Source of the DNA: Candidatus Cloacimonadota bacterium
GTDB taxonomy: Bacteria; Cloacimonadota; Cloacimonadia; Cloacimonadales; Cloacimonadaceae
NCBI GenBank assembly: GCA_018433885.1
Contig: JAHDQK010000003.1
Span: forward strand, 1 to 64,000
Length of the DNA stretch: 64,000 nt
Reading direction: 5' to 3'
Position numbers and translations under genes: made by a program. The notes under the pieces were generated by a model. It ran no database searches and was not told the origin of the DNA. It saw only the letters and a program-made list of their open reading frames with translations. This document shows positions 1 through 64,000 of this stretch, one piece after another (within the stretch, counting starts at the first letter, position 1; every line of letters starts with the position of its first letter).

Positions 1-3000
1 AGGCGTAGTAGATATATCCCAGAACTAGCTGTGCGTTTATTCATGTCCGAGCCATCCCAGGTAAGCGAATGACTTCCGGCTGCAAGAGGTCCATTATGCA
101 GAGTTTTCACCAATTGCCCCCGGACGTTATATACCTGAATATTGACCTTGGCGGCTTCATTGAGATTGAAGCTTACCCTGGTGGATGGATTGAAGGGGTT
201 GGGATAATTCAAGATATCCGCAGCCACCACCATGTTTACGTTTTCCTCATTTGAGGAGGGATCCACCACCACCGTGTTTGAGGGTTCGGAAAATCCGGAA
301 TCGTATTCTGCCACGATATGATAGGAAGTGCTTACATCCAGATCCACCGGCTCTTGATAGTACTCCTCAAATTCAGTTAGGGCAGATACATATTCGCCAT
401 CTTTATAGACCTGATATCCGGTAAGCATGGGATACAATCCCCGTGTTTGAGGCACTACAATCTCGTTTTGCTGAAACTTGATTTTGAACTTCCAATTCTG
501 TGAGATACCATGCTCCTCAAAGAGATCTGTATAAGTATCCCCTATCACGATCCCATTTGCGCCCGCCACCGGCTCTAAAGAGTTGTCCAACATCAATCCG
601 GCGGAGGTTTCCAGCTCCACTCTATAGGAATTTTGGATCATTTCCACAAACAGTGCTCTACAATCCACATAGTTCCAGGTATTGGGCAGCGGGTTTTCCA
701 GCAGGGTTTCAAAACACAGGAATTCAAACTCGGGATCATTAAGATTGAACACTCTGATGGACACAGGGGCTACGGTTTCCGGGATAAAAGCGATACCCAC
801 ACTACTATGATGGATATAGCTCATCAATTCTCCCGGCGCGAAATGGACATAGGCTACCATATTTTCTCCGGCAAAAGGAGAGGGCGTTTCACCCGGTGAA
901 TCCTTGCCCAGGATGCGATAACCATCGTCCGGACGCACCCAGGTGAGTTCCACCATTTCATTTTCCACGCTTGCACTGAGGTTTGTAGCCGGGGCATACA
1001 CCGGAGGACCCGCCACTACCTGAACGAATTCTGACTCCGCAAATCCATCCTGATACACGGCTCTTATTATATATTCATACACATCGCCAAACACGACATC
1101 CGTATCCGTGTAAGTGTTCTCCTGGATCAAGAAATCCATCTCGCTGTAATCTCCCCCAGCCATCTTTACAATGCGGTAACCTAGGAAATCACGATTGGGG
1201 AGTTGGGGAGGAATCCAGCTCAACTGTACCCCGCTTTCACAGCCGATAGCAGATACCTCCGAGGGAGGCATCAACCAGCGATATTCATATATCTGGCTCT
1301 GTAACACACTGCCGTCGAGATACATGGCTTCCAATTGATACTGAACGACAGTATCGTTTTCCAAAACGTAATCCGGACACATGATCTGGATCAGGTTTTG
1401 CTGAGGATCAAAAGCGGTCTCACTAAAGATTGTCACACCGTTTCGCAACAAGGATAGTGAGTTCAATCCGCCGCGCACCTGATACGCCTTGATGTCGATG
1501 TTGGCATAAGGCGCACCCTCCAGAGGTGTAGTGGATATTACTTGATTGATGGCAAGCTCTGATGCATGAATCAATAAACTGTTTGAGATATTGCTTTCTA
1601 CATTTCCGTATTGAGCCGTCACATAAAAGATATTATCTCCCCAAGGCAGGGATTCCTGGTAGTAGAAAGGATCCTCAAGCGGGCTGGGGTTTTGGCGAAC
1701 ATGGTTTCGATATACATTGTAACCCAAGAAGTTCCGCTGTTCCCATGGTTCATATTCGGTAGCCATTAGACGGATCATTGCCGCATCACCCTCACAAACC
1801 TCCCAAGCATTCTCGCTATCGTAACTGAAGTATGTGCGGCTATCGTCCGTAGGTGAAATTCCTAGGCTATACAAAGAGCCGTTTTGGAATTTTACTCCCA
1901 AATAGATGGGAGTCTGAGGAGGCACATCCATCAATAGCGGAAACTGCTGCCACTGAGGATATCCCGGAACGCGCGGCACAAACTCGAAAACTTGAGGGTT
2001 ATCGAAAACCGGGTTATTCAGATCTGGCATCCCATCAGACTCGTAAAACGCTACAATTTCTACATTTGTTGGCATCATACTTTGTAACGCCAACTTGATG
2101 GCTCGGACATTCAACATCCACTCCCGCTCAAACTTTACGACCATGTATTCGCATTCATTGATCATAAATGGCTGATAGAAGTATGAGGCGGGAGGGGTAT
2201 CGTAAGCAAGCTCCAATATCCCATCATCGGGATACAGATGCACGCCTTGCCAGTTTAGGTGCACATTAACTCCGTTTTCACCGTGGTACACCGAACCCAG
2301 CAGAGAGTAAGGATCCATGATGGCAGGATCCTCTGGCTGCAAGATGAAATTGTGATTGGTGGAGGCATCCGACTCAAGCCCGGTGAGCTCCGCAATAGCA
2401 TCGGCGTAGCCAAATGCATTTGTAGTAACAGTTAAACTGGTAGCTGGTTGCACCTGGATATTGTAGGCTCCCAAGTAGTCTGAACGAGCATAATTGAACC
2501 CATCTGAGATCAAGGCATCTGCCACTGGCTCGGATGCAGAGTTCGTGATCGTTCCGGAGATAGTAGCAGGAGCCTGATAATCTTGATCAGTAAGCAGAAT
2601 ATCGTCTATCCGCCAAAAAAGCAGAGCAGCGCTATCGGCACCAAAGGCACGAAAGCGCAATTGCAGACAATCACCCGCTATGGGAGTGGGGAAATCGTAG
2701 TCATATAGCTGAAGAGGGTCCATAACCTCCCCTGGGTAGGCAACTACAGAGAAGATATTGATCCATTCGGATCCATCGATGCAATACTCCACTGCCATAG
2801 AATCTGCAGATTCAGGCTCCAGCGCGATACCCAGCATGGCAAACTTCAGGTTGAGGTTGGTCACGCCGCTGATATCAAACTCTTTTGAGAGTAGAAATTG
2901 TTGATAGTCTTGGATAAAGGGATATCCCGCAAAGCGCAGATGGTAGCCGTTGGCATTAGTTATCTGCCAGTTTCCCTGGCGAGGATTGACCTCCCAGCTA

Positions 3001-3098
3001 TTGGCGGAAAAGCATCCCGCATCCCAACCCTCATGCAGATAAACTGCATGAAGGAAGGAAAGGGCGGAAAGCATTATGATAAAGATGAATTTTTTCAT
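1..3098 (-). CDS. Very large secreted protein with C-terminal sorting domain (3' end beyond window)
   Basis: The frame is open from an ATG at 3098 to the left edge, with 1032 codons visible; the stop lies outside. AGGTGAAAAT precedes the start. Residues 1-18 form a signal peptide (MKKFIFIIMLSALSFLHA). A jelly-roll-like 'choice-of-anchor' region follows (about 20-165), then a carboxypeptidase-regulatory-like beta-sandwich (about 168-250, starting PATISGTITN). Several fibronectin-III-like segments come next, including one with the LSWIPPQLPNRDFLGY pattern. The last visible part is a Por/type IX-type sorting domain (YPNPFNPSTRVSFNL, later SSGIYLLR), so only about 20 residues are probably missing. 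It starts 9 bases after the propeller gene and is the last visible gene of a three-gene leftward operon. The domain set implies an exported, surface-attached or released protein. Its ligand or substrate cannot be read from the sequence. Confidence 0.9.
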   Translation of the reverse strand, partial: MKKFIFIIMLSALSFLHAVYLHEGWDAGCFSANSWEVNPRQGNWQITNANGYHLRFAGYPFIQDYQQFLLSKEFDISGVTNLNLKFAMLGIALEPESADSMAVEYCIDGSEWINIFSVVAYPGEVMDPLQLYDYDFPTPIAGDCLQLRFRAFGADSAALLFWRIDDILLTDQDYQAPATISGTITNSASEPVADALISDGFNYARSDYLGAYNIQVQPATSLTVTTNAFGYADAIAELTGLESDASTNHNFILQPEDPAIMDPYSLLGSVYHGENGVNVHLNWQGVHLYPDDGILELAYDTPPASYFYQPFMINECEYMVVKFEREWMLNVRAIKLALQSMMPTNVEIVAFYESDGMPDLNNPVFDNPQVFEFVPRVPGYPQWQQFPLLMDVPPQTPIYLGVKFQNGSLYSLGISPTDDSRTYFSYDSENAWEVCEGDAAMIRLMATEYEPWEQRNFLGYNVYRNHVRQNPSPLEDPFYYQESLPWGDNIFYVTAQYGNVESNISNSLLIHASELAINQVISTTPLEGAPYANIDIKAYQVRGGLNSLSLLRNGVTIFSETAFDPQQNLIQIMCPDYVLENDTVVQYQLEAMYLDGSVLQSQIYEYRWLMPPSEVSAIGCESGVQLSWIPPQLPNRDFLGYRIVKMAGGDYSEMDFLIQENTYTDTDVVFGDVYEYIIRAVYQDGFAESEFVQVVAGPPVYAPATNLSASVENEMVELTWVRPDDGYRILGKDSPGETPSPFAGENMVAYVHFAPGELMSYIHHSSVGIAFIPETVAPVSIRVFNLNDPEFEFLCFETLLENPLPNTWNYVDCRALFVEMIQNSYRVELETSAGLMLDNSLEPVAGANGIVIGDTYTDLFEEHGISQNWKFKIKFQQNEIVVPQTRGLYPMLTGYQVYKDGEYVSALTEFEEYYQEPVDLDVSTSYHIVAEYDSGFSEPSNTVVVDPSSNEENVNMVVAADILNYPNPFNPSTRVSFNLNEAAKVNIQVYNVRGQLVKTLHNGPLAAGSHSLTWDGSDMNKRTASSGIYLLR

Positions 3099-3106
3099 AT
3101 TTTCAC

Positions 3107-5533
3107 CTATTTCATCAAGGTCATTTTGTGAATTAGCTGATTATCGCGGGTTTTTACCCGTACCAAATAGACGCCGCTGGAACAAGGATATCCGGAATCT
3201 GTAACTCCATTCCAGCCGAGCTGAGTTCTACCCTTGTTTTCCATGAATGCAGGATAGGACTTCACCAATTGCCCTTTCAGGTTATAGATGCCCACTTCCA
3301 CTTTGCCGGATTCCGGAACTTCAAAACTGATAACAGTATCAGGATTGAAGGGATTGGGGAAGTTTTGCACCTGCAACTCAGGGGTGGGTGATTGAGCGTC
3401 TTCTTGCGAAGAATAGCTGTAAGACATTGCATACAAACCACCATTATGAGGGTTGATCCACAAGGTACCTCGATAGTCCGCACAAACCTGGTTGATCATG
3501 TTTGTGGGCAAGGGACTGTTTTCCCTGGTGTATGCGCTTACAACTCCTTCCCGGTAATGAAGAAGACCATTGCCGATGCTGGATATCCAGAGCCCTCCGT
3601 GTTCGTCTATGCAGAGATCAGTCACGCTTACGTTACTGAACTCTGCGATGTTCCGCAAACCATCGGCAGTAAACTGAGCCAATCCATCATCGGTACCGAT
3701 CCACAAGGAACCGTCTTCAGCAAAAGCCAGACTCGTTACCAGCCAGGTTGGAAGGTTGGAGTTCTGCGGATGGAAGTGTTCCCAGACAAAATTGGCAGGA
3801 TCGCTGATATCCACCCTGAACAAGCCGGATGTGCAAGCCACCCAAACAACCGGTTCGGTGTGGCTTGCCAGGATATCTTGGATGCTATCTGAGAAATTGG
3901 GAACATTAGTATTATCATAAACAGTCCAATCCACCATATCATATACCGCCAAGCCCATGTTGTTTGTACCTGCCCAAATATAGCCATTGTAGTCTTCCTG
4001 GGCAAGTTTGGCGTAGATAAAGGGATATCCCGTATTGGAGGTATCGTAGTGGATCCAGCCAGAATCTGTTCTTCTGCACACCGAACCATACATATCGAAG
4101 AGAAGCGCTGCGCTGTCGTTGGAATCTCCCGTAGCGATAAGGAGGCTTCCATCCAAAGCCCAAGCGACGTCGTTTACCACATAGTTTTGGTAATCATCAT
4201 AATTGAAATTGTACCATTGAGATTCGTCGTAATGTAATAGCGAAGACCGGGTGGGAAGATCTCCCCATACATACCATCCGGTACCGAAGTAAGTATTGCC
4301 ATTGGCATCGGAATCCATACACCAGAAGTTGTTGATTCCCTTCACCGGAATGCCGGGATCCGTGTTTGGCATGGTGAATTCTCCGTTTTCGAAAGTAACC
4401 AGAGAGTCGTCGTATTTCGCTACCCAGATCCGATCCTGAGAATCCACCCAGATGTTCTGGATATAATAGCCCTCTACTACAGAATTCGGATCCGGTAAGG
4501 TTTCCCAATTGGTCTGATCAAACCGGTTCACGACTGACGAGAGTCCATTTACATAGATGTTGTCGGCAGAATCTATCGCCACATCCCAGTAAGAGGTCTC
4601 ATAAGGCGCCGCATAGCGGGTGAATTGGTAACCATCATATTTGAAGAGCGCTGTATCCACAGAACCAGTAAGCGCGAACCAGAGATTTCCTGCGCTATCT
4701 TCCGCGATATTTTTGATTTCCCAATATTTGAGCTCTTCTTCGGGGTCGTCCACGATCTCGTCGTCGAAGGCTTGCCAATCGTCTCCTACTATTCTCAACA
4801 GGCCTCCACCTTCATAGGGATCCGGATCTACGTCTCCCGTGAAGGTTGCCCAAAGTGCACCATCGGAGGCTAGATGGAACGATAACACTGTGTTGGCAGG
4901 CATCGCGGAGTTGTGTTTGGTATAATAAGTCCAAGTTCCGCTCTGAGGATCATAACAGGACATCCCGCCCTGATGATATCCGTTCATGGAGTAGCCGACC
5001 CATACCCTGCCCTGGATATCTTCGCCCAAACAGTTTATGATGTTGGAACTAAACGGCGCATTCTCGTAATTCAGAACCGTCCACGTGCCATCAGTACGAA
5101 GAATACTGATCCCCCCACAAACGTCATCGTCGGTTACCATCGCCACGTGTGCGAACCAGATATCGCCAGATGAATGAATCATCATATCCGAGATATAGTT
5201 TGAGTTCAAACCACTGTTTGCCGTGGTAACCAAACTCGCGCTATTGGCAATGCGATTGTACTTCAACAATCCCATTGGGCTGGCAAACCAGATGGTATTC
5301 CCATCCTCCAGCATAGCGGAGAAATTGTAGGGATTCAGATATGCCCGCCAGTCTGTAGGTTCGGCGATAGCAGGATCAAACCGGGGTCTATCTATAGGGG
5401 TGTCCATCGGGAATCGGGAGAGATCCCTGGGTAGGATTTCGTAAGATGCAAACAAGCTCCAAACGAAGCCGAGTAACATAAGGATCATGATGATGATCCG
5501 AGCACGAATGAAGTGATAGTTAAAGCGAGACAT
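3107..5533 (-). CDS. Secreted beta-propeller protein (two-component-regulator propeller repeats) with sorting domain
   Basis: This is an 808-residue protein. A hydrophobic N-terminal segment (about 13-31) serves as signal peptide or anchor. Residues 60-700 hold many repeats of the type 'G.IWFA....GLL.Y' and 'GSLWIGTDDGLAQF'. These are Reg_prop repeats, known chiefly as the periplasmic sensor of hybrid two-component systems in Bacteroidota. The C-terminus (about 725-808) has the PNPFNPDTVISFEVPESG and SSGVYLVRV features of a type IX-like sorting domain. There is no kinase or transmembrane relay, so this is a free exported propeller. AAGGAGGAAAA precedes the ATG, which overlaps the end of the upstream receiver gene by 14 bases. 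The propeller may bind a polysaccharide or peptide ligand, by analogy only. Confidence 0.9.
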   Translation of the reverse strand: MSRFNYHFIRARIIIMILMLLGFVWSLFASYEILPRDLSRFPMDTPIDRPRFDPAIAEPTDWRAYLNPYNFSAMLEDGNTIWFASPMGLLKYNRIANSASLVTTANSGLNSNYISDMMIHSSGDIWFAHVAMVTDDDVCGGISILRTDGTWTVLNYENAPFSSNIINCLGEDIQGRVWVGYSMNGYHQGGMSCYDPQSGTWTYYTKHNSAMPANTVLSFHLASDGALWATFTGDVDPDPYEGGGLLRIVGDDWQAFDDEIVDDPEEELKYWEIKNIAEDSAGNLWFALTGSVDTALFKYDGYQFTRYAAPYETSYWDVAIDSADNIYVNGLSSVVNRFDQTNWETLPDPNSVVEGYYIQNIWVDSQDRIWVAKYDDSLVTFENGEFTMPNTDPGIPVKGINNFWCMDSDANGNTYFGTGWYVWGDLPTRSSLLHYDESQWYNFNYDDYQNYVVNDVAWALDGSLLIATGDSNDSAALLFDMYGSVCRRTDSGWIHYDTSNTGYPFIYAKLAQEDYNGYIWAGTNNMGLAVYDMVDWTVYDNTNVPNFSDSIQDILASHTEPVVWVACTSGLFRVDISDPANFVWEHFHPQNSNLPTWLVTSLAFAEDGSLWIGTDDGLAQFTADGLRNIAEFSNVSVTDLCIDEHGGLWISSIGNGLLHYREGVVSAYTRENSPLPTNMINQVCADYRGTLWINPHNGGLYAMSYSYSSQEDAQSPTPELQVQNFPNPFNPDTVISFEVPESGKVEVGIYNLKGQLVKSYPAFMENKGRTQLGWNGVTDSGYPCSSGVYLVRVKTRDNQLIHKMTLMK

Positions 5534-5891
5534 TTTTCCTCCTTGAATCGCTAGCTATGAGATCCAGAATATCCCGTAGGATAAACGGTTTTTCTTTGAT
5601 GATGAGCTTGGAATTTGTAAAGCGTTCCCCGGGAAGCGAGATGGGGAAATCCGAATACACCAGGATCTTCGCCTGGCAGGCAATTCTGGATACTCCGCAC
5701 AGCAACCAATGGCAGAGTTCCGGATTGATATCGTAATCCACTATCAATGCCTCCAGAATGTCCGGTTCTTCCATGATAACGGCGCAAGAATCGCTATACT
5801 TGCAAAAGAACCTGGCATCGACTCCTGCTCGTGAAAGCAGTCCTTTCAAGCTTTTACTGATGAGATCATCCTTTACTATGACGGCAACCAT
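5520..5891 (-). CDS. Stand-alone response-regulator receiver domain
   Basis: The frame opens further upstream, but the ATG at 5891 is preceded by AAGGAGAATTT and gives a 123-residue single receiver domain, the usual size. Receiver features seen are the acidic pair D8/D9 after the first strand (AVIVKDD), a probable phosphoacceptor D52 in LIVDYDINP, a Ser after strand 4 (ILVYSD) and Lys-Pro after strand 5 (IIKEKPF). The loop after D52 is one residue longer than usual. There is no output domain. It heads an operon with two large secreted proteins and diverges from a kinase-like/sigma-54-activator pair. It could act as a phosphate acceptor or a protein-binding switch; its partner is unknown. Confidence 0.75.
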   Translation of the reverse strand: MVAVIVKDDLISKSLKGLLSRAGVDARFFCKYSDSCAVIMEEPDILEALIVDYDINPELCHWLLCGVSRIACQAKILVYSDFPISLPGERFTNSKLIIKEKPFILRDILDLIASDSRRKNVSL

Positions 5892-6129
5892 AAATTCTCC
5901 TTTGCAATTGTTAAACTCAACAATCGAGCCAATCATGGGGACGGGGGGCATGAGCAACATAAGACATTGCGTTTCATGCAATTGCATTCGGCAAGGATCA
6001 CTGTGCTGCATGTTCATAACAGATAAACGATCATTTATAGATAGTCCAAAACGGATAAATAATGATTCCGCGTGCTTGGCTTGCATTTTTCTCTGGACAA
6101 AATCTGCACTTGACACAATTATCCCAAAC

Positions 6130-7797
6130 ATGGATACGAAACGCTTGGACGAGATCAAAGAGAAACTGAAGGAGAGCTTGGAGCCGCAGTTGAGGGCTTC
6201 GCTTCTTTTGGAAATTGCGGCAGAAGCATGGAAAACAAGCTCTTACACCGAGGGCAAGACCTTTGCCGAGGCTGCTCTGGAATTGGGTGTGAATCTTGCC
6301 GATGAGAGCATTCAAGCCCGGGCGAGCCATCTCATCGGGACTTTCTATGCCTATCTGGATGATTACGACGCTGCCTTGGACTACTATCTCAGAGCCCAGG
6401 TTCTGAACCACAGAATAGCCAATGCCATCTGGGAAGCAGAGTGTTTTAACAGCATGGGCGATATTTTTATCCGCTTGGGAAATCTCCCTAAAGCCAAAGA
6501 TTGCTTTGAGGAGGCATATCGGCTACATCCGGATTATGAGCGGTCTATCAATAATCTTGGATACTTACGCATGATGGAGGGCAAGCTGGATGAGGCGATC
6601 GGTTTTTACCGAAAAGCAATCGAGGTGGCAAAGACAAATAAGCACACTCGTAGCATCATCATCAGTCATATCAATATCAGCGACGTATTCTGCAAAAAAG
6701 GCAAGCCCAACGAAGCGCGCCTGGAACTTCAGGAGGCAGAAAAGCTCTTACAGGAACCAAACATCGAGACCCCCATGGAGCTAAACTGTGCCATGAAGCA
6801 AAACCTGGCTATGGTGCATGATCTTCAGAACGATACCCAAGGTGCTCTTGCCATTTTACACGAAGCTCGGGAAATGGCAGAGCAAGCGAATCTGCAGGAT
6901 TATCTTCTTAAAACCGAGGCTTTGCTGGCAGAGCTGAACGCCAAAGTGCAAAATTGGGAAGCCGCGTATCGGGCACAATTGGCGCACAGCAAGCTGTATC
7001 GCCAGATCGTAAGCACCCGGGTAGTGCAAAAAGCAAACAGTATCCAGAGCTTTTATGCGCGTGAAAACCGGTTTCTGATCTCCATGAACCTTACAGAGCG
7101 GTCTTCCCGCTTGGCTACATTGGGGATATTATCCTCCGGGATTACTCACGAACTGAATCAACCCCTTTCTGCCATCAGAATATCCGCGGAAAGCATCCTG
7201 TATTGGTTGAAACGGGAGGAAGTTACTCTGCCCATGAATTTTAACCAGGAACTCTCCCACATCATGCAGGGGGTGGGTAGGATAGAATCTTTCCTGCGTC
7301 AGATTCGGCAATTTTGGAATTCTGGGAAGGCGGCTGAAACAGAAGCGTGTGATTTGAAAGACATCATCGAACAATCTCTTGGCATGTTGAGCCGCAGAGT
7401 CTTCGCTGCGGGAGTGGCGCTGGACTTTGAACCGGGAGAGGATGAACTTCCAGCTTTGATACTGGCACCGGTGCATCTGCAACAGATCATCATCAATCTG
7501 CTGGCTTTTTGCCTGGGAGTTCTGGAGGAAAGCATGCAGAAGAAGAAAATCCTGCGCCTGAACTATCACCATACCGAAGGTAGTATCTGCCTTGTGGTAG
7601 AGCAAAACGGCGCCAAGATTACCAAAGACATGATGAATCAATTATACAACCCCCTTTCTCCAGACACCCTCAATGCGGCATCCGAAATGGGCATGGCGAT
7701 AGTGAAATATCTCTGTGATCATTACGGCATTCGCATCGGAACGCATAACGCAGGCGAATTTTGGGGATTCCGTTTGCATCTGAGGACACAATCATGA
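6130..7797 (+). CDS. TPR histidine-kinase-like protein with degenerate ATPase domain
   Basis: The ATG at 6130 (MDTKRLDEIKEK) begins 555 residues. The open frame extends upstream to 5758, but that stretch is intergenic in character. No clear Shine-Dalgarno is seen, so the start is moderately certain. Residues about 15-290 are TPR repeats (for example NNLGYLRMMEGKLDEAI). A short linker leads to a HisKA-type helix with the H-box GITHELNQPLSAI (His340). The C-terminal ATPase-like domain is eroded. The N-box reads INLLAFCLG with Phe460 where the Mg-binding Asn belongs, and the DNGxGI box reads QNGAKI. The Gly-rich region is only partly kept. No transmembrane segment is present, so it is cytoplasmic. 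It overlaps the downstream sigma-54 activator by ATGA, so the two are co-translated. It probably acts as a scaffold, phosphatase or phospho-acceptor rather than as an autokinase. Confidence 0.85.
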   Translation: MDTKRLDEIKEKLKESLEPQLRASLLLEIAAEAWKTSSYTEGKTFAEAALELGVNLADESIQARASHLIGTFYAYLDDYDAALDYYLRAQVLNHRIANAIWEAECFNSMGDIFIRLGNLPKAKDCFEEAYRLHPDYERSINNLGYLRMMEGKLDEAIGFYRKAIEVAKTNKHTRSIIISHINISDVFCKKGKPNEARLELQEAEKLLQEPNIETPMELNCAMKQNLAMVHDLQNDTQGALAILHEAREMAEQANLQDYLLKTEALLAELNAKVQNWEAAYRAQLAHSKLYRQIVSTRVVQKANSIQSFYARENRFLISMNLTERSSRLATLGILSSGITHELNQPLSAIRISAESILYWLKREEVTLPMNFNQELSHIMQGVGRIESFLRQIRQFWNSGKAAETEACDLKDIIEQSLGMLSRRVFAAGVALDFEPGEDELPALILAPVHLQQIIINLLAFCLGVLEESMQKKKILRLNYHHTEGSICLVVEQNGAKITKDMMNQLYNPLSPDTLNAASEMGMAIVKYLCDHYGIRIGTHNAGEFWGFRLHLRTQS

Positions 7798-9224
7798 ATG
7801 TGTTGTTAATCGATAGTGACCCCCTCTTTGTGGAGGGAGTGCGAAACTTCCTAAGCTCTCAGCTGGGGCACACTTGCAGGTTTTGCAATGATATCGGGGC
7901 TGCTATGCTAAGCCTAAAGGAGCATGTTCCGGATGTAATCATCAGCGAAATGATGATGCCGGGGCTGGATAGCTTTGATCTGATAGATTTCTTGAAAGAG
8001 CAAAACTACGATGGCAGGATAATAATCCTCTCTGTGGAGGAAGATACCGAAGCGCGAATCAAAGCATTGGAATACGGTGCCGACGAGGTCCTTGCAAAAC
8101 CGCTGGCTTTGGAACTCCTGGCGATAATCCTCCACAAAATGTCCGTGTCCTTGCAGGCATCCCGCGAACTGGAGATTCTGCGCAAAGATTTTGAGGGCAG
8201 CCTGGAACGCCGCTTGGTGAGTATCAAGAAAGAACTGGCGGAGTTGCAGCAGGAATATCGGGAAGAGCTGGGAATCAGCGGAATGGGCGTCTATAGCGAA
8301 TCCATGCGGCAGATCACGCGGCTGTGTCTTCGCCTTCATCAGGATAGAGACCTTCCAGTATTGATCAGCGGCGAAACTGGCACAGGAAAAGAACTGATCG
8401 CCAGATTAATACATTTTGGAGAAGATAACATCAAGCTGCCCTTCATCTCGCTGAATTGCTCTGCGATCCCTGCTACATTATTTGAAAGCGAACTGTTTGG
8501 CTATGAACGCGGAGCCTTCACCGGGAGTAACCGCGAGGGTAAGATCGGTAAGCTGGAAATGGCAAACGGGGGAACTTTGTTGCTGGATGAAATTGGCGAT
8601 CTACCTCTGGACATGCAACCCAAGCTTCTGCGGGTGATTCAGGAAAGGGAAATGTATCGAGTGGGAGGAACCAAGCGCATTCCGCTGGATATCCGTTTTC
8701 TATTTGCAACTCATCACGATCTGCATCGAAGCGTACGAGAAAACAGATTTCGCAGCGATCTCTTTTACCGGATATCCACAGTGTATATAAAGATTCCGGC
8801 TCTTAGAGAACGAAAAGAAGAGATCATTCCTTTGGCTCAACTCTTCCTGAAACAGATCTCCGCGAAAAAGCATCAGGCTTTGAAGTTTCTTACCAATGAG
8901 ACCTCTAGGCTGCTGCGGGAGTACTCTTGGCCAGGGAACATCCGCGAATTACAGGGAGCTATGGAACGCGCATATCTGATCTCCGATGATACCGAGATTA
9001 GCCCGGAGTACTTTAGCTTCCTATTACCCAACAGCCCACTCAACTACGATTCTCTGGTGAAGCGTCAGCTTTTTTTGGAATTTCCCGTTCAGGAGTTTGA
9101 CCTCAGATCTGCAACAGCCAGCATTATTCGCAAAGCGTTGTCCCTACACAATAACAATAAAAGTAAAACCGCACGGTATCTGGGAATTTCGCTGAACAGG
9201 CTCAAGCGGTATCTTCAGAGCTGA
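7794..9224 (+). CDS. NtrC-family sigma-54 activator with Glu in place of the phosphoacceptor Asp
   Basis: The ATG at 7794 overlaps the kinase-like stop and gives 476 residues. It has an N-terminal receiver (about 1-120), an AAA+ sigma-54 interaction domain (about 165-395) and a Fis-type helix-turn-helix (about 435-476, SKTARYLGISLNRLKRYL). The receiver has the acidic pair (LLIDSD) and Lys-Pro (LAKPLA), but the phosphorylation site reads IISEMMMPG, so residue 52 is Glu. Asp-to-Glu at this site often mimics phosphorylation in NtrC-type proteins. The AAA+ core has Walker A GETGTGKE, Walker B GGTLLLDEIGDL, the FRSDLFYR region and a GAFTGS loop (residues 240-245), where GAFTGA is canonical. It should activate RpoN-dependent promoters; rpoN lies at 18128-19588. 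Its targets are unknown. Confidence 0.93.
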   Translation: MNVLLIDSDPLFVEGVRNFLSSQLGHTCRFCNDIGAAMLSLKEHVPDVIISEMMMPGLDSFDLIDFLKEQNYDGRIIILSVEEDTEARIKALEYGADEVLAKPLALELLAIILHKMSVSLQASRELEILRKDFEGSLERRLVSIKKELAELQQEYREELGISGMGVYSESMRQITRLCLRLHQDRDLPVLISGETGTGKELIARLIHFGEDNIKLPFISLNCSAIPATLFESELFGYERGAFTGSNREGKIGKLEMANGGTLLLDEIGDLPLDMQPKLLRVIQEREMYRVGGTKRIPLDIRFLFATHHDLHRSVRENRFRSDLFYRISTVYIKIPALRERKEEIIPLAQLFLKQISAKKHQALKFLTNETSRLLREYSWPGNIRELQGAMERAYLISDDTEISPEYFSFLLPNSPLNYDSLVKRQLFLEFPVQEFDLRSATASIIRKALSLHNNNKSKTARYLGISLNRLKRYLQS

Positions 9225-9270
9225 GCGGAGAGGGCTTCCTTCTATATGGCGGATTTGCTTGTGTGGAGGC

Positions 9271-9891
9271 TTAGATTCGGATGCGGGAGAGATTATTCTC
9301 CAGGGTCTTTGTGCCGATGCCTTTTACCTTTGTAAGGTCTTCAGGTGTGGAGAATGGTCCATGTTCTTCCCGATACCGGATGATGGCTTCGGCTTTGGCG
9401 GGACCGATTCCCTTCAGGGTGCATAGTTCTTCAAGCCCTGCCGTGTTGATGTTTACAATCCCAAGATCTTGGTTTAAGGTAGCACTTGCGGAATTTGTAG
9501 GGGCAATGAGCTCGGTTGCCAAACTATCGCCAAACACCGTCAGATATGGCAGGATGCGCTGATATGTCTTTAGTCCGATTCCTTTTACCAACATGATCTG
9601 ATCCACAGATGTGAAGGGATTTGCTTCCCGATACTGCAGGATATCTTCCGCCCGTTTGGGTCCGATACCGGGCAAGCACATCAGTTCTTCAGCATTTGCC
9701 AAACGAATATCGATCACCAAAGCTTCATCTTCTTCCAGAGTTGCAGCTAAGCTATCCGCGGCAGCCGCCTTGAATTCTGCGCCTCGAAAAGCCAATAGAT
9801 CCAAAGTATAGCCAAAAAGCGCAATGATCCCCACGAACAGGATCAGTCTTTGTTCGCTGGAAGAAAGGAGGTTGTGGATCCTGTTGTTCAT
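9271..9891 (-). CDS. ComEA-like membrane-anchored protein with tandem helix-hairpin-helix modules
   Basis: This is a 206-residue protein with one N-terminal transmembrane helix (about 16-34) and a short spacer. It then has two complete ComEA-type modules, about 58-118 (LMCLPGIGPKRAEDIL, MLVKGIGLKTYQRIL) and 140-205 (LCTLKGIGPAKAEAII, TKVKGIGTKTLENNL). HhH motifs bind DNA backbone non-specifically. ComEA proteins are extracytoplasmic DNA receptors in natural transformation, and shorter relatives of unknown role exist. Most family members carry one such module, so the duplication is noteworthy. The start overlaps the upstream thioesterase stop by ATGA. A DNA-uptake role is plausible but not shown, since no comEC is in view. 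Confidence 0.85.
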   Translation of the reverse strand: MNNRIHNLLSSSEQRLILFVGIIALFGYTLDLLAFRGAEFKAAAADSLAATLEEDEALVIDIRLANAEELMCLPGIGPKRAEDILQYREANPFTSVDQIMLVKGIGLKTYQRILPYLTVFGDSLATELIAPTNSASATLNQDLGIVNINTAGLEELCTLKGIGPAKAEAIIRYREEHGPFSTPEDLTKVKGIGTKTLENNLSRIRI

Positions 9892-10295
9892 GATTTTGGC
9901 ACGATAAACACCGCTTCCGCCTCGGCATAGACATGGTCGGCGTCGTAGATGCGTGCTTTGGTATTGATGGTTCTAGATCTCACAGAAACGATCTGTCCCT
10001 CCAGTTGAATCACGCCCTGCGGAGGTAGGGGTGTACGAAAGATCACATTGAGCCGGGCAGTAAAAGCGATTTTACCGGAGTGGATCACAGCTTTTGCCAT
10101 TACTTCATCCAAGAGGGTGGAGAGTATTCCACCGTGGATTAGTCCCGGATAGCCTTCGAAGTGTTTATCAAGCTGCAGATGTGCGCGGGCAAAGCCATCC
10201 TCGTCGTAGCAGAAATCCACTTTCAGTCCGATGGGGTTAGCTTTGCCACACACAAAGCAATTTTGATACTCTTCCCTGATTATGGGTCCTGCCAT
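9888..10295 (-). CDS. Hotdog-fold acyl-CoA thioesterase (PaaI/4HBT-like)
   Basis: This 135-residue protein is the usual length for a single hotdog domain. The motif HGGILSTLLDEVMAKA (about residues 54-70) matches the HGG...D active-site helix of the PaaI/YbgC-type thioesterase superfamily, which hydrolyses acyl-CoA thioesters in the cytosol. An N-terminal C-x-V-C-G segment (NCFVCGKANPIGL) is typical of a 4HBT subgroup. The start lies two bases past the TAA of the thioredoxin-like gene, and the stop overlaps the comEA-like start, so the three form one transcription unit. The acyl substrate cannot be predicted. Confidence 0.85.
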   Translation of the reverse strand: MAGPIIREEYQNCFVCGKANPIGLKVDFCYDEDGFARAHLQLDKHFEGYPGLIHGGILSTLLDEVMAKAVIHSGKIAFTARLNVIFRTPLPPQGVIQLEGQIVSVRSRTINTKARIYDADHVYAEAEAVFIVPKS

Positions 10296-10296
10296 A

Positions 10297-11751
10297 TTAT
10301 CGGCTGAGGTGCTCCACCCAAATACTAATTTTTTCTTCCAGATCGTAGGAGAAACCCACTTGCTCCCAAGCGATGTTTCCTTGGCGGTCGATAATCAGGA
10401 TATGAGGGATACCACGAACGCCATAAGCGTTTGCCACGTCCTGATTTCCTTCCAGATACGTCATGGCGAATTTCTGATCTCGAAAATAGGCTTTAGCCTT
10501 ATCGTAATCGTTTTCCATTACATTCACGGAGAATACTTTTACACCGCGGGGCATGTCGTTCACCACCCAATCACTCAAGTTTGGCATCACCATCTTGCAG
10601 GGACTGCACCACTGTGCCCAGAAATCCAGTATAACCACGTAATCTCGCATATCTGACAGTTTATGGAGGTTCCCATTAATATCCTTTAGTTCCCAATCCG
10701 AGGCAGGCTTAGCCGTTTGAGTAGCCAGTAGTTTTTCGGCTCTGGACTTGGCATCAGCATCCCAAATCGCTTTGGCTCTTGCCAATAGCTCTTTCCATTG
10801 GGGATTATCTGAGAGCTTCTGGTAAGTTTGCGAGTTATTCAGTTCCGGATAGTTCACTTCACCCATGTCTATCGCTTGTTCAATATACACCATAGCTTGT
10901 TTGGAATCATCGTATTCCAGAAACTTATCTGCCAGATAGGTGAGAGATTCGCCGTTAGCGGTCAATTGAGGGTTTTCGCTGATATACTTCCTGAGTCCGG
11001 CAATCCCTTCCAGTTCCGCGATCAAATCCAACGTGGTGACCGTCAGATAGTAATCGGCTTCCTCTTTGGTAAGTTCACCCGCTACTACGTTGGAATCGAT
11101 GAGTTGCTTAGTCATGTTCAGGAACGCCTCGGTTCTCTTGGCTTGCACGGCGACATCCCGGAAGAATTGGTAATGTGTCTGAATAATTCCAGTATCCTTG
11201 ATTTGAGCCAGATAGCCATGAGCTCGCTCAGGATCGGATATCGCGTGGAAGCGATAGGCTTGAGCCAGCCGCATATAGTCGTCCTCGGGGAATTCTTTGT
11301 ATCCAGTGTCAACCAGAGTGGAGTATTGAGTAAAAGCCTCAGAACCGACGAATTCTTCATCTGTAACTTTCTGGATAAAACCTAGGGCGAGGATGCGATA
11401 GCCCCAGTAGAACCGGGGATATTTGGCAATCAATTGCATGGCTTCATCCTCGTTATTCGGAACAAGCCGGATGGCGAGATAGGCGTATTCGGGGTCGTTG
11501 GGATATTCCCGCGCCAGCCTTTGATAGTGAGCCATACAAGCCGTGCTGTCCGCATAGTGCCAATAGTTTTGTAATGTGCGGTGATCTTCAAGATTTTGAG
11601 CCCGGTAAAGGTATTCTTGGATCAGGCTTTTCAACGCATCCGGGTCGTCCTGAACCGCAGTAGCTTTTGCTTGGAAATCGCTGAATTGAGTCGCCATCAG
11701 ACTCATGCAGGTAATGCAGATCACAATGATGATACCTAGTGTTCTAAGCAT
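10297..11751 (-). CDS. Exported TlpA/ResA-like thioredoxin protein with helical-repeat N-terminal region
   Basis: This is a 484-residue protein with signal peptide MLRTLGIIIVICITCMSLMA. Residues about 25-330 are helical, TPR-like repeats with many Tyr, Ala and Leu. Residues about 345-484 are a thioredoxin-fold TlpA/AhpC-TSA domain with active site FWAQWCSPCK and cis-Pro loop GIPHILII. The protein probably acts in the periplasm as a thiol-disulfide reductase or redox chaperone. AAAGGAGGAACAG precedes the ATG. It is first in a short unit with the thioesterase and comEA-like genes and lies 33 bases after the pgi stop. Similar TPR-thioredoxin fusions are common in FCB bacteria. The partner protein is unknown. 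Confidence 0.9.
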   Translation of the reverse strand: MLRTLGIIIVICITCMSLMATQFSDFQAKATAVQDDPDALKSLIQEYLYRAQNLEDHRTLQNYWHYADSTACMAHYQRLAREYPNDPEYAYLAIRLVPNNEDEAMQLIAKYPRFYWGYRILALGFIQKVTDEEFVGSEAFTQYSTLVDTGYKEFPEDDYMRLAQAYRFHAISDPERAHGYLAQIKDTGIIQTHYQFFRDVAVQAKRTEAFLNMTKQLIDSNVVAGELTKEEADYYLTVTTLDLIAELEGIAGLRKYISENPQLTANGESLTYLADKFLEYDDSKQAMVYIEQAIDMGEVNYPELNNSQTYQKLSDNPQWKELLARAKAIWDADAKSRAEKLLATQTAKPASDWELKDINGNLHKLSDMRDYVVILDFWAQWCSPCKMVMPNLSDWVVNDMPRGVKVFSVNVMENDYDKAKAYFRDQKFAMTYLEGNQDVANAYGVRGIPHILIIDRQGNIAWEQVGFSYDLEEKISIWVEHLSR

Positions 11752-11784
11752 CTGTTCCTCCTTTTGTATCCCGTTTTCGGGGTT

Positions 11785-13125
11785 CTATTGTTTGTTAAAG
11801 CGGGAAATTTCTTCACGCTCCTTGTCGTAGCCCTTTTTACCCATCAGGGCAAAGGTGGCGATCTTACCGGTCTCTACTCCCGGTTGATCCAGAGGGTTGA
11901 TATTAAGCAATTTGCCAGTAAAAACGGTTTGGATCTCATACATCATAATGGCAGCACCCAGGTTGTAGGCGTTAAGTTCGGGGAAGATCAGGTTGCAATT
12001 TGGCCGCTCGGCTTTGCAGAGGGCGATCTCGGTGCCCAGGCGTTCTGCATTTAGCAGTTCCGAGAGCTTTTTGCCGGCAAGATAACTGATATCTTCCAGT
12101 TCGGGATGCAGATCCGGGATAATGTAATCGTGATGGAATCTTTCCACCGTCAAGAAGGTGAGCACTTTATCGTTTGGCCCCTCGGTGTAGAGCTGAATCT
12201 GAGAGTGTTGATCGGTGGTTCCCAGAGCTTTCACCGGGGTCTGCCCCACGAATATCTCCCGTCCCTTAAGATCAAAACGCTTGCCGAGGCTTTCTGCCCA
12301 TAGCTGCCGATACCAATCCGCAAAATCGTATAGTGAGTTACTATAAGGCATCATCACGCTTATGTTTTTACCTTCCCGCATATACAGGAAGTGGAGTATT
12401 CCATTAAGATAAGCGGGATTGCGCAATACATCCTTGTTGTTACATAGCTCGCGCATATCCGCCGCACCTTTCAGCATGGCGGCGATATCTACACCCGCAA
12501 AAGCGGAAGAGAGCAACCCGACATCCGAAAGCACGGAAAACCTGCCTCCCACATTGCCCGGCACGGTAAAGGAAGCGTAACCGCCGGTATCCGCAATCTT
12601 GCGCAGGAAGCCTTTTTCTTTATCCGTAGTGATGATCATCCGTTTATTATAGTCTTGCGGGAACTTCCGCATAAGAAGATCCAACAGGATCATATAGGCA
12701 CTCATGGTTTCGGCGGTGCCACCACTTTTGGTGATCACATTGAACAGAGTGGTTTCCAGATTGATCTCTGCCAATATCTCGTGGAGGAAGACGGGATCTA
12801 CGTTGTCATATACCAAAACCTTGCGCTTGAGTTCTGCTTCCGTCTTGAGAGCGTTATAGATGGCTTTATTCCCCAGCGCGCTGCCTCCGATCCCCAAAAC
12901 CACCATGGTTTGGAACTGCGGATCTATCTTTTGAACAAACTCGGTGATGTGGCTGATATCCTGTTCCGGGAGATCATAGAAGCCAAGAGTGCCACTATGG
13001 CGATCTTTTGCCAGTTCTTCACGGGCACTATATACTTTATCGGCATAATCCAGCACCCGGGAGGGACGGATGGCAGTTTTAAGATAGGGATTTGAAAGTA
13101 GATTGCGATGGTCAAAGCGAATCAT
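11785..13125 (-). CDS. pgi: Glucose-6-phosphate isomerase
   Basis: It interconverts glucose-6-phosphate and fructose-6-phosphate in the cytosol (glycolysis and gluconeogenesis). The 446-residue length fits the short bacterial form. Family motifs are VITKSGGTAET (phosphosugar binding), GNVGGRFSVLSDVG, a Glu-containing active-site helix WYRQLWAESLGK, a His segment TDQHSQIQLYTEG and NPLDQPGVETGK near the C-terminus. The ATG overlaps the ptsI stop by four bases, so it is translationally coupled to the PTS genes. This puts a central glycolytic enzyme in the same unit as the HPr/HprK carbon-sensing module. Confidence 0.96.
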   Translation of the reverse strand: MIRFDHRNLLSNPYLKTAIRPSRVLDYADKVYSAREELAKDRHSGTLGFYDLPEQDISHITEFVQKIDPQFQTMVVLGIGGSALGNKAIYNALKTEAELKRKVLVYDNVDPVFLHEILAEINLETTLFNVITKSGGTAETMSAYMILLDLLMRKFPQDYNKRMIITTDKEKGFLRKIADTGGYASFTVPGNVGGRFSVLSDVGLLSSAFAGVDIAAMLKGAADMRELCNNKDVLRNPAYLNGILHFLYMREGKNISVMMPYSNSLYDFADWYRQLWAESLGKRFDLKGREIFVGQTPVKALGTTDQHSQIQLYTEGPNDKVLTFLTVERFHHDYIIPDLHPELEDISYLAGKKLSELLNAERLGTEIALCKAERPNCNLIFPELNAYNLGAAIMMYEIQTVFTGKLLNINPLDQPGVETGKIATFALMGKKGYDKEREEISRFNKQ

Positions 13126-14861
13126 AACGGACTCCTCTTAACGGTATAATATGGTTTCAAGCTACGATACACAAGATCGTCCACCTGGGGTAATGAGGTG
13201 GAAAAATCAAAGTTACGGATGATGCGTTCCAATTTGTCGTCACAGTTCCGGATGATCCTTTTTACTTCGTAGAAGGCAGAAGGATTCACGCTTAGTTCGT
13301 TGATTCCCATACCAATCAGAAGCGGAACATACTCCGGGATGGAAGCCATTTCTCCGCAGATAGATACACTGCGCCCGTGCTTGGAGGCATTATTGATCGT
13401 GGCGCGGATCAATTTGAGCACAGCGGGATGATGTTGGATGAAATACCGGTTTACCATGTCGTTATTACGATCCACCGCGAGGGTATATTGCACCAAGTCG
13501 TTGGTTCCGATGGAGAGGAAATCGCACTCCCGCGCCAAAGCGTCGGAGCTAAGAGCGGCAGAGGGGATCTCGACCATCGTGCCCACGGGGATTTCGTAAT
13601 CGAACTCTTTACCTTCGTTGTATAGTTCGTCCGAGCAAGTCTTTATGATGCGTTTTGCCTCCAGAAAGTCGTCCACATCGATGATCATGGGAAACATGAT
13701 GCGGATCTTTCCAAAAACGGAAGCGCGCAGGATTGCCCTCAGCTGAATTCTCAGCACTTCGGGATGCGCAAGTGAGAAGCGGATACCCCGATTGCCGAGG
13801 TAGGGATTATCCTCTTTGGGAGAAGGGATGAGGTGAGACAGCTTATCTCCTCCGAGGTCAAAGGTCCTGATAGTAAGCGCACTTGGCGCTACTTTCTGGG
13901 CGAGATCCCGGTAAATCTCAAACTGCTCCTCCTCGCTGGGTAATTCATTACGGGAAAGGAAGATAAACTCTGTGCGGAAGAGCCCTACACCCTCGCTGCC
14001 GAGTTCCGCCACTTTATCCACTTCTTCGGGTAAGCCGATGTTAAGAGAAAGCGTGATGTCTCTACCGTTCATGGTAGTAGCTTTGGCAGTTTTCAGGCTC
14101 TGTTGTTTCTGGTGGATAAGCTCGGAGATCTGAAGCTTTTGCGCATAATACTCCAGGGCCTCAACGTCTGGATCCTTAACCACCATACCCATTTCGCCAT
14201 CCATGATCAATTGATCACCTTCGGCGATATATTCGGCGATACCCGGGATGTTTGCCACACAGGCAAGGTTGAGAGCCCGGCTGAGGATTGCGGCATGGGA
14301 AGTATAGCTGCCAAGTTCGCAGATATATGCGGTTACTCCCGCTTTATTGATGAGCGATACTTCGCTAGGTTGAATCTCGTGAAAAATTGGAATAGTATCT
14401 GCACCTAAACCGGAAAATGGGTTATCGTTATCCTTTAGAACCCTGCGTAACAGCTGGTTGCGTACGTCCTCAAAATCTGCTGCCCGCTGGGCGAACATCT
14501 CGTTTTCCATGCTTTTGAAAAAGAGAATGGTCTGTTCGTAGGCAACGCTGATCGCTTTGGCTGCGTTATGGAGCTCTTCCCTGATCAGCTTTTGGATGAT
14601 ATCCTTCAGTTCAGGATCCCGGATGATCTCCAGATGGGCGTTGATGATATCCTCTTCGCTGGTATTCAGGTTGTGTTTTCCCAGATATTCGAGCACTTCC
14701 TTTTCGGTATCATGAATCGCGGAAAGATATGCTTCCAGCTCGGCGTTCACCAATTCGGGAGGTATCCGGTGTTCGGGAATAGTCAAGCCCTTGCGGGTGA
14801 TATAGACAGCTCTTCCGGCAGCGAGTCCCGCCGCGATGCTGCTGCCTTTAAGTTCTTTCAT
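13122..14861 (-). CDS. ptsI: PTS enzyme I (phosphoenolpyruvate-protein phosphotransferase)
   Basis: It transfers phosphate from PEP to HPr in the cytosol. The length of 579 residues is typical. The swivelling domain carries the phospho-His in GSYTSHAAILSRAL (about residue 190). The PEP-binding TIM barrel shows GLFRTEFIFLSRNELPSEEE, TIRTFDLGGDK, NPYLGNRGIRFSL and the catalytic Cys in SICGEMASIPEY. It lies 2 bases after ptsH and overlaps pgi. No EIIA, EIIB or EIIC gene is in the window, so sugar transport through this system is not supported here. A regulatory PTS, as in many bacteria with HprK but few EIIs, is possible. Confidence 0.97.
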   Translation of the reverse strand: MKELKGSSIAAGLAAGRAVYITRKGLTIPEHRIPPELVNAELEAYLSAIHDTEKEVLEYLGKHNLNTSEEDIINAHLEIIRDPELKDIIQKLIREELHNAAKAISVAYEQTILFFKSMENEMFAQRAADFEDVRNQLLRRVLKDNDNPFSGLGADTIPIFHEIQPSEVSLINKAGVTAYICELGSYTSHAAILSRALNLACVANIPGIAEYIAEGDQLIMDGEMGMVVKDPDVEALEYYAQKLQISELIHQKQQSLKTAKATTMNGRDITLSLNIGLPEEVDKVAELGSEGVGLFRTEFIFLSRNELPSEEEQFEIYRDLAQKVAPSALTIRTFDLGGDKLSHLIPSPKEDNPYLGNRGIRFSLAHPEVLRIQLRAILRASVFGKIRIMFPMIIDVDDFLEAKRIIKTCSDELYNEGKEFDYEIPVGTMVEIPSAALSSDALARECDFLSIGTNDLVQYTLAVDRNNDMVNRYFIQHHPAVLKLIRATINNASKHGRSVSICGEMASIPEYVPLLIGMGINELSVNPSAFYEVKRIIRNCDDKLERIIRNFDFSTSLPQVDDLVYRSLKPYYTVKRSPL

Positions 14862-14863
14862 AG

Positions 14864-15124
14864 CTATTCTCCAAATCCCCCGGATATCATTTCAGAGATT
14901 TCAGCGATCAGATATTCCTCGTCCACACCATCGGCGATCAAATCCAGAGAGCTGCCACACTCTGCCGCCAGCATCATCACGCCCATGATGCTTTTGCCAT
15001 TTACCGTTGTGCCATCTTTCTCGATATGAAAATCCGAGCGATACTTGGTGGCGGCTCTTACCAAAAGCGCGGAGGGGCGTGCGTGAAGCCCAAGTTTATT
15101 AGTTACGGTTACCGTTTTGCGCAT
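14864..15124 (-). CDS. ptsH: HPr phosphocarrier protein
   Basis: The frame is open further upstream, but the protein aligned with HPr begins MRKTVTVTNK at 15124. Two extra Met codons immediately before it, at 15127 and 15130, are possible starts. This gives 86 residues, the family norm. The catalytic His lies in GLHARPSALLV and the HprK-target Ser in NGKSIMGVMMLAA. Its start overlaps the hprK end by 26 bases, so HPr and its kinase are translationally coupled. HPr takes phosphate on His from enzyme I and on Ser from HprK, linking carbon and energy state to regulation. Confidence 0.96.
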   Translation of the reverse strand: MRKTVTVTNKLGLHARPSALLVRAATKYRSDFHIEKDGTTVNGKSIMGVMMLAAECGSSLDLIADGVDEEYLIAEISEMISGGFGE

Positions 15125-16076
15125 CATCATCCATCTTCTTTTGCATGGTTTTCTTGCGTATTTCTTCGTGAACCTTGCGGTTAAAATCTTCCGCGGCATC
15201 GTAACCGACCCCTTTCAGGATCATGTTCATGGCAGCTACTTCGACAATTACCGAAACGTTTTTACCGGGTGAGACCGGCAAGTAGATGATCGGGATTTTT
15301 ACGCCCAGGTGCTCGGCATAGCTATTGGAAAGCCCGATTCTTTCATAATCCATATTCTCTTGCCAGGGCATCAGCTCGATCTGCAGATCGATGGTCTTTT
15401 GCCGCCGGGTGCGTTCGATGCCAAACATCCGCTCCACGTTTACGAAGCCAACTCCGCGTATCTCCATGAAATGCCCGAATTCTCTGCCGGGACGTCCGAA
15501 GAGCTGATCGTCCAGATATCTCAGCGTGATCAGATCATCGCCTACCAAGCTGTGTCCCCGATGCACCAGATCCAAGGCGCATTCGCTTTTCCCGATCCCG
15601 CTCTTTCCGGTCAGCAGAATTCCCAAGCCAAAAACATCCACCAGCGTTGCATGAATGGTCTTTTCCAAGGCAAAGATATCCTGCAAATAGCGGGAGAGAT
15701 GCTGGATCAGATTGATGGTGGATAAGCGGCTGGAGAGTAGCGCGATATTAAGATCGTTTGCCAAATATTCCACCACCGGCGGCATGGTAAGCCCCTTGGT
15801 GATGATGATGCAGGGGATGTCCGTCTTGAACATATCCCGGATCCGCACCACCAGATCTTCTTCTTTCAGGGATTGCAGGAAGCGAACTTCCGTCTCTCCA
15901 AAAACCTGAATGCGTTCGGCGGCAAATACTTCCAGATAACCCGCCAAAGCCAGACCGGGTCTGTTTACATGGGGCGAATTGATCTTTTTGGAGAGGGTTT
16001 CCGGTTCTGTGACCAGCGAGAGGGCAAGGTCCTTCTTTTTGGCGTCGAAAAACTCACGGACGGTAATTTCTTTCAT
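15099..16076 (-). CDS. hprK: HPr kinase/phosphorylase
   Basis: The ATG at 16076 (MKEITVREFF) follows AAAGGAAATT. An in-frame upstream ATG at 16121 has no such site. The protein is 325 residues. The C-terminal catalytic domain has P-loop GKSGIGKSECALDL, the catalytic acidic segment LVGDDLI and the HprK signature MEIRGVGFVNVERMFG. HprK phosphorylates Ser46-type residues of HPr with ATP or PPi and also removes the phosphate. A pyrophosphatase gene (hppA) lies in the same window but far away, and no link is implied. Its neighbours are ptsH downstream and hpf upstream. About 90 bases separate it from hpf, with nothing recognised there. Confidence 0.96.
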   Translation of the reverse strand: MKEITVREFFDAKKKDLALSLVTEPETLSKKINSPHVNRPGLALAGYLEVFAAERIQVFGETEVRFLQSLKEEDLVVRIRDMFKTDIPCIIITKGLTMPPVVEYLANDLNIALLSSRLSTINLIQHLSRYLQDIFALEKTIHATLVDVFGLGILLTGKSGIGKSECALDLVHRGHSLVGDDLITLRYLDDQLFGRPGREFGHFMEIRGVGFVNVERMFGIERTRRQKTIDLQIELMPWQENMDYERIGLSNSYAEHLGVKIPIIYLPVSPGKNVSVIVEVAAMNMILKGVGYDAAEDFNRKVHEEIRKKTMQKKMDDDAQNGNRN

Positions 16077-16168
16077 AATTTCCTTTCTTCCCGATGCCCC
16101 CTCCGGGTGCGAAGGGGGCACAAGGAAACTATCGTTGCGGCGTTTCCGGCAAGGGAAGCCGCAAGGGG

Positions 16169-16705
16169 TTAGGGTTCAAACAGTTTGAAGTTTTCGTTAT
16201 CCTTTTTTACCAAGACGTTGATGCGATCTGTTTCGATGTTTCTGAAGATCAGAAAGTCTTCTTTGTTCGCCTCCATCTTTTCTATGGCTTCGTGGATTTC
16301 CAAGGCTTCGGTTACCACGCGCTTGGTTTTGATGGTTCTGCGCACACGATCGGTATTGGTTATCTGAATATCCGAGGCACGGGAGAAATCGTCAAACTGC
16401 TCTTTAAGAGCGCGTTTTTGGTGATCTGTAACGCGATCTTTGAGCTTTTTGATCTGAGCTTCCATCTTATTCAGGGCGTTGTCTATCGATAGATACATAT
16501 CCATCTCTTCCGCCTCGGATTGCAAGCCAAACTTGCCAGCGTGGAGGGATAGTTCACAGATGTTACGGCTGTTTTCCAACGCTAGAGTAACGTGGATTGT
16601 GATGATCTGATCGAAGTATTTCTTCAGTTTCAGACACGAGCTTTCCACGTAGTCCCGGATTGACTTTGTCAGCTCAAAATGGCGTGCTGTAATCGTGATT
16701 TGCAT
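16169..16705 (-). CDS. hpf: Long-form ribosome hibernation promoting factor
   Basis: This is a 178-residue protein. The N-terminal sigma-54 modulation/S30Ae domain (1-105) has the typical start MQITITARHFELTKSIRDYV and the basic helix AQIKKLKDRVTDH. A linker leads to a C-terminal dimerisation domain (about 120-176) with RTIKTKRVVTEALEIHEAIE and a DRINVLVKK strand. Long HPF dimerises 70S ribosomes into 100S particles in stationary phase or starvation. The name 'sigma-54 modulation' derives from its location by rpoN in many genomes, and here too it is near rpoN (lpdA lies between). CAGGAGGAAACC precedes the ATG. Confidence 0.95.
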   Translation of the reverse strand: MQITITARHFELTKSIRDYVESSCLKLKKYFDQIITIHVTLALENSRNICELSLHAGKFGLQSEAEEMDMYLSIDNALNKMEAQIKKLKDRVTDHQKRALKEQFDDFSRASDIQITNTDRVRRTIKTKRVVTEALEIHEAIEKMEANKEDFLIFRNIETDRINVLVKKDNENFKLFEP

Positions 16706-16718
16706 GGTTTCCTCCTGT

Positions 16719-18119
16719 TTATATTTTGTGAATGGAGAGTTCGCGCAGATCCTCTACGGATTCCATTATCGCTTCCGAAAGAGTGGGATGCGCAAATACG
16801 ATATCCTCGATGGATTCTGCCGTCATATTACTTGAGATCATGATCGCTCCCTGAGCTATCAGCTCTGCCGCTTGGGGACCCATGATGTGCATACCCACGA
16901 TCGCGCCGGTATCTTTGCGGGCGATGGTCTTTACAAAGCCTTGGGTAGCGGACATCGCCATGGCCTTACCGCTGGCGGAGAAGGGGAACTTACCGATCTT
17001 GATCTCGGTGAATTTCTCTTTTGCTTCGGCTTCCGTATAGCCTACGGAACCGATTTCCGGATAGGTAAAGGTGCAGCGCGGGATATTGATGTATTCCAGC
17101 CGGTGCCGGGGAGCCGGGCTACCGTTTTCCAGATGCGCGATGTGCTCTACTACAAGCAAGCCCTGTTTACTGGCAGTATGCGCCAGCTGAAGTTTGGCGG
17201 TTACGTCTCCGATGGCATAGATGCCTTCTTGGGAGCTTCGCATCAGGTCGTCGATCACTATCGCTCCGCGCTCTGTAGATATCTCAAACCCTGTAGTGCG
17301 AATGCTGAAGGCGGGGGTTCTCCCCACCGAGAGCAGCACTTTTTCCGCGCGCAATTCATTGCCGTTGTTTAGCTTAAGAACAAGCTCGGAATCCTGTTTC
17401 TCGATGCTTTCCACCCCGGTATTGACCAACACTTTGATCCCTTCTTTCTTAAGAGCCAGAGCGAGCCGCTTCGAGATCTCCTCATCCTCCAGCGCAACCA
17501 GGCGCGGAAGAAATTCCACGATACTCACCTGTACTCCGAACGTGGCAAAGATGGAGGCAAACTCACAACCGATTACTCCCCCGCCTACAACCGCGAGGCT
17601 GTGCGGCAGTTTATCCAGCTTCAGGATCCCGGTGGAAGATAGGATGTCCTGTTCGTCGATCGCGATTCCGGGCAAGCTCTTGGCACTGCTTCCAGTGGCA
17701 ATGATTATATACTTCGCTCCGTAAGATGCGCCGTCGGAGGTCTTTACCTCATAACTTCCCATGGTGCCGGAGATCTCGGTCACGGTGGCTTGCACCACCG
17801 GAATCTTGCGCTTGCGATACAAGAACTCGATGCCGCCCACAAGTTGCTCCACGATCTTGTTCTTGCGTTCAAAGATCTTGCCGTAATCTATCTGTAGCGG
17901 GGTTTCCGGCAATCCGAAAAGTTCGGCTTCCTTGATCTCGCGCACCAGTTCAGCGCTTTTCACCAAGGTCTTGGTGGGGATGCATCCCCAATTCAGGCAT
18001 ACTCCGCCCAGACGTTCTTTCTCGATGAGAAGGCAATTGATGTTGTATTGCGAGAGGCGGATCGCTGCCTCATAACCACCGGGGCCGCCGCCGATTACTA
18101 TCACTTGATATTGTTCCAA
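16719..18119 (-). CDS. lpdA: Dihydrolipoamide dehydrogenase
   Basis: It oxidises dihydrolipoamide with NAD+ as E3 of 2-oxoacid dehydrogenase or glycine-cleavage complexes. The length is 466 residues. Motifs are FAD-binding GGGPGGYEAAIRLS, redox disulfide GVCLNWGCIPTKT, NAD-binding VVGGGVIGCEFASIF, GDVTAKLQLAHTASKQG and the dimer-interface His-Glu pair HPTLSEAI. It sits between rpoN (8 bases upstream) and hpf. No E1, E2 or glycine-cleavage genes are nearby, so the partner complex must be encoded elsewhere. The placement inside an lpt-rpoN-hpf cluster is unusual. Confidence 0.95.
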   Translation of the reverse strand: MEQYQVIVIGGGPGGYEAAIRLSQYNINCLLIEKERLGGVCLNWGCIPTKTLVKSAELVREIKEAELFGLPETPLQIDYGKIFERKNKIVEQLVGGIEFLYRKRKIPVVQATVTEISGTMGSYEVKTSDGASYGAKYIIIATGSSAKSLPGIAIDEQDILSSTGILKLDKLPHSLAVVGGGVIGCEFASIFATFGVQVSIVEFLPRLVALEDEEISKRLALALKKEGIKVLVNTGVESIEKQDSELVLKLNNGNELRAEKVLLSVGRTPAFSIRTTGFEISTERGAIVIDDLMRSSQEGIYAIGDVTAKLQLAHTASKQGLLVVEHIAHLENGSPAPRHRLEYINIPRCTFTYPEIGSVGYTEAEAKEKFTEIKIGKFPFSASGKAMAMSATQGFVKTIARKDTGAIVGMHIMGPQAAELIAQGAIMISSNMTAESIEDIVFAHPTLSEAIMESVEDLRELSIHKI

Positions 18120-18127
18120 AGCTACCT

Positions 18128-19588
18128 CTATTTTCTTCTTAATCTGCTGTTCAGGATGCCCAGTTCGTCCCGGTATTTAGCTATAATGCGGCGCGAGATA
18201 TTCATCCCCTCCGCTTTGAGCAGCTCTACCAAAGCCTGGTCCGATAGCGGTTTACGCTTGTTTTCGGTTTCCAGCAAGCGAATAATGCAGCCCTTTACCT
18301 GCTGACGCGAGATGCTTTCATAGTTGTCGTCACGCCCGGCAGTGGAGGTGAAGAAATCCTTGAAAGCGTAGATCCCATATGGTGTCTCCGCATATTTATG
18401 CTTCACCACTCGGCTTATCGTGGATTCGCTCTTCCCGATATCCTGGGCAATCACGCTGTAGGTAAGGGGTTGCATCACCCCGCTCCCGTTGTAAAAGAAA
18501 TCCTTCTGATGCTTGATAATGGACCGGGATACCTGTTCCAGAGTCCGCATCCGCATATAGATGGATTTTATCAGAAATTTCGCGCTGTTGATGCGCTCTC
18601 TCACATAGGATGTGGTTTCTTTGTCGAAATATCCCCGATTGATCATCTTGCGGTATCTGGGGCTGATGATGATATTCGGGGAAATGTGATCGTTGATGAT
18701 CACCACATATTCGCCATCGATCATCTTCAACGTTACATCCGGATACACATAAGCCGCGCTACTGCTCAGGATTCTTAAGCCCGGTTTGGGATCCAGCTTG
18801 GCGATTTGATCCCGGTAAAGAAGTATGGTATCTTCGGAAACGTTGTAATGGGAAGCTATCTTCTGGAATCGACGATGGATCAGGTTTTCAAAGTGTTCCG
18901 TTACCAAACCGTAGAGGATCGGGTTTTCTTTCTGATCTTCCGATAGCTGCGCCAGCAGGCATTCCGAGATATCGCGGGAGCTAATTCCTTTGGGCTGAAG
19001 ATGCAAAACGATCTGGTGTAACTCCTCGGCGCGGCGGTTAGGGATCCGGTAGCGAGCGGCAGACTGGGCGATGGAAAAGCCTTTGGGCAAAAAACCATAG
19101 ACATCGCAGCTATCCACCAGATCGGTGATAAATTCGATCTCGTTTTCTGCTAAATCCAGCGGATAGAGCTGTTCCAGATAGGATTCCTTGGCGTCGCCCT
19201 CATAGCGGATCATGGCATCGCTGTTTTGGTCCACCTCGCCATCCCCGCGATACCCATCATTGGAGCTATGATATTCGTTCCACTGATCCAGGATATCGGT
19301 GAGTTGCCGCGCTTCTGCCACTGTCTCGGAGACCTCATCCGGGCTATCCACATCCTCGATTGGCGTGTTGCTTTCCGGGGGAGCCTGTTCATACTGGCTA
19401 TCCACCAGGTCTTCTTCGTCTTTTTCGTCCCGAAGCTCAAGCAGGGGATTGCTCTCCAGCTCTTGTTTGATGTAGCTCTCCAATTCCAATATCGGCAATG
19501 CCAGCATTTTTAGGGATTGCAACATCTTGGGCTTGAGGGCAAGCTCCTGTTTTTGCTTCAGAGATATATTTTGATTCATTGCGCTCAT
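18128..19588 (-). CDS. rpoN: RNA polymerase sigma-54 factor
   Basis: The length is 486 residues. Region I is Gln/Leu-rich (KQKQELALKPKMLQSLKML, residues about 11-29) and is followed by an acidic region II (about 60-130). The core-binding and DNA-binding domain ends in the RpoN box SRRIIAKYRDELGI. RpoN recognises GG-N10-GC promoters and needs an NtrC-type activator; one lies at 7794-9224. The start overlaps the lptB stop by four bases. A second Met at codon 4 is an alternative start. The lptB-rpoN-hpf order is shared with Proteobacteria. Confidence 0.97.
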   Translation of the reverse strand: MSAMNQNISLKQKQELALKPKMLQSLKMLALPILELESYIKQELESNPLLELRDEKDEEDLVDSQYEQAPPESNTPIEDVDSPDEVSETVAEARQLTDILDQWNEYHSSNDGYRGDGEVDQNSDAMIRYEGDAKESYLEQLYPLDLAENEIEFITDLVDSCDVYGFLPKGFSIAQSAARYRIPNRRAEELHQIVLHLQPKGISSRDISECLLAQLSEDQKENPILYGLVTEHFENLIHRRFQKIASHYNVSEDTILLYRDQIAKLDPKPGLRILSSSAAYVYPDVTLKMIDGEYVVIINDHISPNIIISPRYRKMINRGYFDKETTSYVRERINSAKFLIKSIYMRMRTLEQVSRSIIKHQKDFFYNGSGVMQPLTYSVIAQDIGKSESTISRVVKHKYAETPYGIYAFKDFFTSTAGRDDNYESISRQQVKGCIIRLLETENKRKPLSDQALVELLKAEGMNISRRIIAKYRDELGILNSRLRRK

Positions 19589-20334
19589 AGTTGATCTTCA
19601 AACGGACTCATCGTGAACCGTTCTCCAAGATACACTCTTTTGGCGTTCTCATCGTTGATCAGCTCCCTGGAGGAGCCGGATACGATGATTTTGCCTTCGT
19701 AGATAATATATGCGCGATTCACTATTTTCAAAGTCTCAATTACATTGTGATCCGTGATCATCACACCGATGTTCTTTTCCCGCAGCTTGCCGATGATATC
19801 CTGGATATCCGAGACGGCAATGGGATCCACTCCCGCAAAGGGTTCGTCCATAAAGATGAAGGTGGGGTTCGTTACCAGCGCGCGGGTGATCTCCAATTTA
19901 CGGCGTTCACCTCCGGATAGAGTGTAAGCCTTTTGTTTGGCGAGTTTTGCCAGGTTCAGTTCTTCCAGAGCTTCATCCAGCCTCTTTTTGCGCTCTTTGC
20001 GTGGAATTTTTAGCGTTTCCAGAATCGCCATCACGTTGTCTTCCACACTTAGCTTGGCAAAGATGGAGGGCGCTTGAGCCAGATAACCCATTCCCATCCG
20101 GGCGCGCTTGAACATCGCTTTATGCGTGATATCGTGGTCGTTCAACAGCACTTTGCCTTTGTTTGGCTTCGCCAACCCTATAATCATATAAAAAGTTGTG
20201 GTTTTCCCGGCGCCGTTTGGCCCCAGGATGCCGACCACCTCACCCTGCTTGATTTCCAGACTGAGATCATTAACCACGGTTCGCTTGCCGTATATTTTCA
20301 CGAGATTTTGCGCAGTGATCTTATTCAGTTCCAT
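19585..20334 (-). CDS. lptB: LPS export ABC transporter ATP-binding protein
   Basis: This 249-residue cytoplasmic ATPase powers transfer of LPS from the inner membrane to the Lpt bridge with LptFG. Motifs are Walker A GPNGAGKTTTFYMI, Q-loop region YLAQAPSIF, signature LSGGERRKLEI, Walker B FIFMDEPFAGVDP and the switch His in MITDHNV. It is translationally coupled to rpoN and follows the lptA-like gene by 32 bases. lptF and lptG are not in the window. Confidence 0.95.
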   Translation of the reverse strand: MELNKITAQNLVKIYGKRTVVNDLSLEIKQGEVVGILGPNGAGKTTTFYMIIGLAKPNKGKVLLNDHDITHKAMFKRARMGMGYLAQAPSIFAKLSVEDNVMAILETLKIPRKERKKRLDEALEELNLAKLAKQKAYTLSGGERRKLEITRALVTNPTFIFMDEPFAGVDPIAVSDIQDIIGKLREKNIGVMITDHNVIETLKIVNRAYIIYEGKIIVSGSSRELINDENAKRVYLGERFTMSPFEDQL

Positions 20335-20366
20335 AGGTGATAATCTACTTTATCCCAGACTTTGTG

Positions 20367-21446
20367 TCAAGAATCATTCTTGAATTTATAGCTGCCTTTG
20401 ATCTTGCCTCCCATATCCATCAGCTTTAGCTTGTTGTCTGCGTCAAACTTAGCTTTTAGACGATCCCCCGTGGCGGAGTTGATAAAAAAATCCTGCCGTT
20501 CTCCTTCTTCTTGCAGAAAGTAATAAGATACTTCGGATTCCGCACTGAAATCCGTGATCTTGCCCTCGCTGAAGTTTAGCTGAATATCCCTGGCGCGAAC
20601 CCAATTTGTGCGCTCCAAGCCTTCTTCCCGGGCGAAGTTTACCAAACAAGAATCCACCAACACCACGCGCTCTAGCTCGCGCTCTGTAAAAAGTAGCTGA
20701 AATTCCCGCGCTTGGGCTGTGGCAAACTCGTTCTCAAATCTTGGCTCTCCCAGAAACACAGCCTTCTCTTCTTCAGCGAAGTAGATCAAAAAATCGCTGG
20801 TAGCGTGGTAATCCTGGCTGTTGGTGCGTACATTGAAGGTGGCTATCAGCTTGCGTTCATCCTGAAAAAACTCCATTTTATCCGCTTTCACAAATAGCGT
20901 GTCTGCCGTTCCTGCCTGCACTTCCGGCTCTTCTATCAGATACGCGTACTCGCGTGCCCGATCCCAAAAACCATAGCCACAGCGGGCATGAGCGTTCTCC
21001 TGTTGATCGTAGGCGCGCACCCTGCTCCAGGCGGTAAAGGTGTCCTTAGCTTGGTCATAAATAGCGTGATCCCCTTCCATCCAGCGCACAAACCCGCTTT
21101 GAGTACGCTGTGTAAGGCGCACCTTGCCCCCCAGGTTCAACACCTGTGGAATCCGGTAATATGCCAAAGAATCCGCCACCAAATGCAGCGAGTCGTTTTG
21201 CACCACCACGTTGCCACTAAGCCGGGCGATCTTTTGCGCATCCAGGATCAAAGCGCGATGGCTCTTGAACTCCGTGTCGCCATAGAAGAAATGCACATTC
21301 CCGGTAAGATCCAAGATCTGTCCCGTGGGCTGATTGCTCATAAACAGACGGTCGGCATGAATCAAGCGGAATTTCTGCGGATCCTGCTGAGCAGATAGCA
21401 GGCACCAAAGTAAGATCAGGCTACCAACTACCAAACTCTTCTTCAT
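20367..21446 (-). CDS. lptA: OstA/LptA-like LPS transport protein
   Basis: The chosen ATG at 21446 (MKKSLVVGSLILLWCLLSAQ) has GGAGG 9-10 bases upstream and encodes a signal peptide; the open frame starts further upstream at 21485. The product has 359 residues. The OstA/LptA beta-jellyroll region begins about residue 25 (FRLIHADRLFMSNQ, LDLTGNVHFFYGDTEF) and repeats the 'GNVVVQNDSLHLVAD' type of unit. It is about twice as long as E. coli LptA, so it may span more of the periplasm or combine LptA with an LptD-type N-terminal part. It overlaps lptC by 26 bases. Confidence 0.85.
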   Translation of the reverse strand: MKKSLVVGSLILLWCLLSAQQDPQKFRLIHADRLFMSNQPTGQILDLTGNVHFFYGDTEFKSHRALILDAQKIARLSGNVVVQNDSLHLVADSLAYYRIPQVLNLGGKVRLTQRTQSGFVRWMEGDHAIYDQAKDTFTAWSRVRAYDQQENAHARCGYGFWDRAREYAYLIEEPEVQAGTADTLFVKADKMEFFQDERKLIATFNVRTNSQDYHATSDFLIYFAEEEKAVFLGEPRFENEFATAQAREFQLLFTERELERVVLVDSCLVNFAREEGLERTNWVRARDIQLNFSEGKITDFSAESEVSYYFLQEEGERQDFFINSATGDRLKAKFDADNKLKLMDMGGKIKGSYKFKNDS

Positions 21447-21990
21447 CGAAGTAGCCCTCCGCCGCCACGGCGTCCATCTCCACAAAGCTGAGCGTGGTAT
21501 TGGTTCGCATGTTGTTTCCCCGCAGGATGTCCCCGCCTCGGGTCAGGGTTAGCGGAACAGGAACGGTGATCTCGTCCACTCCGCGTTCCCAGAACATCTT
21601 TTGAGTCCGGATCTCTCCTTCCTGGGTCTTAAAACTCACATTTCCCTCGGCAAAGATCACGTTGCGAGCATCGTCCACGATCGTGGTATCAGCTTTGATC
21701 ACACTGCTTACCACGCCGTTTTTGTCATAAGATGTAAGCGTAACTTTATAGCCATAAAGCATCCGGCGATCGGTGAATCGCTCCATCCTTTCTGCCTGGA
21801 TCACATAGCTGAGGCGATCATTGTCGTATTCGGCAAGGCTCACTTGGGTGGAAGTTTCGTCTGGCAAGCCCTGTTCCAAGACTCCGGTTTCAGAATCCAG
21901 ACTTGCTTGGTTGCAGGCGAAAAGCCCCAGCAGACACAGTAATGCCACAAGAGGCATGGTTTTAGCAACCAATGCTTTCCAGATATCCAT
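21421..21990 (-). CDS. lptC: LptC-like LPS export lipoprotein
   Basis: This is about 189 residues from MDIWKALVAKT at 21990. An alternative start is MPLVALLCLLG at 21957, just after the kdsC stop. A lipobox LLGLFAC gives a probable lipoprotein, as in other FCB LptC proteins. The mature part has the LptC/OstA-like pattern YVIQAERMERFTDRRMLYG, VIKADTTIVDDARNVIFAEG and GNVSFKTQEGEIRTQKMFW. It would link LptBFG to the LptA bridge. It overlaps kdsC upstream and the lptA-like gene downstream. The choice of start is the main uncertainty. Confidence 0.85.
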   Translation of the reverse strand: MDIWKALVAKTMPLVALLCLLGLFACNQASLDSETGVLEQGLPDETSTQVSLAEYDNDRLSYVIQAERMERFTDRRMLYGYKVTLTSYDKNGVVSSVIKADTTIVDDARNVIFAEGNVSFKTQEGEIRTQKMFWERGVDEITVPVPLTLTRGGDILRGNNMRTNTTLSFVEMDAVAAEGYFDEEEFGSW

Positions 21991-22519
21991 TGATAGCACG
22001 CTCGTAGAGCCCTTTTTTCTGCAGGATAAAATTCACCAGTTCGCGCACCGCACCTTCTCCCCCGGGGTGTTCGGTAACCATATCTGCCACTTTCTTGATC
22101 TCTGCCAGTGCGCTGGAAGGGCACACGGAAAGCGCCGCCCTGCGCATTGGAGGGATGTCGTTCCAATCGTCTCCCATATACACAACATTATCAAAATCCA
22201 GCCCTTTTTCTTCCAATATCTCGCTCAGCACAGGCAGTTTTTTGGCTACGCCTTGTCTTAAAATCTTGATCTGCAGATCTTCACAGCGTTTACTAAGAGC
22301 CTGGGAGGATCTCCCGCTTATCACTGCCACTTCGATCGGAGTTTCGCGCAATAGCATCAGCCCCATGCCGTCTGCGGCGTGGAATTGCTTGATATCCTGT
22401 TCATTATTGCCATAGATTATCTTGCCATTGGTTAACACTCCGTCGCAATCCAGCACCAAGAGGCGAATCTCGTTCCACGCAACCGGGCGTTTGCTGGGCC
22501 TTATTAGGCAGTTTATCAT
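21962..22519 (-). CDS. kdsC: Kdo-8-phosphate phosphatase (YrbI-family HAD)
   Basis: The ATG at 22519 (MINCLIRPSKRP) overlaps the kdsA stop by ATGA and gives 185 residues. The longer open frame to 22549 runs inside kdsA. HAD motifs are I LLVLDCDGVLTNG, II ISGRSS, a Lys in VAKKLPVL and IV MGDDWNDIPPM. It hydrolyses Kdo-8-phosphate to Kdo. The lack of a cap domain and the size fit the tetrameric C0 HAD subfamily. Kdo pathway partners in the window are kdsA (adjacent) and kdsB (45658-46395). Confidence 0.95.
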   Translation of the reverse strand: MINCLIRPSKRPVAWNEIRLLVLDCDGVLTNGKIIYGNNEQDIKQFHAADGMGLMLLRETPIEVAVISGRSSQALSKRCEDLQIKILRQGVAKKLPVLSEILEEKGLDFDNVVYMGDDWNDIPPMRRAALSVCPSSALAEIKKVADMVTEHPGGEGAVRELVNFILQKKGLYERAINGYLESIGC

Positions 22520-23322
22520 GCTCTTACGCCTTGAGAAATTCTTATACATTCCCGCAAAATTGGCTCCATATCAGTTAGAGGCAACATCGTGGCAGCGTCG
22601 CTTAGTGCTTTTTGGGGTTCGGGATGACATTCTATAAAAAGTCCGGAAATCATCGCAGTGGCTATCGCCGCGCGTGCCATCATCGGGGCAAATTCCGGGT
22701 TGCCCCCGGTGGATACTCCGCTGGAAGGGCGCTGAAGAGAGTGGGTGAGGTCGTATATCACAGGATACCCGATCTTGCTCATCGTGGCAAAACCCCGGAA
22801 ATCCACCACCAGATTATGATACCCAAAGCTTGTGCCCCGCTCGGTGATCAGGATCTGTTCGTTCCCTGTTTCAGCGGCTTTGGCAGCAGCGGGAGCCATA
22901 TCTTCCGGAGCCATGAACTGCCCCTTTTTGATGTTCACTATCTTCCCCGAAGCGGCTGCAGCGCGGATCAAATCCGTTTGCCGGCTCAAAAACGCCGGAA
23001 TCTGCAGGATGTCGCATACCTCCCCCACGGCGGCTACTTCGCACACCTCGTGCACGTCTGTCAATACCGGAACCTCAAAATCCCGGGAGATCTTCTGTAA
23101 AATCGCCAAACCTTCATCCAAGCCGGGACCGCTATAGCTGCTTCCGCTACTACGGTTTGCCTTTTTAAATGAAGCTTTGAACACATACGGCAGATCCAGC
23201 CGGGCACACAGCCTGCTGAGATGCTCCGCACATTTCTGCATCACACTCTCGTTTTCGATCACACATGGTCCGGCGATCAGAAAGAAGGGATTTGCGTGTT
23301 TCAGATGGTTGTAAAGCTGCAT
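22516..23322 (-). CDS. kdsA: 3-deoxy-8-phosphooctulonate synthase
   Basis: It condenses PEP with arabinose-5-phosphate to Kdo-8-phosphate. The start at 23322 (MQLYNHLKHANPFFLIAG) follows AGGAAGG. The product has 268 residues. Motifs are LIAGPCVIENE, FKASFKKANRSSGSSYSGP, LTDVHE and ERGTSFGYHNLVVDFRG. NRSSGSS in place of the usual NRSS..S loop is normal. It lies 8 bases after the metK stop. Confidence 0.96.
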   Translation of the reverse strand: MQLYNHLKHANPFFLIAGPCVIENESVMQKCAEHLSRLCARLDLPYVFKASFKKANRSSGSSYSGPGLDEGLAILQKISRDFEVPVLTDVHEVCEVAAVGEVCDILQIPAFLSRQTDLIRAAAASGKIVNIKKGQFMAPEDMAPAAAKAAETGNEQILITERGTSFGYHNLVVDFRGFATMSKIGYPVIYDLTHSLQRPSSGVSTGGNPEFAPMMARAAIATAMISGLFIECHPEPQKALSDAATMLPLTDMEPILRECIRISQGVRA

Positions 23323-23330
23323 GAACCTTC

Positions 23331-24491
23331 CTAAACCAGTTTCTTGATCTTCTCCCAACTGAAGCCATGGGTGTTCAAACCAAAATGGCCGTAACTCGCT
23401 GTGGGCAGATAGATCGGTGTACGCAGATCAAGGTAATCGATGATTCCCTTTACTGTCAAGTCAAATTCCCGGGTAATGATCCGCTCGATCTCATGATCCG
23501 GCATTTTCCCGCTGCCAAAGGTTTCCACCATTACGCTTACCGGAGCTTTATCGCCAATCACAAAACTGAACTGGATCAGGCATTCATCCGCCAGATGGCT
23601 GCCCACGATGCTTTTGGCTACGTGGCGTGCCATATATGCTGCGCTGCGATCCACTTTGGTGGGGTCCTTTCCACTGAAAGCTCCACCGCCATGTTGCGCC
23701 CAACCGCCATAGGTATCCACGATTATCTTGCGCCCCGTAAGCCCGGTATCCGCCGCGGGACCTCCATCGTGCCAGCGTCCCAAGGGATTGATCAGCACCT
23801 TCAGCTTGGCTGCGTCAAAGCGGACCTCGTTCTCCATCTCATTGATGGTGGGATACACGATTTTGTTGATTATCGCTTGTTTGAGATCCTCAAACCCCAT
23901 CTCACAGATCGATTGATGATGGGTGGAGATCACCAAGGTTTCCAGCTCCTTGGGCTTCCTGCCCTCAAAGCGGAAACTTACCTGGCTCTTGGCATCTGGC
24001 AAAAGACACTCAATCTCGTTCATCTTGCGGGCTTGGGCAAGGTTATATAGTAGCTGGTGCGCCACCTCGATGGGGATCGGCATCAGCGATTTTGTCTGGT
24101 TGCAGGCGTATCCGAACATCAAGCCTTGATCCCCGGCTCCCTCGTTTCGCGCAAGATCTCCCTCCTGCTCGTGCAAAAGATTGATGATGCGGCAGTTATG
24201 ATCAAACCCCTTGTCAGGATGCGTGTAGCCGATCTTACGGATCACATCCCTTACGATTGGCTCTACATCGATGGTTTTCTGCGAGGTAATCTCTCCGGAG
24301 AGGATCACTGTGTCTTTGGTGGTAAGAGTTTCACAAGCCACCCTGTTCAGAGGATGCTGACCCAGATACGCATCCAATATGGCATCCGAAATCTGGTCAC
24401 ACACTTTATCCGGATGACCTTCGGATACGGATTCCGAAGTGAAGATATAGCCATTTCCGGGTCCCGCTGTCTTTGCGTGTAATGCAGTCAT
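23331..24491 (-). CDS. metK: S-adenosylmethionine synthetase
   Basis: It forms AdoMet from methionine and ATP. The length of 386 residues is typical. Motifs are FTSESVSEGHPDKVCDQISD, GAGDQGLMFGYACNQT (the GAGDQG signature) and GGGAFSGKDPTKVDRSAAY. TTAGGAGAATATAC precedes the ATG. It is first in a leftward series running into kdsA, kdsC and the lpt genes. The 170-base leader upstream has competing hairpins (see the leader entry), so control at the RNA level is possible. Confidence 0.97.
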   Translation of the reverse strand: MTALHAKTAGPGNGYIFTSESVSEGHPDKVCDQISDAILDAYLGQHPLNRVACETLTTKDTVILSGEITSQKTIDVEPIVRDVIRKIGYTHPDKGFDHNCRIINLLHEQEGDLARNEGAGDQGLMFGYACNQTKSLMPIPIEVAHQLLYNLAQARKMNEIECLLPDAKSQVSFRFEGRKPKELETLVISTHHQSICEMGFEDLKQAIINKIVYPTINEMENEVRFDAAKLKVLINPLGRWHDGGPAADTGLTGRKIIVDTYGGWAQHGGGAFSGKDPTKVDRSAAYMARHVAKSIVGSHLADECLIQFSFVIGDKAPVSVMVETFGSGKMPDHEIERIITREFDLTVKGIIDYLDLRTPIYLPTASYGHFGLNTHGFSWEKIKKLV

Positions 24492-24660
24492 GTATATTCT
24501 CCTAATTTTTTATATCCATTTTCCGCCCATTCTGCCGGATACAAAAATACCGGCAGCTAAAGCCGGTCACAAAGGAGCCGCACTTTAGCACATTTCTATA
24601 GCGGAGCAAAGGGCAAATTACCGCTATCTGGCTTTAGCGAAGCTCTTGGGCTTCACATCC
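24492..24660 (-). promoter_or_regulatory. Structured metK leader, candidate riboswitch or attenuator
   Basis: Read on the minus strand, the leader has small hairpins (GAAGC/GCTTC and CGCTA/TAGCG), then a hairpin ACCGGC-TTTAGCT-GCCGGT (24549-24567) followed by TATTTTTG. Its 3' arm can instead pair downstream as TGCCGG/CCGGCA (24533-24555), so the two helices exclude each other. The loop of the first hairpin (CTTTAGC, 24556-24562) is complementary to an upstream GCTAAAG (24583-24589), which allows a pseudoknot. No known SAM riboswitch class was recognised. Structure is read by eye only. Confidence 0.4.
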
Positions 24661-24802
24661 TGTATCTTAAGTGTATTCCCACTCAAGAAGTGTATATTGG
24701 CGCTATCTTTATTACCCCCTCAAAATCGGTCAAGGGAAAAATCAGCCCTTGGGGACGAAACCGTTCATAGCGAAGCCCCTCGTTAGGATGCCACACGACC
24801 CC

Positions 24803-24863
24803 AAAAGCCCCTCGCGGGGGACACAAAACAATGGGGCGGAATGTAGCTCAATAATGACATCCG
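24803..24863 (+). repeat. GC-hairpin repeat, copy 1
   Basis: AAAGCCCC-TCGC-GGGGGACACAA continues to GTAGCTCAATAATGAC. It matches the copies at 37168-37231 and 37243-37290 (AAAGCCCC...GGGGCGACAC...GTAGCTC...AATG). A weaker, similar GC-rich piece lies just upstream at 24733-24800. Apart from this and the leader hairpins, nothing else is recognised between 24661 and 24998. Confidence 0.45.
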
Positions 24864-24998
24864 GCGAATACATGATATCCAGATAAGCTGTTTACAAGAT
24901 CAAATATGAAACTGGAAAATGGCTCTTAGAACTCCATGCTCTTACTTGCAAAACTTTAGCAAAACCCCTCGCGATAGACACTACTTTCCTCTGCATAT

Positions 24999-25045
24999 AA
25001 AAAAAGCGGTTTGTCCGAAAATCCCACAGGGGAAAGGCAAACCGC
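24999..25045 (-). terminator. Rho-independent terminator of tRNA-Lys
   Basis: On the minus strand, GCGGTTTG and CAAACCGC form an 8-bp perfect stem with a 24-base loop, followed by seven T. It starts 9 bases after the tRNA 3' end. Confidence 0.9.
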
Positions 25046-25053
25046 ACAAAGTG

Positions 25054-25129
25054 TGGTACATCTTCGGGGACTCGAACCCCGGACCCACTGATTAAGAGTC
25101 AGTTGCTCTACCAGCTGAGCTAAAGATGC
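25054..25129 (-). tRNA. tRNA-Lys (CTT anticodon)
   Basis: This is a 76-nt cloverleaf including an encoded CCA. The acceptor stem GCATCTT pairs with AAGATGT. The D-arm is AGCTCAGCTGGTAGAGC, the anticodon stem ACTGA/TCAGT has loop CTCTTAA, and the T-arm is GGGGTTCGAGTCCCC. Discriminator base is A. A strong terminator follows at once, so the gene is monocistronic. Confidence 0.98.
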
Positions 25130-25231
25130 ACACAATAAGGGTCAGGAAATTCTCCTTGCGCTTTGTGTCAAGAACTTTCGTCCTTGTGCTTTTGCCAGAA
25201 CTATCTATCCCGCTAGGCTCTCTCCCATTAT

Positions 25232-25324
25232 CCAAAGTAATCGCCAAGAAGTGTTTAAGCAGGTTTGATGCAGTATCCACTGCTTGAGCGCGGCTTGGCG
25301 ACCGCTTCGCTGAATGGGGATGAA
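25232..25324 (+). repeat. REP-like palindromic repeat, copy A
   Basis: Outer arms TCGCCAAG (25241-25248) and CTTGGCGA (25294-25301) enclose inner arms AAGCAG (25257-25262) and CTGCTT (25280-25285). The unit continues to GCTTCGCTGAATGGGGATGA. It shares length and sequence with copies at 37343-37420 (inverted), 50291-50400 and 61199-61291. The 25140-25231 stretch holds nothing else recognised. 25325-25519 is also non-coding except for a 50-codon frame (25268-25420) judged unlikely to be real. Confidence 0.75.
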
Positions 25325-25519
25325 CCTGCCGCTGTTCAATTCACCATTTTCCCTGCTGATAATGTGGGCACATGGAAGCAATTGGCAGAGTGGTGGAGCG
25401 TAGTTGCCCCGGAAGCATAATTCCCCAATTAACTTATTATAACAGATACAGATAGCATTGGTGGTTTGAACTCCAGAGCATTATGAGCTGGCAGAATTGC
25501 ATCTTCCCAAATCTGCCAT

Positions 25520-28207
25520 TTACTTCAAGATCACCAGCTTTCGCGCTTTACCCGGGGTTCCTTTCAGCTTCATGAAATAGATGCCGCTGGGATGGTTTAG
25601 CTGAAGCGGCAGAAGATTTGCGCCTGCCTTCAGATTGGTATAAGGGATTTCATCGAGTTTTTGCCCGCGAATATTGAAGATCTCCAACACAATGGCATTC
25701 AGAGCTTTATCGCTCTCCAGTTCCAGCTCGCCGATCCCCCGGAACGGATTGGGATGGCTGCCCATTATTCTTAAGGGAAGGGGGGTCAAAGGAGCTTCCG
25801 GATTGGAAACGGTTTCGGCTTTCACGCTCACCCGCCGCTCCGAACTTGGCAGAAGATTCACCCGCACATAGCACACCGCGTGATCATCCAATACATCCAC
25901 TTGTTCCAGGATTCCGCCGCTTACATCGTATCCTGCTTCCGATAACGGCATTCTGAATTTCACCAAAGAGTTTTCGAAGCCAACTGACTGGTTGTTTGTG
26001 ACGATCGCCATCACGCTATCCGCAGTGGCATTATTGGCAGGCAGATAGCTGATGTGGATGTTGGAGCCGTTGGATCCGGCATAGATCGAATTCAAGGGAG
26101 AAAACCCGGCATTGGATACTCTTACAACGCGGTAAGCGCGGTTGCCATCACACACGCTGCGGGTGGCAAGGCTATAGGGATACGAGCCGATGGATCCGCT
26201 ATTGGAGTGAATATGCCCATATAGGGACACGTCCAGCCCCAAGTTTACAATATCCAATTGATCCTGAAAATCGAAATGATGAAACAGCACTTTGCGATGT
26301 TCGGGATGTGCGTCGAGGGTGCTGTTCAGCCACATCAACTGATTGTAGGTATAGCTATCCGAACCATAGATGGCGGGGCGGAAATTGTCGTAATTGTTAT
26401 ATGCTTCCAGCCCGATATAGAGCGTGTTGCCATAGGTGAAATAATAGTCCTGCGTGTGGTACTGCCAGTTAAAATCCGGATTATCCAGCCAAGACCATCC
26501 GAAATATCGCCACCAATTCTTCCGGGAAGAACCGGAAGGTGGCGGAGTGGAGTTCCAGCCGCCGATATCGTGGTTTCCGGAGGTGATATAGACCGGTACT
26601 TCCAGCTCGGAAAGCACCTTTTGGGTCCAGCCATACCAATATTGATTACTGAAGTTTTCCAGCTCGCCCTCGTTGATCAAATCTCCGGTGATCAGTACAA
26701 ATTCTGGGCGGATGAGGTTGATATCGTCCATCACAGCCCGAAAATCCACCACCGAAGTGGAATCCGTGTCGTAGCCGGGATTGGGGTAGTAAAGCCGGTT
26801 GGGCAGATGCAGATCCGTCACATGTACAAAATAGTAGTTATCCTTGCGGGAAGGCAATACCTGCACGGCGTTGCGGGTGATGTCGTGAATCCCGCCGCTA
26901 GCGTTTACTTCCAGATCGTAGAGTTCAAAGACAGCCACTTGGGGGATCGTAACCTGCAGTTCCCAGCGAGCTGGGCTATTCTGCCAAGTTGATGAGATCA
27001 TCGGCAGATTCACCCGCTTCTGTTTGTGTCTTAACCAAGCTTCAAAGCCGGTGGTGTTCTGCGGAGCAAGGCAGGTGATCGTCATGGTTTCCCCGGGGAT
27101 GTGGATGGCGGGGATGTTCAAAATCGGGCGTTGAATCACCGTAAGAGTATCACCCGGAGAGTTATAGTTTCCGTTCACGGTTACGGATCCGTTCACGATT
27201 TGGGAGACTGGGTCTTCCCCAAAAAAGGCGTTCATCAGGTTCAGTTCGGATTGTCCCGTGCTTAGGGTAAGGAAATCCAGATCCAACAGCCTGCCCGTGC
27301 CATGCAGCGGATACACGCTCTGGTAGCTGATATCCAGATGCCCGGGCAGATTGTTTACGCTGATCTCTCCCGTCACCGAAAGGGTTCCCGCTTGGTTCAC
27401 GCTCTGATATTGCAAAATTGCGGGGTCGTAATATAGATCGAAGGAATAGCTTTGATAGCCTTGGCTGCCCAGCAGATTGTGAGCTTCCAGCGCTACATTT
27501 ACCTCCGTATCTACCCCGGCGGTGATCTGGGGCAAATGAAGCGAAACCGCCGCGCCATCCTGTACCAAATCTCCCCCTGAACGGGGATTTATGGCGTAGA
27601 TGGAAAAGGCATAATCTACGATTCCGGTGATGGAGGCAAAGACCATCCCGCTGCTAATGCCTTCCCAGACATGGCTACCGGCAAAGAAGCCGTTATCGAT
27701 CTGGCACTCGCCGCTACCGTCGTTCACATAGAATTCCTGATACAAATTGGGCAATTGGGTCACGCTGGCGTTTTGGATCTGCACCAGGACGCTTTCCCAA
27801 GCTTCCGCGGCTCCCGCAAGAGTGGCGGTGGAGACCACGGAAGGCTCTGGCAAGGGGTTGTTTTGGCTGATCACCTGAAACGAAGTTACGTCTACCAGCT
27901 CGGTTAAGCCATAATATTCATCCACGGTTCCGGTAATGCGCACAAGATCGCCCAAGGCAGGCAGGTTGCTGTTGTTGTAGATAAACAGCCCGCTCCAGGG
28001 GCCACCGGTCTCGTCCGTTATATAATATCGGTTTCCGTTGAATCCTGTTCCACTCACGATGCCCTGCACCGTCACTTCCTGATCCAGATATGGCGAGATG
28101 CCATCCGGCTCCATGGTGTATTGGATGTCGTAACAGCTCAGCACGGTTTGGGCAGAAAGTCCCCCCATCAGCAAGCTGAGTAAGATTATCATGATATATC
28201 TGGACAT
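25520..28207 (-). CDS. Secreted calcineurin-like metallophosphatase with OB-like, cohesin-like and sorting domains
   Basis: This is an 895-residue protein with signal peptide ending GGLSAQ. Residues about 20-210 form an OB-fold region of the kind found beside secreted nucleases (EVTVQGIVSGTGFNG, GDLVRITGTVDEYYG). Residues about 215-345 look like a cohesin-type beta-sandwich (FDLYYDPAILQYQSV). Residues about 450-690 form the metallophosphatase core: VTDLHLP, LITGDLINEGE, ITSGNHDIGG, VLFHHFD and LYGHIHSNSG. The C-terminus (about 815-895) is a sorting domain (SHPNPFRGIGELEL, PSGIYFMKLKG). It probably hydrolyses phosphomonoesters or diesters outside the outer membrane; substrate unknown. The gene stands alone, between the tRNA and the divergent xseB promoter. 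AGGAGACGAT precedes the ATG. Confidence 0.93.
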   Translation of the reverse strand: MSRYIMIILLSLLMGGLSAQTVLSCYDIQYTMEPDGISPYLDQEVTVQGIVSGTGFNGNRYYITDETGGPWSGLFIYNNSNLPALGDLVRITGTVDEYYGLTELVDVTSFQVISQNNPLPEPSVVSTATLAGAAEAWESVLVQIQNASVTQLPNLYQEFYVNDGSGECQIDNGFFAGSHVWEGISSGMVFASITGIVDYAFSIYAINPRSGGDLVQDGAAVSLHLPQITAGVDTEVNVALEAHNLLGSQGYQSYSFDLYYDPAILQYQSVNQAGTLSVTGEISVNNLPGHLDISYQSVYPLHGTGRLLDLDFLTLSTGQSELNLMNAFFGEDPVSQIVNGSVTVNGNYNSPGDTLTVIQRPILNIPAIHIPGETMTITCLAPQNTTGFEAWLRHKQKRVNLPMISSTWQNSPARWELQVTIPQVAVFELYDLEVNASGGIHDITRNAVQVLPSRKDNYYFVHVTDLHLPNRLYYPNPGYDTDSTSVVDFRAVMDDINLIRPEFVLITGDLINEGELENFSNQYWYGWTQKVLSELEVPVYITSGNHDIGGWNSTPPPSGSSRKNWWRYFGWSWLDNPDFNWQYHTQDYYFTYGNTLYIGLEAYNNYDNFRPAIYGSDSYTYNQLMWLNSTLDAHPEHRKVLFHHFDFQDQLDIVNLGLDVSLYGHIHSNSGSIGSYPYSLATRSVCDGNRAYRVVRVSNAGFSPLNSIYAGSNGSNIHISYLPANNATADSVMAIVTNNQSVGFENSLVKFRMPLSEAGYDVSGGILEQVDVLDDHAVCYVRVNLLPSSERRVSVKAETVSNPEAPLTPLPLRIMGSHPNPFRGIGELELESDKALNAIVLEIFNIRGQKLDEIPYTNLKAGANLLPLQLNHPSGIYFMKLKGTPGKARKLVILK

Positions 28208-28355
28208 ATCGTCTCCTAAACTCTATCCTTGGTGTTTGGCATAGTTTACACTATTCACCAGATTGCTATCTGAAAGAACCTGCCGCATCTGTCAAATTCT
28301 TTCTTGCGAATCTTGACCCTTGCCCGGGAATTGTGGGATCGCTTCCAGTTTTTGG

Positions 28356-28383
28356 TTGACAGATTCCGCCAATTGTGTATAGT
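28356..28383 (+). promoter_or_regulatory. Sigma-70-type promoter of the xseB-ispA operon
   Basis: TTGACA at 28356-28361 and TATAGT at 28378-28383 are separated by 16 bases, about 27 bases before the xseB ATG. This is the best housekeeping-type promoter seen in the window. It faces away from the leftward metallophosphatase gene. Confidence 0.75.
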
Positions 28384-28410
28384 CGCATAAAAAGTATCAG
28401 GGAGAAACTG

Positions 28411-28647
28411 ATGGAATCGAACAACCCTGCTCAGCTCAGTTTTGAACAGGCTCTCAAGGCATTGGAAGAGATTGTGGACAAGCTCGGGGGAAGTGCCAAC
28501 AATCTGGATGATATGCTTGCGCTCTATGCGAAAGGGGTGGAATACCTCAAACAGTGTCAAGCCAAGCTGGGCGAAGCCGAAGCCAAAATCCGGATCCTCA
28601 GCGAAGAACTCCCGGGCAAGATGCAGGAGATGAACAATGGATCCTAA
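28411..28647 (+). CDS. xseB: Exodeoxyribonuclease VII small subunit
   Basis: The ATG at 28411 (MESNNPAQLSFEQALKAL) follows AGGGAGAAACTG and gives 78 residues. An earlier in-frame ATG at 28375 overlaps the -10 element and is rejected. The family helix pair SFEQALKALEEIVDKL and LALYAKGVEYLKQCQAKLGE is complete. XseB binds XseA to form a nuclease that degrades single-stranded DNA; xseA is not in view. The stop overlaps the ispA start by 11 bases. xseB-ispA adjacency is common in bacteria. Confidence 0.95.
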   Translation: MESNNPAQLSFEQALKALEEIVDKLGGSANNLDDMLALYAKGVEYLKQCQAKLGEAEAKIRILSEELPGKMQEMNNGS

Positions 28648-29527
28648 TGTACTCTTAAAGAAGGACATGAAGGAAAAGCAGGAGCTGGTGAATATCATCC
28701 TGGACCGCTATCTGCCGCGCAAGGACGAATATCCCAAAGAAATCCATAAAGCACTTAGATACAGCATATTTGCTGGGGGAAAGCGCTTGCGCCCCTATCT
28801 CACTTTGGCTACGTATCAGATGTATAAAGAAGATCTTGAGCCCATCACCCCCGTGGCGGCGGCAATCGAGATGTTGCACACCTATACCCTGATCCACGAT
28901 GATCTGCCGGATATTGACGACGACGATTTCCGCCGGGGCAAGAAATCCTGCCATATCATGTTTGGCGATGGAGTAGCCCTCTTGGCAGGGGATTCCCTTC
29001 TGGTAAACGCATTTGAACTGATCACCTATGCCGGGATCGACGACGCCCTAAAGGTGCAGTTTGTACGCGAACTCGCCACAGACGGCGGAATCAAAGGCTT
29101 GATCGCCGGTCAAATGGTGGATATCGAGAGCGAAGGGAAGAAGATCGATAAGAAGACCCTTAACTTCATTCACGAAAATAAAACCGCCAAGCTGATCAAT
29201 ATCTGCCTGCGCTTCGGCGCTCTGGCAGGCAAGGCTCCCGCCAAGGAACTGGCGATCATCGAAGACTATGGCAATAAAATCGGCATGGTGTTTCAGATCG
29301 TGGACGATCTTCTGGATATCGAAGGAAGCGCCAGCAAATTGGGAAAGAGCATCGGTAAAGACGCAGCAGTGGGCAAAGCCACCTTCCCCGCTATCTATGG
29401 CGTGGAAGAAAGCCGCCAAATGGCAAGGGATCTTACGGAAAAAGCCATCACAGGAATATCCCAGCTGGGCGATAAAAGCCTGCGCTTCCGGATTCTGGCG
29501 GAATACCTCTTGAACCGAAAGTCATGA
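28637..29527 (+). CDS. ispA: Farnesyl/geranyl diphosphate synthase (short-chain polyprenyl synthetase)
   Basis: The product has 296 residues. The first Asp-rich motif is HDDLPDIDDDDFRRGK and the second FQIVDDLLDIEG. An upstream GGKRLRPYL segment binds IPP. It makes C15 (or C20) prenyl diphosphate for undecaprenyl and quinone-type lipids. The ATG at 28637 overlaps the xseB end and the stop overlaps dut by ATGA. Confidence 0.94.
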   Translation: MDPNVLLKKDMKEKQELVNIILDRYLPRKDEYPKEIHKALRYSIFAGGKRLRPYLTLATYQMYKEDLEPITPVAAAIEMLHTYTLIHDDLPDIDDDDFRRGKKSCHIMFGDGVALLAGDSLLVNAFELITYAGIDDALKVQFVRELATDGGIKGLIAGQMVDIESEGKKIDKKTLNFIHENKTAKLINICLRFGALAGKAPAKELAIIEDYGNKIGMVFQIVDDLLDIEGSASKLGKSIGKDAAVGKATFPAIYGVEESRQMARDLTEKAITGISQLGDKSLRFRILAEYLLNRKS

Positions 29528-29958
29528 AGATCCGCTACCAAAAGCTGCACCCGGCGGCGATGGAACCTCTGCGCATGAGTCCGGACGCCGCGGGCTATGA
29601 CCTTTTCGCCTGCCTGGAAGAGCCCCTTGGGCTTAAGCCCGGCAAACGCATTGCCGTTCCCACTGGGATCGCCACCGCCATTCCCTCCGGCTATGAAGCT
29701 CAGATCCGGCCCCGTAGCGGTATCGCCTTGAAACTTGGGCTGGGTGTTCTGAATAGCCCCGGCACCATCGATGCGGATTATCGCGGAGAAATCAAGGTGA
29801 TCCTGATCAATCTGGGCGAGGAAGAGATCATCATCCAGCCCCGGATGCGCATCGCTCAGATGATCATCACCCAAGTGCAAAGCCCCCAGTTTGAGCTCTG
29901 CGAATCCCTAGATTCCACCCTGAGAGCCGATGGGGGATTTGGCAGTAGCGGACACTAA
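29524..29958 (+). CDS. dut: dUTP diphosphatase (dUTPase)
   Basis: The product has 144 residues and belongs to the trimeric dUTPase family. All five motifs are present: AGYDLFA, RPRSGIALK, LGVLNSPGTIDADYRGE, RIAQMII and a C-terminal RADGGFGSSGH arm. It hydrolyses dUTP to dUMP and PPi, preventing uracil incorporation. It is translationally coupled to ispA. Confidence 0.97.
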   Translation: MKIRYQKLHPAAMEPLRMSPDAAGYDLFACLEEPLGLKPGKRIAVPTGIATAIPSGYEAQIRPRSGIALKLGLGVLNSPGTIDADYRGEIKVILINLGEEEIIIQPRMRIAQMIITQVQSPQFELCESLDSTLRADGGFGSSGH

Positions 29959-29967
29959 GGAGACACC

Positions 29968-30870
29968 ATGCAAGAGATTATCAAACAGATAAAAGAACTG
30001 AAAGAAAAGAAGAACGCGCTGATCCTGGCGCATAACTATCAAGCGATCGAGATTCAGGAAGTGGCGGATTATCGCGGAGACTCCCTGCAACTGGCGATGC
30101 TCTCCCGCGATCTGAAAAGCCCCATGATCGCCTTCTGCGGAGTGAAATTCATGGCAGAAACTGCCGCCATCCTGAACCCCAAATCCCGGGTGCTACTACC
30201 GGTCTTGGACGCTGGTTGCCCCATGGCGGATATGATTTCTGCCGAGCAACTGCGTGAGTTCAAAGCCCAATATCCCGGCAGCCCGGTGGTTTGCTATGTG
30301 AACAGCACCGTGGAAGTAAAAGCGGAAAGCGATATCTGTTGCACTTCATCCAACGCCGTGAAAGTGTTGCAATCCCTGCCCGCGGATAAAGAGATCCTTT
30401 TTGTGCCGGATCGTAACTTGGGCTCCTGGGCAGCTGCGCAAAGCGGACGCAAGGTGATTCCCTGGAACGGCTACTGTCCCACCCACCAATGGGGTTTTGG
30501 AGTGCAGGATATCACTAATATGCGGACGAAATATCCGGAATACACGCTTTTGGCGCATCCGGAGTGTGATCCCGCCATCGTGAGCCTGGCAGACGAAGTA
30601 ATGTCCACCGGCGGCATGATGAAATATGTGGCGGAGCACGACCGGGTGATCATCGCCACCGAAAACGGCATGACCGACTATCTGAAACACATCTATCCCC
30701 ACAAGAAGATCCTCAGCCTTTCCCCCAAGGCAGTGTGCCAGAACATGAAAAAGACGGGGATCCGGGACCTGTTGCGGGCTCTTCAAGAAGAGACCCATCA
30801 CATTGTGGTGGAAGAAGATATCGCCGCCAAAGCCCGCCTTAGCATCGATCGCATGCTTGCCCTATCCTGA
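29968..30870 (+). CDS. nadA: Quinolinate synthase
   Basis: The product has 300 residues. It condenses iminoaspartate with DHAP to quinolinate using an oxygen-sensitive [4Fe-4S] cluster. Motifs are LILAHNYQAIEIQEVAD, IAFCGVKFMAETAAIL, DAGCPMADM, HPECDPAI and a C-terminal VCQNMKKTG, which supply the cluster Cys residues. AAGGAGACACC precedes the ATG. nadB and nadC are not in the window. Confidence 0.96.
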   Translation: MQEIIKQIKELKEKKNALILAHNYQAIEIQEVADYRGDSLQLAMLSRDLKSPMIAFCGVKFMAETAAILNPKSRVLLPVLDAGCPMADMISAEQLREFKAQYPGSPVVCYVNSTVEVKAESDICCTSSNAVKVLQSLPADKEILFVPDRNLGSWAAAQSGRKVIPWNGYCPTHQWGFGVQDITNMRTKYPEYTLLAHPECDPAIVSLADEVMSTGGMMKYVAEHDRVIIATENGMTDYLKHIYPHKKILSLSPKAVCQNMKKTGIRDLLRALQEETHHIVVEEDIAAKARLSIDRMLALS

Positions 30871-31483
30871 TTTGCCATACCCGGAAGTACTTTTACCCTC
30901 CGGCCACCGGATCCTTCAAGATGGCTCTTCCCAGGGGATTTCTCTGGCGTCTGAACTCCTGTATCAAGAAACCCTTGCGGCAAAAGAGGATGCCCCGATC
31001 AAGGCCCTGGAACTGGGCAGCGGATGCGGAATAGTAAGCATCATGTGCGCTTTCGCGCGGCCCATGTGGGAGATTACCGGGCTGGAGTTGCAACCGGAGC
31101 TTGCTTCACTTGCCCGACACAATGCAAAGATATGCCATCTGGGAATCGACTTCCGGGAGGCAGACCTGTGCCAAGCGGAAGGTAGCTACCACCTGATCTA
31201 TGCCAATCCTCCCTGGCGCAAGCTGAAATCCGGCCGCTTGAGCCCAATACCCGCGCGCAATATCAGCCGCTTTGAGATCACCTGTACCATGAAGGACGTC
31301 CTGGATGCCATCGCAAGGCTCCTGCTTCCGGATGGCAAGGCAATCCTGATCTATCCGGAAGAGCGTCTGGAAGAATTGATCCAAGAGGCTACCAATACTT
31401 TGCTTGACACAAAGAAGCACCGTAAGCATGGTGGTAACAAGGCCTACGTTTCGGCCATCATTACTCACAGGGATATGAAATGA
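30803..31483 (+). CDS. SAM-dependent methyltransferase (TrmN6/HemK-like N6 family)
   Basis: The frame runs from an ATG at 30803, which overlaps nadA by 68 bases and lacks a ribosome site. TTG codons at 30857 or 30872 could be the true start, so the protein is about 203-226 residues. The SAM motif ALELGSGCGIVS (motif I) and the catalytic motif IV YANPPW place it among class I N6-adenine or Gln methyltransferases. The tRNA1(Val) A37 enzyme TrmN6 is the nearest match I recall. It is coupled to the next gene by an ATGA overlap. The substrate is a guess. Confidence 0.8.
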   Translation: MWWKKISPPKPALASIACLPYPDLPYPEVLLPSGHRILQDGSSQGISLASELLYQETLAAKEDAPIKALELGSGCGIVSIMCAFARPMWEITGLELQPELASLARHNAKICHLGIDFREADLCQAEGSYHLIYANPPWRKLKSGRLSPIPARNISRFEITCTMKDVLDAIARLLLPDGKAILIYPEERLEELIQEATNTLLDTKKHRKHGGNKAYVSAIITHRDMK

Positions 31484-32343
31484 ATGCACGATTTTACCTG
31501 ATCCTCCTGTTGCTAAGCTTATTGTTTGGCACCTGGACTTATCTTGCCCACAATCACGGAAAGAGTGTCCAAGCTTGCTACGACGAGCTGGCTCTCTTGC
31601 CCGTGTATGCCTATGTGGCAGATACCACCGCCGTCGGTCCCATCATGGATGGTTTACGCCGCATGACCGATCTGGCAGGTTTCGAGCACGAAACCGGATT
31701 TCAAGCAGCCCTGGAACTTATCGAAGCCTATGGCTTGCCTCTCACTGATGCCACGATCGCCAGCTACGAGTTCCCTGATCTGATAACAGTGAAGTTCCCC
31801 GCAGATCCCAAAGGCATTCTCGCGAAAGAACAAGTGATGGATCTTCTGCGCACCATGATCCCAGAAAACGATCTGGATAGCCAAAGCGGAGCCTATAGCA
31901 AGATAATCCTGGAGCTGGAACGCCTCAGCCATCGCAACCTGGTCTTCAATATCTTTGCCGGCATCCTGATGTTCCTGATCTTCATCTTCAGCCGCCTGAG
32001 CTACGAAATGCACATCTACCTAAGGCAAAAACGGCGCTTGATCAGCGTGGTGGATGTAATGCGCCACAACAAGCTGAATGCCGCCCATAGTTGGACAATG
32101 CTCCTCGTTCCCGCGGGTCTTGCATCGGGAATCTACTATCTTGGGGCATATCTGGGAAGATGGGCGAACCTCGCTTCCTGGTGGAGCTTTGCCTCCATGG
32201 GTGCTCTAAGTCTGCTTGCCACCCTGGTGGTCTATTTCAACCTGAGAATTTATGAGCATGATCTGGTAGCCAAGGAAGCCGAACCGATTGTGGTTACTCC
32301 CGCCGAACATCTCAGCCAAACGGAAGGAGAGCCAGATGCGTAA
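31480..32343 (+). CDS. Four-helix membrane protein with FtsX-like topology
   Basis: The product has 287 residues. One N-terminal transmembrane helix (about 5-22) is followed by an extracytoplasmic domain of about 125 residues. Three helices then follow (about 150-168, 206-226 and 238-256), with a cytoplasmic loop rich in Arg/Lys between helices 2 and 3 (YLRQKRRLISVVDVMRHN). This is the arrangement of FtsX, the membrane partner of the ABC ATPase FtsE, and the loop resembles the FtsX segment that begins REIEIM. Sequence similarity is weak and no ftsE is adjacent. The product is probably a cell-division or peptidoglycan-hydrolase regulator; alternatively a novel membrane protein. Confidence 0.6.
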   Translation: MNARFYLILLLLSLLFGTWTYLAHNHGKSVQACYDELALLPVYAYVADTTAVGPIMDGLRRMTDLAGFEHETGFQAALELIEAYGLPLTDATIASYEFPDLITVKFPADPKGILAKEQVMDLLRTMIPENDLDSQSGAYSKIILELERLSHRNLVFNIFAGILMFLIFIFSRLSYEMHIYLRQKRRLISVVDVMRHNKLNAAHSWTMLLVPAGLASGIYYLGAYLGRWANLASWWSFASMGALSLLATLVVYFNLRIYEHDLVAKEAEPIVVTPAEHLSQTEGEPDA

Positions 32344-32893
32344 ATACATCCCCAATGCCCTTACCATGCTACGTTTTCTCTTGGTGCCGGTGTTTATCTA
32401 TCTGATCTTCGTATCCCGGTTGGAGAAATCCACTCTATACGCGCTGATTGTCTTCGTGTTGGCATCTTTAACAGACTATGTGGATGGCTTTCTGGCGCGC
32501 AAATGGCAGGTGATCTCGGATTTTGGCAAGATCATGGACCCCATGGCGGATAAGCTTTTGGTGCTAAGCGCGCTACTGGCTTTGTGCCTCTTGCCCCCCT
32601 TTCATTTTAGCATCCTGATCTTTATCGTGATCCTGATCCGTGAAGCAGGCATTACCCTACTTAGGGATGTCTATCAGAAACGTGGCATCGTAGTACCTGC
32701 GGATAAACTCGGCAAGTTGAAGACGGTAATGCAGATGGTTGGGATAATCTTCGCCTTGGGCGCATGGACTTTTTTGCCTGAGATCAGCGAAGGTTTTAGT
32801 TTTGGGGTGGAGATCTGGTTCTGGCTGGTGGTTGGCATCACTCTGCTTAGCGGATTCAACTATCTGAAACTGCTCTTTACAAAGGAGGCATAA
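32336..32893 (+). CDS. pgsA: CDP-diacylglycerol-glycerol-3-phosphate 3-phosphatidyltransferase
   Basis: The ATG at 32336 (MRKYIPNALTMLRFLLVP) follows AAGGAGAGCCAG and gives 185 residues. The open frame from 32288 is longer but overlaps the previous gene. The CDP-alcohol phosphotransferase signature is complete: DYVDGFLARK followed by DFGKIMDPMADK. Several transmembrane helices are present. It makes phosphatidylglycerophosphate in the inner membrane. Confidence 0.95.
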   Translation: MRKYIPNALTMLRFLLVPVFIYLIFVSRLEKSTLYALIVFVLASLTDYVDGFLARKWQVISDFGKIMDPMADKLLVLSALLALCLLPPFHFSILIFIVILIREAGITLLRDVYQKRGIVVPADKLGKLKTVMQMVGIIFALGAWTFLPEISEGFSFGVEIWFWLVVGITLLSGFNYLKLLFTKEA

Positions 32894-33945
32894 TGCGTTA
32901 CACTATCCTGATCATCATCCTCTTGATGTTGTTGGGATGCCAAAGCGGGAACAAGGAAAGTGCCCGATACGAAGCATTTGATAAAATAATAGACAACGCC
33001 AAACCCCTTGCCATGGGCGATGAAAGAGACATCTATGTGTTTTGTGACAACGACAACTGGAGGATATTGCAGCCCTTTATTCAAAGTAGCCTCGAGCGTG
33101 AATTGATCGTCGTCTATCCCGAAACATACTTTCGCCTCAATCTCCTCAACATCTCCGAAGTGGATAACTACCGCCAGCACCGGAATCTCCTTTTCATCGG
33201 CGATCTGGAATCCAACGGAAGAGTCTCGCAATACATGCGCCAAAGCCTTGCCCAGGATTTTATCTCTCGCGTAAACTCCAGCGGAGGAGATCTCTTTATC
33301 GCCCGAAACCACTTCAGCCGAGATCAATTGATCATGTATCTGATGGGTTCAAACAAACTGAACTTGGAGCGCATCGGCGCGATTCAGAGCGACAAGATCT
33401 TCGAACTCCTTGTGCGACGCTATGCCGAGCGGCAAGGGTATCAGACCTATCAACAGAAGATCATCCCCGCTGCCTTTTGGAAAGACTATCCCTTCAGCCT
33501 GAAGATCCCGGACAACTATACCCTGTTTTCGAACGACAAAACCGGACGCTTCCTTTCTTTCCTCTACCGCGCCAGAATGGCAGAGCGCGAGATTCCGGAT
33601 AAATACATCAACGTCTATTATGAAGATATGCCCGAAAACAAGGTGGATCACGATTGGTTGATCAAGAAACGCCAGGAATTGGGCGAGAAATATTTCGAGG
33701 GCGATGTCTTCGATGAAGAAATCATCCGCAAAGAACGCACCCAATTGGCTGGTTACGACGCCTATCGCATCGTGGGCGGCTGGAAGAACATGAAACACCT
33801 GATCGGTGGCGGATTCCAAAGCTATGCCTTCTGGCATGATGGTAAAGCCTATATTGTGGACAACATTGTTTACTTCCCCGCGGGCGACAAACTGCCCATT
33901 TTGGTGGAGCTGTATGTAATCTCCTCTACTTTGGAACTGAAATGA
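32893..33945 (+). CDS. DUF4837-like lipoprotein
   Basis: The product has 350 residues. The lipoprotein signal is MRYTILIIILLMLLGCQSG. The mature protein has the pattern I recall for DUF4837 of Bacteroidota: an N-terminal segment DIYVFCDNDNWRILQPFI, a middle IPDNYTLFSNDKTGRFLSF region and a C-terminal DAYRIVGGWKNMKHLIGGGF strand set. Function is unknown; such proteins are periplasmic-facing lipoproteins. It overlaps pgsA by one base (TAATG) and the next gene by ATGA. Confidence 0.75.
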   Translation: MRYTILIIILLMLLGCQSGNKESARYEAFDKIIDNAKPLAMGDERDIYVFCDNDNWRILQPFIQSSLERELIVVYPETYFRLNLLNISEVDNYRQHRNLLFIGDLESNGRVSQYMRQSLAQDFISRVNSSGGDLFIARNHFSRDQLIMYLMGSNKLNLERIGAIQSDKIFELLVRRYAERQGYQTYQQKIIPAAFWKDYPFSLKIPDNYTLFSNDKTGRFLSFLYRARMAEREIPDKYINVYYEDMPENKVDHDWLIKKRQELGEKYFEGDVFDEEIIRKERTQLAGYDAYRIVGGWKNMKHLIGGGFQSYAFWHDGKAYIVDNIVYFPAGDKLPILVELYVISSTLELK

Positions 33946-35675
33946 TCCGCTCTCTTCGGAACCTGTTACCGCTTCTTCTGCTCAGCTTGATCTGGGGATG
34001 CGCAAGCCTCCCGGAAAGCTCTGTAAACAAACCCGCGCACACCCCACTTCGCTTTATCGACCATTCGCAGCCAACCATGGCATCCATGTATTATTTTGCC
34101 TGTGGAAGCTACCTCAGCGCTTTAAACGAGCACGGAGTGGCGGGGCAAGTATATGCCATGGCGCTGGATAGCGACCCCCAAAGCCCGTATATCCGCAAAG
34201 CTTATTTCATCAGCTCCGCCAAATTCTACCGCGCCAACAACGCTCCGGAATCCCGCCTGCTCCTGCAAGACCTGCTGAGGCAAGCTCGCAAGGATTACCA
34301 GTTTGACAAAGAGATGTTGCAGGATGCCTTCAACAGCTATTATTACCTCGAGGATACTGAAGGCATGAAGTGGGCAAATGATCAGCTTCTGATTCATGCT
34401 CCGGATGCCAGAGCATATTACAACCAATTTCTTATGGAAGAGAAGACCTCCGGCAAGCCAAACCTGAAACATCTACAAACTGCGGAAAGCCTGATGGACG
34501 GTGATGAAGAGCTTGCTCGCCTGATCGCTCTGGCATGGTTTGGCAGAGACGATGCCCGGGCGGCAAGCATCCTGAAAAGCTTGACTCCCGGTTTACTTAA
34601 CGAAAGCCTTCTGCAATCCCTGTATCTGAACGGAAACAATGCCGCCAACGCCACTGCCCGCTATGCCAAATTGCGTTATCCGGAAGATAAAGACGCGATG
34701 GCAGGATATCTATATTTCTACTACGATAATCGCCGTTACGAGAGAATCTTGGAGCAGACCGAGAGCATCCTGGCTACCCGCGATTCCGGATTACTCTATC
34801 TCAATGCCTCCGCAGCGTTTAAAACCTTGGATCAGAATGCCTTTAACAAGCTTCTAAACTACCTGAACAGCCCTCCAGAAGATAGCGCAGGCGACAGCAG
34901 GCTTGCCGCCCTGATGATGATGCAAGCCATAAAACAAGGAAACACCGCCGCCATTAACAAACTTTCCGGATACATCCGTGAATCCGGAGACTTGAATCTC
35001 GCTCTGTTCAGCGTTGTACTGGATTCCTCCATGCCCGATACCGAAGTAGAAAACATCAAGACAGAGCTGGCGCGAGATATCTCCCAATATGTCCCCACCG
35101 GTCTTCTTAAAGACTATCTTTTGCTGATAACCGAAGCTAACCCCGCCGATAGAGCCCACCCGGCTTTCGTGGCATACTCCAAGGAACTGTGGGATAACGG
35201 TTTGGGCGGAGAACTCGACCTCGGAGTGTTGCTCAATCACTACACCCAGACGGGGGATGGTAAAAGCCAGATCAAGTATCTCAGGATGGCGGTTTCCCGC
35301 TGGCCGGAAAACCCACAATGGCAGAACAACCTAGGATATCTCCTGCTTTCCGATTCCGCCAATTGGGACGAAGCGGAAGCTCTGATCAGTGCGGCTCTGA
35401 AGCTGGAGCCGGAATCCCTCCATTTTCAGGATTCCATGGCATGGCTACACTATCTGAGAGGGGATTACGATCTCGCCGCTAAATACCTTCCTGCTTTGGA
35501 AGGATCTCCCGAAGAATCTTCCGAACTGCTTTACCACATCGGGATGATCCACTTGAAACTGAAGAATATTACCAAAGCCGAAGACTTTCTGACCCGCGCC
35601 CTAAAGGCAGCAAATCCCGAAGATTACGCCGATCTCGCCCGCAAACAGCTGGAACTAATTAACAAGGAACCCTGA
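33942..35675 (+). CDS. TPR-repeat lipoprotein
   Basis: The product has 577 residues. The lipoprotein signal ends LLSLIWGCASLP. The rest is nearly all alpha-helical repeats. Clear TPR units near the C-terminus are NPQWQNNLGYLLLSDSANWD, ESLHFQDSMAWLHYLRGDYD and LLYHIGMIHLKLKNITKAED. It probably scaffolds protein assembly at the periplasmic face. It is translationally coupled to the DUF4837-like gene, and the two may work together. No specific partner is evident. Confidence 0.85.
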   Translation: MIRSLRNLLPLLLLSLIWGCASLPESSVNKPAHTPLRFIDHSQPTMASMYYFACGSYLSALNEHGVAGQVYAMALDSDPQSPYIRKAYFISSAKFYRANNAPESRLLLQDLLRQARKDYQFDKEMLQDAFNSYYYLEDTEGMKWANDQLLIHAPDARAYYNQFLMEEKTSGKPNLKHLQTAESLMDGDEELARLIALAWFGRDDARAASILKSLTPGLLNESLLQSLYLNGNNAANATARYAKLRYPEDKDAMAGYLYFYYDNRRYERILEQTESILATRDSGLLYLNASAAFKTLDQNAFNKLLNYLNSPPEDSAGDSRLAALMMMQAIKQGNTAAINKLSGYIRESGDLNLALFSVVLDSSMPDTEVENIKTELARDISQYVPTGLLKDYLLLITEANPADRAHPAFVAYSKELWDNGLGGELDLGVLLNHYTQTGDGKSQIKYLRMAVSRWPENPQWQNNLGYLLLSDSANWDEAEALISAALKLEPESLHFQDSMAWLHYLRGDYDLAAKYLPALEGSPEESSELLYHIGMIHLKLKNITKAEDFLTRALKAANPEDYADLARKQLELINKEP

Positions 35676-35678
35676 GAT

Positions 35679-36449
35679 TTGATTCTGGCGGAACGGCTTA
35701 CTTGCGGATACCAGGACAAGATCATCCTGAAGGACGTATCCATCTCGCTTGCCCAAGGTTCATTCACAACGCTGTTGGGGCCAAACGGCGCCGGAAAATC
35801 CACCCTGCTCTACGCGTTGATGGGCTTTCTGAAACTCAAGAGCGGCAGAATAGCGATCCAAAACCGGGAACTCGACCAGATTACCCGCGCGGAACTGGCA
35901 AAAATGGTCGCCTACATCCCCCAAGAGCTTCACAGCGAATTTGAATACAGCGTCCAAGATACCGTTTTGATGGGACGCTTCCCCTTCATGGGCTTGTTAC
36001 AAAAGTATGAGGACACAGACCTCCTGCTGGTGCGTGAGACCCTGGAAAGGCTGGCGCTATTCCCCTTGCGGGATAGATTTCTGCATCAACTCAGCGGGGG
36101 TGAAAAACAGCGCGTGTTCATCGCCCGCGCCTTGGTTCAGGAGACTCCGTTTATTCTTCTGGACGAAAGCCTCTCCCAATTAGACATCAACTACCAGCTC
36201 GATACCATGCGTCTGCTTAGGAAGATTTGCACCGATCAAAACAAAGGCATACTCCTCATCAGCCACAATCTGAACCTCTCGGCGAACTTTTCTGATATCA
36301 TGATCTTTATGAAGGACGGCAGCATTCTCGCCCAAGGAAAGCCACATGAACTGATGCGGGAAGATATCCTTTACCAGCTCTTCGGTGTTCCGCTTCAGAC
36401 TTCTTTGAACCCACTTTCCAACACCAACAACATCGTCTATCCAGGCTAA
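35679..36449 (+). CDS. ABC transporter ATP-binding protein (FecE/BtuD-like), no permease nearby
   Basis: The product has 256 residues and starts with TTG at 35679, three bases after the previous stop, with AAGGA about 9 bases upstream. Motifs are Walker A GPNGAGKSTLLYAL, signature LSGGEKQRVFIARAL, Walker B ILLDESLSQLD (DES in place of the usual DEP) and His-switch LISHNL. The closest family I recognise is the iron-siderophore/cobalamin ATPases. No permease or binding protein is in the operon, so it must pair with distant subunits. Confidence 0.88.
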   Translation: MILAERLTCGYQDKIILKDVSISLAQGSFTTLLGPNGAGKSTLLYALMGFLKLKSGRIAIQNRELDQITRAELAKMVAYIPQELHSEFEYSVQDTVLMGRFPFMGLLQKYEDTDLLLVRETLERLALFPLRDRFLHQLSGGEKQRVFIARALVQETPFILLDESLSQLDINYQLDTMRLLRKICTDQNKGILLISHNLNLSANFSDIMIFMKDGSILAQGKPHELMREDILYQLFGVPLQTSLNPLSNTNNIVYPG

Positions 36450-36459
36450 GGATTACTCC

Positions 36460-37119
36460 GTGAAATATGCGCTGATCTTCACCCTTTTTGCGATCCTCCT
36501 GCTGGCGCTGTTCACTTGTCCCGAAAAAAGCGTGATCGCCACAGACCACTATCGCGTAGTAAGAATCGTAGATGGCGATACCTTCATCGCAAACATCGAC
36601 GGCAAGGACGTCCGTATCCGCCTGATCGGGGTGGATACCCCAGAATCCGTGCATCCCAACAAAGAAGTGGAACACTTTGGCATCGAAGCCAGCGACTTCC
36701 TGAAGAAACTCCTGAAGGACGAACGGGTGTTCTTCAAATATGATCAAAACAACTCTGCCACAAACCACAAAGACCGCTACGAAAGAATGCTCGCCTATGT
36801 GTATCGGGGCAGCGATTCGTTGTTTGTGAATGCCGAAATCCTGAAACAAGGCTACGGTCACGCCTACACCAGCTATCCCTTCACGTTTCTGGAGGATTTT
36901 CTGAAACTCGAACGCGATGCCAGAAACCAAAAACGGGGACTCTGGGCGGATGCAGAAACGCCGGTTACCACAGATCAACAGCACCTTGTGTGGTTTAATC
37001 CGGGAAACAAAAAGTACCATCGGGAAGGCTGCAGATATCTGAAGGATCACGCCCTTTCAATGCCCATAGATGAAGCACTGCAAAAGGGATTTGACGCTTG
37101 TAAAGTATGTAAACCCTAA
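36460..37119 (+). CDS. Exported staphylococcal-nuclease-like protein with Cys-rich C-terminal tail
   Basis: The product has 219 residues and starts with GTG at 36460. An N-terminal hydrophobic segment (about 3-18) ends LFTC, which could be a signal peptide or a poor lipobox. The thermonuclease domain (about 28-165) has IVDGDTFIA, RIRLIGVDTPESV and RYERMLAYVY, covering the expected Ca ligands and catalytic Arg/Glu. Residues about 178-219 hold YHREGCRYL and ACKVCKP, an Ada-like metal-binding hairpin often found at the end of secreted SNase proteins. It is the last gene of the rightward operon. Confidence 0.92.
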   Translation: MKYALIFTLFAILLLALFTCPEKSVIATDHYRVVRIVDGDTFIANIDGKDVRIRLIGVDTPESVHPNKEVEHFGIEASDFLKKLLKDERVFFKYDQNNSATNHKDRYERMLAYVYRGSDSLFVNAEILKQGYGHAYTSYPFTFLEDFLKLERDARNQKRGLWADAETPVTTDQQHLVWFNPGNKKYHREGCRYLKDHALSMPIDEALQKGFDACKVCKP

Positions 37120-37163
37120 AGCATAGAGATGGCAAAATGGCATTCAGCCAAAACATGAAGCTC

Positions 37164-37184
37164 AAAAAAAGCCCCGCCAGGGGC
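37164..37184 (-). terminator. Rho-independent terminator after thiN
   Basis: On the minus strand, GCCCC-TGGC-GGGGC is followed by seven T. It is embedded in copy 2 of the GC-hairpin repeat and lies about 300 bases beyond the thiN stop. Confidence 0.65.
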
Positions 37185-37231
37185 GACACTACCCTTAGCG
37201 AGGGTGCGTAGCGTAGCTCTTCGTAATGCGG
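37168..37231 (+). repeat. GC-hairpin repeat, copy 2
   Basis: AAAGCCCC-GCCA-GGGGCGACAC is followed by GCGTAGCTCTTCGTAATGCGG. It matches the copy at 24803-24863 in the hairpin and in the GTAGCTC...AATG tail. A related third copy follows 11 bases later. Confidence 0.5.
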
Positions 37232-37242
37232 TTTATCACGAC

Positions 37243-37290
37243 CAAGAGCCCCCTGTGGGCGACACAAGGCATTGCGATTACTCATGATAA
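37243..37290 (+). repeat. GC-hairpin repeat, copy 3
   Basis: AGAGCCCCCTGTGGGCGACACAAGGCATTG has the same hairpin plus ACACAA tail as copy 1. 37291-37342 shows nothing else. Confidence 0.45.
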
Positions 37291-37342
37291 TATGATCTAG
37301 CCTACAATGCTCTCGAACCCGCACACACCATTCCTACACCCC

Positions 37343-37420
37343 CATTCATCAAGGCAATCGGCAGGCTGTGTTGTTGCAATCCACACTGCATCAAACCGGC
37401 TTGGGCACGGCTTGGCGATG
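37343..37420 (-). repeat. REP-like palindromic repeat, copy B (inverted)
   Basis: On the minus strand the first 35 bases (37419 down to 37385) match copy A at 29 of 35 positions (ATCGCCAAGnnGTG..., ...GGTTTGATGCAGT). The distal GATTGCCTTGATGAATGGGG half also matches. The outer arms are weaker here. Confidence 0.7.
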
Positions 37421-37486
37421 TGTGAAGGCAAAGAGAAAGAAGGGTGGGCGATGCGGAGGGGTTTTCTCCAAAGTATGAATATTGAT

Positions 37487-38137
37487 TTATAACTTCATCT
37501 TAGGGCTATAGACTGCCAGAACCTCGCCTGCAGCTAAGGCTATCTCTATGCAATCGTTTACAAACACGTTGCTGATGCCCCGGCTTTGATGCTGATGGAT
37601 CACAAGCCTATCCAAAGGATATTCCAGCCCCATCGAGCGCAGGAAGCGTGCTTCCCGGCTATAAGAAATCAGAGAGATGAGATCTCCCTTGTTTCCTTTC
37701 AGAGTGGTGTCTTCCCGAATGAAGAATATTCTCTGGCGTTCTGTCTCTATAGTAATATCCACCCCTTTGCGGTGAAGCTCCAGCAAGTTCTGGATGATCG
37801 CCAGGCTGTGATCCACTCTACCCTGCATGTCGTTGCAGATAACGATATTCTGATAGCATCCGCTATCCAGGCACCACTTAAGCGCCAGTTCCGTATCTGT
37901 TTCGTTCTTTTGGGGTTGATGGCGAATAATTTGGATATCTGGATACTTCTTCAGAAGGTCATGATCTAGGGAATCAAAATCTCCGATCAGCACTTTAGGA
38001 ATTAGGCTGTTCTCCGCCGCCACCGCGAGTCCACCATCGACGGCGATGATATCTCCCTGAATATTCTGGTATCCGGAAAGAATCCGAGTTGGTGCGTGGG
38101 TTGTGATCAGCCAGGCGCTGCGGTCAACGGAAGGCAT
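37487..38137 (-). CDS. thiN: Thiamine pyrophosphokinase
   Basis: The product has 216 residues. Motifs are IIAVDGGLAVA, VLIGDFDSLDHD, NETDTELALKW and a C-terminal beta-sandwich with SRGISNVFVND. It transfers pyrophosphate from ATP to thiamine, giving thiamine diphosphate. Its presence without thi biosynthesis genes implies salvage. It overlaps the M23 peptidase gene by 14 bases at the end of an operon with an ECF transporter, which points to a thiamine-related substrate for that transporter. Confidence 0.92.
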   Translation of the reverse strand: MPSVDRSAWLITTHAPTRILSGYQNIQGDIIAVDGGLAVAAENSLIPKVLIGDFDSLDHDLLKKYPDIQIIRHQPQKNETDTELALKWCLDSGCYQNIVICNDMQGRVDHSLAIIQNLLELHRKGVDITIETERQRIFFIREDTTLKGNKGDLISLISYSREARFLRSMGLEYPLDRLVIHQHQSRGISNVFVNDCIEIALAAGEVLAVYSPKMKL

Positions 38138-39005
38138 AGCGGTCTATGCGGTTCAGGTAGCGGGCAGGGTTCATCTTCGCTCCCCGAAAGCTTACTTCGT
38201 AATGCAGATGGGGTCCCGTGGAAAATCCGCTGTTGCCCATCATGGCGATGATTTGCCCTTTGGATACGGTTTCGCCCTCTTTAACCCTGCTGTTGTAGAG
38301 ATGAGCATACATGGTGCGATATCCGTTGCCATGATCCACAATCACACGCTTGCCGTAGCCATTGTCAAAATCCACGCTCTGCACGATACCCGCGGCGGTT
38401 GCGTAGATTGGGGTGCCAATCTCGTTTGCGATGTCGATCCCGTAGTGAAACTCCAGGTTGTTGGTGATGGGATGGATGCGAGTTCCCCAGATATCCGAGA
38501 TCCTACCGAAGGTGGGATATATCGAGGGGATATTGCCGATAGTTTCCTGCAAGACGTCGTCCACGGCAAGGTCACCGGAATGCGTGGGGCTGATCATCCT
38601 CAGGATGTTCACCAGATTCCCCTCCAATGTTTCCATCTCGTGACGGAGTTTGGGATCCTGGGAGTGCGCTATATGGGAAGTAGCCCCTCCCCGGAAAAGG
38701 CTGCTGTTTCGTTTGGGATCATGCTTGATGCCCAAAGAATCCAGCTTGGCATAGATGGAATCAACAGTAGAGCTATATAGCTGAATTTTGGCTTTCAGAA
38801 GTGCGTTTTCCTGCTCCAGGAGGGCGATTCTTTGGCTTTCTGAGCGGGACATCAGCAAGGTGCCAACGCCCAGGGAAAGCAACATCAACAGTAGGATGAT
38901 CCCCAGTTTCAGATATTTGGATCCTACCGGAGGGCGCAATTCGCCCCATGCTTCCTGGTTCAAGCGTTCTATCTTCTGTTCAGTCGTATCTTGTTTATCT
39001 ATCAT
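38124..39005 (-). CDS. M23-family metallopeptidase with membrane anchor
   Basis: The ATG at 39005 (MIDKQDTTEQKIERL) overlaps the ecfT stop and gives 293 residues. A transmembrane helix spans about 33-51, followed by a coiled coil about 55-85 (ALLEQENALLKAKIQ). The C-terminal LytM/M23 domain (about 170-285) has the Zn ligands in FHYGIDIANEIGTPI and HLHYEVSFRG. It cleaves peptidoglycan cross-links or acts as an amidase activator in the periplasm. Its place between a vitamin transporter and thiN has no obvious functional reason. Confidence 0.93.
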   Translation of the reverse strand: MIDKQDTTEQKIERLNQEAWGELRPPVGSKYLKLGIILLLMLLSLGVGTLLMSRSESQRIALLEQENALLKAKIQLYSSTVDSIYAKLDSLGIKHDPKRNSSLFRGGATSHIAHSQDPKLRHEMETLEGNLVNILRMISPTHSGDLAVDDVLQETIGNIPSIYPTFGRISDIWGTRIHPITNNLEFHYGIDIANEIGTPIYATAAGIVQSVDFDNGYGKRVIVDHGNGYRTMYAHLYNSRVKEGETVSKGQIIAMMGNSGFSTGPHLHYEVSFRGAKMNPARYLNRIDRYAFR

Positions 39006-39769
39006 ATAGCTACAGATACGGTGCAATTTCCATGCCATGAATTACGCAAATATAGGACCATGATCGATACCCCGATGATCCACAGTAGGATGCCCAAATC
39101 CCAAAACCCGAAGCGGTGGCGATATAAGCTGCTGGGGCGTCCGGAACTGCGGAAACCTCTAAGTTCCAGCGCAATTGCCTGGCGTCCGCTCTGTCCGATG
39201 ATGTCTGCAATGGCAGATAGCGCGAGGATGCGATATAGCCTGATCTTCTCTTTTAGAGGGAGCTTGCGGATGGATATCCCGCGGTCTCTCAATTCTTGCA
39301 TCTGGTCCTTGAATCTGGCGCTGAAAGCCGGGATCAGATGCGCCATATAGGAAACCATGAAGCTGATCTCCTCCGGCAGACGGATCGCCGCAAATGCGCT
39401 GCGATAGCTGCTAAAATCCAGCATGCTCAAGCTGATCGCACACATATAGACGATGATGATCCTCAGGCTGAGAAATGCGCTGCTTTCCAGGGCTTCCCGG
39501 TAGATGGATATTGCGCCCAGATTAAGTGCCACTCCGCCGCCCCGGCGAAATATCAACTGGATCAGGATCAGCGAAAAGATCAGCCAATATAGGCGTTCCA
39601 GCTTTGCCAGCTTGGCTTTTGCGGCGTTGAAGCCTTGGCGAAAATCCACCAGCCATGCCAGTAGCATGATGATCACCAGAATCCGGGGGTTGTCGATCGC
39701 GATTGCCAGACTGCTGTAAAAGATACAGAGGAGGAAATACGACAAAGGGTGTAACAGCCTATTTACCAA
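39002..39769 (-). CDS. ecfT: Energy-coupling factor transporter transmembrane subunit EcfT
   Basis: The product has 255 residues with about five transmembrane helices. The CbiQ/EcfT signature is seen in the cytoplasmic helices with Ala-Arg-Gly-like motifs: LIPAFSARFKDQMQELRDRG and AIALELRGFRSSGRP. EcfT couples two ATPases to an S-component. It overlaps the upstream ATPase gene by 7 bases and the M23 gene downstream by 4. Confidence 0.88.
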   Translation of the reverse strand: MVNRLLHPLSYFLLCIFYSSLAIAIDNPRILVIIMLLAWLVDFRQGFNAAKAKLAKLERLYWLIFSLILIQLIFRRGGGVALNLGAISIYREALESSAFLSLRIIIVYMCAISLSMLDFSSYRSAFAAIRLPEEISFMVSYMAHLIPAFSARFKDQMQELRDRGISIRKLPLKEKIRLYRILALSAIADIIGQSGRQAIALELRGFRSSGRPSSLYRHRFGFWDLGILLWIIGVSIMVLYLRNSWHGNCTVSVAI

Positions 39770-40341
39770 AGCTTCCCTTCCTCGAGGCGGACAACCGTCC
39801 TGGGTGCCGCTTGGGTCTGAAAATGGCTCACAATCAGATATCCCTCCCGCTGGCTCAACTCCCGCTCCAATAGCTCTGCCCGGTGGGCGTCCAGAGCGGC
39901 AAAAGGTTCATCCAGAACAGGATAGCAATCCGGAAGGGAAAGCATGACACTATTCAGATAGGCTTGCAGGGTGCCTTTGGAAAGCTCTTGGGTTTGCATC
40001 GTCCAGGTCTGGGGGGCAAAACCTTGCATCAGAGGATGGTTGAGCACCTTTTCAGGGTTCAAACCCGCCATCTGCCAGATGCTCAAATCCTGTTCCAGAT
40101 TTACGCCCAAGATCCTTACTGCGGCATCCTGAGGCAGGTAAAACAAGGGTTTGGGGCTGCGTTTGATCTCTCCGCCAAGTGGGGATAACTTGGCGCAGAG
40201 GAGCTTCAACAAAGTGCTCTTCCCACAGCCGTTATCTCCCATAAGCAGGATGCCTCCTGCTTCAGGGAAACGGTAAGAAAGATGCTCAAAAAGCAGATCC
40301 CGATTGGGGTAGGCAAACTTCAAATCCAGAATCTCAAACAC
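39763..40341 (-). CDS. ECF transporter ATPase subunit (short, altered signature motif)
   Basis: The product has 192 residues, shorter than the usual EcfA of about 270. Walker A is GDNGCGKSTLLKLL, Walker B YPVLDEPFAALD and His-switch LIVSHF. The ABC signature reads ELSKGTLQAY in place of LSGGQ, so one of the two composite ATP sites may be weak. It lacks the C-terminal extension of EcfA proteins. It overlaps the neighbouring ATPase by 8 bases and pairs with it and with EcfT. Confidence 0.85.
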   Translation of the reverse strand: MFEILDLKFAYPNRDLLFEHLSYRFPEAGGILLMGDNGCGKSTLLKLLCAKLSPLGGEIKRSPKPLFYLPQDAAVRILGVNLEQDLSIWQMAGLNPEKVLNHPLMQGFAPQTWTMQTQELSKGTLQAYLNSVMLSLPDCYPVLDEPFAALDAHRAELLERELSQREGYLIVSHFQTQAAPRTVVRLEEGKLW

Positions 40342-41047
40342 GATGTTTGTCCAAAGCGATGGTGGTGTCTGCCACCGAGATCAGCCGCGGATTGTGGCTG
40401 GCGATAATGATCCCTCTGCCATCCTCGCGTAGTTCATTCAGCCAATCACACAAGAGGTCCAAAGCTTTGCCGGATAGCCCAGTTTCGGGTTCGTCCAGCA
40501 TCAGGATCGGGGTTTCCATGCATTCACAAATGGCAAAAAGCAGTTTGCGCTGTTCTCCGCCGCTTAGCTTTCGCGGAGATGCCTGCAAGAGGGATTCCAG
40601 CCCAAACCGGGCGGCAGCGCGCTCCACTCTGAGACGTATCTCCGAAGAGGCTAAGCCCATGTTTTCCAGGGCAAAAGCAAGTTCCAGCTCCACTGTGGGC
40701 ATCAGCAATTGATCCCCAGCATTCGCCAGGATTACGCTGATATGGCGATACACTTCACACAGAGGGATTTCCTCCAGGCTGATCCCGTTCAGAGTGACGC
40801 GCCCCTCCAGAGTGGCGGTGATGCTTTTGGGGATGATCCCGCACAGACAGTTTATCAGGCTGCTCTTGCCACAAGAATTACCTCCGGTGATCGCCAAGAG
40901 TTCTCCTGCCCGGAGCTCGAAGCTGAGGCCTTCAAACAGCTTGTGTGGCGCATCCGGATATAAAAGCCCCACGCTTGAGGCTGTCAGTTTAGGGTTGGAT
41001 GCTAAAATATCCGGTTCCGTCAAAAACCATTGGCTCCGCCAGCGCAT
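40334..41047 (-). CDS. ECF transporter ATPase subunit
   Basis: The product has about 237 residues from an ATG at 41047 that overlaps the previous gene by 59 bases. A TTG at 41023 is another possible start, and homology proper begins near KLTASSVGLLYP. Motifs are Walker A GGNSCGKSSLINCL, signature KLSGGEQRKLLFAI, Walker B ILMLDEPETGLS and IIASHNP. It carries a canonical signature, unlike its partner at 39763, so the two probably form a heterodimer. Confidence 0.85.
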   Translation of the reverse strand: MRWRSQWFLTEPDILASNPKLTASSVGLLYPDAPHKLFEGLSFELRAGELLAITGGNSCGKSSLINCLCGIIPKSITATLEGRVTLNGISLEEIPLCEVYRHISVILANAGDQLLMPTVELELAFALENMGLASSEIRLRVERAAARFGLESLLQASPRKLSGGEQRKLLFAICECMETPILMLDEPETGLSGKALDLLCDWLNELREDGRGIIIASHNPRLISVADTTIALDKHRV

Positions 41048-41921
41048 CCCCGAGGATCATGTCCTCCTCTGCGCCGTCTGTATAATGTAAACGCACCGTG
41101 CTTTCCGGGGTGATCTGCCAATTAAGGGTTTTTGCCAAATGGATCAGGGCGGAAGGAGAGTTTGGGCTGATGATCGCAAGCTGATCCACCTGCAGATATA
41201 CCACGTCCTTCATCCACATCCCGCCGGGAATCTGTGGGCTTTTCAGGTTCATCTTGCCGTTGGGATCCCGCTCAAAAACCGCACCCCCCAATTGGGAGGG
41301 ATAGCTGAGGTTCTGGATCAAACCGTCTGAACTGTAAAGCACCACATCCTTTACCTGCGCGTCGCTGAGTTCTCCTACAAAATCATCCAGCGGATAGCCC
41401 TCGATTTTCTTGAAGGGCTTGGGATCCTTTACCAGTTCACGGTCTATGAAGAACTTGTTCCAGTTAAGGAAGCGCACGGGCATCGGAATCTGCTTCGCGT
41501 TATCCAAGGTAACCCGTACCACATCTCGCACCCAGTGCATGCTTCTCAGGTGGGGAAAGATGATCCGGAGCTGTTCTTTGGGGAATATCTTGCCCTCGCC
41601 ACTATAGGCGAGATAGCAGGTAAGGGTGTCCCACTCCGCGCGGTTGAAGTTCACTTCATAGCGGTCTCCGGATTTGAAGGATATCCTGGCAAAATCGCCC
41701 AGTTTCTGTTCTTTCAGCCAGCGGTCGAAACGAATGCCCTTCCAGGTATTTGTAACGATCTCTTTATCCACTTCCTTGGTCGTCTCAAAGTCCTCGCCCT
41801 GGAGCCTGAAAAAATGTTCGTAGGGGTATTCGTGGATCTCACCTTTGGCGTCCACGATCAACAGCGCCATCAGGGGGCTCAGACTACAAAGCAGCAACAA
41901 TATTACGATATGTTTGCTCAT
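40989..41921 (-). CDS. Exported protein of unknown function in ECF operon
   Basis: The product has 310 residues with signal peptide ending SLSPLMA. The mature part looks like two repeats of an alpha/beta unit. The segments TWKGIRFDRWLKEQKLGDFA and RISFKSGDRYEVNFNRAEWD recall the molybdopterin-oxidoreductase/sulfite-oxidase fold (TW.G..L..LL), but no cofactor-binding Cys or Arg set is evident, so enzymatic activity is doubtful. It sits between the S-component (ATGA overlap) and the ATPase, which suggests a periplasmic substrate-capture role. I do not recognise the family with confidence. Confidence 0.7.
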   Translation of the reverse strand: MSKHIVILLLLCSLSPLMALLIVDAKGEIHEYPYEHFFRLQGEDFETTKEVDKEIVTNTWKGIRFDRWLKEQKLGDFARISFKSGDRYEVNFNRAEWDTLTCYLAYSGEGKIFPKEQLRIIFPHLRSMHWVRDVVRVTLDNAKQIPMPVRFLNWNKFFIDRELVKDPKPFKKIEGYPLDDFVGELSDAQVKDVVLYSSDGLIQNLSYPSQLGGAVFERDPNGKMNLKSPQIPGGMWMKDVVYLQVDQLAIISPNSPSALIHLAKTLNWQITPESTVRLHYTDGAEEDMILGDALAEPMVFDGTGYFSIQP

Positions 41922-42448
41922 ATTATCCTCATTTCTTTGATGCTTCTATAAATTCCATAACTCAAAAAACCGCCTACCACGCCGGATGCTATCGCCATCC
42001 CCGCCACTGCCATGATGATCAGAGGGGGGTGGTTGAACATCACAATTACGGAAATCAATGCTCCGGCAGCATTACTAAGCGCGCAGATGGATATCTGAGA
42101 GAGCAGATGCGCCCGCTTTCTGTATGATAAATATACCAGATCCGCGATGATCCCGGGGATGGAATACGATACCAGCGAGAGTGCGCCCTGATTTCCGGAA
42201 ATGCCGAATATCAACACACCAATCGCTTGTAAAATGCCAAACACTATTCCCGTATTGGGTTTGTTCACGATCACCACCGCCAACACCAGCCACATCATAT
42301 AGAATCCGCCGGCAAATGATCCGCCGGGTATGCCCATGGGACGCGAAAGTATCTTGAAAAAGGGACCCACCAGGGGCTTGATCGCTATTCCCACCGCCGC
42401 CAATGCTGCGATCAGGATCAAGTCTTTTACGCTAAATGTCTTGAGCAT
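41918..42448 (-). CDS. ECF transporter S-component (YkoE/ThiW-like)
   Basis: The product has 176 residues with five to six transmembrane helices. The pattern GGSFAGGFYMMWLVLAVVIV followed by NKPNTGIVFGILQAIGVLIF resembles the YkoE group, which takes up thiamine precursors such as hydroxymethylpyrimidine. The identification is by memory of the pattern and by the thiN gene in the same operon. It lies one base after the dCMP deaminase stop. Confidence 0.72.
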   Translation of the reverse strand: MLKTFSVKDLILIAALAAVGIAIKPLVGPFFKILSRPMGIPGGSFAGGFYMMWLVLAVVIVNKPNTGIVFGILQAIGVLIFGISGNQGALSLVSYSIPGIIADLVYLSYRKRAHLLSQISICALSNAAGALISVIVMFNHPPLIIMAVAGMAIASGVVGGFLSYGIYRSIKEMRII

Positions 42449-42449
42449 A

Positions 42450-42926
42450 TCAGGTTAGCCTCAGTGATTCGCCTGTCTCCAGATTCATCAGAATCATACC
42501 TATCCCGGCTTCCTGAAACAGCCGCGTCGCCAGTTCATCCGGATAAGCGTTTGCTACAAAAACCTGTTTGATCTCTGCGTTGATAATCAAGCGGGCGCAG
42601 ATGCTGCAAGGCTGATGGGTACAATATAACACCGCGCCGCGTGTGCTGCTGCCGTTGATCGCCGCCTGGATAATCGCGTTTTGCTCCGCGTGAACCCCGC
42701 GGCATAGCTCGTGCTTCTCCCCGGATGGAACATTCTGTTGCTCTCGCAGGCACCCGGTTTCAGCGCAATGCGGGCTGTTCTTGGGGCTGCCATTATAACC
42801 GGTGGAGATCAATTGGTTGTCTCGCACCAAAGCGGCACCCACCGCCCGCCGCAGACACGTGCTACGGCTGGACGCTAAAAATGCCATCTTCATGAAGTAT
42901 TCCTGCCACGAGGGACGTGATTCCAT
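42450..42926 (-). CDS. Deoxycytidylate (dCMP) deaminase, ComEB-like
   Basis: The product has 158 residues. The zinc site is in GVHAEQNAIIQAA (His and catalytic Glu) and CTHQPCSICARL. It deaminates dCMP to dUMP for dTMP synthesis, which complements dut at 29524. It is first in the leftward operon that continues with the ECF transporter genes; no clear functional link exists between the two. Confidence 0.93.
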   Translation of the reverse strand: MESRPSWQEYFMKMAFLASSRSTCLRRAVGAALVRDNQLISTGYNGSPKNSPHCAETGCLREQQNVPSGEKHELCRGVHAEQNAIIQAAINGSSTRGAVLYCTHQPCSICARLIINAEIKQVFVANAYPDELATRLFQEAGIGMILMNLETGESLRLT

Positions 42927-42960
42927 ATTTTATCCAGCTTTTCTTATGTTTTGCCCACAA

Positions 42961-43018
42961 AGCCTCTTGACAGGAATCCTGTCAAGCATGAAGTGGATGG
43001 ACGCTTTTCAAAGAGGCT
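42961..43018. promoter_or_regulatory. Nested palindrome in the divergent comEB-aroA control region
   Basis: Arms CTTGACAGGA and TCCTGTCAAG are separated by a single A (42966-42986), a perfect 10-bp inverted repeat. It is flanked by AGCCTCTT (42961) and AAGAGGCT (ending 43018). Both strands contain TTGACA inside the palindrome, but neither has a good -10 at the right distance, so an operator is the more likely reading. Confidence 0.5.
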
Positions 43019-43038
43019 ACAAAAGGATTCTGTAAACG

Positions 43039-44277
43039 ATGCATAATGAAATCCGGATAACCGGCTCAAAATCGATTCTACAGCGGATGATGGCGCTTGC
43101 CGCCCACTCCCGATGTGGCATCAAGCTTTTAAACTACAACCCCTGCGCGGATGTTCTGGAGATGGAACATGCGCTCTTGACATTCGGCTTCCATATTCTG
43201 CGGGATGCCGATTCTGCCAGCTTCCAGTTCGATCTTGAGCTACATCGCAAGAGCAATCATGATTATCGTTTCACAGCCTCCGCCACTGCCTTTAGGCTCT
43301 GGCTCTCGGTATTGGCAAACCAGCCTGAGTTACACTCACGGATAGTGCTGTCCAGCACTCTTCTACACCGTGGTTACAAGCCTCTGGAAGTGGCTCTTAC
43401 CGGGATGGGGGCGTCGATCACGCAAATGGATGCTACTTTGGAGATCATCGGTAGCCACCTGGCGGGGGGAGCGGGTGTGCTTTGCGGTAACTTCAGTAGC
43501 CAGTTTCATAGCTCGCTGATCCTTGCCGCTCCCTTCATGCAAACGCCGCTCAGGCTACAAATCAATCCGGATCAGGTATCCAAACCGTATATCGACCTTA
43601 GCTTGAACCTGATCAGTATGTTTGGCGCGTCCATTCAGCAAGTGCAAGATGGGATTTGCATCTCTTGCACAAACTGGGATCTGCCTGAAGAGTTCTGGGT
43701 AGATGCAGATATTTCCACCGCGGCATTTTATGCGGTCAAGGGAGCGCTTTGCCCCGGAGGAATCCGCCTGAAACTAAAACTAAACCCCTCCTTGCCCCAG
43801 GCAGACGCGATTGTCTTCGACCACCTTGCCCAGATGGGCGCCAGAGTAGCTTGGGATGGCGATATCTGCACTGTTTTGCCGGGCAGCTTGCATGGGGCGG
43901 ATATCTGCCTGAAGGATGCTCCAGACCTGATGCCGGTGCTTAGCATCCTGGCGCTTTTCTGTGAAGGACGCACCCAGCTTGGCGGTATCGGCAGGCTTAT
44001 CCACAAGGAAAGCGACCGTGTGGCAGGCATCTGCTGGGCTTTTGATCTACTTGGCGTAACATATCGTAGGGATGCGGATTCCCTTACCATCCATCCCCTT
44101 GACCCCGATAATGTAGCGCCGGTGGTGCTGGACACTCAGCAAGATCACCGTCTGGTAATGGCGTTCAGTCTGCTCAAATGCCGCTTTCCGCAGATCTCAC
44201 TCAGCGAGACCGCGTCTATCGCCAAATCCTTACCCTTTAGTTCGTTCCACCCAGTTCTTGCCGCACCTGGCGAATGA
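43039..44277 (+). CDS. aroA: 3-phosphoshikimate 1-carboxyvinyltransferase (EPSP synthase), divergent
   Basis: The product has 412 residues. It joins PEP and shikimate-3-phosphate in the shikimate pathway. Active-site segments kept are TGSKSILQRMMALAA, a Gln in FSSQFHSSLILAAP, the catalytic Asp in DAPDLMPVLSI, IHKESDRVAG, DHRLVMAFSLL and SIAKSLPF. The PEP loop, normally GNAGTAMR, reads TASATAFR, so the position of E. coli Gly96 is Ala82. Overall the protein is divergent. No other aro gene is nearby. AAGGATT precedes the ATG. The 3' end overlaps the convergent nucleotidase gene by 41 bases. Confidence 0.88.
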   Translation: MHNEIRITGSKSILQRMMALAAHSRCGIKLLNYNPCADVLEMEHALLTFGFHILRDADSASFQFDLELHRKSNHDYRFTASATAFRLWLSVLANQPELHSRIVLSSTLLHRGYKPLEVALTGMGASITQMDATLEIIGSHLAGGAGVLCGNFSSQFHSSLILAAPFMQTPLRLQINPDQVSKPYIDLSLNLISMFGASIQQVQDGICISCTNWDLPEEFWVDADISTAAFYAVKGALCPGGIRLKLKLNPSLPQADAIVFDHLAQMGARVAWDGDICTVLPGSLHGADICLKDAPDLMPVLSILALFCEGRTQLGGIGRLIHKESDRVAGICWAFDLLGVTYRRDADSLTIHPLDPDNVAPVVLDTQQDHRLVMAFSLLKCRFPQISLSETASIAKSLPFSSFHPVLAAPGE

Positions 44278-45661
44278 TCGCGTCCAGGAACATATCCCCT
44301 GTCTCATCCACATTAAAAGGCTCGAATCCCAGATACTTATCCCATTGGCTGAGGATGTAGTCGTGGCTCACCACCCGGTACACTTTGTCCGGAACAAGCT
44401 CTTTGCCTTGAATCCGAAACGCCCCTGAAGCCTCGTTTAGCCAGGATTCTTCGCTGAGGCTCATGATGTCGTAGGGTCGTGTTTCCAGGATTTCCCGATT
44501 CTTTGCCTGGGCAGCAAGGATGTCCCTTCCATAGCAGCTGAACATCACCACGCTGTTGCCAAAGGGTATGTATTCATGAAGATCGCGCAGGGTAACCTGC
44601 CCCGCTGGCAGATGTTTGCGCAATCCTCCATTATTGATCATTGCCAGATCCGCCTCCGGATATTGTTCGCGGATTGCCTTCGCCACCCAGAACGAGCCGG
44701 GGGTCACGCTGAACTTATCCACTTCAAAGGCAAAGGGCAAGGTTCCCACCACTTCACTAAGTTGCATCTGCAGCTCTCCGATGCTTTCATCCATGAACTT
44801 CGCCAGTTTACTGCGAAAGCCCATCGGAGGCTGAGTAAGTGGAATCAGTTTGCTGGAAAAGGAACTGATCCGATCCCGCCGGACTTTTAGATCCGCCAAG
44901 CCCAATAGCTGCAGATGGCTTCCTGCGGAGAGGATGTAGATACCATTCACTCGTCGTGCTTCGTGGGTCGCGATATGCGAGTGACCGCCTATAATTATAT
45001 CCACTCTATCGTCCAATTGTGTAGCGAGCAGGCTATCTGCTTCCCAACCATTGTGGCTGAGGATCACCACCAGGTCGCTTGCTTTATCCACTTCGTCCAG
45101 AACCATGCCGATCGCTTCCAGATAGGGCAAGATTCTCAGGTTTCTTACGTTTTCTGCCTTGACCCGTTCTGGAAGGCTCTCGATGGTGAGGCCGATAACT
45201 CCCACTTTAAGTTTTCCTTTGGGGAAGATCGCATACTTGGCATCGCCGAAGCTGGTGCCGTCCTGGTTCAAGATGTTTGCGCTCAGAAACGGAAAGGCAG
45301 AGCGCTCCACCAAAGCCCGTGCGTGTTCTTCGGAGACGTCGAATTCATGATTGCCAAAGGTTGCCGCATCCAGATCCAGATCTTCGAAGACCTTCAAGAC
45401 TGCCCCGCCTTGCAGCCCTTCCCATTTCATGCTGGAAAAGATCGATCCTGTTTGCATATCTCCCGCATCCAGCCACATATGTGCGTCCACTTCGTTTCTT
45501 GATTCCTGAAGGTGGTATTCCAGCGCTTGATATCCGCCAAGGCGGTTGCGGGCGGGTTCGTAGGCGGCATGGCTGTCGTTGGTGTGCATGATTCTCAGGT
45601 TTTGTGCGCATGCGCTTAGGATAAGCAATCCGATTACCGGGATTATGAGTTTTATTTTCAA
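44237..45661 (-). CDS. 5'-nucleotidase/UshA-family lipoprotein
   Basis: The product has 474 residues. The lipobox is LLILSACAQ. The metallophosphatase domain has HTNDSHAAY, WLDAGDMQTG, FGNHEFDVS, ILSHNG and GGHSHIATHEA. The C-terminal 5'-nucleotidase domain (about 290-470) has MINNGGLRKHLPAG and the EYIPFGNSVVMF substrate loop. It hydrolyses nucleotides or UDP-sugars in the periplasm. It overlaps kdsB by ATGA and is the last gene in the corA-queD-engB-mnmG-kdsB series. Confidence 0.93.
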   Translation of the reverse strand: MKIKLIIPVIGLLILSACAQNLRIMHTNDSHAAYEPARNRLGGYQALEYHLQESRNEVDAHMWLDAGDMQTGSIFSSMKWEGLQGGAVLKVFEDLDLDAATFGNHEFDVSEEHARALVERSAFPFLSANILNQDGTSFGDAKYAIFPKGKLKVGVIGLTIESLPERVKAENVRNLRILPYLEAIGMVLDEVDKASDLVVILSHNGWEADSLLATQLDDRVDIIIGGHSHIATHEARRVNGIYILSAGSHLQLLGLADLKVRRDRISSFSSKLIPLTQPPMGFRSKLAKFMDESIGELQMQLSEVVGTLPFAFEVDKFSVTPGSFWVAKAIREQYPEADLAMINNGGLRKHLPAGQVTLRDLHEYIPFGNSVVMFSCYGRDILAAQAKNREILETRPYDIMSLSEESWLNEASGAFRIQGKELVPDKVYRVVSHDYILSQWDKYLGFEPFNVDETGDMFLDAIIRQVRQELGGTN

Positions 45662-46395
45662 GATAAGTTCCTCTCTTTCAGTTCTTTGGCTATGCGCAAA
45701 AGATCCTCGGGAGTATCGATGCCGATCCCCTGATAATCGCTGTGTACCATACGGATGGGTATGCCATATTCCAGAGCGCGCAGTTGTTCCAGCTTCTCGA
45801 TTCCTTCCAATTTACCCACCGGCAGGCTCACAAAGCTCATCAACGCTTCATAGCGAAAGCCATAGACCCCGATGTGCCGTTTATACTTGTAGCCCGGAAC
45901 GCCATCCCGGTTATAGGGTATCGGACTGCGCGAGAAATACAAGGCGTTCCCGCGGGAATCCACCACCACTTTCACCATATTGGGGTTCGAGACTTCCTCG
46001 GGATCCGTGAAATCCGTCATCAGGCTTGCCATCAGGACGTCGTTATCCGAGAACGCATCCAAAAGCGCAGCCAGCGCTGAGGTCGAGATCAGCGGTTCAT
46101 CGCCTTGAACATTCAGGATCACGCTGCCTGGCTCCAGAAATTCCGCCACCGCCGCCACCCGGTCGGTCCCGCTGGGCAGGTCGCTATCTGTAAGCATCAC
46201 GATGGCTCCAAAGTTTTGTGCCGCGGCAGAAATCTTGAGATCGTCCGTCGCGATGAATATCTCGTCGAAGAGTTTGGATTTGCTCACACGTTCCCAAACG
46301 TGCTGGATAATCGGCTTTCCAGCCAACATTGCCAGAGGTTTTCCGGGAAAGCGGGTAGAGGCATAGCGGGCAGGGATCACGGCATAGCTGTTCAT
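45658..46395 (-). CDS. kdsB: CMP-Kdo synthetase (3-deoxy-manno-octulosonate cytidylyltransferase)
   Basis: The product has 245 residues. Motifs are VIPARYASTRFPGKPLAML, SDLPSGTDRVAAV, NVQGDEPLIS and HIGVYGFRYEAL. It activates Kdo with CTP before transfer to lipid A. Together with kdsA, kdsC and the lpt genes it supports a Kdo-bearing outer membrane. It lies 23 bases after the mnmG stop. Confidence 0.96.
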   Translation of the reverse strand: MNSYAVIPARYASTRFPGKPLAMLAGKPIIQHVWERVSKSKLFDEIFIATDDLKISAAAQNFGAIVMLTDSDLPSGTDRVAAVAEFLEPGSVILNVQGDEPLISTSALAALLDAFSDNDVLMASLMTDFTDPEEVSNPNMVKVVVDSRGNALYFSRSPIPYNRDGVPGYKYKRHIGVYGFRYEALMSFVSLPVGKLEGIEKLEQLRALEYGIPIRMVHSDYQGIGIDTPEDLLRIAKELKERNLS

Positions 46396-46418
46396 CTCTC
46401 ATCTCCCCGGCAGAGGCT

Positions 46419-48269
46419 TCAGGATATTGGTTCCTCCGCCTGTTTGTTGTGCTTTTTCAACCAGATCAACAGAGCTGATGTATCGGTGTAATTCACACCC
46501 GGGATGCGCATTGCCTGCGCGATATTCTGTGGCCGGATCCGCGCCAGCTTTTCCCGCGCTTCCCAAGCCAGACTCTTTATCTCATAATAATCGATATTTG
46601 CCGGAATGCGATACTCTTCTGCCCTCTGATGGCGTTCCAGCTCTTCGTGCATCCGGTTCAGATATCCGGAATACTTTATTTCCAGCTCCACTTTCGTCCT
46701 GATCTCCGGCGTAAAATCCTCCCGGATCTCATAGCCAAAATTCTGCAGATCAAGAATCCCCAGTTCCGGCCGTTTCAATAGTAGTGCCAGCTTGGTAGGT
46801 TCTTTGAGATCGGGGTGCATCTTGCTATTTGTGTTGCGCAGAACATCCATCTCCCGCTCTTTGATCCTCAGCATTTGTTGAAAGAGTTGCCATCTTTCGT
46901 CTGAAACCAAACCGAGTTGATAGCCCAGTGGCATCAGCCGCTCATCCGCGTTATCCTGACGCAAGAGCAAGCGATATTCCGCCCTGGAGGTGAACATCCG
47001 ATATGGCTCATTGGTACCGCAGCTCACCAGGTCGTCGATCAAGACCCCGATGTATGCCTCGCTGCGGGACAGCACTACGGGATCCTTGTTTTCCAACGCA
47101 AGAGTAGCGTTGATCCCCGCCATCAGACCCTGCGCCGCGGCTTCCTCGTAACCGCTGGTACCATTGATCTGCCCTGCCAGATACAATCCTTTCAGCTTCT
47201 TACACTCCAGCCATGGGTATATCTCGGAGGGATCCACATAGTCATATTCGATAGCATAGGCATAGCGCATGATCCGGGCTTGTTCCAAGCCGGGAATGCT
47301 GCGGATGATCTCTTCCTGAACGTTGGTTGGCAGGCTGGTGGAGATCCCGTTCACATAGCCTTCGGTTGTGTTTAACCCTTCCGGTTCGATGAAGACGTGG
47401 TGGCTTTCCCGCTGGGGAAACTTCACGATTTTATCCTCGATCGAAGGGCAATAGCGGGGACCAATGCCCTGGATGATCCCACCATACAGAGCAGATTCGT
47501 GGATGTTTTCCTGGATGATCCGATGCGTTTGGGCGGTGGTGCGAGTTAGGTAGCAATTCACTTTGTTGTGCAACTTGATATTCCGGAAGTAGGAAAATCC
47601 ACTGGGATCGATGTCGCCGGGCTGAGCTTCCAACTGGCTGTAATCCAGGCTGTTCAGATCCACTCTTGGCGGTGTGCCCGTCTTGAATCTCAATACTTTA
47701 AGCCCATATTCGGCAAGATTTTGCGATAGTTCGTCCGAGGACGGCTCACCACTGCGCCCGCCTTTGTAGCTCCGTTTCCCGATGTGGATGCGTCCTGCCA
47801 GAAAGGTGCCGCTGGCGATGATAATCTTCGGCGCATAATAGTGGTGTCCGATCTCACTGATACAACCCTTGAGTTCCCCGTTTTCCACGATCAATTGGGC
47901 AATATTGGCTTCCAATAGATGCAGATTGGCTGTGTTTTCCACCACCTCCCGCATCAACCTGGTATATTCATGTTTATCGTTTTGTGCCCGTGGAGCCCAA
48001 ACTGCCGGACCTTTACTGCGATTCAACATCCGGAAATGGATTCCGGTGAGATCCGCCACCCGCGCCATTTCACCGCCCAGTGCGTCAACTTCTCTGGCGA
48101 GGTGCCCCTTGGCGGGTCCCCCAATGGAGGGGTTGCAACTCATTCTGCCGATGGCTTCCAGTTTGATCGTGAAAAGAACCGTCTTAGCCCCACGTCTGGC
48201 GGCGGCAAGAGCGGCTTCGATCCCGGCATGACCGGCACCGATTACGATGACATCGTATCTATCGTGCAT
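46419..48269 (-). CDS. mnmG: tRNA uridine-5-carboxymethylaminomethyl modification enzyme MnmG
   Basis: The product has 616 residues. The FAD-binding motif is [20 protein letters not shown], and the MnmG signatures are [19 protein letters not shown] and [18 protein letters not shown]. With MnmE it installs cmnm5 on wobble U34 of certain tRNAs, in the cytosol. Neighbours engB (9 bases upstream) and kdsB are translation and envelope housekeeping genes. Confidence 0.97.
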
Positions 48270-48278
48270 ATTATGATA

Positions 48279-48887
48279 TTACAATCTACTCTGCAGAAAG
48301 TCCGTAAGTTGAGACATCCCCGTGTTTTTCAAGGAAGATACCGCAAACAGCGGTTCGTCTCTCAAACCCAAGCCTTTGGCAAGCTCCGCCAACACCTTTT
48401 TGCGTTTGGTGATCGGGATTTTATCCGCTTTAGTCGCCACCACGCAATGATCCACATTCCGGATCCTCAGCATCTCCAGCATCTGGATATCCTTCTTGTC
48501 TGCGGGGTGCCGGATATCCACCAGCACAAAGATGCTGCGCAATTGCTCGCGGTTTTCAAAATACTTGCTTACCATCCGGCGCCACTTTTCCTGCTCTTTC
48601 ATACTCACTTCCGCAAAGCCATAACCGGGCAAGTCTGTGAGTTGCAAGAACCCGGCTTCCTCGCTATCGTCTATCTTGTAGCGGGTAAGGAAGAAGTTCA
48701 AGAGCCGGGTTTTCCCGGGGGTGCCGGAGGTTTTTGCCAGGCCGTGGTGACTGGTAAGGAGGTTTATCAAAGAGGATTTCCCCACATTACTTCTGCCTGC
48801 GAAGGCAAATTCCGGATAGGCTGAAGCGGGATAATCCGCAGGCTCCACCGCGCTTTTTACATAGTAAGAATCTACTATTCTAAGCAT
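48279..48887 (-). CDS. engB: Ribosome biogenesis GTPase EngB (YsxC/YihA)
   Basis: The product has 202 residues. G-motifs are GRSNVGKSSLINLL (G1), SGTPGKTRLLNFF (G2 region), LTDLPGYGFAEV (G3) and ATKADKIP (G4). It assists 50S assembly. The start overlaps queD by 8 bases. Confidence 0.96.
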   Translation of the reverse strand: MLRIVDSYYVKSAVEPADYPASAYPEFAFAGRSNVGKSSLINLLTSHHGLAKTSGTPGKTRLLNFFLTRYKIDDSEEAGFLQLTDLPGYGFAEVSMKEQEKWRRMVSKYFENREQLRSIFVLVDIRHPADKKDIQMLEMLRIRNVDHCVVATKADKIPITKRKKVLAELAKGLGLRDEPLFAVSSLKNTGMSQLTDFLQSRL

Positions 48888-49251
48888 TGCTGTAGATCAC
48901 GCTACTGCGTTCGGATTCATTGATTTCCACTTCCCGGATTCTGGCGGGATATGGCTTCAGCCCTTTCGCCACTTCTTCGTAGATCATTTTTGCCAAGTTC
49001 TCGGAGGTGGGGTTTTTGCCTTCCAATTGAGGCAGATCGTTCAGGTATTCGTGGTCAAATCCATCCAAAACTTCTTTCAGGATGCCCTTGATGATACCGT
49101 AATCCAACGCCATTCCGATCTCATCCAGCTTTTCACACTCGATACCCACCCGCACTTTCCAATTGTGCCCATGCAAATTCGAGCACGCACCCTGGTAACC
49201 GCACAAGCGATGCGCGGCAGAAAAGGTGTCTGTAACATTTAACAAATACAT
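48880..49251 (-). CDS. queD: 6-carboxytetrahydropterin synthase (QueD)
   Basis: The product has 123 residues. Zn-binding His residues are in FSAAHRL and NLHGHNW, the catalytic Cys is in ACSNLHGH, and the catalytic His is in FDHEYLND. The motif NPTSENLAKMIYEE is typical. It makes 6-carboxytetrahydropterin for queuosine. No queC, queE or queF is in view. It lies 9 bases after corA. No preQ1 riboswitch is visible upstream. Confidence 0.94.
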   Translation of the reverse strand: MYLLNVTDTFSAAHRLCGYQGACSNLHGHNWKVRVGIECEKLDEIGMALDYGIIKGILKEVLDGFDHEYLNDLPQLEGKNPTSENLAKMIYEEVAKGLKPYPARIREVEINESERSSVIYSNA

Positions 49252-49260
49252 TGTAAACTC

Positions 49261-50199
49261 CTAAAAATACTTCTTGCGTATAAAGATGAACACCAACGCT
49301 ACCGAGAGTATCAGCGAAAGCCCCATCACGATCATGAAGGCATAGGGATTATCCTGCAAAGGCAGGTGCACGTTCATGCCATAGATGCTGGCGATCAGGG
49401 TCGGCAAAGCCAGGATGATGGTCACCGAGGTGAGAAACTTCATCACCACGTTCAGGTTGTTTGAGATCACCGAGGCAAAGGCATCCATCATCCCGCTCAG
49501 GATGCTGCTATGGATGTTTGCCATCTCGATGGCCTGCTTGTTTTCGATGATCACGTCCTCGATCTGATCTTCCGCGTCCGGATCCTCTTGTAGCCAGCGA
49601 GAGCGTTGCATCCGCTCCAGGATGATCTCGTTGCTCTTCAAAGAGGTATTGAAAAACACCAATGATTTTTCCATTTTGAGCAGGCGGATCAGTTCCTTGT
49701 TGCGCATGGATTGGTGCAGCTCGTTCTCGATATTGTTTGTGCGGCGGTTGATCTCTTTCAGGAACTTCAGAAAGTAGGTCGCGGTGCGCAGGTTGATCGC
49801 CAGGATAAAGCTCTGCTGGGTGATCCTGAATGGACGATGGGTGCCATCCAGATATTGCGTGAGAATCTCGTTTTCGTAGAAACTCACCGTGATCACCTTG
49901 TCGTCCACCACGATGATCCCCAAAGGCGCTGTGGAAAAGCTTACGCTGGCGGAGCGGTGACGGTAGTAGAGCGGAACCCGCAAAATGATCAGCAATGCTC
50001 CTTCGTCGTACTCCATCCGCGAATTCTCGTCCGCGTCCTGAAGATCCGTGATAAAATCTTCCGGGAGGTCGTATTTGGCGAGGATCATGTTCACTTCGTC
50101 CGGATCAGGACTTTCCAGATGTATCCAAAAAGAATCATCCTGATTGAGCGCAGGAACCAAGCGTTGATCAGCCACTTTGTAATATAGGATCATCCTCAC
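49261..50199 (-). CDS. corA: CorA-family divalent cation transporter
   Basis: The product has 312 residues. A large N-terminal cytoplasmic domain ends in a long coiled helix (about 190-250). Two C-terminal transmembrane helices (about 253-273 and 285-305) flank the GMN ion-selectivity motif in SIYGMNVHLP. The C-terminal tail IRKKYF is basic, as in the family. It carries Mg2+ or Co2+ across the inner membrane. The GGGAGGTGAGG stretch before the ATG is a strong ribosome site. Confidence 0.95.
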   Translation of the reverse strand: MRMILYYKVADQRLVPALNQDDSFWIHLESPDPDEVNMILAKYDLPEDFITDLQDADENSRMEYDEGALLIILRVPLYYRHRSASVSFSTAPLGIIVVDDKVITVSFYENEILTQYLDGTHRPFRITQQSFILAINLRTATYFLKFLKEINRRTNNIENELHQSMRNKELIRLLKMEKSLVFFNTSLKSNEIILERMQRSRWLQEDPDAEDQIEDVIIENKQAIEMANIHSSILSGMMDAFASVISNNLNVVMKFLTSVTIILALPTLIASIYGMNVHLPLQDNPYAFMIVMGLSLILSVALVFIFIRKKYF

Positions 50200-50290
50200 C
50201 TCCCTATCTTAATCTTTGGTGCCAGTTTCTGAAAGGTATGTCAATTTGGCAAGACATTTTGTTCTCGTATCTTGTCTGGCGCTGCTTCCT

Positions 50291-50400
50291 CATTACCCAA
50301 AGCGGAATATCAGCAGTATCCAAGCTACTCCGATGCAGTGCAGACTCCTGGAAGCTGGCTTGGATAACACTCCGCGACTTCCGCGAGCATTGGGCAAGCA
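50291..50400 (+). repeat. REP-like palindromic repeat, copy C
   Basis: Arms ATCCAAGC (50328-50335) and GCTTGGAT (50358-50365) are perfect complements. CCAAGCTACTCCGATGCAGT matches copy D at 17 of 20 positions. The CATTACCCAAAG lead-in matches copy A (CATTATCCAAAG). It fills most of the 340-base gap between corA and the isc operon. 50200-50290 and 50401-50480 show nothing else recognised. Confidence 0.7.
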
Positions 50401-50480
50401 TATGGCATGAAGCTATCCAATAACCAATGAACCACCCTGAGTAAAGCTTGGGAAAACCGCGAAGATCCAGATTGCCGGGC

Positions 50481-50509
50481 AAAAGGAAAATGCCGGACGA
50501 ATCCGGCAT
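50481..50509 (-). terminator. Rho-independent terminator of the isc operon
   Basis: On the minus strand, ATGCCGGA-TTCG-TCCGGCAT is a perfect 8-bp stem with a stable UUCG tetraloop, followed by TTTCCTTTT. It lies about 30 bases after the IscU stop. Confidence 0.85.
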
Positions 50510-50540
50510 CACGTTCTTTTACTAATATAACTTATGTAGT

Positions 50541-51164
50541 TCAGGGGAAGTTGATCTGGATGTTCTTCACTTCCGGATACTTTTCCAGATGCTCGTGAAT
50601 CTCTTCCACCACGTTTTCGCGCCATGTGTCAAAGCTCATGATATTGAGGTCTATCAACACTTCACCATCGCTAAAGCCCACATATTTCACCATCTTGAGG
50701 CTAACGATATCCTCGCCTACCTGCGGATAAATGATCTTCTTGAGCTCGTCGAGAATGGTATCTTTGCTGAAGTTTGGCACTTCCTTGAGACCATTAGCGA
50801 TCTCATAGTTCGAGATGGCAGTTTGCAGGGTATCCGCCGCCAGCACCGAACAGTGAACCTTCACGGGGGGAAGGCCGTCCAAAGCCTCCATCGCGTCACG
50901 CCATGTGATCTTCTTGGCGTCTTCCAGGCTCTTGCCCTTGGCGAGATCTGTGATAATCGAAGCGGTGGCGATGTTTGAAGCGCATCCATAAGAGAGGAAA
51001 CTGATGTCTTCGATGGTCATATCATCTTTGTTTACCTTCAGATACACGGTAACCTGATCCCCGCAGGAAGGGCTGCCCTCGGTGGCGGAGGCATCGGGAT
51101 TTTCCATCTTTCCCACGTTGTGGGGATGCATGAAGTGATCCAGAACTTTCTGTGAGTATTGCAT
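50541..51164 (-). CDS. IscU scaffold fused to a DUF59/MIP18-like domain
   Basis: The product has 207 residues. The N-terminal 1-125 is an IscU/NifU-type Fe-S scaffold with the three ligand Cys: C34 (PSCGDQV), C61 (YGCASN) and C105 (VHCSVLA). D36 follows C34 as usual. Residues about 132-207 (ILDELKKIIYPQVGEDIVSL, later NIQINF) resemble the DUF59/MIP18 Fe-S assembly domain, normally a separate protein (SufT/PaaD-like). It assembles Fe-S clusters with the adjacent cysteine desulfurase; its start is one base after that stop. The second-domain assignment is from pattern only. Confidence 0.88.
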   Translation of the reverse strand: MQYSQKVLDHFMHPHNVGKMENPDASATEGSPSCGDQVTVYLKVNKDDMTIEDISFLSYGCASNIATASIITDLAKGKSLEDAKKITWRDAMEALDGLPPVKVHCSVLAADTLQTAISNYEIANGLKEVPNFSKDTILDELKKIIYPQVGEDIVSLKMVKYVGFSDGEVLIDLNIMSFDTWRENVVEEIHEHLEKYPEVKNIQINFP

Positions 51165-52352
51165 TTATATCTCCTGTTTTTTCAAAGCGTTGTAAAGCGG
51201 GCTGCGGCTGCGAAGTTCTTCCGTGATTTCGGCAAGTTTGTCGATGGTGAAATCCAGATCTTCCTTCGTGGTATAGCGGGAAAGGGTGAATTTCATGGAG
51301 CCGTGGGATTGCACATGGTTTTTGCCGATCGCCATCAGAACGTAATTTGCCTTCAGCCCTTGAGAAGCGCAGGCGGATCCGGTGGCTACGGTGATGCCGT
51401 GCATATCCAGCATCATGGTGATGGCTTCACCTTCGATGTAATCTATCGAGATATTCACGTTGTGCGGTGCTCTGCTCAATCCGGGAGCGCCATTGAGCGC
51501 GATGTATGGTATGCGCTTTTTTAAGCCTTCCAGAAGATAATCCGAAAGCTCGCGGAGATGGCGGATGCTTGCATCCAGATCTGCAAAAACAAGTTCAACC
51601 GCCTTGGCAAAGCCCGCGATCAAGGCTATGGAAAGCCCACCGGTCTGAAGACCGTCCACCCGCTTCACTCCGTGGATAAACTGCCCCAGCTTGGTGCCCT
51701 TGCGCACATACAGCGCGCCGATCCCCTGGGGACCGTGGATCTTGTGAGCGGACACACTCATGGTGTCGATCCCAAAATCGTTTACATTCAGCGGCATCTT
51801 GCCATAAGCCTGCCCGGCATCGACATGGAAGAAAATCTTGTTGGCTGCGCTTTTTAGGATTTCGTGGATTTCTTTCAACGGCTGAATGGTGCCCACCACA
51901 TGGTTCACAGCGGTGGTCATAAACAGCACCGTATCCGGACGGATTTCGGCTTTTAGCTTATTTAGGTCGATCCGCGCTTCCTTATCGGCACCGAGGTAGC
52001 TTACTTCAAAGCCCTGCTTTTCCAGCCAGGCGGCATTGGTAAGCAGATCGGGGTAATCCACCACACTCACGATCACATGGCCGCGCTTCAGGCTGGCTGC
52101 CAAACCCTTGATGGCGATGTTGTTTGCCAAGGTGCCACCAGAGGTGAAATGGATTTCTTCTGGCATTGCTCCCATGCTTGCCGCAATCACAGAGGAAAAC
52201 GCTGCCAGAGAGTCGTTTGCGCTCTCTCCCGTGCTTACGAAGCTACCGGGATACCAGAACTTTTCAGAGAAATAAGGAATCATGGCTTCCAGAGCCTCTG
52301 GCGCCAGCTTGCTGCTCACACAGTTATCCAAATATATGTTGCCGGGTTTCAT
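51165..52352 (-). CDS. Cysteine desulfurase (NifS/IscS-like)
   Basis: The product has 395 residues. The PLP Lys is in SVSAHKIHGPQGIGALYV and the persulfide Cys in VATGSACASQGLKANYV. The substrate-contact His occurs in FFHVDAGQAYGKMP. It removes sulfur from cysteine and delivers it to the adjacent IscU-type scaffold. The start overlaps the Rrf2 regulator stop by four bases. The N-terminal IYLDNCVSSKLAPEAL is the usual family opening, with Cys replacing Ala or Asn. Confidence 0.95.
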   Translation of the reverse strand: MKPGNIYLDNCVSSKLAPEALEAMIPYFSEKFWYPGSFVSTGESANDSLAAFSSVIAASMGAMPEEIHFTSGGTLANNIAIKGLAASLKRGHVIVSVVDYPDLLTNAAWLEKQGFEVSYLGADKEARIDLNKLKAEIRPDTVLFMTTAVNHVVGTIQPLKEIHEILKSAANKIFFHVDAGQAYGKMPLNVNDFGIDTMSVSAHKIHGPQGIGALYVRKGTKLGQFIHGVKRVDGLQTGGLSIALIAGFAKAVELVFADLDASIRHLRELSDYLLEGLKKRIPYIALNGAPGLSRAPHNVNISIDYIEGEAITMMLDMHGITVATGSACASQGLKANYVLMAIGKNHVQSHGSMKFTLSRYTTKEDLDFTIDKLAEITEELRSRSPLYNALKKQEI

Positions 52353-52759
52353 TTATCTTTCCTTTCCCAGAAATCCAGGATGTCCCGCAGGTTGTATCCC
52401 CTGAAAATCTCTTGTAATCTATTATCCAGTTCGCTGAAAAATGGCGAAAGAGGACAGTCCTCTCCCAAGCAGTGCCTGCCGGAATCCACTAAACATCCAG
52501 CTACAAAGCTGTTGTCTTCAACCGCCTCCAGGATATCCGCAAAACTGATCTCCTCCGGCTTTTTGGAGAGCTCGTATCCGCCCAAACTACCCGGGCTGCT
52601 GGTTACCATCCCGGCACCCTTCAGTAAAGCCAATAGATGCTCGATGTATTTTTTGGGCAAACTCTGGGCTTCGCAGATCTTCTGTGCGGAAATGCGGCCA
52701 TTCTTATGGATCTCGATCAGAGCCCGCAAGGCATATTCCGTCTTGGTGTTAACCGCCAT
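52349..52759 (-). CDS. Rrf2-family Fe-S-dependent regulator (IscR-like)
   Basis: The product has 136 residues. The winged helix spans about 1-60 (KTEYALRALIEIHKNG, PGSLGGYELSKKP), followed by a dimer helix. Three Cys (C89, C97 and C102, in GCLVDSGRHC and GEDCPLS) fit the cluster-binding triad of IscR, with spacing 8 and 5 rather than 6 and 6. It heads the isc operon and likely senses cluster supply. It diverges from the [FeFe] hydrogenase across 155 bases and may control both. AAGGAGAATAAA precedes the ATG. Confidence 0.92.
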   Translation of the reverse strand: MAVNTKTEYALRALIEIHKNGRISAQKICEAQSLPKKYIEHLLALLKGAGMVTSSPGSLGGYELSKKPEEISFADILEAVEDNSFVAGCLVDSGRHCLGEDCPLSPFFSELDNRLQEIFRGYNLRDILDFWERKDK

Positions 52760-52803
52760 TTTATTCTCCTTGTTCGCAGTTTTAAGTTTCTATACCTTAA
52801 TAC

Positions 52804-52831
52804 ATACTAATTATCTATGTAATATTGTCAA
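52804..52831 (-). promoter_or_regulatory. Promoter of the isc operon
   Basis: On the minus strand, TTGACA (52831-52826) and TAGTAT (52809-52804) are separated by 16 bases. An inverted repeat TTAAG...CTTAA lies downstream (about 52780-52800) and is a possible regulator site. Its -35 is back to back with that of the hydrogenase promoter. Confidence 0.5.
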
Positions 52832-52850
52832 GCAGTTTTGGCTTTCGCTC

Positions 52851-52879
52851 TTGACATAATCTTCCCCCTCGGGCAACAT
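52851..52879 (+). promoter_or_regulatory. Promoter of the hydrogenase gene
   Basis: TTGACA (52851-52856) and CAACAT (52874-52879) are 17 bases apart. The -35 forms an inverted repeat (TGTCAAG...CTTGACA) with the -35 of the isc promoter. The -10 is weak. Confidence 0.4.
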
Positions 52880-52914
52880 GACGCACAGAAAAAAATGCGC
52901 CCAAGGGAGAGAAT

Positions 52915-54660
52915 ATGATAACAGTCTATATTAATGGCAAAGCTACACAGGTGCTGAAAAACACCAAGGTTTTGCATGCCTGCACCAAAGCAGGATATCC
53001 GGTTCCCCATCTTTGTTACCACGAAGATCTGCCCGCATTTGGCAATTGTGGTGTGTGTATGGTGGAAATTAATGGACGCGTGGTGCGCGCCTGTTCCACC
53101 CCCTGCGAAGACGGTATGCAGATCAAAACCACCGGCAAAAAGCTCCTGGATTTGCGTCGGGAAGCGATGGAAATCATCCTTTCGAACCATCCCAACAATT
53201 GCCCGGAATGCATCAAGAACGGACGCTGTGAATTGCAGGCTCTTTCACAAGAACTTGCCATCCGCCATATGCACCTGAAGAAAGTGAAAAGAAAGTATAA
53301 GGGACGCGACGAATCCTCCCCCTCCATCACTCTGGACCCTTCATATTGTATTCAATGCGGACGCTGCACCTATGTCTGCAACGAAATTCAAGATGTGCAC
53401 GCTCTGGAAAACAGCGAACGCGGATTTGAGACCTACGTAGGCCCCACCTTTGATCGCGAGCTGGAGACCAGCGAATGCGTGAAATGCGGTCAATGCAGCG
53501 CGCATTGCCCCGTGGCGGCGATCTATGAATGCGATGATAGCGACGCCCTGTGGAAGGCTTTGGACGATCCCGAGATGGTGCTGGTGGCTCAGGAAGCACC
53601 GGCGGTTCGCGTGGCTCTGGGCGAAGAATTCGGGCTCAAACCCGGAACCAACGTGAAAGGCAAGATGTACACCGCGCTACGTGAGCTGGGCTTTAAGTAT
53701 GTGTTTGATACAAACTTCGGGGCGGATCTAACGATCATGGAAGAAGCCAGCGAATTTGTGCATCTCTTCAAGGAACATCCGGAAAAATTCCCCCTGATCA
53801 CCACCTGTTGCCCCTCTTGGGTAGATTATCTGGAGAAGTTCCATAGCGACCTGATCCCCCAATTCTCTTCTTCCAAAAGCCCACACCAAATGGTGGGCAC
53901 CATGGTCAAAACATATTGGGCGGAAAAGATGGGGATCGATCCCAACAAGATCTTCCTGGTATCCGTAATGCCCTGTACCGCGAAGAAATATGAGATCGAG
54001 CGTATGGAGGATATGTATGCCTCCGGTCATAAAGACGTGGATATCACCATTACCACTCGCGAACTTGCCCGCATGCTGAAAACCCGGGGCATTGATCTGG
54101 CGAAGCTGGACGATGGTGTCGCCGATAACCCCTTGGGTGAATATAGCGGCGCTGGCACCATCTTCGGCGCTACCGGCGGTGTAATGGAAGCAGCTCTTAG
54201 AACCGCCTACTTCCTGGCGACAGGCAGCGAATTGCCGGATCCCAAGATCGACTTCGTGCGCGGCGCAAAAGGCATCAAGAAAGGAAAGATCGAGCTTCTG
54301 GGCAAAGAAATCCGCATCGGAGTAGCCTCCGGCTTGGGTAATGTGTCCAAGCTAATGGACGAAATCCGCGCTGCTAAAGTGGCAGGCGAAGAACCTCCCT
54401 ATCACTTCGTGGAAGTAATGGCTTGCACCGGGGGATGCGTGGGCGGCGGTGGTCAACCCTATCGTAGCACAAACCGGGTTCGCCTTGCTCGCGCCAAGGG
54501 TCTCTACAAAGAGGACGACCATGCTGAGCGCAGAGAATCCCACAATAACCAAAGCATCCAAAATCTCTATAAAGAGTATCTGGGCGCACCAAACAGCGAG
54601 AAAGCCAAAAAGCTTCTGCATACCAGCTATCTCGCCAGGCCGATGAAAATTAGTAAATAG
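52915..54660 (+). CDS. hydA: [FeFe] hydrogenase, multi-cluster (HndD/HydA type)
   Basis: The product has 581 residues. The N-terminal [2Fe-2S] domain has HLCYHEDLPAFGNCGVCMVE. A His/Cys-ligated [4Fe-4S] is in HPNNCPECIKNGRCELQ. Two ferredoxin-type clusters are in CIQCGRCTYVCN and CVKCGQCSAHCPV. The H-cluster domain has L1 TTCCPSWVDY, L2 MPCTAKKYEIE and L3 MACTGGCVGGGGQP, with the small-subunit-like tail last. It reduces protons or oxidises H2, in relatives together with NADH-linked HydB/HydC subunits; none is adjacent, nor are hydEFG maturases. AGGGAGAGAAT precedes the ATG. It is divergent from the isc operon. Confidence 0.96.
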   Translation: MITVYINGKATQVLKNTKVLHACTKAGYPVPHLCYHEDLPAFGNCGVCMVEINGRVVRACSTPCEDGMQIKTTGKKLLDLRREAMEIILSNHPNNCPECIKNGRCELQALSQELAIRHMHLKKVKRKYKGRDESSPSITLDPSYCIQCGRCTYVCNEIQDVHALENSERGFETYVGPTFDRELETSECVKCGQCSAHCPVAAIYECDDSDALWKALDDPEMVLVAQEAPAVRVALGEEFGLKPGTNVKGKMYTALRELGFKYVFDTNFGADLTIMEEASEFVHLFKEHPEKFPLITTCCPSWVDYLEKFHSDLIPQFSSSKSPHQMVGTMVKTYWAEKMGIDPNKIFLVSVMPCTAKKYEIERMEDMYASGHKDVDITITTRELARMLKTRGIDLAKLDDGVADNPLGEYSGAGTIFGATGGVMEAALRTAYFLATGSELPDPKIDFVRGAKGIKKGKIELLGKEIRIGVASGLGNVSKLMDEIRAAKVAGEEPPYHFVEVMACTGGCVGGGGQPYRSTNRVRLARAKGLYKEDDHAERRESHNNQSIQNLYKEYLGAPNSEKAKKLLHTSYLARPMKISK

Positions 54661-54661
54661 G

Positions 54662-55555
54662 ATGAAAAAGCCGGATAAGAGCCTCATCTATCCTCTCTTC
54701 ATACCAATGCAGGGTTGCCCCGGAAGCTGCGTCTATTGCGATCAACGCAAAATCAGCGGCTCCCGGGAATTCGACCTTGCCCAGGCAGAGCGGGAAGCAG
54801 AGGTTTTTGTCCGGCGAAATGTTTCCCGCCCAAAGGAAATCGCCTTCTATGGCGGAACCTTCACCGCCCTTCCCCGGATTGTGCAAGCGAAGTATCTATC
54901 TGCCATCAAAGCCCTGCTGGAGCCCAAGGACAGCATCCGCATAAGCACTCACCCCGCCTATATCGACATGGATACGCTGGACTTTCTGAAAGAAAATAGG
55001 GTGAATACCATAGAGCTTGGGATCCAGGATTTTGACGACAACGTGTTGGCTAAGAGCGGGAGAGGATATGATGGCAAAACCGCTATCCATGCCGCCCGGA
55101 TGGTGCAAAACGCCCGGTTTATCCTGGGCATCCAGCTTATGCCCGGCTTGCCTGGCAGCACTGAGCACACCCGGTTATCCAACCTGGAGCAGATCAACCT
55201 ATTAGCGCCAGATCTCCTGCGTTTGTATCCCACCATCGTGATCCAAGGAACCCGCCTCGCCACCATGTTTGCGGAAGGCGAATACCAAGCCCTCAGTCTG
55301 AGAGACGCGATAAACATCTGTGCAGATTATCACGAACCCTGCTCCCAGAGAGGCATTCGGATCATCAAACAGGGCATTCCCTCGAACCTCTCCCCCCAGG
55401 ATATCATTGCCGGGCCTTGGCACCCCGCTTTTGGTGAATTGGTAAAGCAGGAGCTGCTCCGGCGCAGATTACTGGCAGAACCCCACCTCGCGGACAACCT
55501 GGACAAGGCTGAACTCAACTTGCTCAAAGCTCATGGAGGCGCTGTTTTTCCATGA
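54662..55555 (+). CDS. Radical SAM protein (Elp3-like N-terminal family)
   Basis: The product has 297 residues. The radical SAM Cys triad is in GCPGSCVYCDQRKISG. Next come IAFYGGTFTALPR (Gly-rich SAM motif), TIELGIQDFDD and PGLPGSTEHTRLSN. This matches COG1243-type radical SAM proteins without the C-terminal acetyltransferase of Elp3. The TAG of hydA ends two bases before it, so the two may be co-transcribed, but no functional link is known. Substrate unknown. Confidence 0.88.
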   Translation: MKKPDKSLIYPLFIPMQGCPGSCVYCDQRKISGSREFDLAQAEREAEVFVRRNVSRPKEIAFYGGTFTALPRIVQAKYLSAIKALLEPKDSIRISTHPAYIDMDTLDFLKENRVNTIELGIQDFDDNVLAKSGRGYDGKTAIHAARMVQNARFILGIQLMPGLPGSTEHTRLSNLEQINLLAPDLLRLYPTIVIQGTRLATMFAEGEYQALSLRDAINICADYHEPCSQRGIRIIKQGIPSNLSPQDIIAGPWHPAFGELVKQELLRRRLLAEPHLADNLDKAELNLLKAHGGAVFP

Positions 55556-55623
55556 AGCGGATTGATTCTTGCTATGTTTTATAAAAATTCGTGCAACCTA
55601 ACGCGGCTGCAAAAGGACTACCG

Positions 55624-57126
55624 ATGAAAGCTTTACTCTTATGTTGGATTAGCATCTTGCTTTTATTTGGCGCCTGTGAGATTCAAAAGCCATCCCTGCC
55701 CGTGTGGGACATCGATCTGGCAATCCCATTGGTAAATGACAGCTATTATATCTCGGAACTTGTAGATAGCGTGAACATCGTAATCGGAGACGACGATCTC
55801 CTGTTCCTTACCGGAACCGGCGACGTGGATACCCCGGAGATCGGCGAGGTGGAGTTCAACCCCGCCATCGATGAAAGTGACATACCCCTGCCTTCCGGAA
55901 TTAATCAAAGCTTTGAGCTGCCTTTTTTAGACAGCCAGAATAATGCCCAGCTTTTCTACGGACTGGTAGATACCGGAAGCCTAAGTTACTGTCTGAACAA
56001 CATCCTGCCCGAAACCCAGGAGATCACTATCAGCATCGCTGATATCACCGATAATCAGGGACAACCCCTAACTCTTAACTATAACGGGGTTGATGGATGG
56101 CAGACGATCAACCTTGCGGGATACCACTTTGGTGAACAGAACAGCACGACGCAGCTGAGTGCTCTGGAGGTTAGTTTCCACGCCACATCCACCCTGCCGA
56201 ATGGCTCGATTTTGGGCACCTTAGATGTCCGCATGAACGAAGCCATGAGCTTCTCGTTGTTTCAGGGCGAACTCAACCATATGCAGCTTGGCATCAATAG
56301 TTCATCCGCCAGCATCGATATCGACTACCCCAATGGCATCGATGAGGCGATTACCCTGCACGACGCCCGTTTGCAGATAGACGTAATCAACCATATGGGC
56401 TTCACCAGCGAGTTCAGCGGCTTCTTTGAAGCCCGGCGCGGCACAGAGGTAAGACGCATCCCAATAGTTGATGAAGACGGCAACAACTATGTAATAGCCC
56501 AATCCCAGAACGGCAACCCTGGTTTCAGCACCCTGATCTTCGATAACAACATCAGCACTCTGATGCAGATCATGCCGGAGCACATCGAGATCGTGGACGC
56601 TGCCTTTACCATCAATACCGAATCCGGATATGGCACCTTGCACAAGAGCGACCGCATCTACATGCACTACACAGTGGATGCTCCTTTCCGGTTCTGGCTC
56701 CACGATCACACCGTGAGCGTAGAGGAAGCGGTAAAGATCAACATCAGCGAGGATAATCGGGAATACATCTCAGACAACATGCTGGAAGCCGGATTGGAAC
56801 TGGAAGTGATGAACAAGATTCCCCTCGGAGGCTGGGTAAGGGGATACTTCGGTATCAGCCCGAATATCGACCCTGCCGATACCACCACTTATAGTTTTAG
56901 AAAAGAACTACAGCTGCATTCCTCCCAAGTGAGCGACACCTGGCAAACCCTGCCACCGCTTACTCTTACGAGAAGTGATTTGGATCTCTTCACAAACCCC
57001 GAGATATATCTGAAATGGGAGTTTAGCTTCGAGGAATCCCAATCCTTGGTGGAAATCACCGCCACCAGCGCAGATTTCATCGCCATCCGCAGCATGCTGA
57101 AAGGCAAGTTGAGAATTGATCAATAG
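55624..57126 (+). CDS. Lipoprotein of unknown function
   Basis: The ATG at 55624 (MKALLLCWISILLLFGAC) follows AAAAGGACTA and gives 500 residues. An open frame from 55591 adds 11 residues without signal character. The lipobox is LLFGACEIQ. The mature protein is beta-rich with repeated 'TLDVRMNEAMSFSLF' and 'GTEVRRIPIVDEDGNN' type strands and many Asp and Asn, as in surface or periplasmic lipoproteins. No catalytic motif is seen. It overlaps the next gene region by a few bases and starts a rightward envelope cluster (lipoprotein, barrel, VWA, SIMPL). Confidence 0.8.
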   Translation: MKALLLCWISILLLFGACEIQKPSLPVWDIDLAIPLVNDSYYISELVDSVNIVIGDDDLLFLTGTGDVDTPEIGEVEFNPAIDESDIPLPSGINQSFELPFLDSQNNAQLFYGLVDTGSLSYCLNNILPETQEITISIADITDNQGQPLTLNYNGVDGWQTINLAGYHFGEQNSTTQLSALEVSFHATSTLPNGSILGTLDVRMNEAMSFSLFQGELNHMQLGINSSSASIDIDYPNGIDEAITLHDARLQIDVINHMGFTSEFSGFFEARRGTEVRRIPIVDEDGNNYVIAQSQNGNPGFSTLIFDNNISTLMQIMPEHIEIVDAAFTINTESGYGTLHKSDRIYMHYTVDAPFRFWLHDHTVSVEEAVKINISEDNREYISDNMLEAGLELEVMNKIPLGGWVRGYFGISPNIDPADTTTYSFRKELQLHSSQVSDTWQTLPPLTLTRSDLDLFTNPEIYLKWEFSFEESQSLVEITATSADFIAIRSMLKGKLRIDQ

Positions 57127-57136
57127 GGGAACAAAG

Positions 57137-58387
57137 ATGAAAAAGACATTGATTTGCACTCTGCTTTTGGTATTTGCGCTCAGCCTTACAGCCATCTCCA
57201 CCGCCAAATCGCTCTTCTTTGCTGATAGTTATATGTTGCGGGCATTCGGGGTGGAAGCGAACTATTGGAACCCTGCCAGACTCACCGAGCACCACCACAT
57301 CGACCTCTGGCTCCCGGTAGCAAACTCAGGCATCCAGATCAACAACAACGCCCTGGATCTGGATACCTATAACTTTTTTGTGACCCAGGACACGCTTTCC
57401 ACAGAAGGCAAAGAACGCATCTTGAGAAATATGGACGGCAAGCTCAGCGCGGAAGCCAGCGCCAATATCAGTGTGTTTGGCATCACCATGGGCAATACCG
57501 CCCTATCCGGAGCCACCCACGTGCAGGGCAAGGGTCAGATCTCAGAAAAGCTGATCCGGCTTGCTTTTTATGGAAACACCGAAGATGAATATCATTTTAC
57601 AAAAGCGAACAGCAACGCCTCGGTGATCTCCTATGTGGATTTGACCTACGGCGCAGGCGGATTCAAGATCCCCTTCATCCCGGAAAACTACCCTCAGATC
57701 GTAACCGGCTTATCCGCCAGCCTTTTGGCAGGAATCAAAAATCTGGAGACCAAGGAAGTAGACCTACGCTTCAGCTCCACCGTGGAAAGCGGAGCGAACC
57801 TGGATTCCGAAGTGCTGATCAGATCAGGAATCGGCGGCGTAGGTTACAAAGCCATGCTCGGCATGTATAGCGAGATCACCCCCTGGCTGGAAGCAGGCAT
57901 CACGCTGGACAACCTCTTTGGCGCGATCAACTGGAACATCGCCAACGAAATCACTCGCTACACTGCCACTGCCGATAGCATTTACATCACCGACATCGAG
58001 GACGACCTCTTTGAAAGCTCGGACACTACCGAAAACGCGGATCCATATTCTACAAAACTGGGCACCGAGCTGCGCCTTGCCGCGATGTACAAACACCCGA
58101 TTGTAACTGTATCTGCAGACTGGGTACAAGGCTTCTCGGAAACCACCGTCAGTAGCAAAGTGGGCAGGCTTTCTCTGGGCGCAGGGTTCTTGCCTTTGCC
58201 CTTCCTTCCCCTCTCTTTGGGGATATCTCTGCCAAATAGCAGCCACCCCGTGAAGGTTTCATACGGAATCGGCGTCAAAAGCCTGGGCAACGAGTTCAGC
58301 ATCGCCGTGCAGAGCTTCGATAGTTTGATCCCTGGTTACAAATCCAAGGGAATAGCCTTAGCGATAGCTACCCGCGTCTGGTTCTGA
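57137..58387 (+). CDS. Predicted outer-membrane beta-barrel protein
   Basis: The ATG at 57137 (MKKTLICTLLLVFALSLT) follows AGGGGAACAAAG. The product has 416 residues, with a signal peptide ending near AISTAKS. The rest shows alternating hydrophobic residues, many Gly and Asn, and the terminal signature IALAIATRVWF ending in Phe, as expected for a barrel that uses the BAM machinery. The GVEANYWNPARLTEHH start resembles PorV/FadL-like barrels ('A..WNPAGL'). Its stop overlaps the VWA gene start by one base. The ligand is unknown. Confidence 0.82.
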   Translation: MKKTLICTLLLVFALSLTAISTAKSLFFADSYMLRAFGVEANYWNPARLTEHHHIDLWLPVANSGIQINNNALDLDTYNFFVTQDTLSTEGKERILRNMDGKLSAEASANISVFGITMGNTALSGATHVQGKGQISEKLIRLAFYGNTEDEYHFTKANSNASVISYVDLTYGAGGFKIPFIPENYPQIVTGLSASLLAGIKNLETKEVDLRFSSTVESGANLDSEVLIRSGIGGVGYKAMLGMYSEITPWLEAGITLDNLFGAINWNIANEITRYTATADSIYITDIEDDLFESSDTTENADPYSTKLGTELRLAAMYKHPIVTVSADWVQGFSETTVSSKVGRLSLGAGFLPLPFLPLSLGISLPNSSHPVKVSYGIGVKSLGNEFSIAVQSFDSLIPGYKSKGIALAIATRVWF

Positions 58388-60381
58388 TGCCATTTGTTTT
58401 TTCCGCGATCTTCGCGCTTTTGATCTCTGCGCTTTTGTACCACAAAAGCCAGCCCACGCAGAGCCGGGGACGGTTGACACTTCTGTTCCTGCTTAGGAGC
58501 TTCACCCTGTTTATCCTGCTGGTGATCCTGCTCAGCCCGGTCTTGCATTTTGTGCAGAACAAGAAGATCGTGCCCAAGGTACTGATCCTCTCAGACAACA
58601 GCCTCTCGATGGATCTGGATAGTGCCCGAGGCACCAAGAGCAAGCTGATGGCGGATGCCAAAGCCACAATCGTAAACAAATACCGCGATGCCGGATACGG
58701 GATAATGGATTACCCGTTTGCAGACGGCTTAAAGGGAGAAAAAACCAACAGCCTGCTTTCCAAAGCTCTGGCTGAAATCGGCGAAACCGAGGATCTCACC
58801 CAAATCCAGGCAATCGTGCTTGCCTCGGACGGCTGGTTAAGGGACGACAACTTTGGTCTGGTCTCTCGCCTGGGTATCCCGCTTTACGCCTTGGCGGATA
58901 CCTCTCAATACAGCGCGGGTGATCTGGCAGTATTGGACATAGTTGCAAACCGCTACGCATACCGCAACGAAAGCACCGCCATCCGCGCCAAAATCCTGGC
59001 AACAGACTACAGCGGTCCCGCCGCAATTGATCTGTATTTGGGGCAAAACCGCATCGGAACCAAGAACCTGAACCTGAGCGCCGGAGTGGAGCAAATCGCA
59101 GAATTCAGCTACCGCTTTCCCCAAACCGGTTTTTATAACTTCCGGGTGGAAGCGCGACCCCTGGAGCGTGAACAACGCTTGGGCAACAACAGCGTCCCCG
59201 GTGCCATAGAAGTTCTTGCAGAAAAAGAACTTATCGCCGTGTTTAGCGACACTCCCGGTTGGGACAACAAGTTCATCCTGGACGCCATCGCCACCAACCC
59301 CCGCTGGGAAAGCGTATCCTACCTCCTGCGAGGCGGTGTAGCCTACAAAGGTGAGGTACAAGCCACCCTTCCGGATAGCGAACTGCCCTCTGTGATCGTG
59401 ATCATCAACAACGGCAAGTTGAGCCTGGATGCCAAAGCCCGCAGCTACATCGAAACCCGCCTGAAAAACGGCGCCGGATTGCTGTATCAAGGGCTTCCCT
59501 TGCCGGAACTGGCAGACTTCCTGCCGCTCTTGCGCTCAAACATCACCAGCCCCTACCAAGGCTTTGTAGAGCTGAACCCCACAGGAAACTCCTATCCCAT
59601 GCTGGCTCCGCTCAGCCGGGAAGCCGGCAAGCTGCCCCCCTTGGATTACTTTTATCTCAGCCCCGCCCCAGGCAGCGAAATCCTTGGTGTGATGAACAAT
59701 CCCCAACGCTCCCCCGCGCTGGCGATACGTGCTCAGGGCAGATCCCGCAGCGTTTCATTCAGCTTCCTGAACCTATGGCGCTGGCAACTGCAGAGCGTGG
59801 ACGCCGGATATCAAAGAATGACGGTGAACATCCTCACTTGGCTTAGTAACAAAGCATTGGGTGGCTACAGCGCGATCTACAAAAGCAGCTATCTGGGTGG
59901 CGAGAATGTACTGATCCGCCTCCGCGCAGAAGACGACATCCGTAGCCATGCCCTGGATAAAAACCCCCAGATCAGCATCTTCGATAGTGCCGGAAAACTA
60001 TTGATGCAGGATTTTATGACTCGAAATCAAGATGAATACCGCTTCGAAACAGAACTTGATGAAGCCGGAAACTACAGCTTTGAAATCCGTGAACCGGATA
60101 GCAACAAAAGCAGCAAAGGTAGTTTTGCCATTGCGGATATGAACGTGGAACAGCGAGATTTTGATTTTAACCTGCCGCTATTGGGCTATCTGGCATCCGA
60201 AACAGGCGGCAGAATAATCCCGCTGGACAGTGTGGCTGGGCATCAGGCATTGCCCCCGGAGATCCGCACCGAAATCCTGAAACGGGAGTTTAACCTCTAT
60301 CGTAAGTGGTACATCCCCGCCCTATTTATCCTCAGCTTCTGCCTGGAGCTATACTTCCGGCGCAGATGGGGACTTCTCTAA
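58387..60381 (+). CDS. Membrane-anchored von Willebrand factor A-like protein
   Basis: The product has 664 residues. Two N-terminal transmembrane helices (about 3-19 and 31-51) precede a VWA-type domain with MIDAS residues in LILSDNSLSMD (DxSxS) and VLASDGW. The middle is beta-rich (about 170-620), including a gatase-like segment VIVIINNGKLS. One C-terminal helix WYIPALFILSFCLELYF precedes a basic tail. This resembles the BatA-like, 'glutamine amidotransferase-like' VWA membrane proteins of FCB bacteria. It may help assemble envelope complexes with the neighbouring barrel and lipoprotein. Function not established. Confidence 0.82.
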   Translation: MPFVFSAIFALLISALLYHKSQPTQSRGRLTLLFLLRSFTLFILLVILLSPVLHFVQNKKIVPKVLILSDNSLSMDLDSARGTKSKLMADAKATIVNKYRDAGYGIMDYPFADGLKGEKTNSLLSKALAEIGETEDLTQIQAIVLASDGWLRDDNFGLVSRLGIPLYALADTSQYSAGDLAVLDIVANRYAYRNESTAIRAKILATDYSGPAAIDLYLGQNRIGTKNLNLSAGVEQIAEFSYRFPQTGFYNFRVEARPLEREQRLGNNSVPGAIEVLAEKELIAVFSDTPGWDNKFILDAIATNPRWESVSYLLRGGVAYKGEVQATLPDSELPSVIVIINNGKLSLDAKARSYIETRLKNGAGLLYQGLPLPELADFLPLLRSNITSPYQGFVELNPTGNSYPMLAPLSREAGKLPPLDYFYLSPAPGSEILGVMNNPQRSPALAIRAQGRSRSVSFSFLNLWRWQLQSVDAGYQRMTVNILTWLSNKALGGYSAIYKSSYLGGENVLIRLRAEDDIRSHALDKNPQISIFDSAGKLLMQDFMTRNQDEYRFETELDEAGNYSFEIREPDSNKSSKGSFAIADMNVEQRDFDFNLPLLGYLASETGGRIIPLDSVAGHQALPPEIRTEILKREFNLYRKWYIPALFILSFCLELYFRRRWGLL

Positions 60382-60406
60382 AAATTAATAGCAAGGAGCA
60401 TAGAAA

Positions 60407-61174
60407 ATGCCGTTCTTTTTAGTAATCATCGCAGCCTTGGTCGTGGCAGCCATCCTGATCTGGATGAAAGAATCCAAGACCCCATATGCCCTTTTGGGAG
60501 TAGCCTTCATCGTGGGAATCACCATCTTCAGCGTGTTTTTCTGGCAAAGCAGAAAAGCTGAAACCAGCCTGCGAGTAGTGGGATATTCCAGCAAGATTTT
60601 CGAAAGCGACCTCGTGAAATGGAACGTATCGTTGCAAAAAAGCGTGGGCGAAAACGAACTCAGCAGCGGATATAAAACGATGAATGCAGACGTGAAGGCG
60701 TTTCGGGATTACCTTGTGAGCCAAGGCTTTAAGGAAGACGATATTAGCGTGCAACCCGTCACCAGCTTCCCCCGCTACGACAATTATGGCAACATGAGCG
60801 GATACAATCTGAGCCAGGAAATCTTCCTGCTTTCCGAAAACCTGGATAAAGTTCAAGAACTCTCCTTGAACCCGGATTTTATCGCTGATCGCGGGATGGT
60901 GCTGCAAAACAGCCGCCTGGAATATCTCTATACCAAATTGCCGGATTTGAAGAAAGAACTGCTCGCCGCCGCCACCGAAGACGCCCTTGCGCGTGCCAAA
61001 GAGATCTCGGGATCCGCAAATTCCAAGCTGGGTAAAATGCGTGAAGCCCGCGCCGGAGTGTTCCAGATCACCGAACCATTCTCCACAGAAGTATCGGATT
61101 ATGGTATATACAACACCGGAACCCGGAAAAAAAGCATCAGCGTAACCCTTACAGCCTATTTTTATCTGCGGTAG
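60407..61174 (+). CDS. SIMPL-domain (DUF541) membrane protein
   Basis: The product has 255 residues. Two N-terminal helices (about 3-19 and 26-47) are followed by a SIMPL domain (about 54-255) with VVGYSSKIFESDLVKWNVSL, FKEDDISVQPVTSFPRYDN and AKEISGSANSKLGKMREA. SIMPL proteins are periplasmic or membrane-facing, of unsettled role in stress tolerance. AAGGAGCATAGAAA precedes the ATG. It is last in the envelope cluster. Confidence 0.88.
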   Translation: MPFFLVIIAALVVAAILIWMKESKTPYALLGVAFIVGITIFSVFFWQSRKAETSLRVVGYSSKIFESDLVKWNVSLQKSVGENELSSGYKTMNADVKAFRDYLVSQGFKEDDISVQPVTSFPRYDNYGNMSGYNLSQEIFLLSENLDKVQELSLNPDFIADRGMVLQNSRLEYLYTKLPDLKKELLAAATEDALARAKEISGSANSKLGKMREARAGVFQITEPFSTEVSDYGIYNTGTRKKSISVTLTAYFYLR

Positions 61175-61198
61175 AAGCCTGAACACCCACCCTCTTTG

Positions 61199-61291
61199 CC
61201 CCAAGTAATCGCGGGGGAGCGTCCCAGCTACTTCGAAGCAGTTCCCGCTGCATCGACACGGTGGCGCGATTGCTTCGCTGAAAGGGGATGA
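61199..61291 (+). repeat. REP-like palindromic repeat, copy D
   Basis: Arms AATCGCG (61207-61213) and CGCGATT (61265-61271) are perfect complements, with inner GCAG/CTGC. The tail GATTGCTTCGCTGAAAGGGGAT matches copy A. It lies 52 bases upstream of a transposase relic. Confidence 0.75.
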
Positions 61292-61317
61292 AAAGGCTAA
61301 AGGGCGAGCTACTTAAG

Positions 61318-61583
61318 CCATCCCAATGTCCAACCAGGAATTGTAGGGTCACTGGGGGCTTTCATCGAGGGGTTTAATCAATCGGTGACCATCAAAGCTC
61401 GTGAAGCATGGTTTCAAGGCATCTTCTGGCAAAAACGCTACTATAACTACATAGTACGCAATGAAAAAGATTTGGGAAGAATTCGTGAATACATTCTCAC
61501 GAATCCAAAACGTTGGGGTTTGGGAACAAAATCCACTTAAAGCGCCTAAAGGTGCACAACCCATCCCAATGTCCAACCAGGAA
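61318..61583. repeat. 23-bp exact direct repeats flanking the transposase relic
   Basis: A 23-base sequence beginning CCATCCCAATG occurs at 61318-61340 and again at 61561-61583, in direct orientation, 243 bases apart. The relic lies between them. It could be a target-site or element-end duplication, or the result of recombination. Confidence 0.7.
61343..61540 (+). pseudogene. Truncated REP-associated tyrosine transposase (RAYT, IS200-like)
   Basis: An open frame of 65 codons ends at TAA 61538-61540 and lacks a start codon. It encodes the C-terminal part of a RAYT: VGSLGAFIEGFNQSV, then GIFWQKRYYNYIVRNEKDLG, then RIREYILTNPKRW. In the family this segment carries the Tyr-containing 'WQRNYYEHIIRNE' helix and the 'RIREYI..NP..W' end. 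The N-terminal domain with the HUH motif is missing. It sits between two 23-bp direct repeats and beside palindromic repeat D. RAYTs mobilise REP palindromes in other bacteria. Between copy D and the porin terminator nothing else is seen. Confidence 0.82.
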
Positions 61584-61586
61584 CTG

Positions 61587-61616
61587 AAAAAAAGGCTGCC
61601 CCGCAAAGGGCAGCCG
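61587..61616 (-). terminator. Rho-independent terminator of the porin gene
   Basis: On the minus strand, GGCTGCCC-TTTGCG-GGGCAGCC is a perfect 8-bp stem followed by seven T, 24 bases after the porin stop. Confidence 0.92.
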
Positions 61617-61639
61617 CCTATGTAACACACAGACTGTGT

Positions 61640-62980
61640 TTAGAATTTGTAGGTAAGACCGATGTTTCCGGAGATGGAGTTGGAATTGAATTTTCCGGGC
61701 ATATTATTGCCAGAATATTCAGCATCCAAAATCTCACGTTCGCTGAACATCACCCATTGGGCATTGAGATCCAGCACCAATCTGCCAAACTCTCTGCCCC
61801 AACCGAGGTTGCTGCTGAATTTATCGCTTACATCGGAGAGGGTGGGAAGCTGAGTGGCTTCCGGGATCGGGGTCTGATCGTAGAAAAACCCCATGCGATA
61901 TTTGCTTGCACCCAGAGCATACTCTGCACCAAGCCCTATCCGGTGGGTATTTTCCCAATCGAACACGATCACGCTTTCTGTAGTTCCCAACACATTGGCA
62001 GGCTCCTTCATGGTTACTACTACTTCATCCAGACGATCCCACATGGTATAGGCATAGTCCAAAGTAAGGGTCAGGTTGGGGATTCTGGTAGAGGCAAAAC
62101 CGATGCCGAATTCTGCCGGAAGCTTCAAAGTGGCGTCGATATCAGATTTTCCACCCAACACATCCGGAGCTACCGGGTTTCCCAAAGAATCTACTGACGC
62201 TGGTTTCCAGAGTCTTACGGTAGCGTCGCCTTCCATATCTATGGAAGAAGGCAGCTTGCCGGAGAGCCCGATGGACATACACCAGGTGGGTTTGAACATA
62301 ATGCCCATATTGGCGCCAAAACCCATTCCGCTGCCGGAAAGTTCAGAGCTGATAGGCAGATACATATAGCTTGCACCCAAAGCCGGATTGTACTTCAGTT
62401 GTCCGAGTTCCATCGTTCCATACATCGCGCTCAAACCTGCTCCCACCGAGAGATTCGGTAAAAGCTGATAGGCAACTGTGGGGTGGACATCAACCACGGC
62501 AATGCTACTCAGCATCTCTTCTTCAGGGAAGCCTGCGGCATACACAAACGGAGTTCCGGGAAGTTCATAGGCATCCCAGGTGGTGCCCAAACCATAAGGC
62601 ACATAAACGCCCAAACCGTATTTCAGGCGGGAGTTTTTGGTCATGGTGAGAAAGGCATTGGGGAACATACGCAGGCTTTTTTCGGCCTCATATTCCTTGG
62701 CGCTGTATCCGGGATTTGTGGTAACGGCAGTGCCGGAAGGATCCCATTTGGCAGACGGCATAATGAAAGTACCACCCAAAGAGACGGAATTTTCATTCAT
62801 AAAGCCCAAGCCGGCAGGGTTCCAATACATGGCACTGGCGTCGTCGCTCAAACCACGGAAAGCACCGCCCATGGAGGTGGCACGGGAGCCCACTCCGGTG
62901 AGGGCAAAACCACCGGCAAAAAGTTGCCCGGCGATAAGCGCCATACACATCAGAATCGTGATGTTGCGAATTTGCTTCAT
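61640..62980 (-). CDS. FadL/OmpP1/TodX-family outer-membrane transporter
   Basis: The product has 446 residues. The signal peptide ends GQLFAG. The FadL-type N-terminus GFALTGVGSRATSMGGAFRG and SDDASAMYWNPAGL is clear. Barrel strands follow to the terminal SGNIGLTYKF with C-terminal Phe. The family moves hydrophobic molecules such as long-chain fatty acids or aromatics across the outer membrane. The gene stands alone with its own promoter and terminator, which suggests high, independent expression. AAGGAGAATAGCT precedes the ATG. Confidence 0.92.
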   Translation of the reverse strand: MKQIRNITILMCMALIAGQLFAGGFALTGVGSRATSMGGAFRGLSDDASAMYWNPAGLGFMNENSVSLGGTFIMPSAKWDPSGTAVTTNPGYSAKEYEAEKSLRMFPNAFLTMTKNSRLKYGLGVYVPYGLGTTWDAYELPGTPFVYAAGFPEEEMLSSIAVVDVHPTVAYQLLPNLSVGAGLSAMYGTMELGQLKYNPALGASYMYLPISSELSGSGMGFGANMGIMFKPTWCMSIGLSGKLPSSIDMEGDATVRLWKPASVDSLGNPVAPDVLGGKSDIDATLKLPAEFGIGFASTRIPNLTLTLDYAYTMWDRLDEVVVTMKEPANVLGTTESVIVFDWENTHRIGLGAEYALGASKYRMGFFYDQTPIPEATQLPTLSDVSDKFSSNLGWGREFGRLVLDLNAQWVMFSEREILDAEYSGNNMPGKFNSNSISGNIGLTYKF

Positions 62981-63034
62981 AGCTATTCTCCTTATAATTG
63001 CCGATATCCTCGGCAGTTCGAACTATGTAGTTGA

Positions 63035-63063
63035 ACGATATTCAAAGCGCCCAATCCCGTCAA
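63035..63063 (-). promoter_or_regulatory. Promoter of the FadL-type porin gene
   Basis: On the minus strand, TTGACG (63063-63058) and TATCGT (63040-63035) are separated by 17 bases, about 55 bases upstream of the ATG. 63064-63185 shows nothing else. Confidence 0.55.
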
Positions 63064-63200
63064 GATAAATCTTCGGAAATTTATCAACAAGCCCCAGATC
63101 AACGCGGGATATTCCGCAAATAATACCTTGACGCGTACGCAAATTCCAGATTCGCTATCCCCAACGAAGAATCATTATCCACAATGGGAGGATAAATCTG

Positions 63201-63400
63201 ATGAACGACCTTCAATACCGTCTAATTAAATTCTTTGGTTCGATTTTGATCGGCTTGGAATCTTCAACTTGATCCTGAAATTTATCGAAACCGACGCAGC
63301 CATCGTCAACGGCTTCAAGATTGCCGGGGTGGTGGGGATAGCGCTTGCGCTGTGCTTTTTTGTATATCTTGCCGTGTTGTGGTTTAAAGCCAAGAAATAG
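63201..63400 (+). pseudogene. Small membrane protein gene, possibly frameshifted
   Basis: GGGAGGATAAATCTG precedes an ATG at 63201 (MNDLQYRLIKFFGSIL), but this frame stops after 23 codons. Another frame continues to a TAG at 63398-63400 and encodes FNLILKFIETDAAIVNGF, then a clear transmembrane helix GVVGIALALCFFVYLAVLWF and a KAKK tail. Together they would make a roughly 65-residue single-pass protein split by a frameshift. Either it is a decayed gene or the second part starts on a non-ATG codon. Family not recognised. Confidence 0.35.
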
Positions 63401-63589
63401 CCGGAGGTAGATGGCACGCCGCAATCTTTGCCTGCTTCCGAAACGGTTCTGTGGCGCGAAATCCGCTTGAATTGGGGCATATAATCAAAAAAGAAATTGA
63501 CAAAATAAAAGTGCTTGCAATCAATGGCGATATATGGAATTTATTATCCTATATGAACTTATCCCCCCAAATACGACATGGAGGTATAT
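63401..63589. other. Upstream region of hppA
   Basis: No gene is supported. A TTGACA lies at 63497-63502 with ATCAAT 17 bases further, a possible weak promoter for hppA. A frame at 63451-63672 overlaps the pyrophosphatase start in another frame and is taken as spurious. Confidence 0.3.
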
Positions 63590-64000
63590 ATGCCGCAGCT
63601 GCCGCCAATATGGTATTTAGCGCCTTTAGGAGCTATTTCTGCGCTTTGCTTTGCCTATTTCTTTTACCGTAAAGTCCGGGCGCAAAACCCCGGAAACGAT
63701 CGCATGCAGGAGATTGCAGGCCATGTGCGCGAGGGCGCATACGCCTATTTGCTCCAACAATACAAAGGTGTGGGCATCTTTTTTGCCGTCGCCCTGGCGA
63801 TCTTCCTCTTTTTGGCATACGGATTGAGGGTTCTGGACCCCATGATCCCCTGGGGCTTCCTCAGCGGTGGATTGATGAGCGGTCTGGCTGGCTTTATCGG
63901 CATGAATACCGCCACCATGGCTTCCAGCCGGACGGCGCAGGCGTGTTCCGAGAGCTTGAATAAAGGGCTAAAGGTGGCGTATCGCGCTGGCGGTGTGATG
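63590..64000 (+). CDS. hppA: Membrane-bound proton/sodium-pumping pyrophosphatase (N-terminal part)
   Basis: The ATG at 63590 (MPQLPPIWYLAPLGAISALC) follows GGAGGTATAT. 137 codons are visible before the right edge. The family start is recognisable: a first transmembrane helix, then MQEIAGHVREGAYAYLLQQY, a second helix, GFIGMNTATMASSRTAQAC and SLNKGLKVAYRAGGVM. HppA hydrolyses PPi to pump H+ or Na+, which saves energy in anaerobes. The K+-dependence and ion-selectivity residues lie beyond the window, so the subtype cannot be assigned. Confidence 0.93.
   Translation, partial: MPQLPPIWYLAPLGAISALCFAYFFYRKVRAQNPGNDRMQEIAGHVREGAYAYLLQQYKGVGIFFAVALAIFLFLAYGLRVLDPMIPWGFLSGGLMSGLAGFIGMNTATMASSRTAQACSESLNKGLKVAYRAGGVM

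Follow-up and report, generated by a model that had tools for sequence, protein, structure and literature searches.

What kind of RNA stands in front of metK, the gene for S-adenosylmethionine (SAM) synthetase, in a Candidatus Cloacimonadota bacterium? We addressed this question in a stretch of 64,000 nucleotides (contig JAHDQK010000003.1, positions 1 to 64,000; hereafter the window), for which a first-pass annotation had proposed a riboswitch or attenuator upstream of the gene. The leader element is real and highly conserved; with its terminator it is most likely a riboswitch for SAM, a divergent and unannotated relative of SAM-II and not a new kind of switch.

Conservation of the metK leader

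The element occupies positions 24630-24542 of the minus strand and consists of an aptamer of about 53 nt followed by a terminator. The S-AdoMet_synt N, M, and C domains of Pfam are all present in the gene downstream.

23331..24491, minus strand: metK, S-adenosylmethionine synthetase, the controlled gene (ORF call and Pfam)
24499..24503, minus strand: AGGAG, the metK ribosome-binding site read from the sequence, apart from every switch helix
24578..24630, minus strand: the whole aptamer (78.1 bits with covariance model R1, which had the window copy in its training set)

At gathering scores, tRNA was the sole Rfam match in the window, and between positions 24400 and 24900 none of the SAM families matched at E ≤ 10. 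The whole metK leader folds no better than its own shuffles (z = -0.97). We searched 124 Cloacimonadota genomes, found metK in 106, and read 42 metK leaders in the window's family, Cloacimonadaceae (L041, which came without leader sequence, was excluded before counting). The element was present in all 42 readable leaders, always before metK, with the consensus GCGGURAUUUGCYCUUUGCUCCGC, 5 to 7 nt, AUGUGCUAAAGYGCGG, a linker that varies, and a terminator that in most leaders has the GCCGG form; mean column identity in the aptamer alignment is 84%, with 27 invariant columns. GGAG is found at about equal spacing in the family leaders.

With R1, 43 of the 124 genomes had matches at E ≤ 4e-10, 46 in all; these genomes are 42 of the 49 of Cloacimonadaceae and G052, which belongs to another family of the order; the G052 copy also precedes metK and was found both by R1 and by a pattern scan. 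Seven family genomes lack a strong R1 match, and in six of these metK was likewise not found. No copy of the element was seen in the 27 metK leaders inspected outside Cloacimonadaceae, where metK often lies closely behind another gene; in other families of the phylum, R1 matches under 29 bits were read as chance after the top ones had been inspected. The pattern scan of genome contigs returned at least 118 loci. Among the matches listed, 33 score at least 47 bits with R1, all titled Cloacimonadota, Cloacimonetes, or Ca. Syntrophosphaera, and the remaining 85 score at most 22.3 bits or are unlisted at E ≤ 1. One genome, G039, has two metK copies (L006 and L031), and the element stands before both.

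Proposed aptamer fold and ligand site

The aptamer is made up of a hairpin, P1, a third strand, and a second helix, P2.

24598..24627, minus strand: P1 hairpin, AUAGCGG (24627-24621) with CCGCUAU (24604-24598), 7 bp in the window (alignment of 42 leaders)
24606..24619, minus strand: AAUUU third strand (24619-24615) and P2 5' strand GC-C-CUUUGC (24614-24606); AUUU and CUUUGC are invariant in 42/42 leaders
24580..24589, minus strand: P2 3' strand GC(U)AAAG-U-GC with a bulged U at 24587; GCUAAAG is invariant in 42/42 leaders

P1 has a computed energy of -7.7 kcal/mol in the window and covaries across the 42 leaders, with both sides changed in three of six counted pairs: one G-C pair becomes A-U in three leaders, and the next pair out occurs as five standard pair types, including C-G, A-U, G-C, and U-A. 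The covariation score of the whole structure (0.101 versus 0.059 in shuffles) was reached by none of 500 shuffles and lies far above that of slid versions; two cruder pair-count measures were only modestly above shuffles, being reached by 35/500 and 123/500.

P2 (GCYCUUUGC with GC[U]AAAGYGC) is 98.4% paired over the 42 leaders. Its single compensatory change within the family, C-G to A-U, occurs in the related leaders L034 and L038; six of the eight pairs are invariant or nearly so, and covariation is therefore uninformative for those pairs. In G052, P2a is UCACA:UGUGA in place of GC:GC, giving five Watson-Crick pairs, in register and adjoining a G.G, and the aptamer core, the terminator, and ACUUUAGU are all kept. 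This replacement is the best single support for the structure, and the aptamer as a whole fits an H-type pseudoknot, of which the geometry is our model.

Within the element we recognized what we take to be the ligand core of SAM-II and SAM-V: an AUUU third strand, UUGC, and a bulged U in GC[U]AAA. The AUUU, UUGC, and GC(U)AAA segments are invariant in 42/42 leaders and occur in eight comparators as well, except that L250 has GCUAAU for GCUAAA. In the SAM-V structure (PMC6061858), U47 pairs with the adenine of SAM, the sulfonium lies opposite U9 and U20, and the amino-acid end is held by A50 in its pair with A18; SAM-II is described there as binding SAM in nearly the same way. In our reading, the three U residues of the element would correspond to SAM-V U8-U10, its UUGC to U19-C22, and the bulged U at 24587 to the adenine-binding U47. 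By that correspondence, the equivalents of U8-U10, U19, U20, G21, U47, and A48-A50 are invariant in all 42 leaders. The equivalent of A18, just before UUGC, is U in 42/42 leaders and in G052, and A (six) or C (two) in the eight comparators. This U could alter affinity or selectivity; the position is tolerant among the comparators, none of which has U; as a mark that would set the element off from every strict-A SAM-II, it is weakened by the occurrence of A or C in true copies.

The ligand is most likely SAM. With U beside the ligand-holding adenosine, the same pseudoknot fold might instead serve another ligand, such as S-adenosylhomocysteine, methionine, or a polyamine, and both the constancy of that U in the family and G052, set against A or C in the comparators, and a published spermidine class reported to use a SAM-aptamer variant (PMC10853860) point that way. 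We consider this improbable: the U triples and the bulged U, which in SAM-V hold the adenine and lie opposite the sulfonium (PMC6061858), are all invariant here, C is tolerated at the position in copies from Bacteroidota that likewise stand before metK, and the product of metK is SAM itself.

Terminator, antiterminator, and the upstream tRNA

Two alternative pairings were identified that involve the region after the aptamer.

24542..24567, minus strand: intrinsic terminator, ACCGGC-UUUAGCU-GCCGGU followed by AUUUUUG (sequence and terminator scan)
24556..24589, minus strand: antiterminator, GCUAAAGUGCGG (24589-24578) with CCGGCUUUAGC (24566-24556) (complementarity and computed energy)

A simple scan of a 3-kb region found two terminator-like sites versus 2.8 in shuffles, so the window terminator alone is not above chance. 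What marks it as real is conservation, in that the aptamer is followed by a terminator with a T tail in 42/42 family leaders. GCUAAAG (24589-24583) can pair with the terminator arm and loop at 7/7 positions, G.U allowed, in 40 of the 42 leaders and at 6/7 and 5/7 positions in the other two, and sequence changes in the antiterminator core are preserved across leaders as G.U pairs. In the window, the antiterminator (-12.8 kcal/mol, versus -10.2 for the bare terminator hairpin) is complete before the 3' arm of the terminator is synthesized. Its computed stability equals or exceeds that of the terminator in only 22/42 leaders, so that equilibrium energies point to no single default state. The conserved alternatives are the pseudoknot P2, the antiterminator, and the terminator; since the same seven bases are claimed by P2 and by the antiterminator, ligand binding should favor termination.

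The first-pass annotation had drawn the switch differently, with two mutually exclusive hairpins sharing a GCCGG arm and a pseudoknot between the loop of the first and an upstream 7-mer. Its terminator-like hairpin (24567-24542) is confirmed, a terminator being present in all 42 leaders. The second, downstream hairpin (24556-24532) is strong in the window, at -14.1 kcal/mol for the stretch, but a comparable hairpin occurs in only 2/42 leaders, and it would be completed only after the U tail of the terminator. The loop complement also exists, GCUAAAG being the 7-mer, but it is more simply read as the antiterminator, extended by CGG:CCG; the supported pseudoknot lies upstream, within the aptamer, and not at the terminator loop. 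We therefore give a switch between the terminator and the downstream hairpin next to no credence. What the annotation claimed in general, a riboswitch or attenuator before metK, is well supported.

A terminator and an antiterminator could suffice alone, as a plain attenuator that responds to a protein or to the translation of a leader peptide, with no small-molecule aptamer. This is very unlikely, because the most strongly conserved positions precede the attenuator and lie in loops that correspond to the ligand site of SAM-II, and an unsystematic look showed no conserved leader peptide.

The leader is very probably a transcription-terminating OFF riboswitch for SAM, a compact and divergent variant of the SAM-II kind; sequence supports its conservation, the P1 and P2 pairing, the terminator, the antiterminator complementarity, and the gene context, and we infer the ligand, the direction of the response, and the pseudoknot geometry. 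In this model, P1 would fold in the nascent RNA, and SAM would bind P2 (CUUUGC with GC[U]AAAG) in the major groove of the pseudoknot, locking up GCUAAAG. With P2 locked, the downstream GCCGG hairpin and U tail would form and transcription would end before metK. At low SAM, GCUAAAGUGCGG would be free to pair with CCGGCUUUAGC, depriving the terminator of its 5' arm and loop, so that polymerase would proceed into metK. The terminator arrangement proposed for SAM-II agrees with this layout (PMC1273637; PMC2258182; PMC9373788).

Two further features lie upstream of the aptamer.

24705..24733, minus strand: candidate metK promoter, TTGACC-17-AAAGAT, with a weak second hexamer (our proposal; a consensus scan did not flag it)
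25054..25129, minus strand: tRNA-Lys(CTT), 430 nt from P1 in the window and followed by its own terminator-like hairpin and T run

tRNA-Lys(CUU) is found upstream in 37/42 leaders (36 by ARAGORN, plus L026, where it is cut by the contig end). In 15 of these 37 (e.g., L007, L012, L014, and L016), the CCA end of the tRNA lies 11 to 15 nt before P1, too close for a promoter to fit between them; tRNA, riboswitch, and metK are therefore probably in one transcript in those 15 relatives, and if so, the terminator of the riboswitch would serve the tRNA transcript as its end, too. Such a tRNA-switch-metK transcript is an unusual and testable arrangement. TTGACT-17 boxes occur at the place corresponding to the candidate promoter in L023, L028, and L030, all without a tRNA seen upstream. 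One could go further and propose a distinct Cloacimonadaceae subclass of SAM-II, in which a single SAM-sensing terminator both regulates metK and ends the transcript of tRNA-Lys(CUU), coupling tRNA 3' processing to the SAM level, and in which the U beside the ligand-holding A gives a binding mode or selectivity unlike that of described SAM-II and SAM-V; this stronger proposal seems to us doubtful.

Relation to known SAM riboswitches

The Rfam cut-offs for the two SAM-II models are 36 bits (RF00521) and 44 bits (RF01726). A scan of 12 of the 42 relatives (16.4 kb) with the whole of Rfam at E ≤ 10 gave just four matches to SAM families, three with RF00521 and one with RF01726; each fell on the element in the metK sense, with best scores of 19.3 bits versus 36 and 20.2 bits versus 44, respectively. 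Scanned alone, 20 of the 42 elements gave full-length RF01726 matches in 10 and RF00521 matches in 3, all in the metK sense, at 14.5 to 19.0 bits. In the printed alignments to both models, GAUUUG and GCUAAAG are in register, and GAUUUG..CC and AAAUGUGCUAAAG are matched. No SAM family was listed for the window's own copy at E ≤ 10, and searches of the window's genome with RF00521 and RF01726 hit only other, apparently chance places and not the element. RF01726 was above its cut-off in none of the 124 Cloacimonadota genomes, and its matches other than those in G122 and G093 were read as chance (L255-L258 and L127 were inspected). As a positive control, 10 genomes reached through other loci were searched with RF01726; it passed the cut-off in 4, came just under it in a fifth, and stands directly before metK in all five, which are Bacteroidota genomes. 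In the opposite direction, of six true SAM-II loci R1 recovered a single one at E ≤ 1, with 14.2 bits.

The SAM-II models match the element so far below their cut-offs (about 12 to 20 bits) that no class was recognized. Scores under the operational thresholds of Rfam make it a SAM-II-like variant and not a member of RF00521 or RF01726, and together with the recovery of one locus in six by R1, they indicate a divergent relative rather than a plain member. A new riboswitch class, as the first-pass annotation had suspected, is rejected, since the aptamer core matches that of SAM-II; the match to a known class, which that annotation had named as a refutation, is partial, with the core present and the Rfam cut-offs not reached. 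SAM-I is rejected as well: RF00162 matched in 0/124 genomes at E ≤ 0.001, and in 3 of 14 controls. Rfam matches to anti-hemB (27.1 and 26.8 bits, above SAM-II there) align mainly over the terminator hairpin and U tail and are taken as terminator matches.

Related aptamers were also observed at other loci. At L254 (1660-1501, minus strand; G093:C136, from another family of the order), two tandem SAM-II-like aptamers precede a 227-aa protein for which neither Pfam nor PHROG gave a match; the first passes the RF00521 cut-off (41.1 bits), and the second is SAM-V/SAM-II-like (29.7/29.4 bits), with AAGGAG just before the ATG. L259 (1263-1338; G122:C10, a 6.3-kb contig) carries a SAM-II-like aptamer that scores 34.1 bits with RF00521, just under the cut-off, and ends in AAGGAGG; it precedes a MoxR-like ATPase flanked by two metK-like genes, and the contig, with PHROG matches in four of five genes scanned, may be a phage. 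In a further Cloacimonadota genome, L264 (G069:C48:885-960) likewise scores 34.1 bits with RF00521, just under the cut-off. Second aptamer copies on the minus strand at L111 (2566-2618, G023) and L112 (2591-2643, G040) have CUAAGG in place of CUAAAG, so that G replaces the ligand-holding A. At L111 a terminator-like hairpin is retained, with CCUU in its loop once more a match to AAGG, and downstream lie a small ORF and a long one, the latter putatively McrB-like.

Our literature searches on riboswitches in Cloacimonadota turned up no description of SAM-II in this phylum, and the papers returned appear to concern other subjects. The element fills a gap, in that these anaerobes show neither SAM-I nor any Rfam-detectable SAM switch at metK, yet apparently place the gene under RNA control. 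It also extends the SAM-II kind to a shorter loop and provides more than 40 aligned sequences, together with the bridging copy in G052, for a better model.

Three known systems come closest to the element. One is RF01726, the long-loop SAM-II of Bacteroidota, which is listed for Bacteroidetes and marine samples (PMC2864571). Both stand before metK (5/5 RF01726 copies checked), and both run from P1 with GCGG or GUGG through GAUUUG and UUGC to a AAAUGCUAAA-like segment; the element differs in its shorter loop and linkers (GCGG-U-RAUUUG-CYCU-UUGC-U-CCGC), in having U and not A or C before UUGC, and in scoring 16 to 20 bits against a cut-off of 44. With RF00521, the alpha-proteobacterial SAM-II (metA motif), it shares one stem and a pseudoknot, and RF00521 was proposed to be an OFF switch with a terminator between P2 and the gene (PMC1273637); the element has a shorter central loop, a short P2a in the family, metK in place of metA/metX/metZ-type genes, and scores of 12 to 19 bits against 36. 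SAM-V (RF01826), first described, together with its resemblance to SAM-II, in PMC2704228, has the pseudoknot core and ligand-site residues in common with the element (PMC6061858). RF01826 gave no match to the element at E ≤ 10 in the window region, the 12 relatives, or the 20 elements alone. The element has no P3 stem-loop, P1 and P2 being separated by just 8 nt or so (AGAAAUGU in the window), and its Shine-Dalgarno sequence (AGGAG, 24503-24499) lies about 80 nt after P2 and not inside P2a; control by the element looks transcriptional, unlike that of SAM-V, which has its Shine-Dalgarno sequence in P2a.
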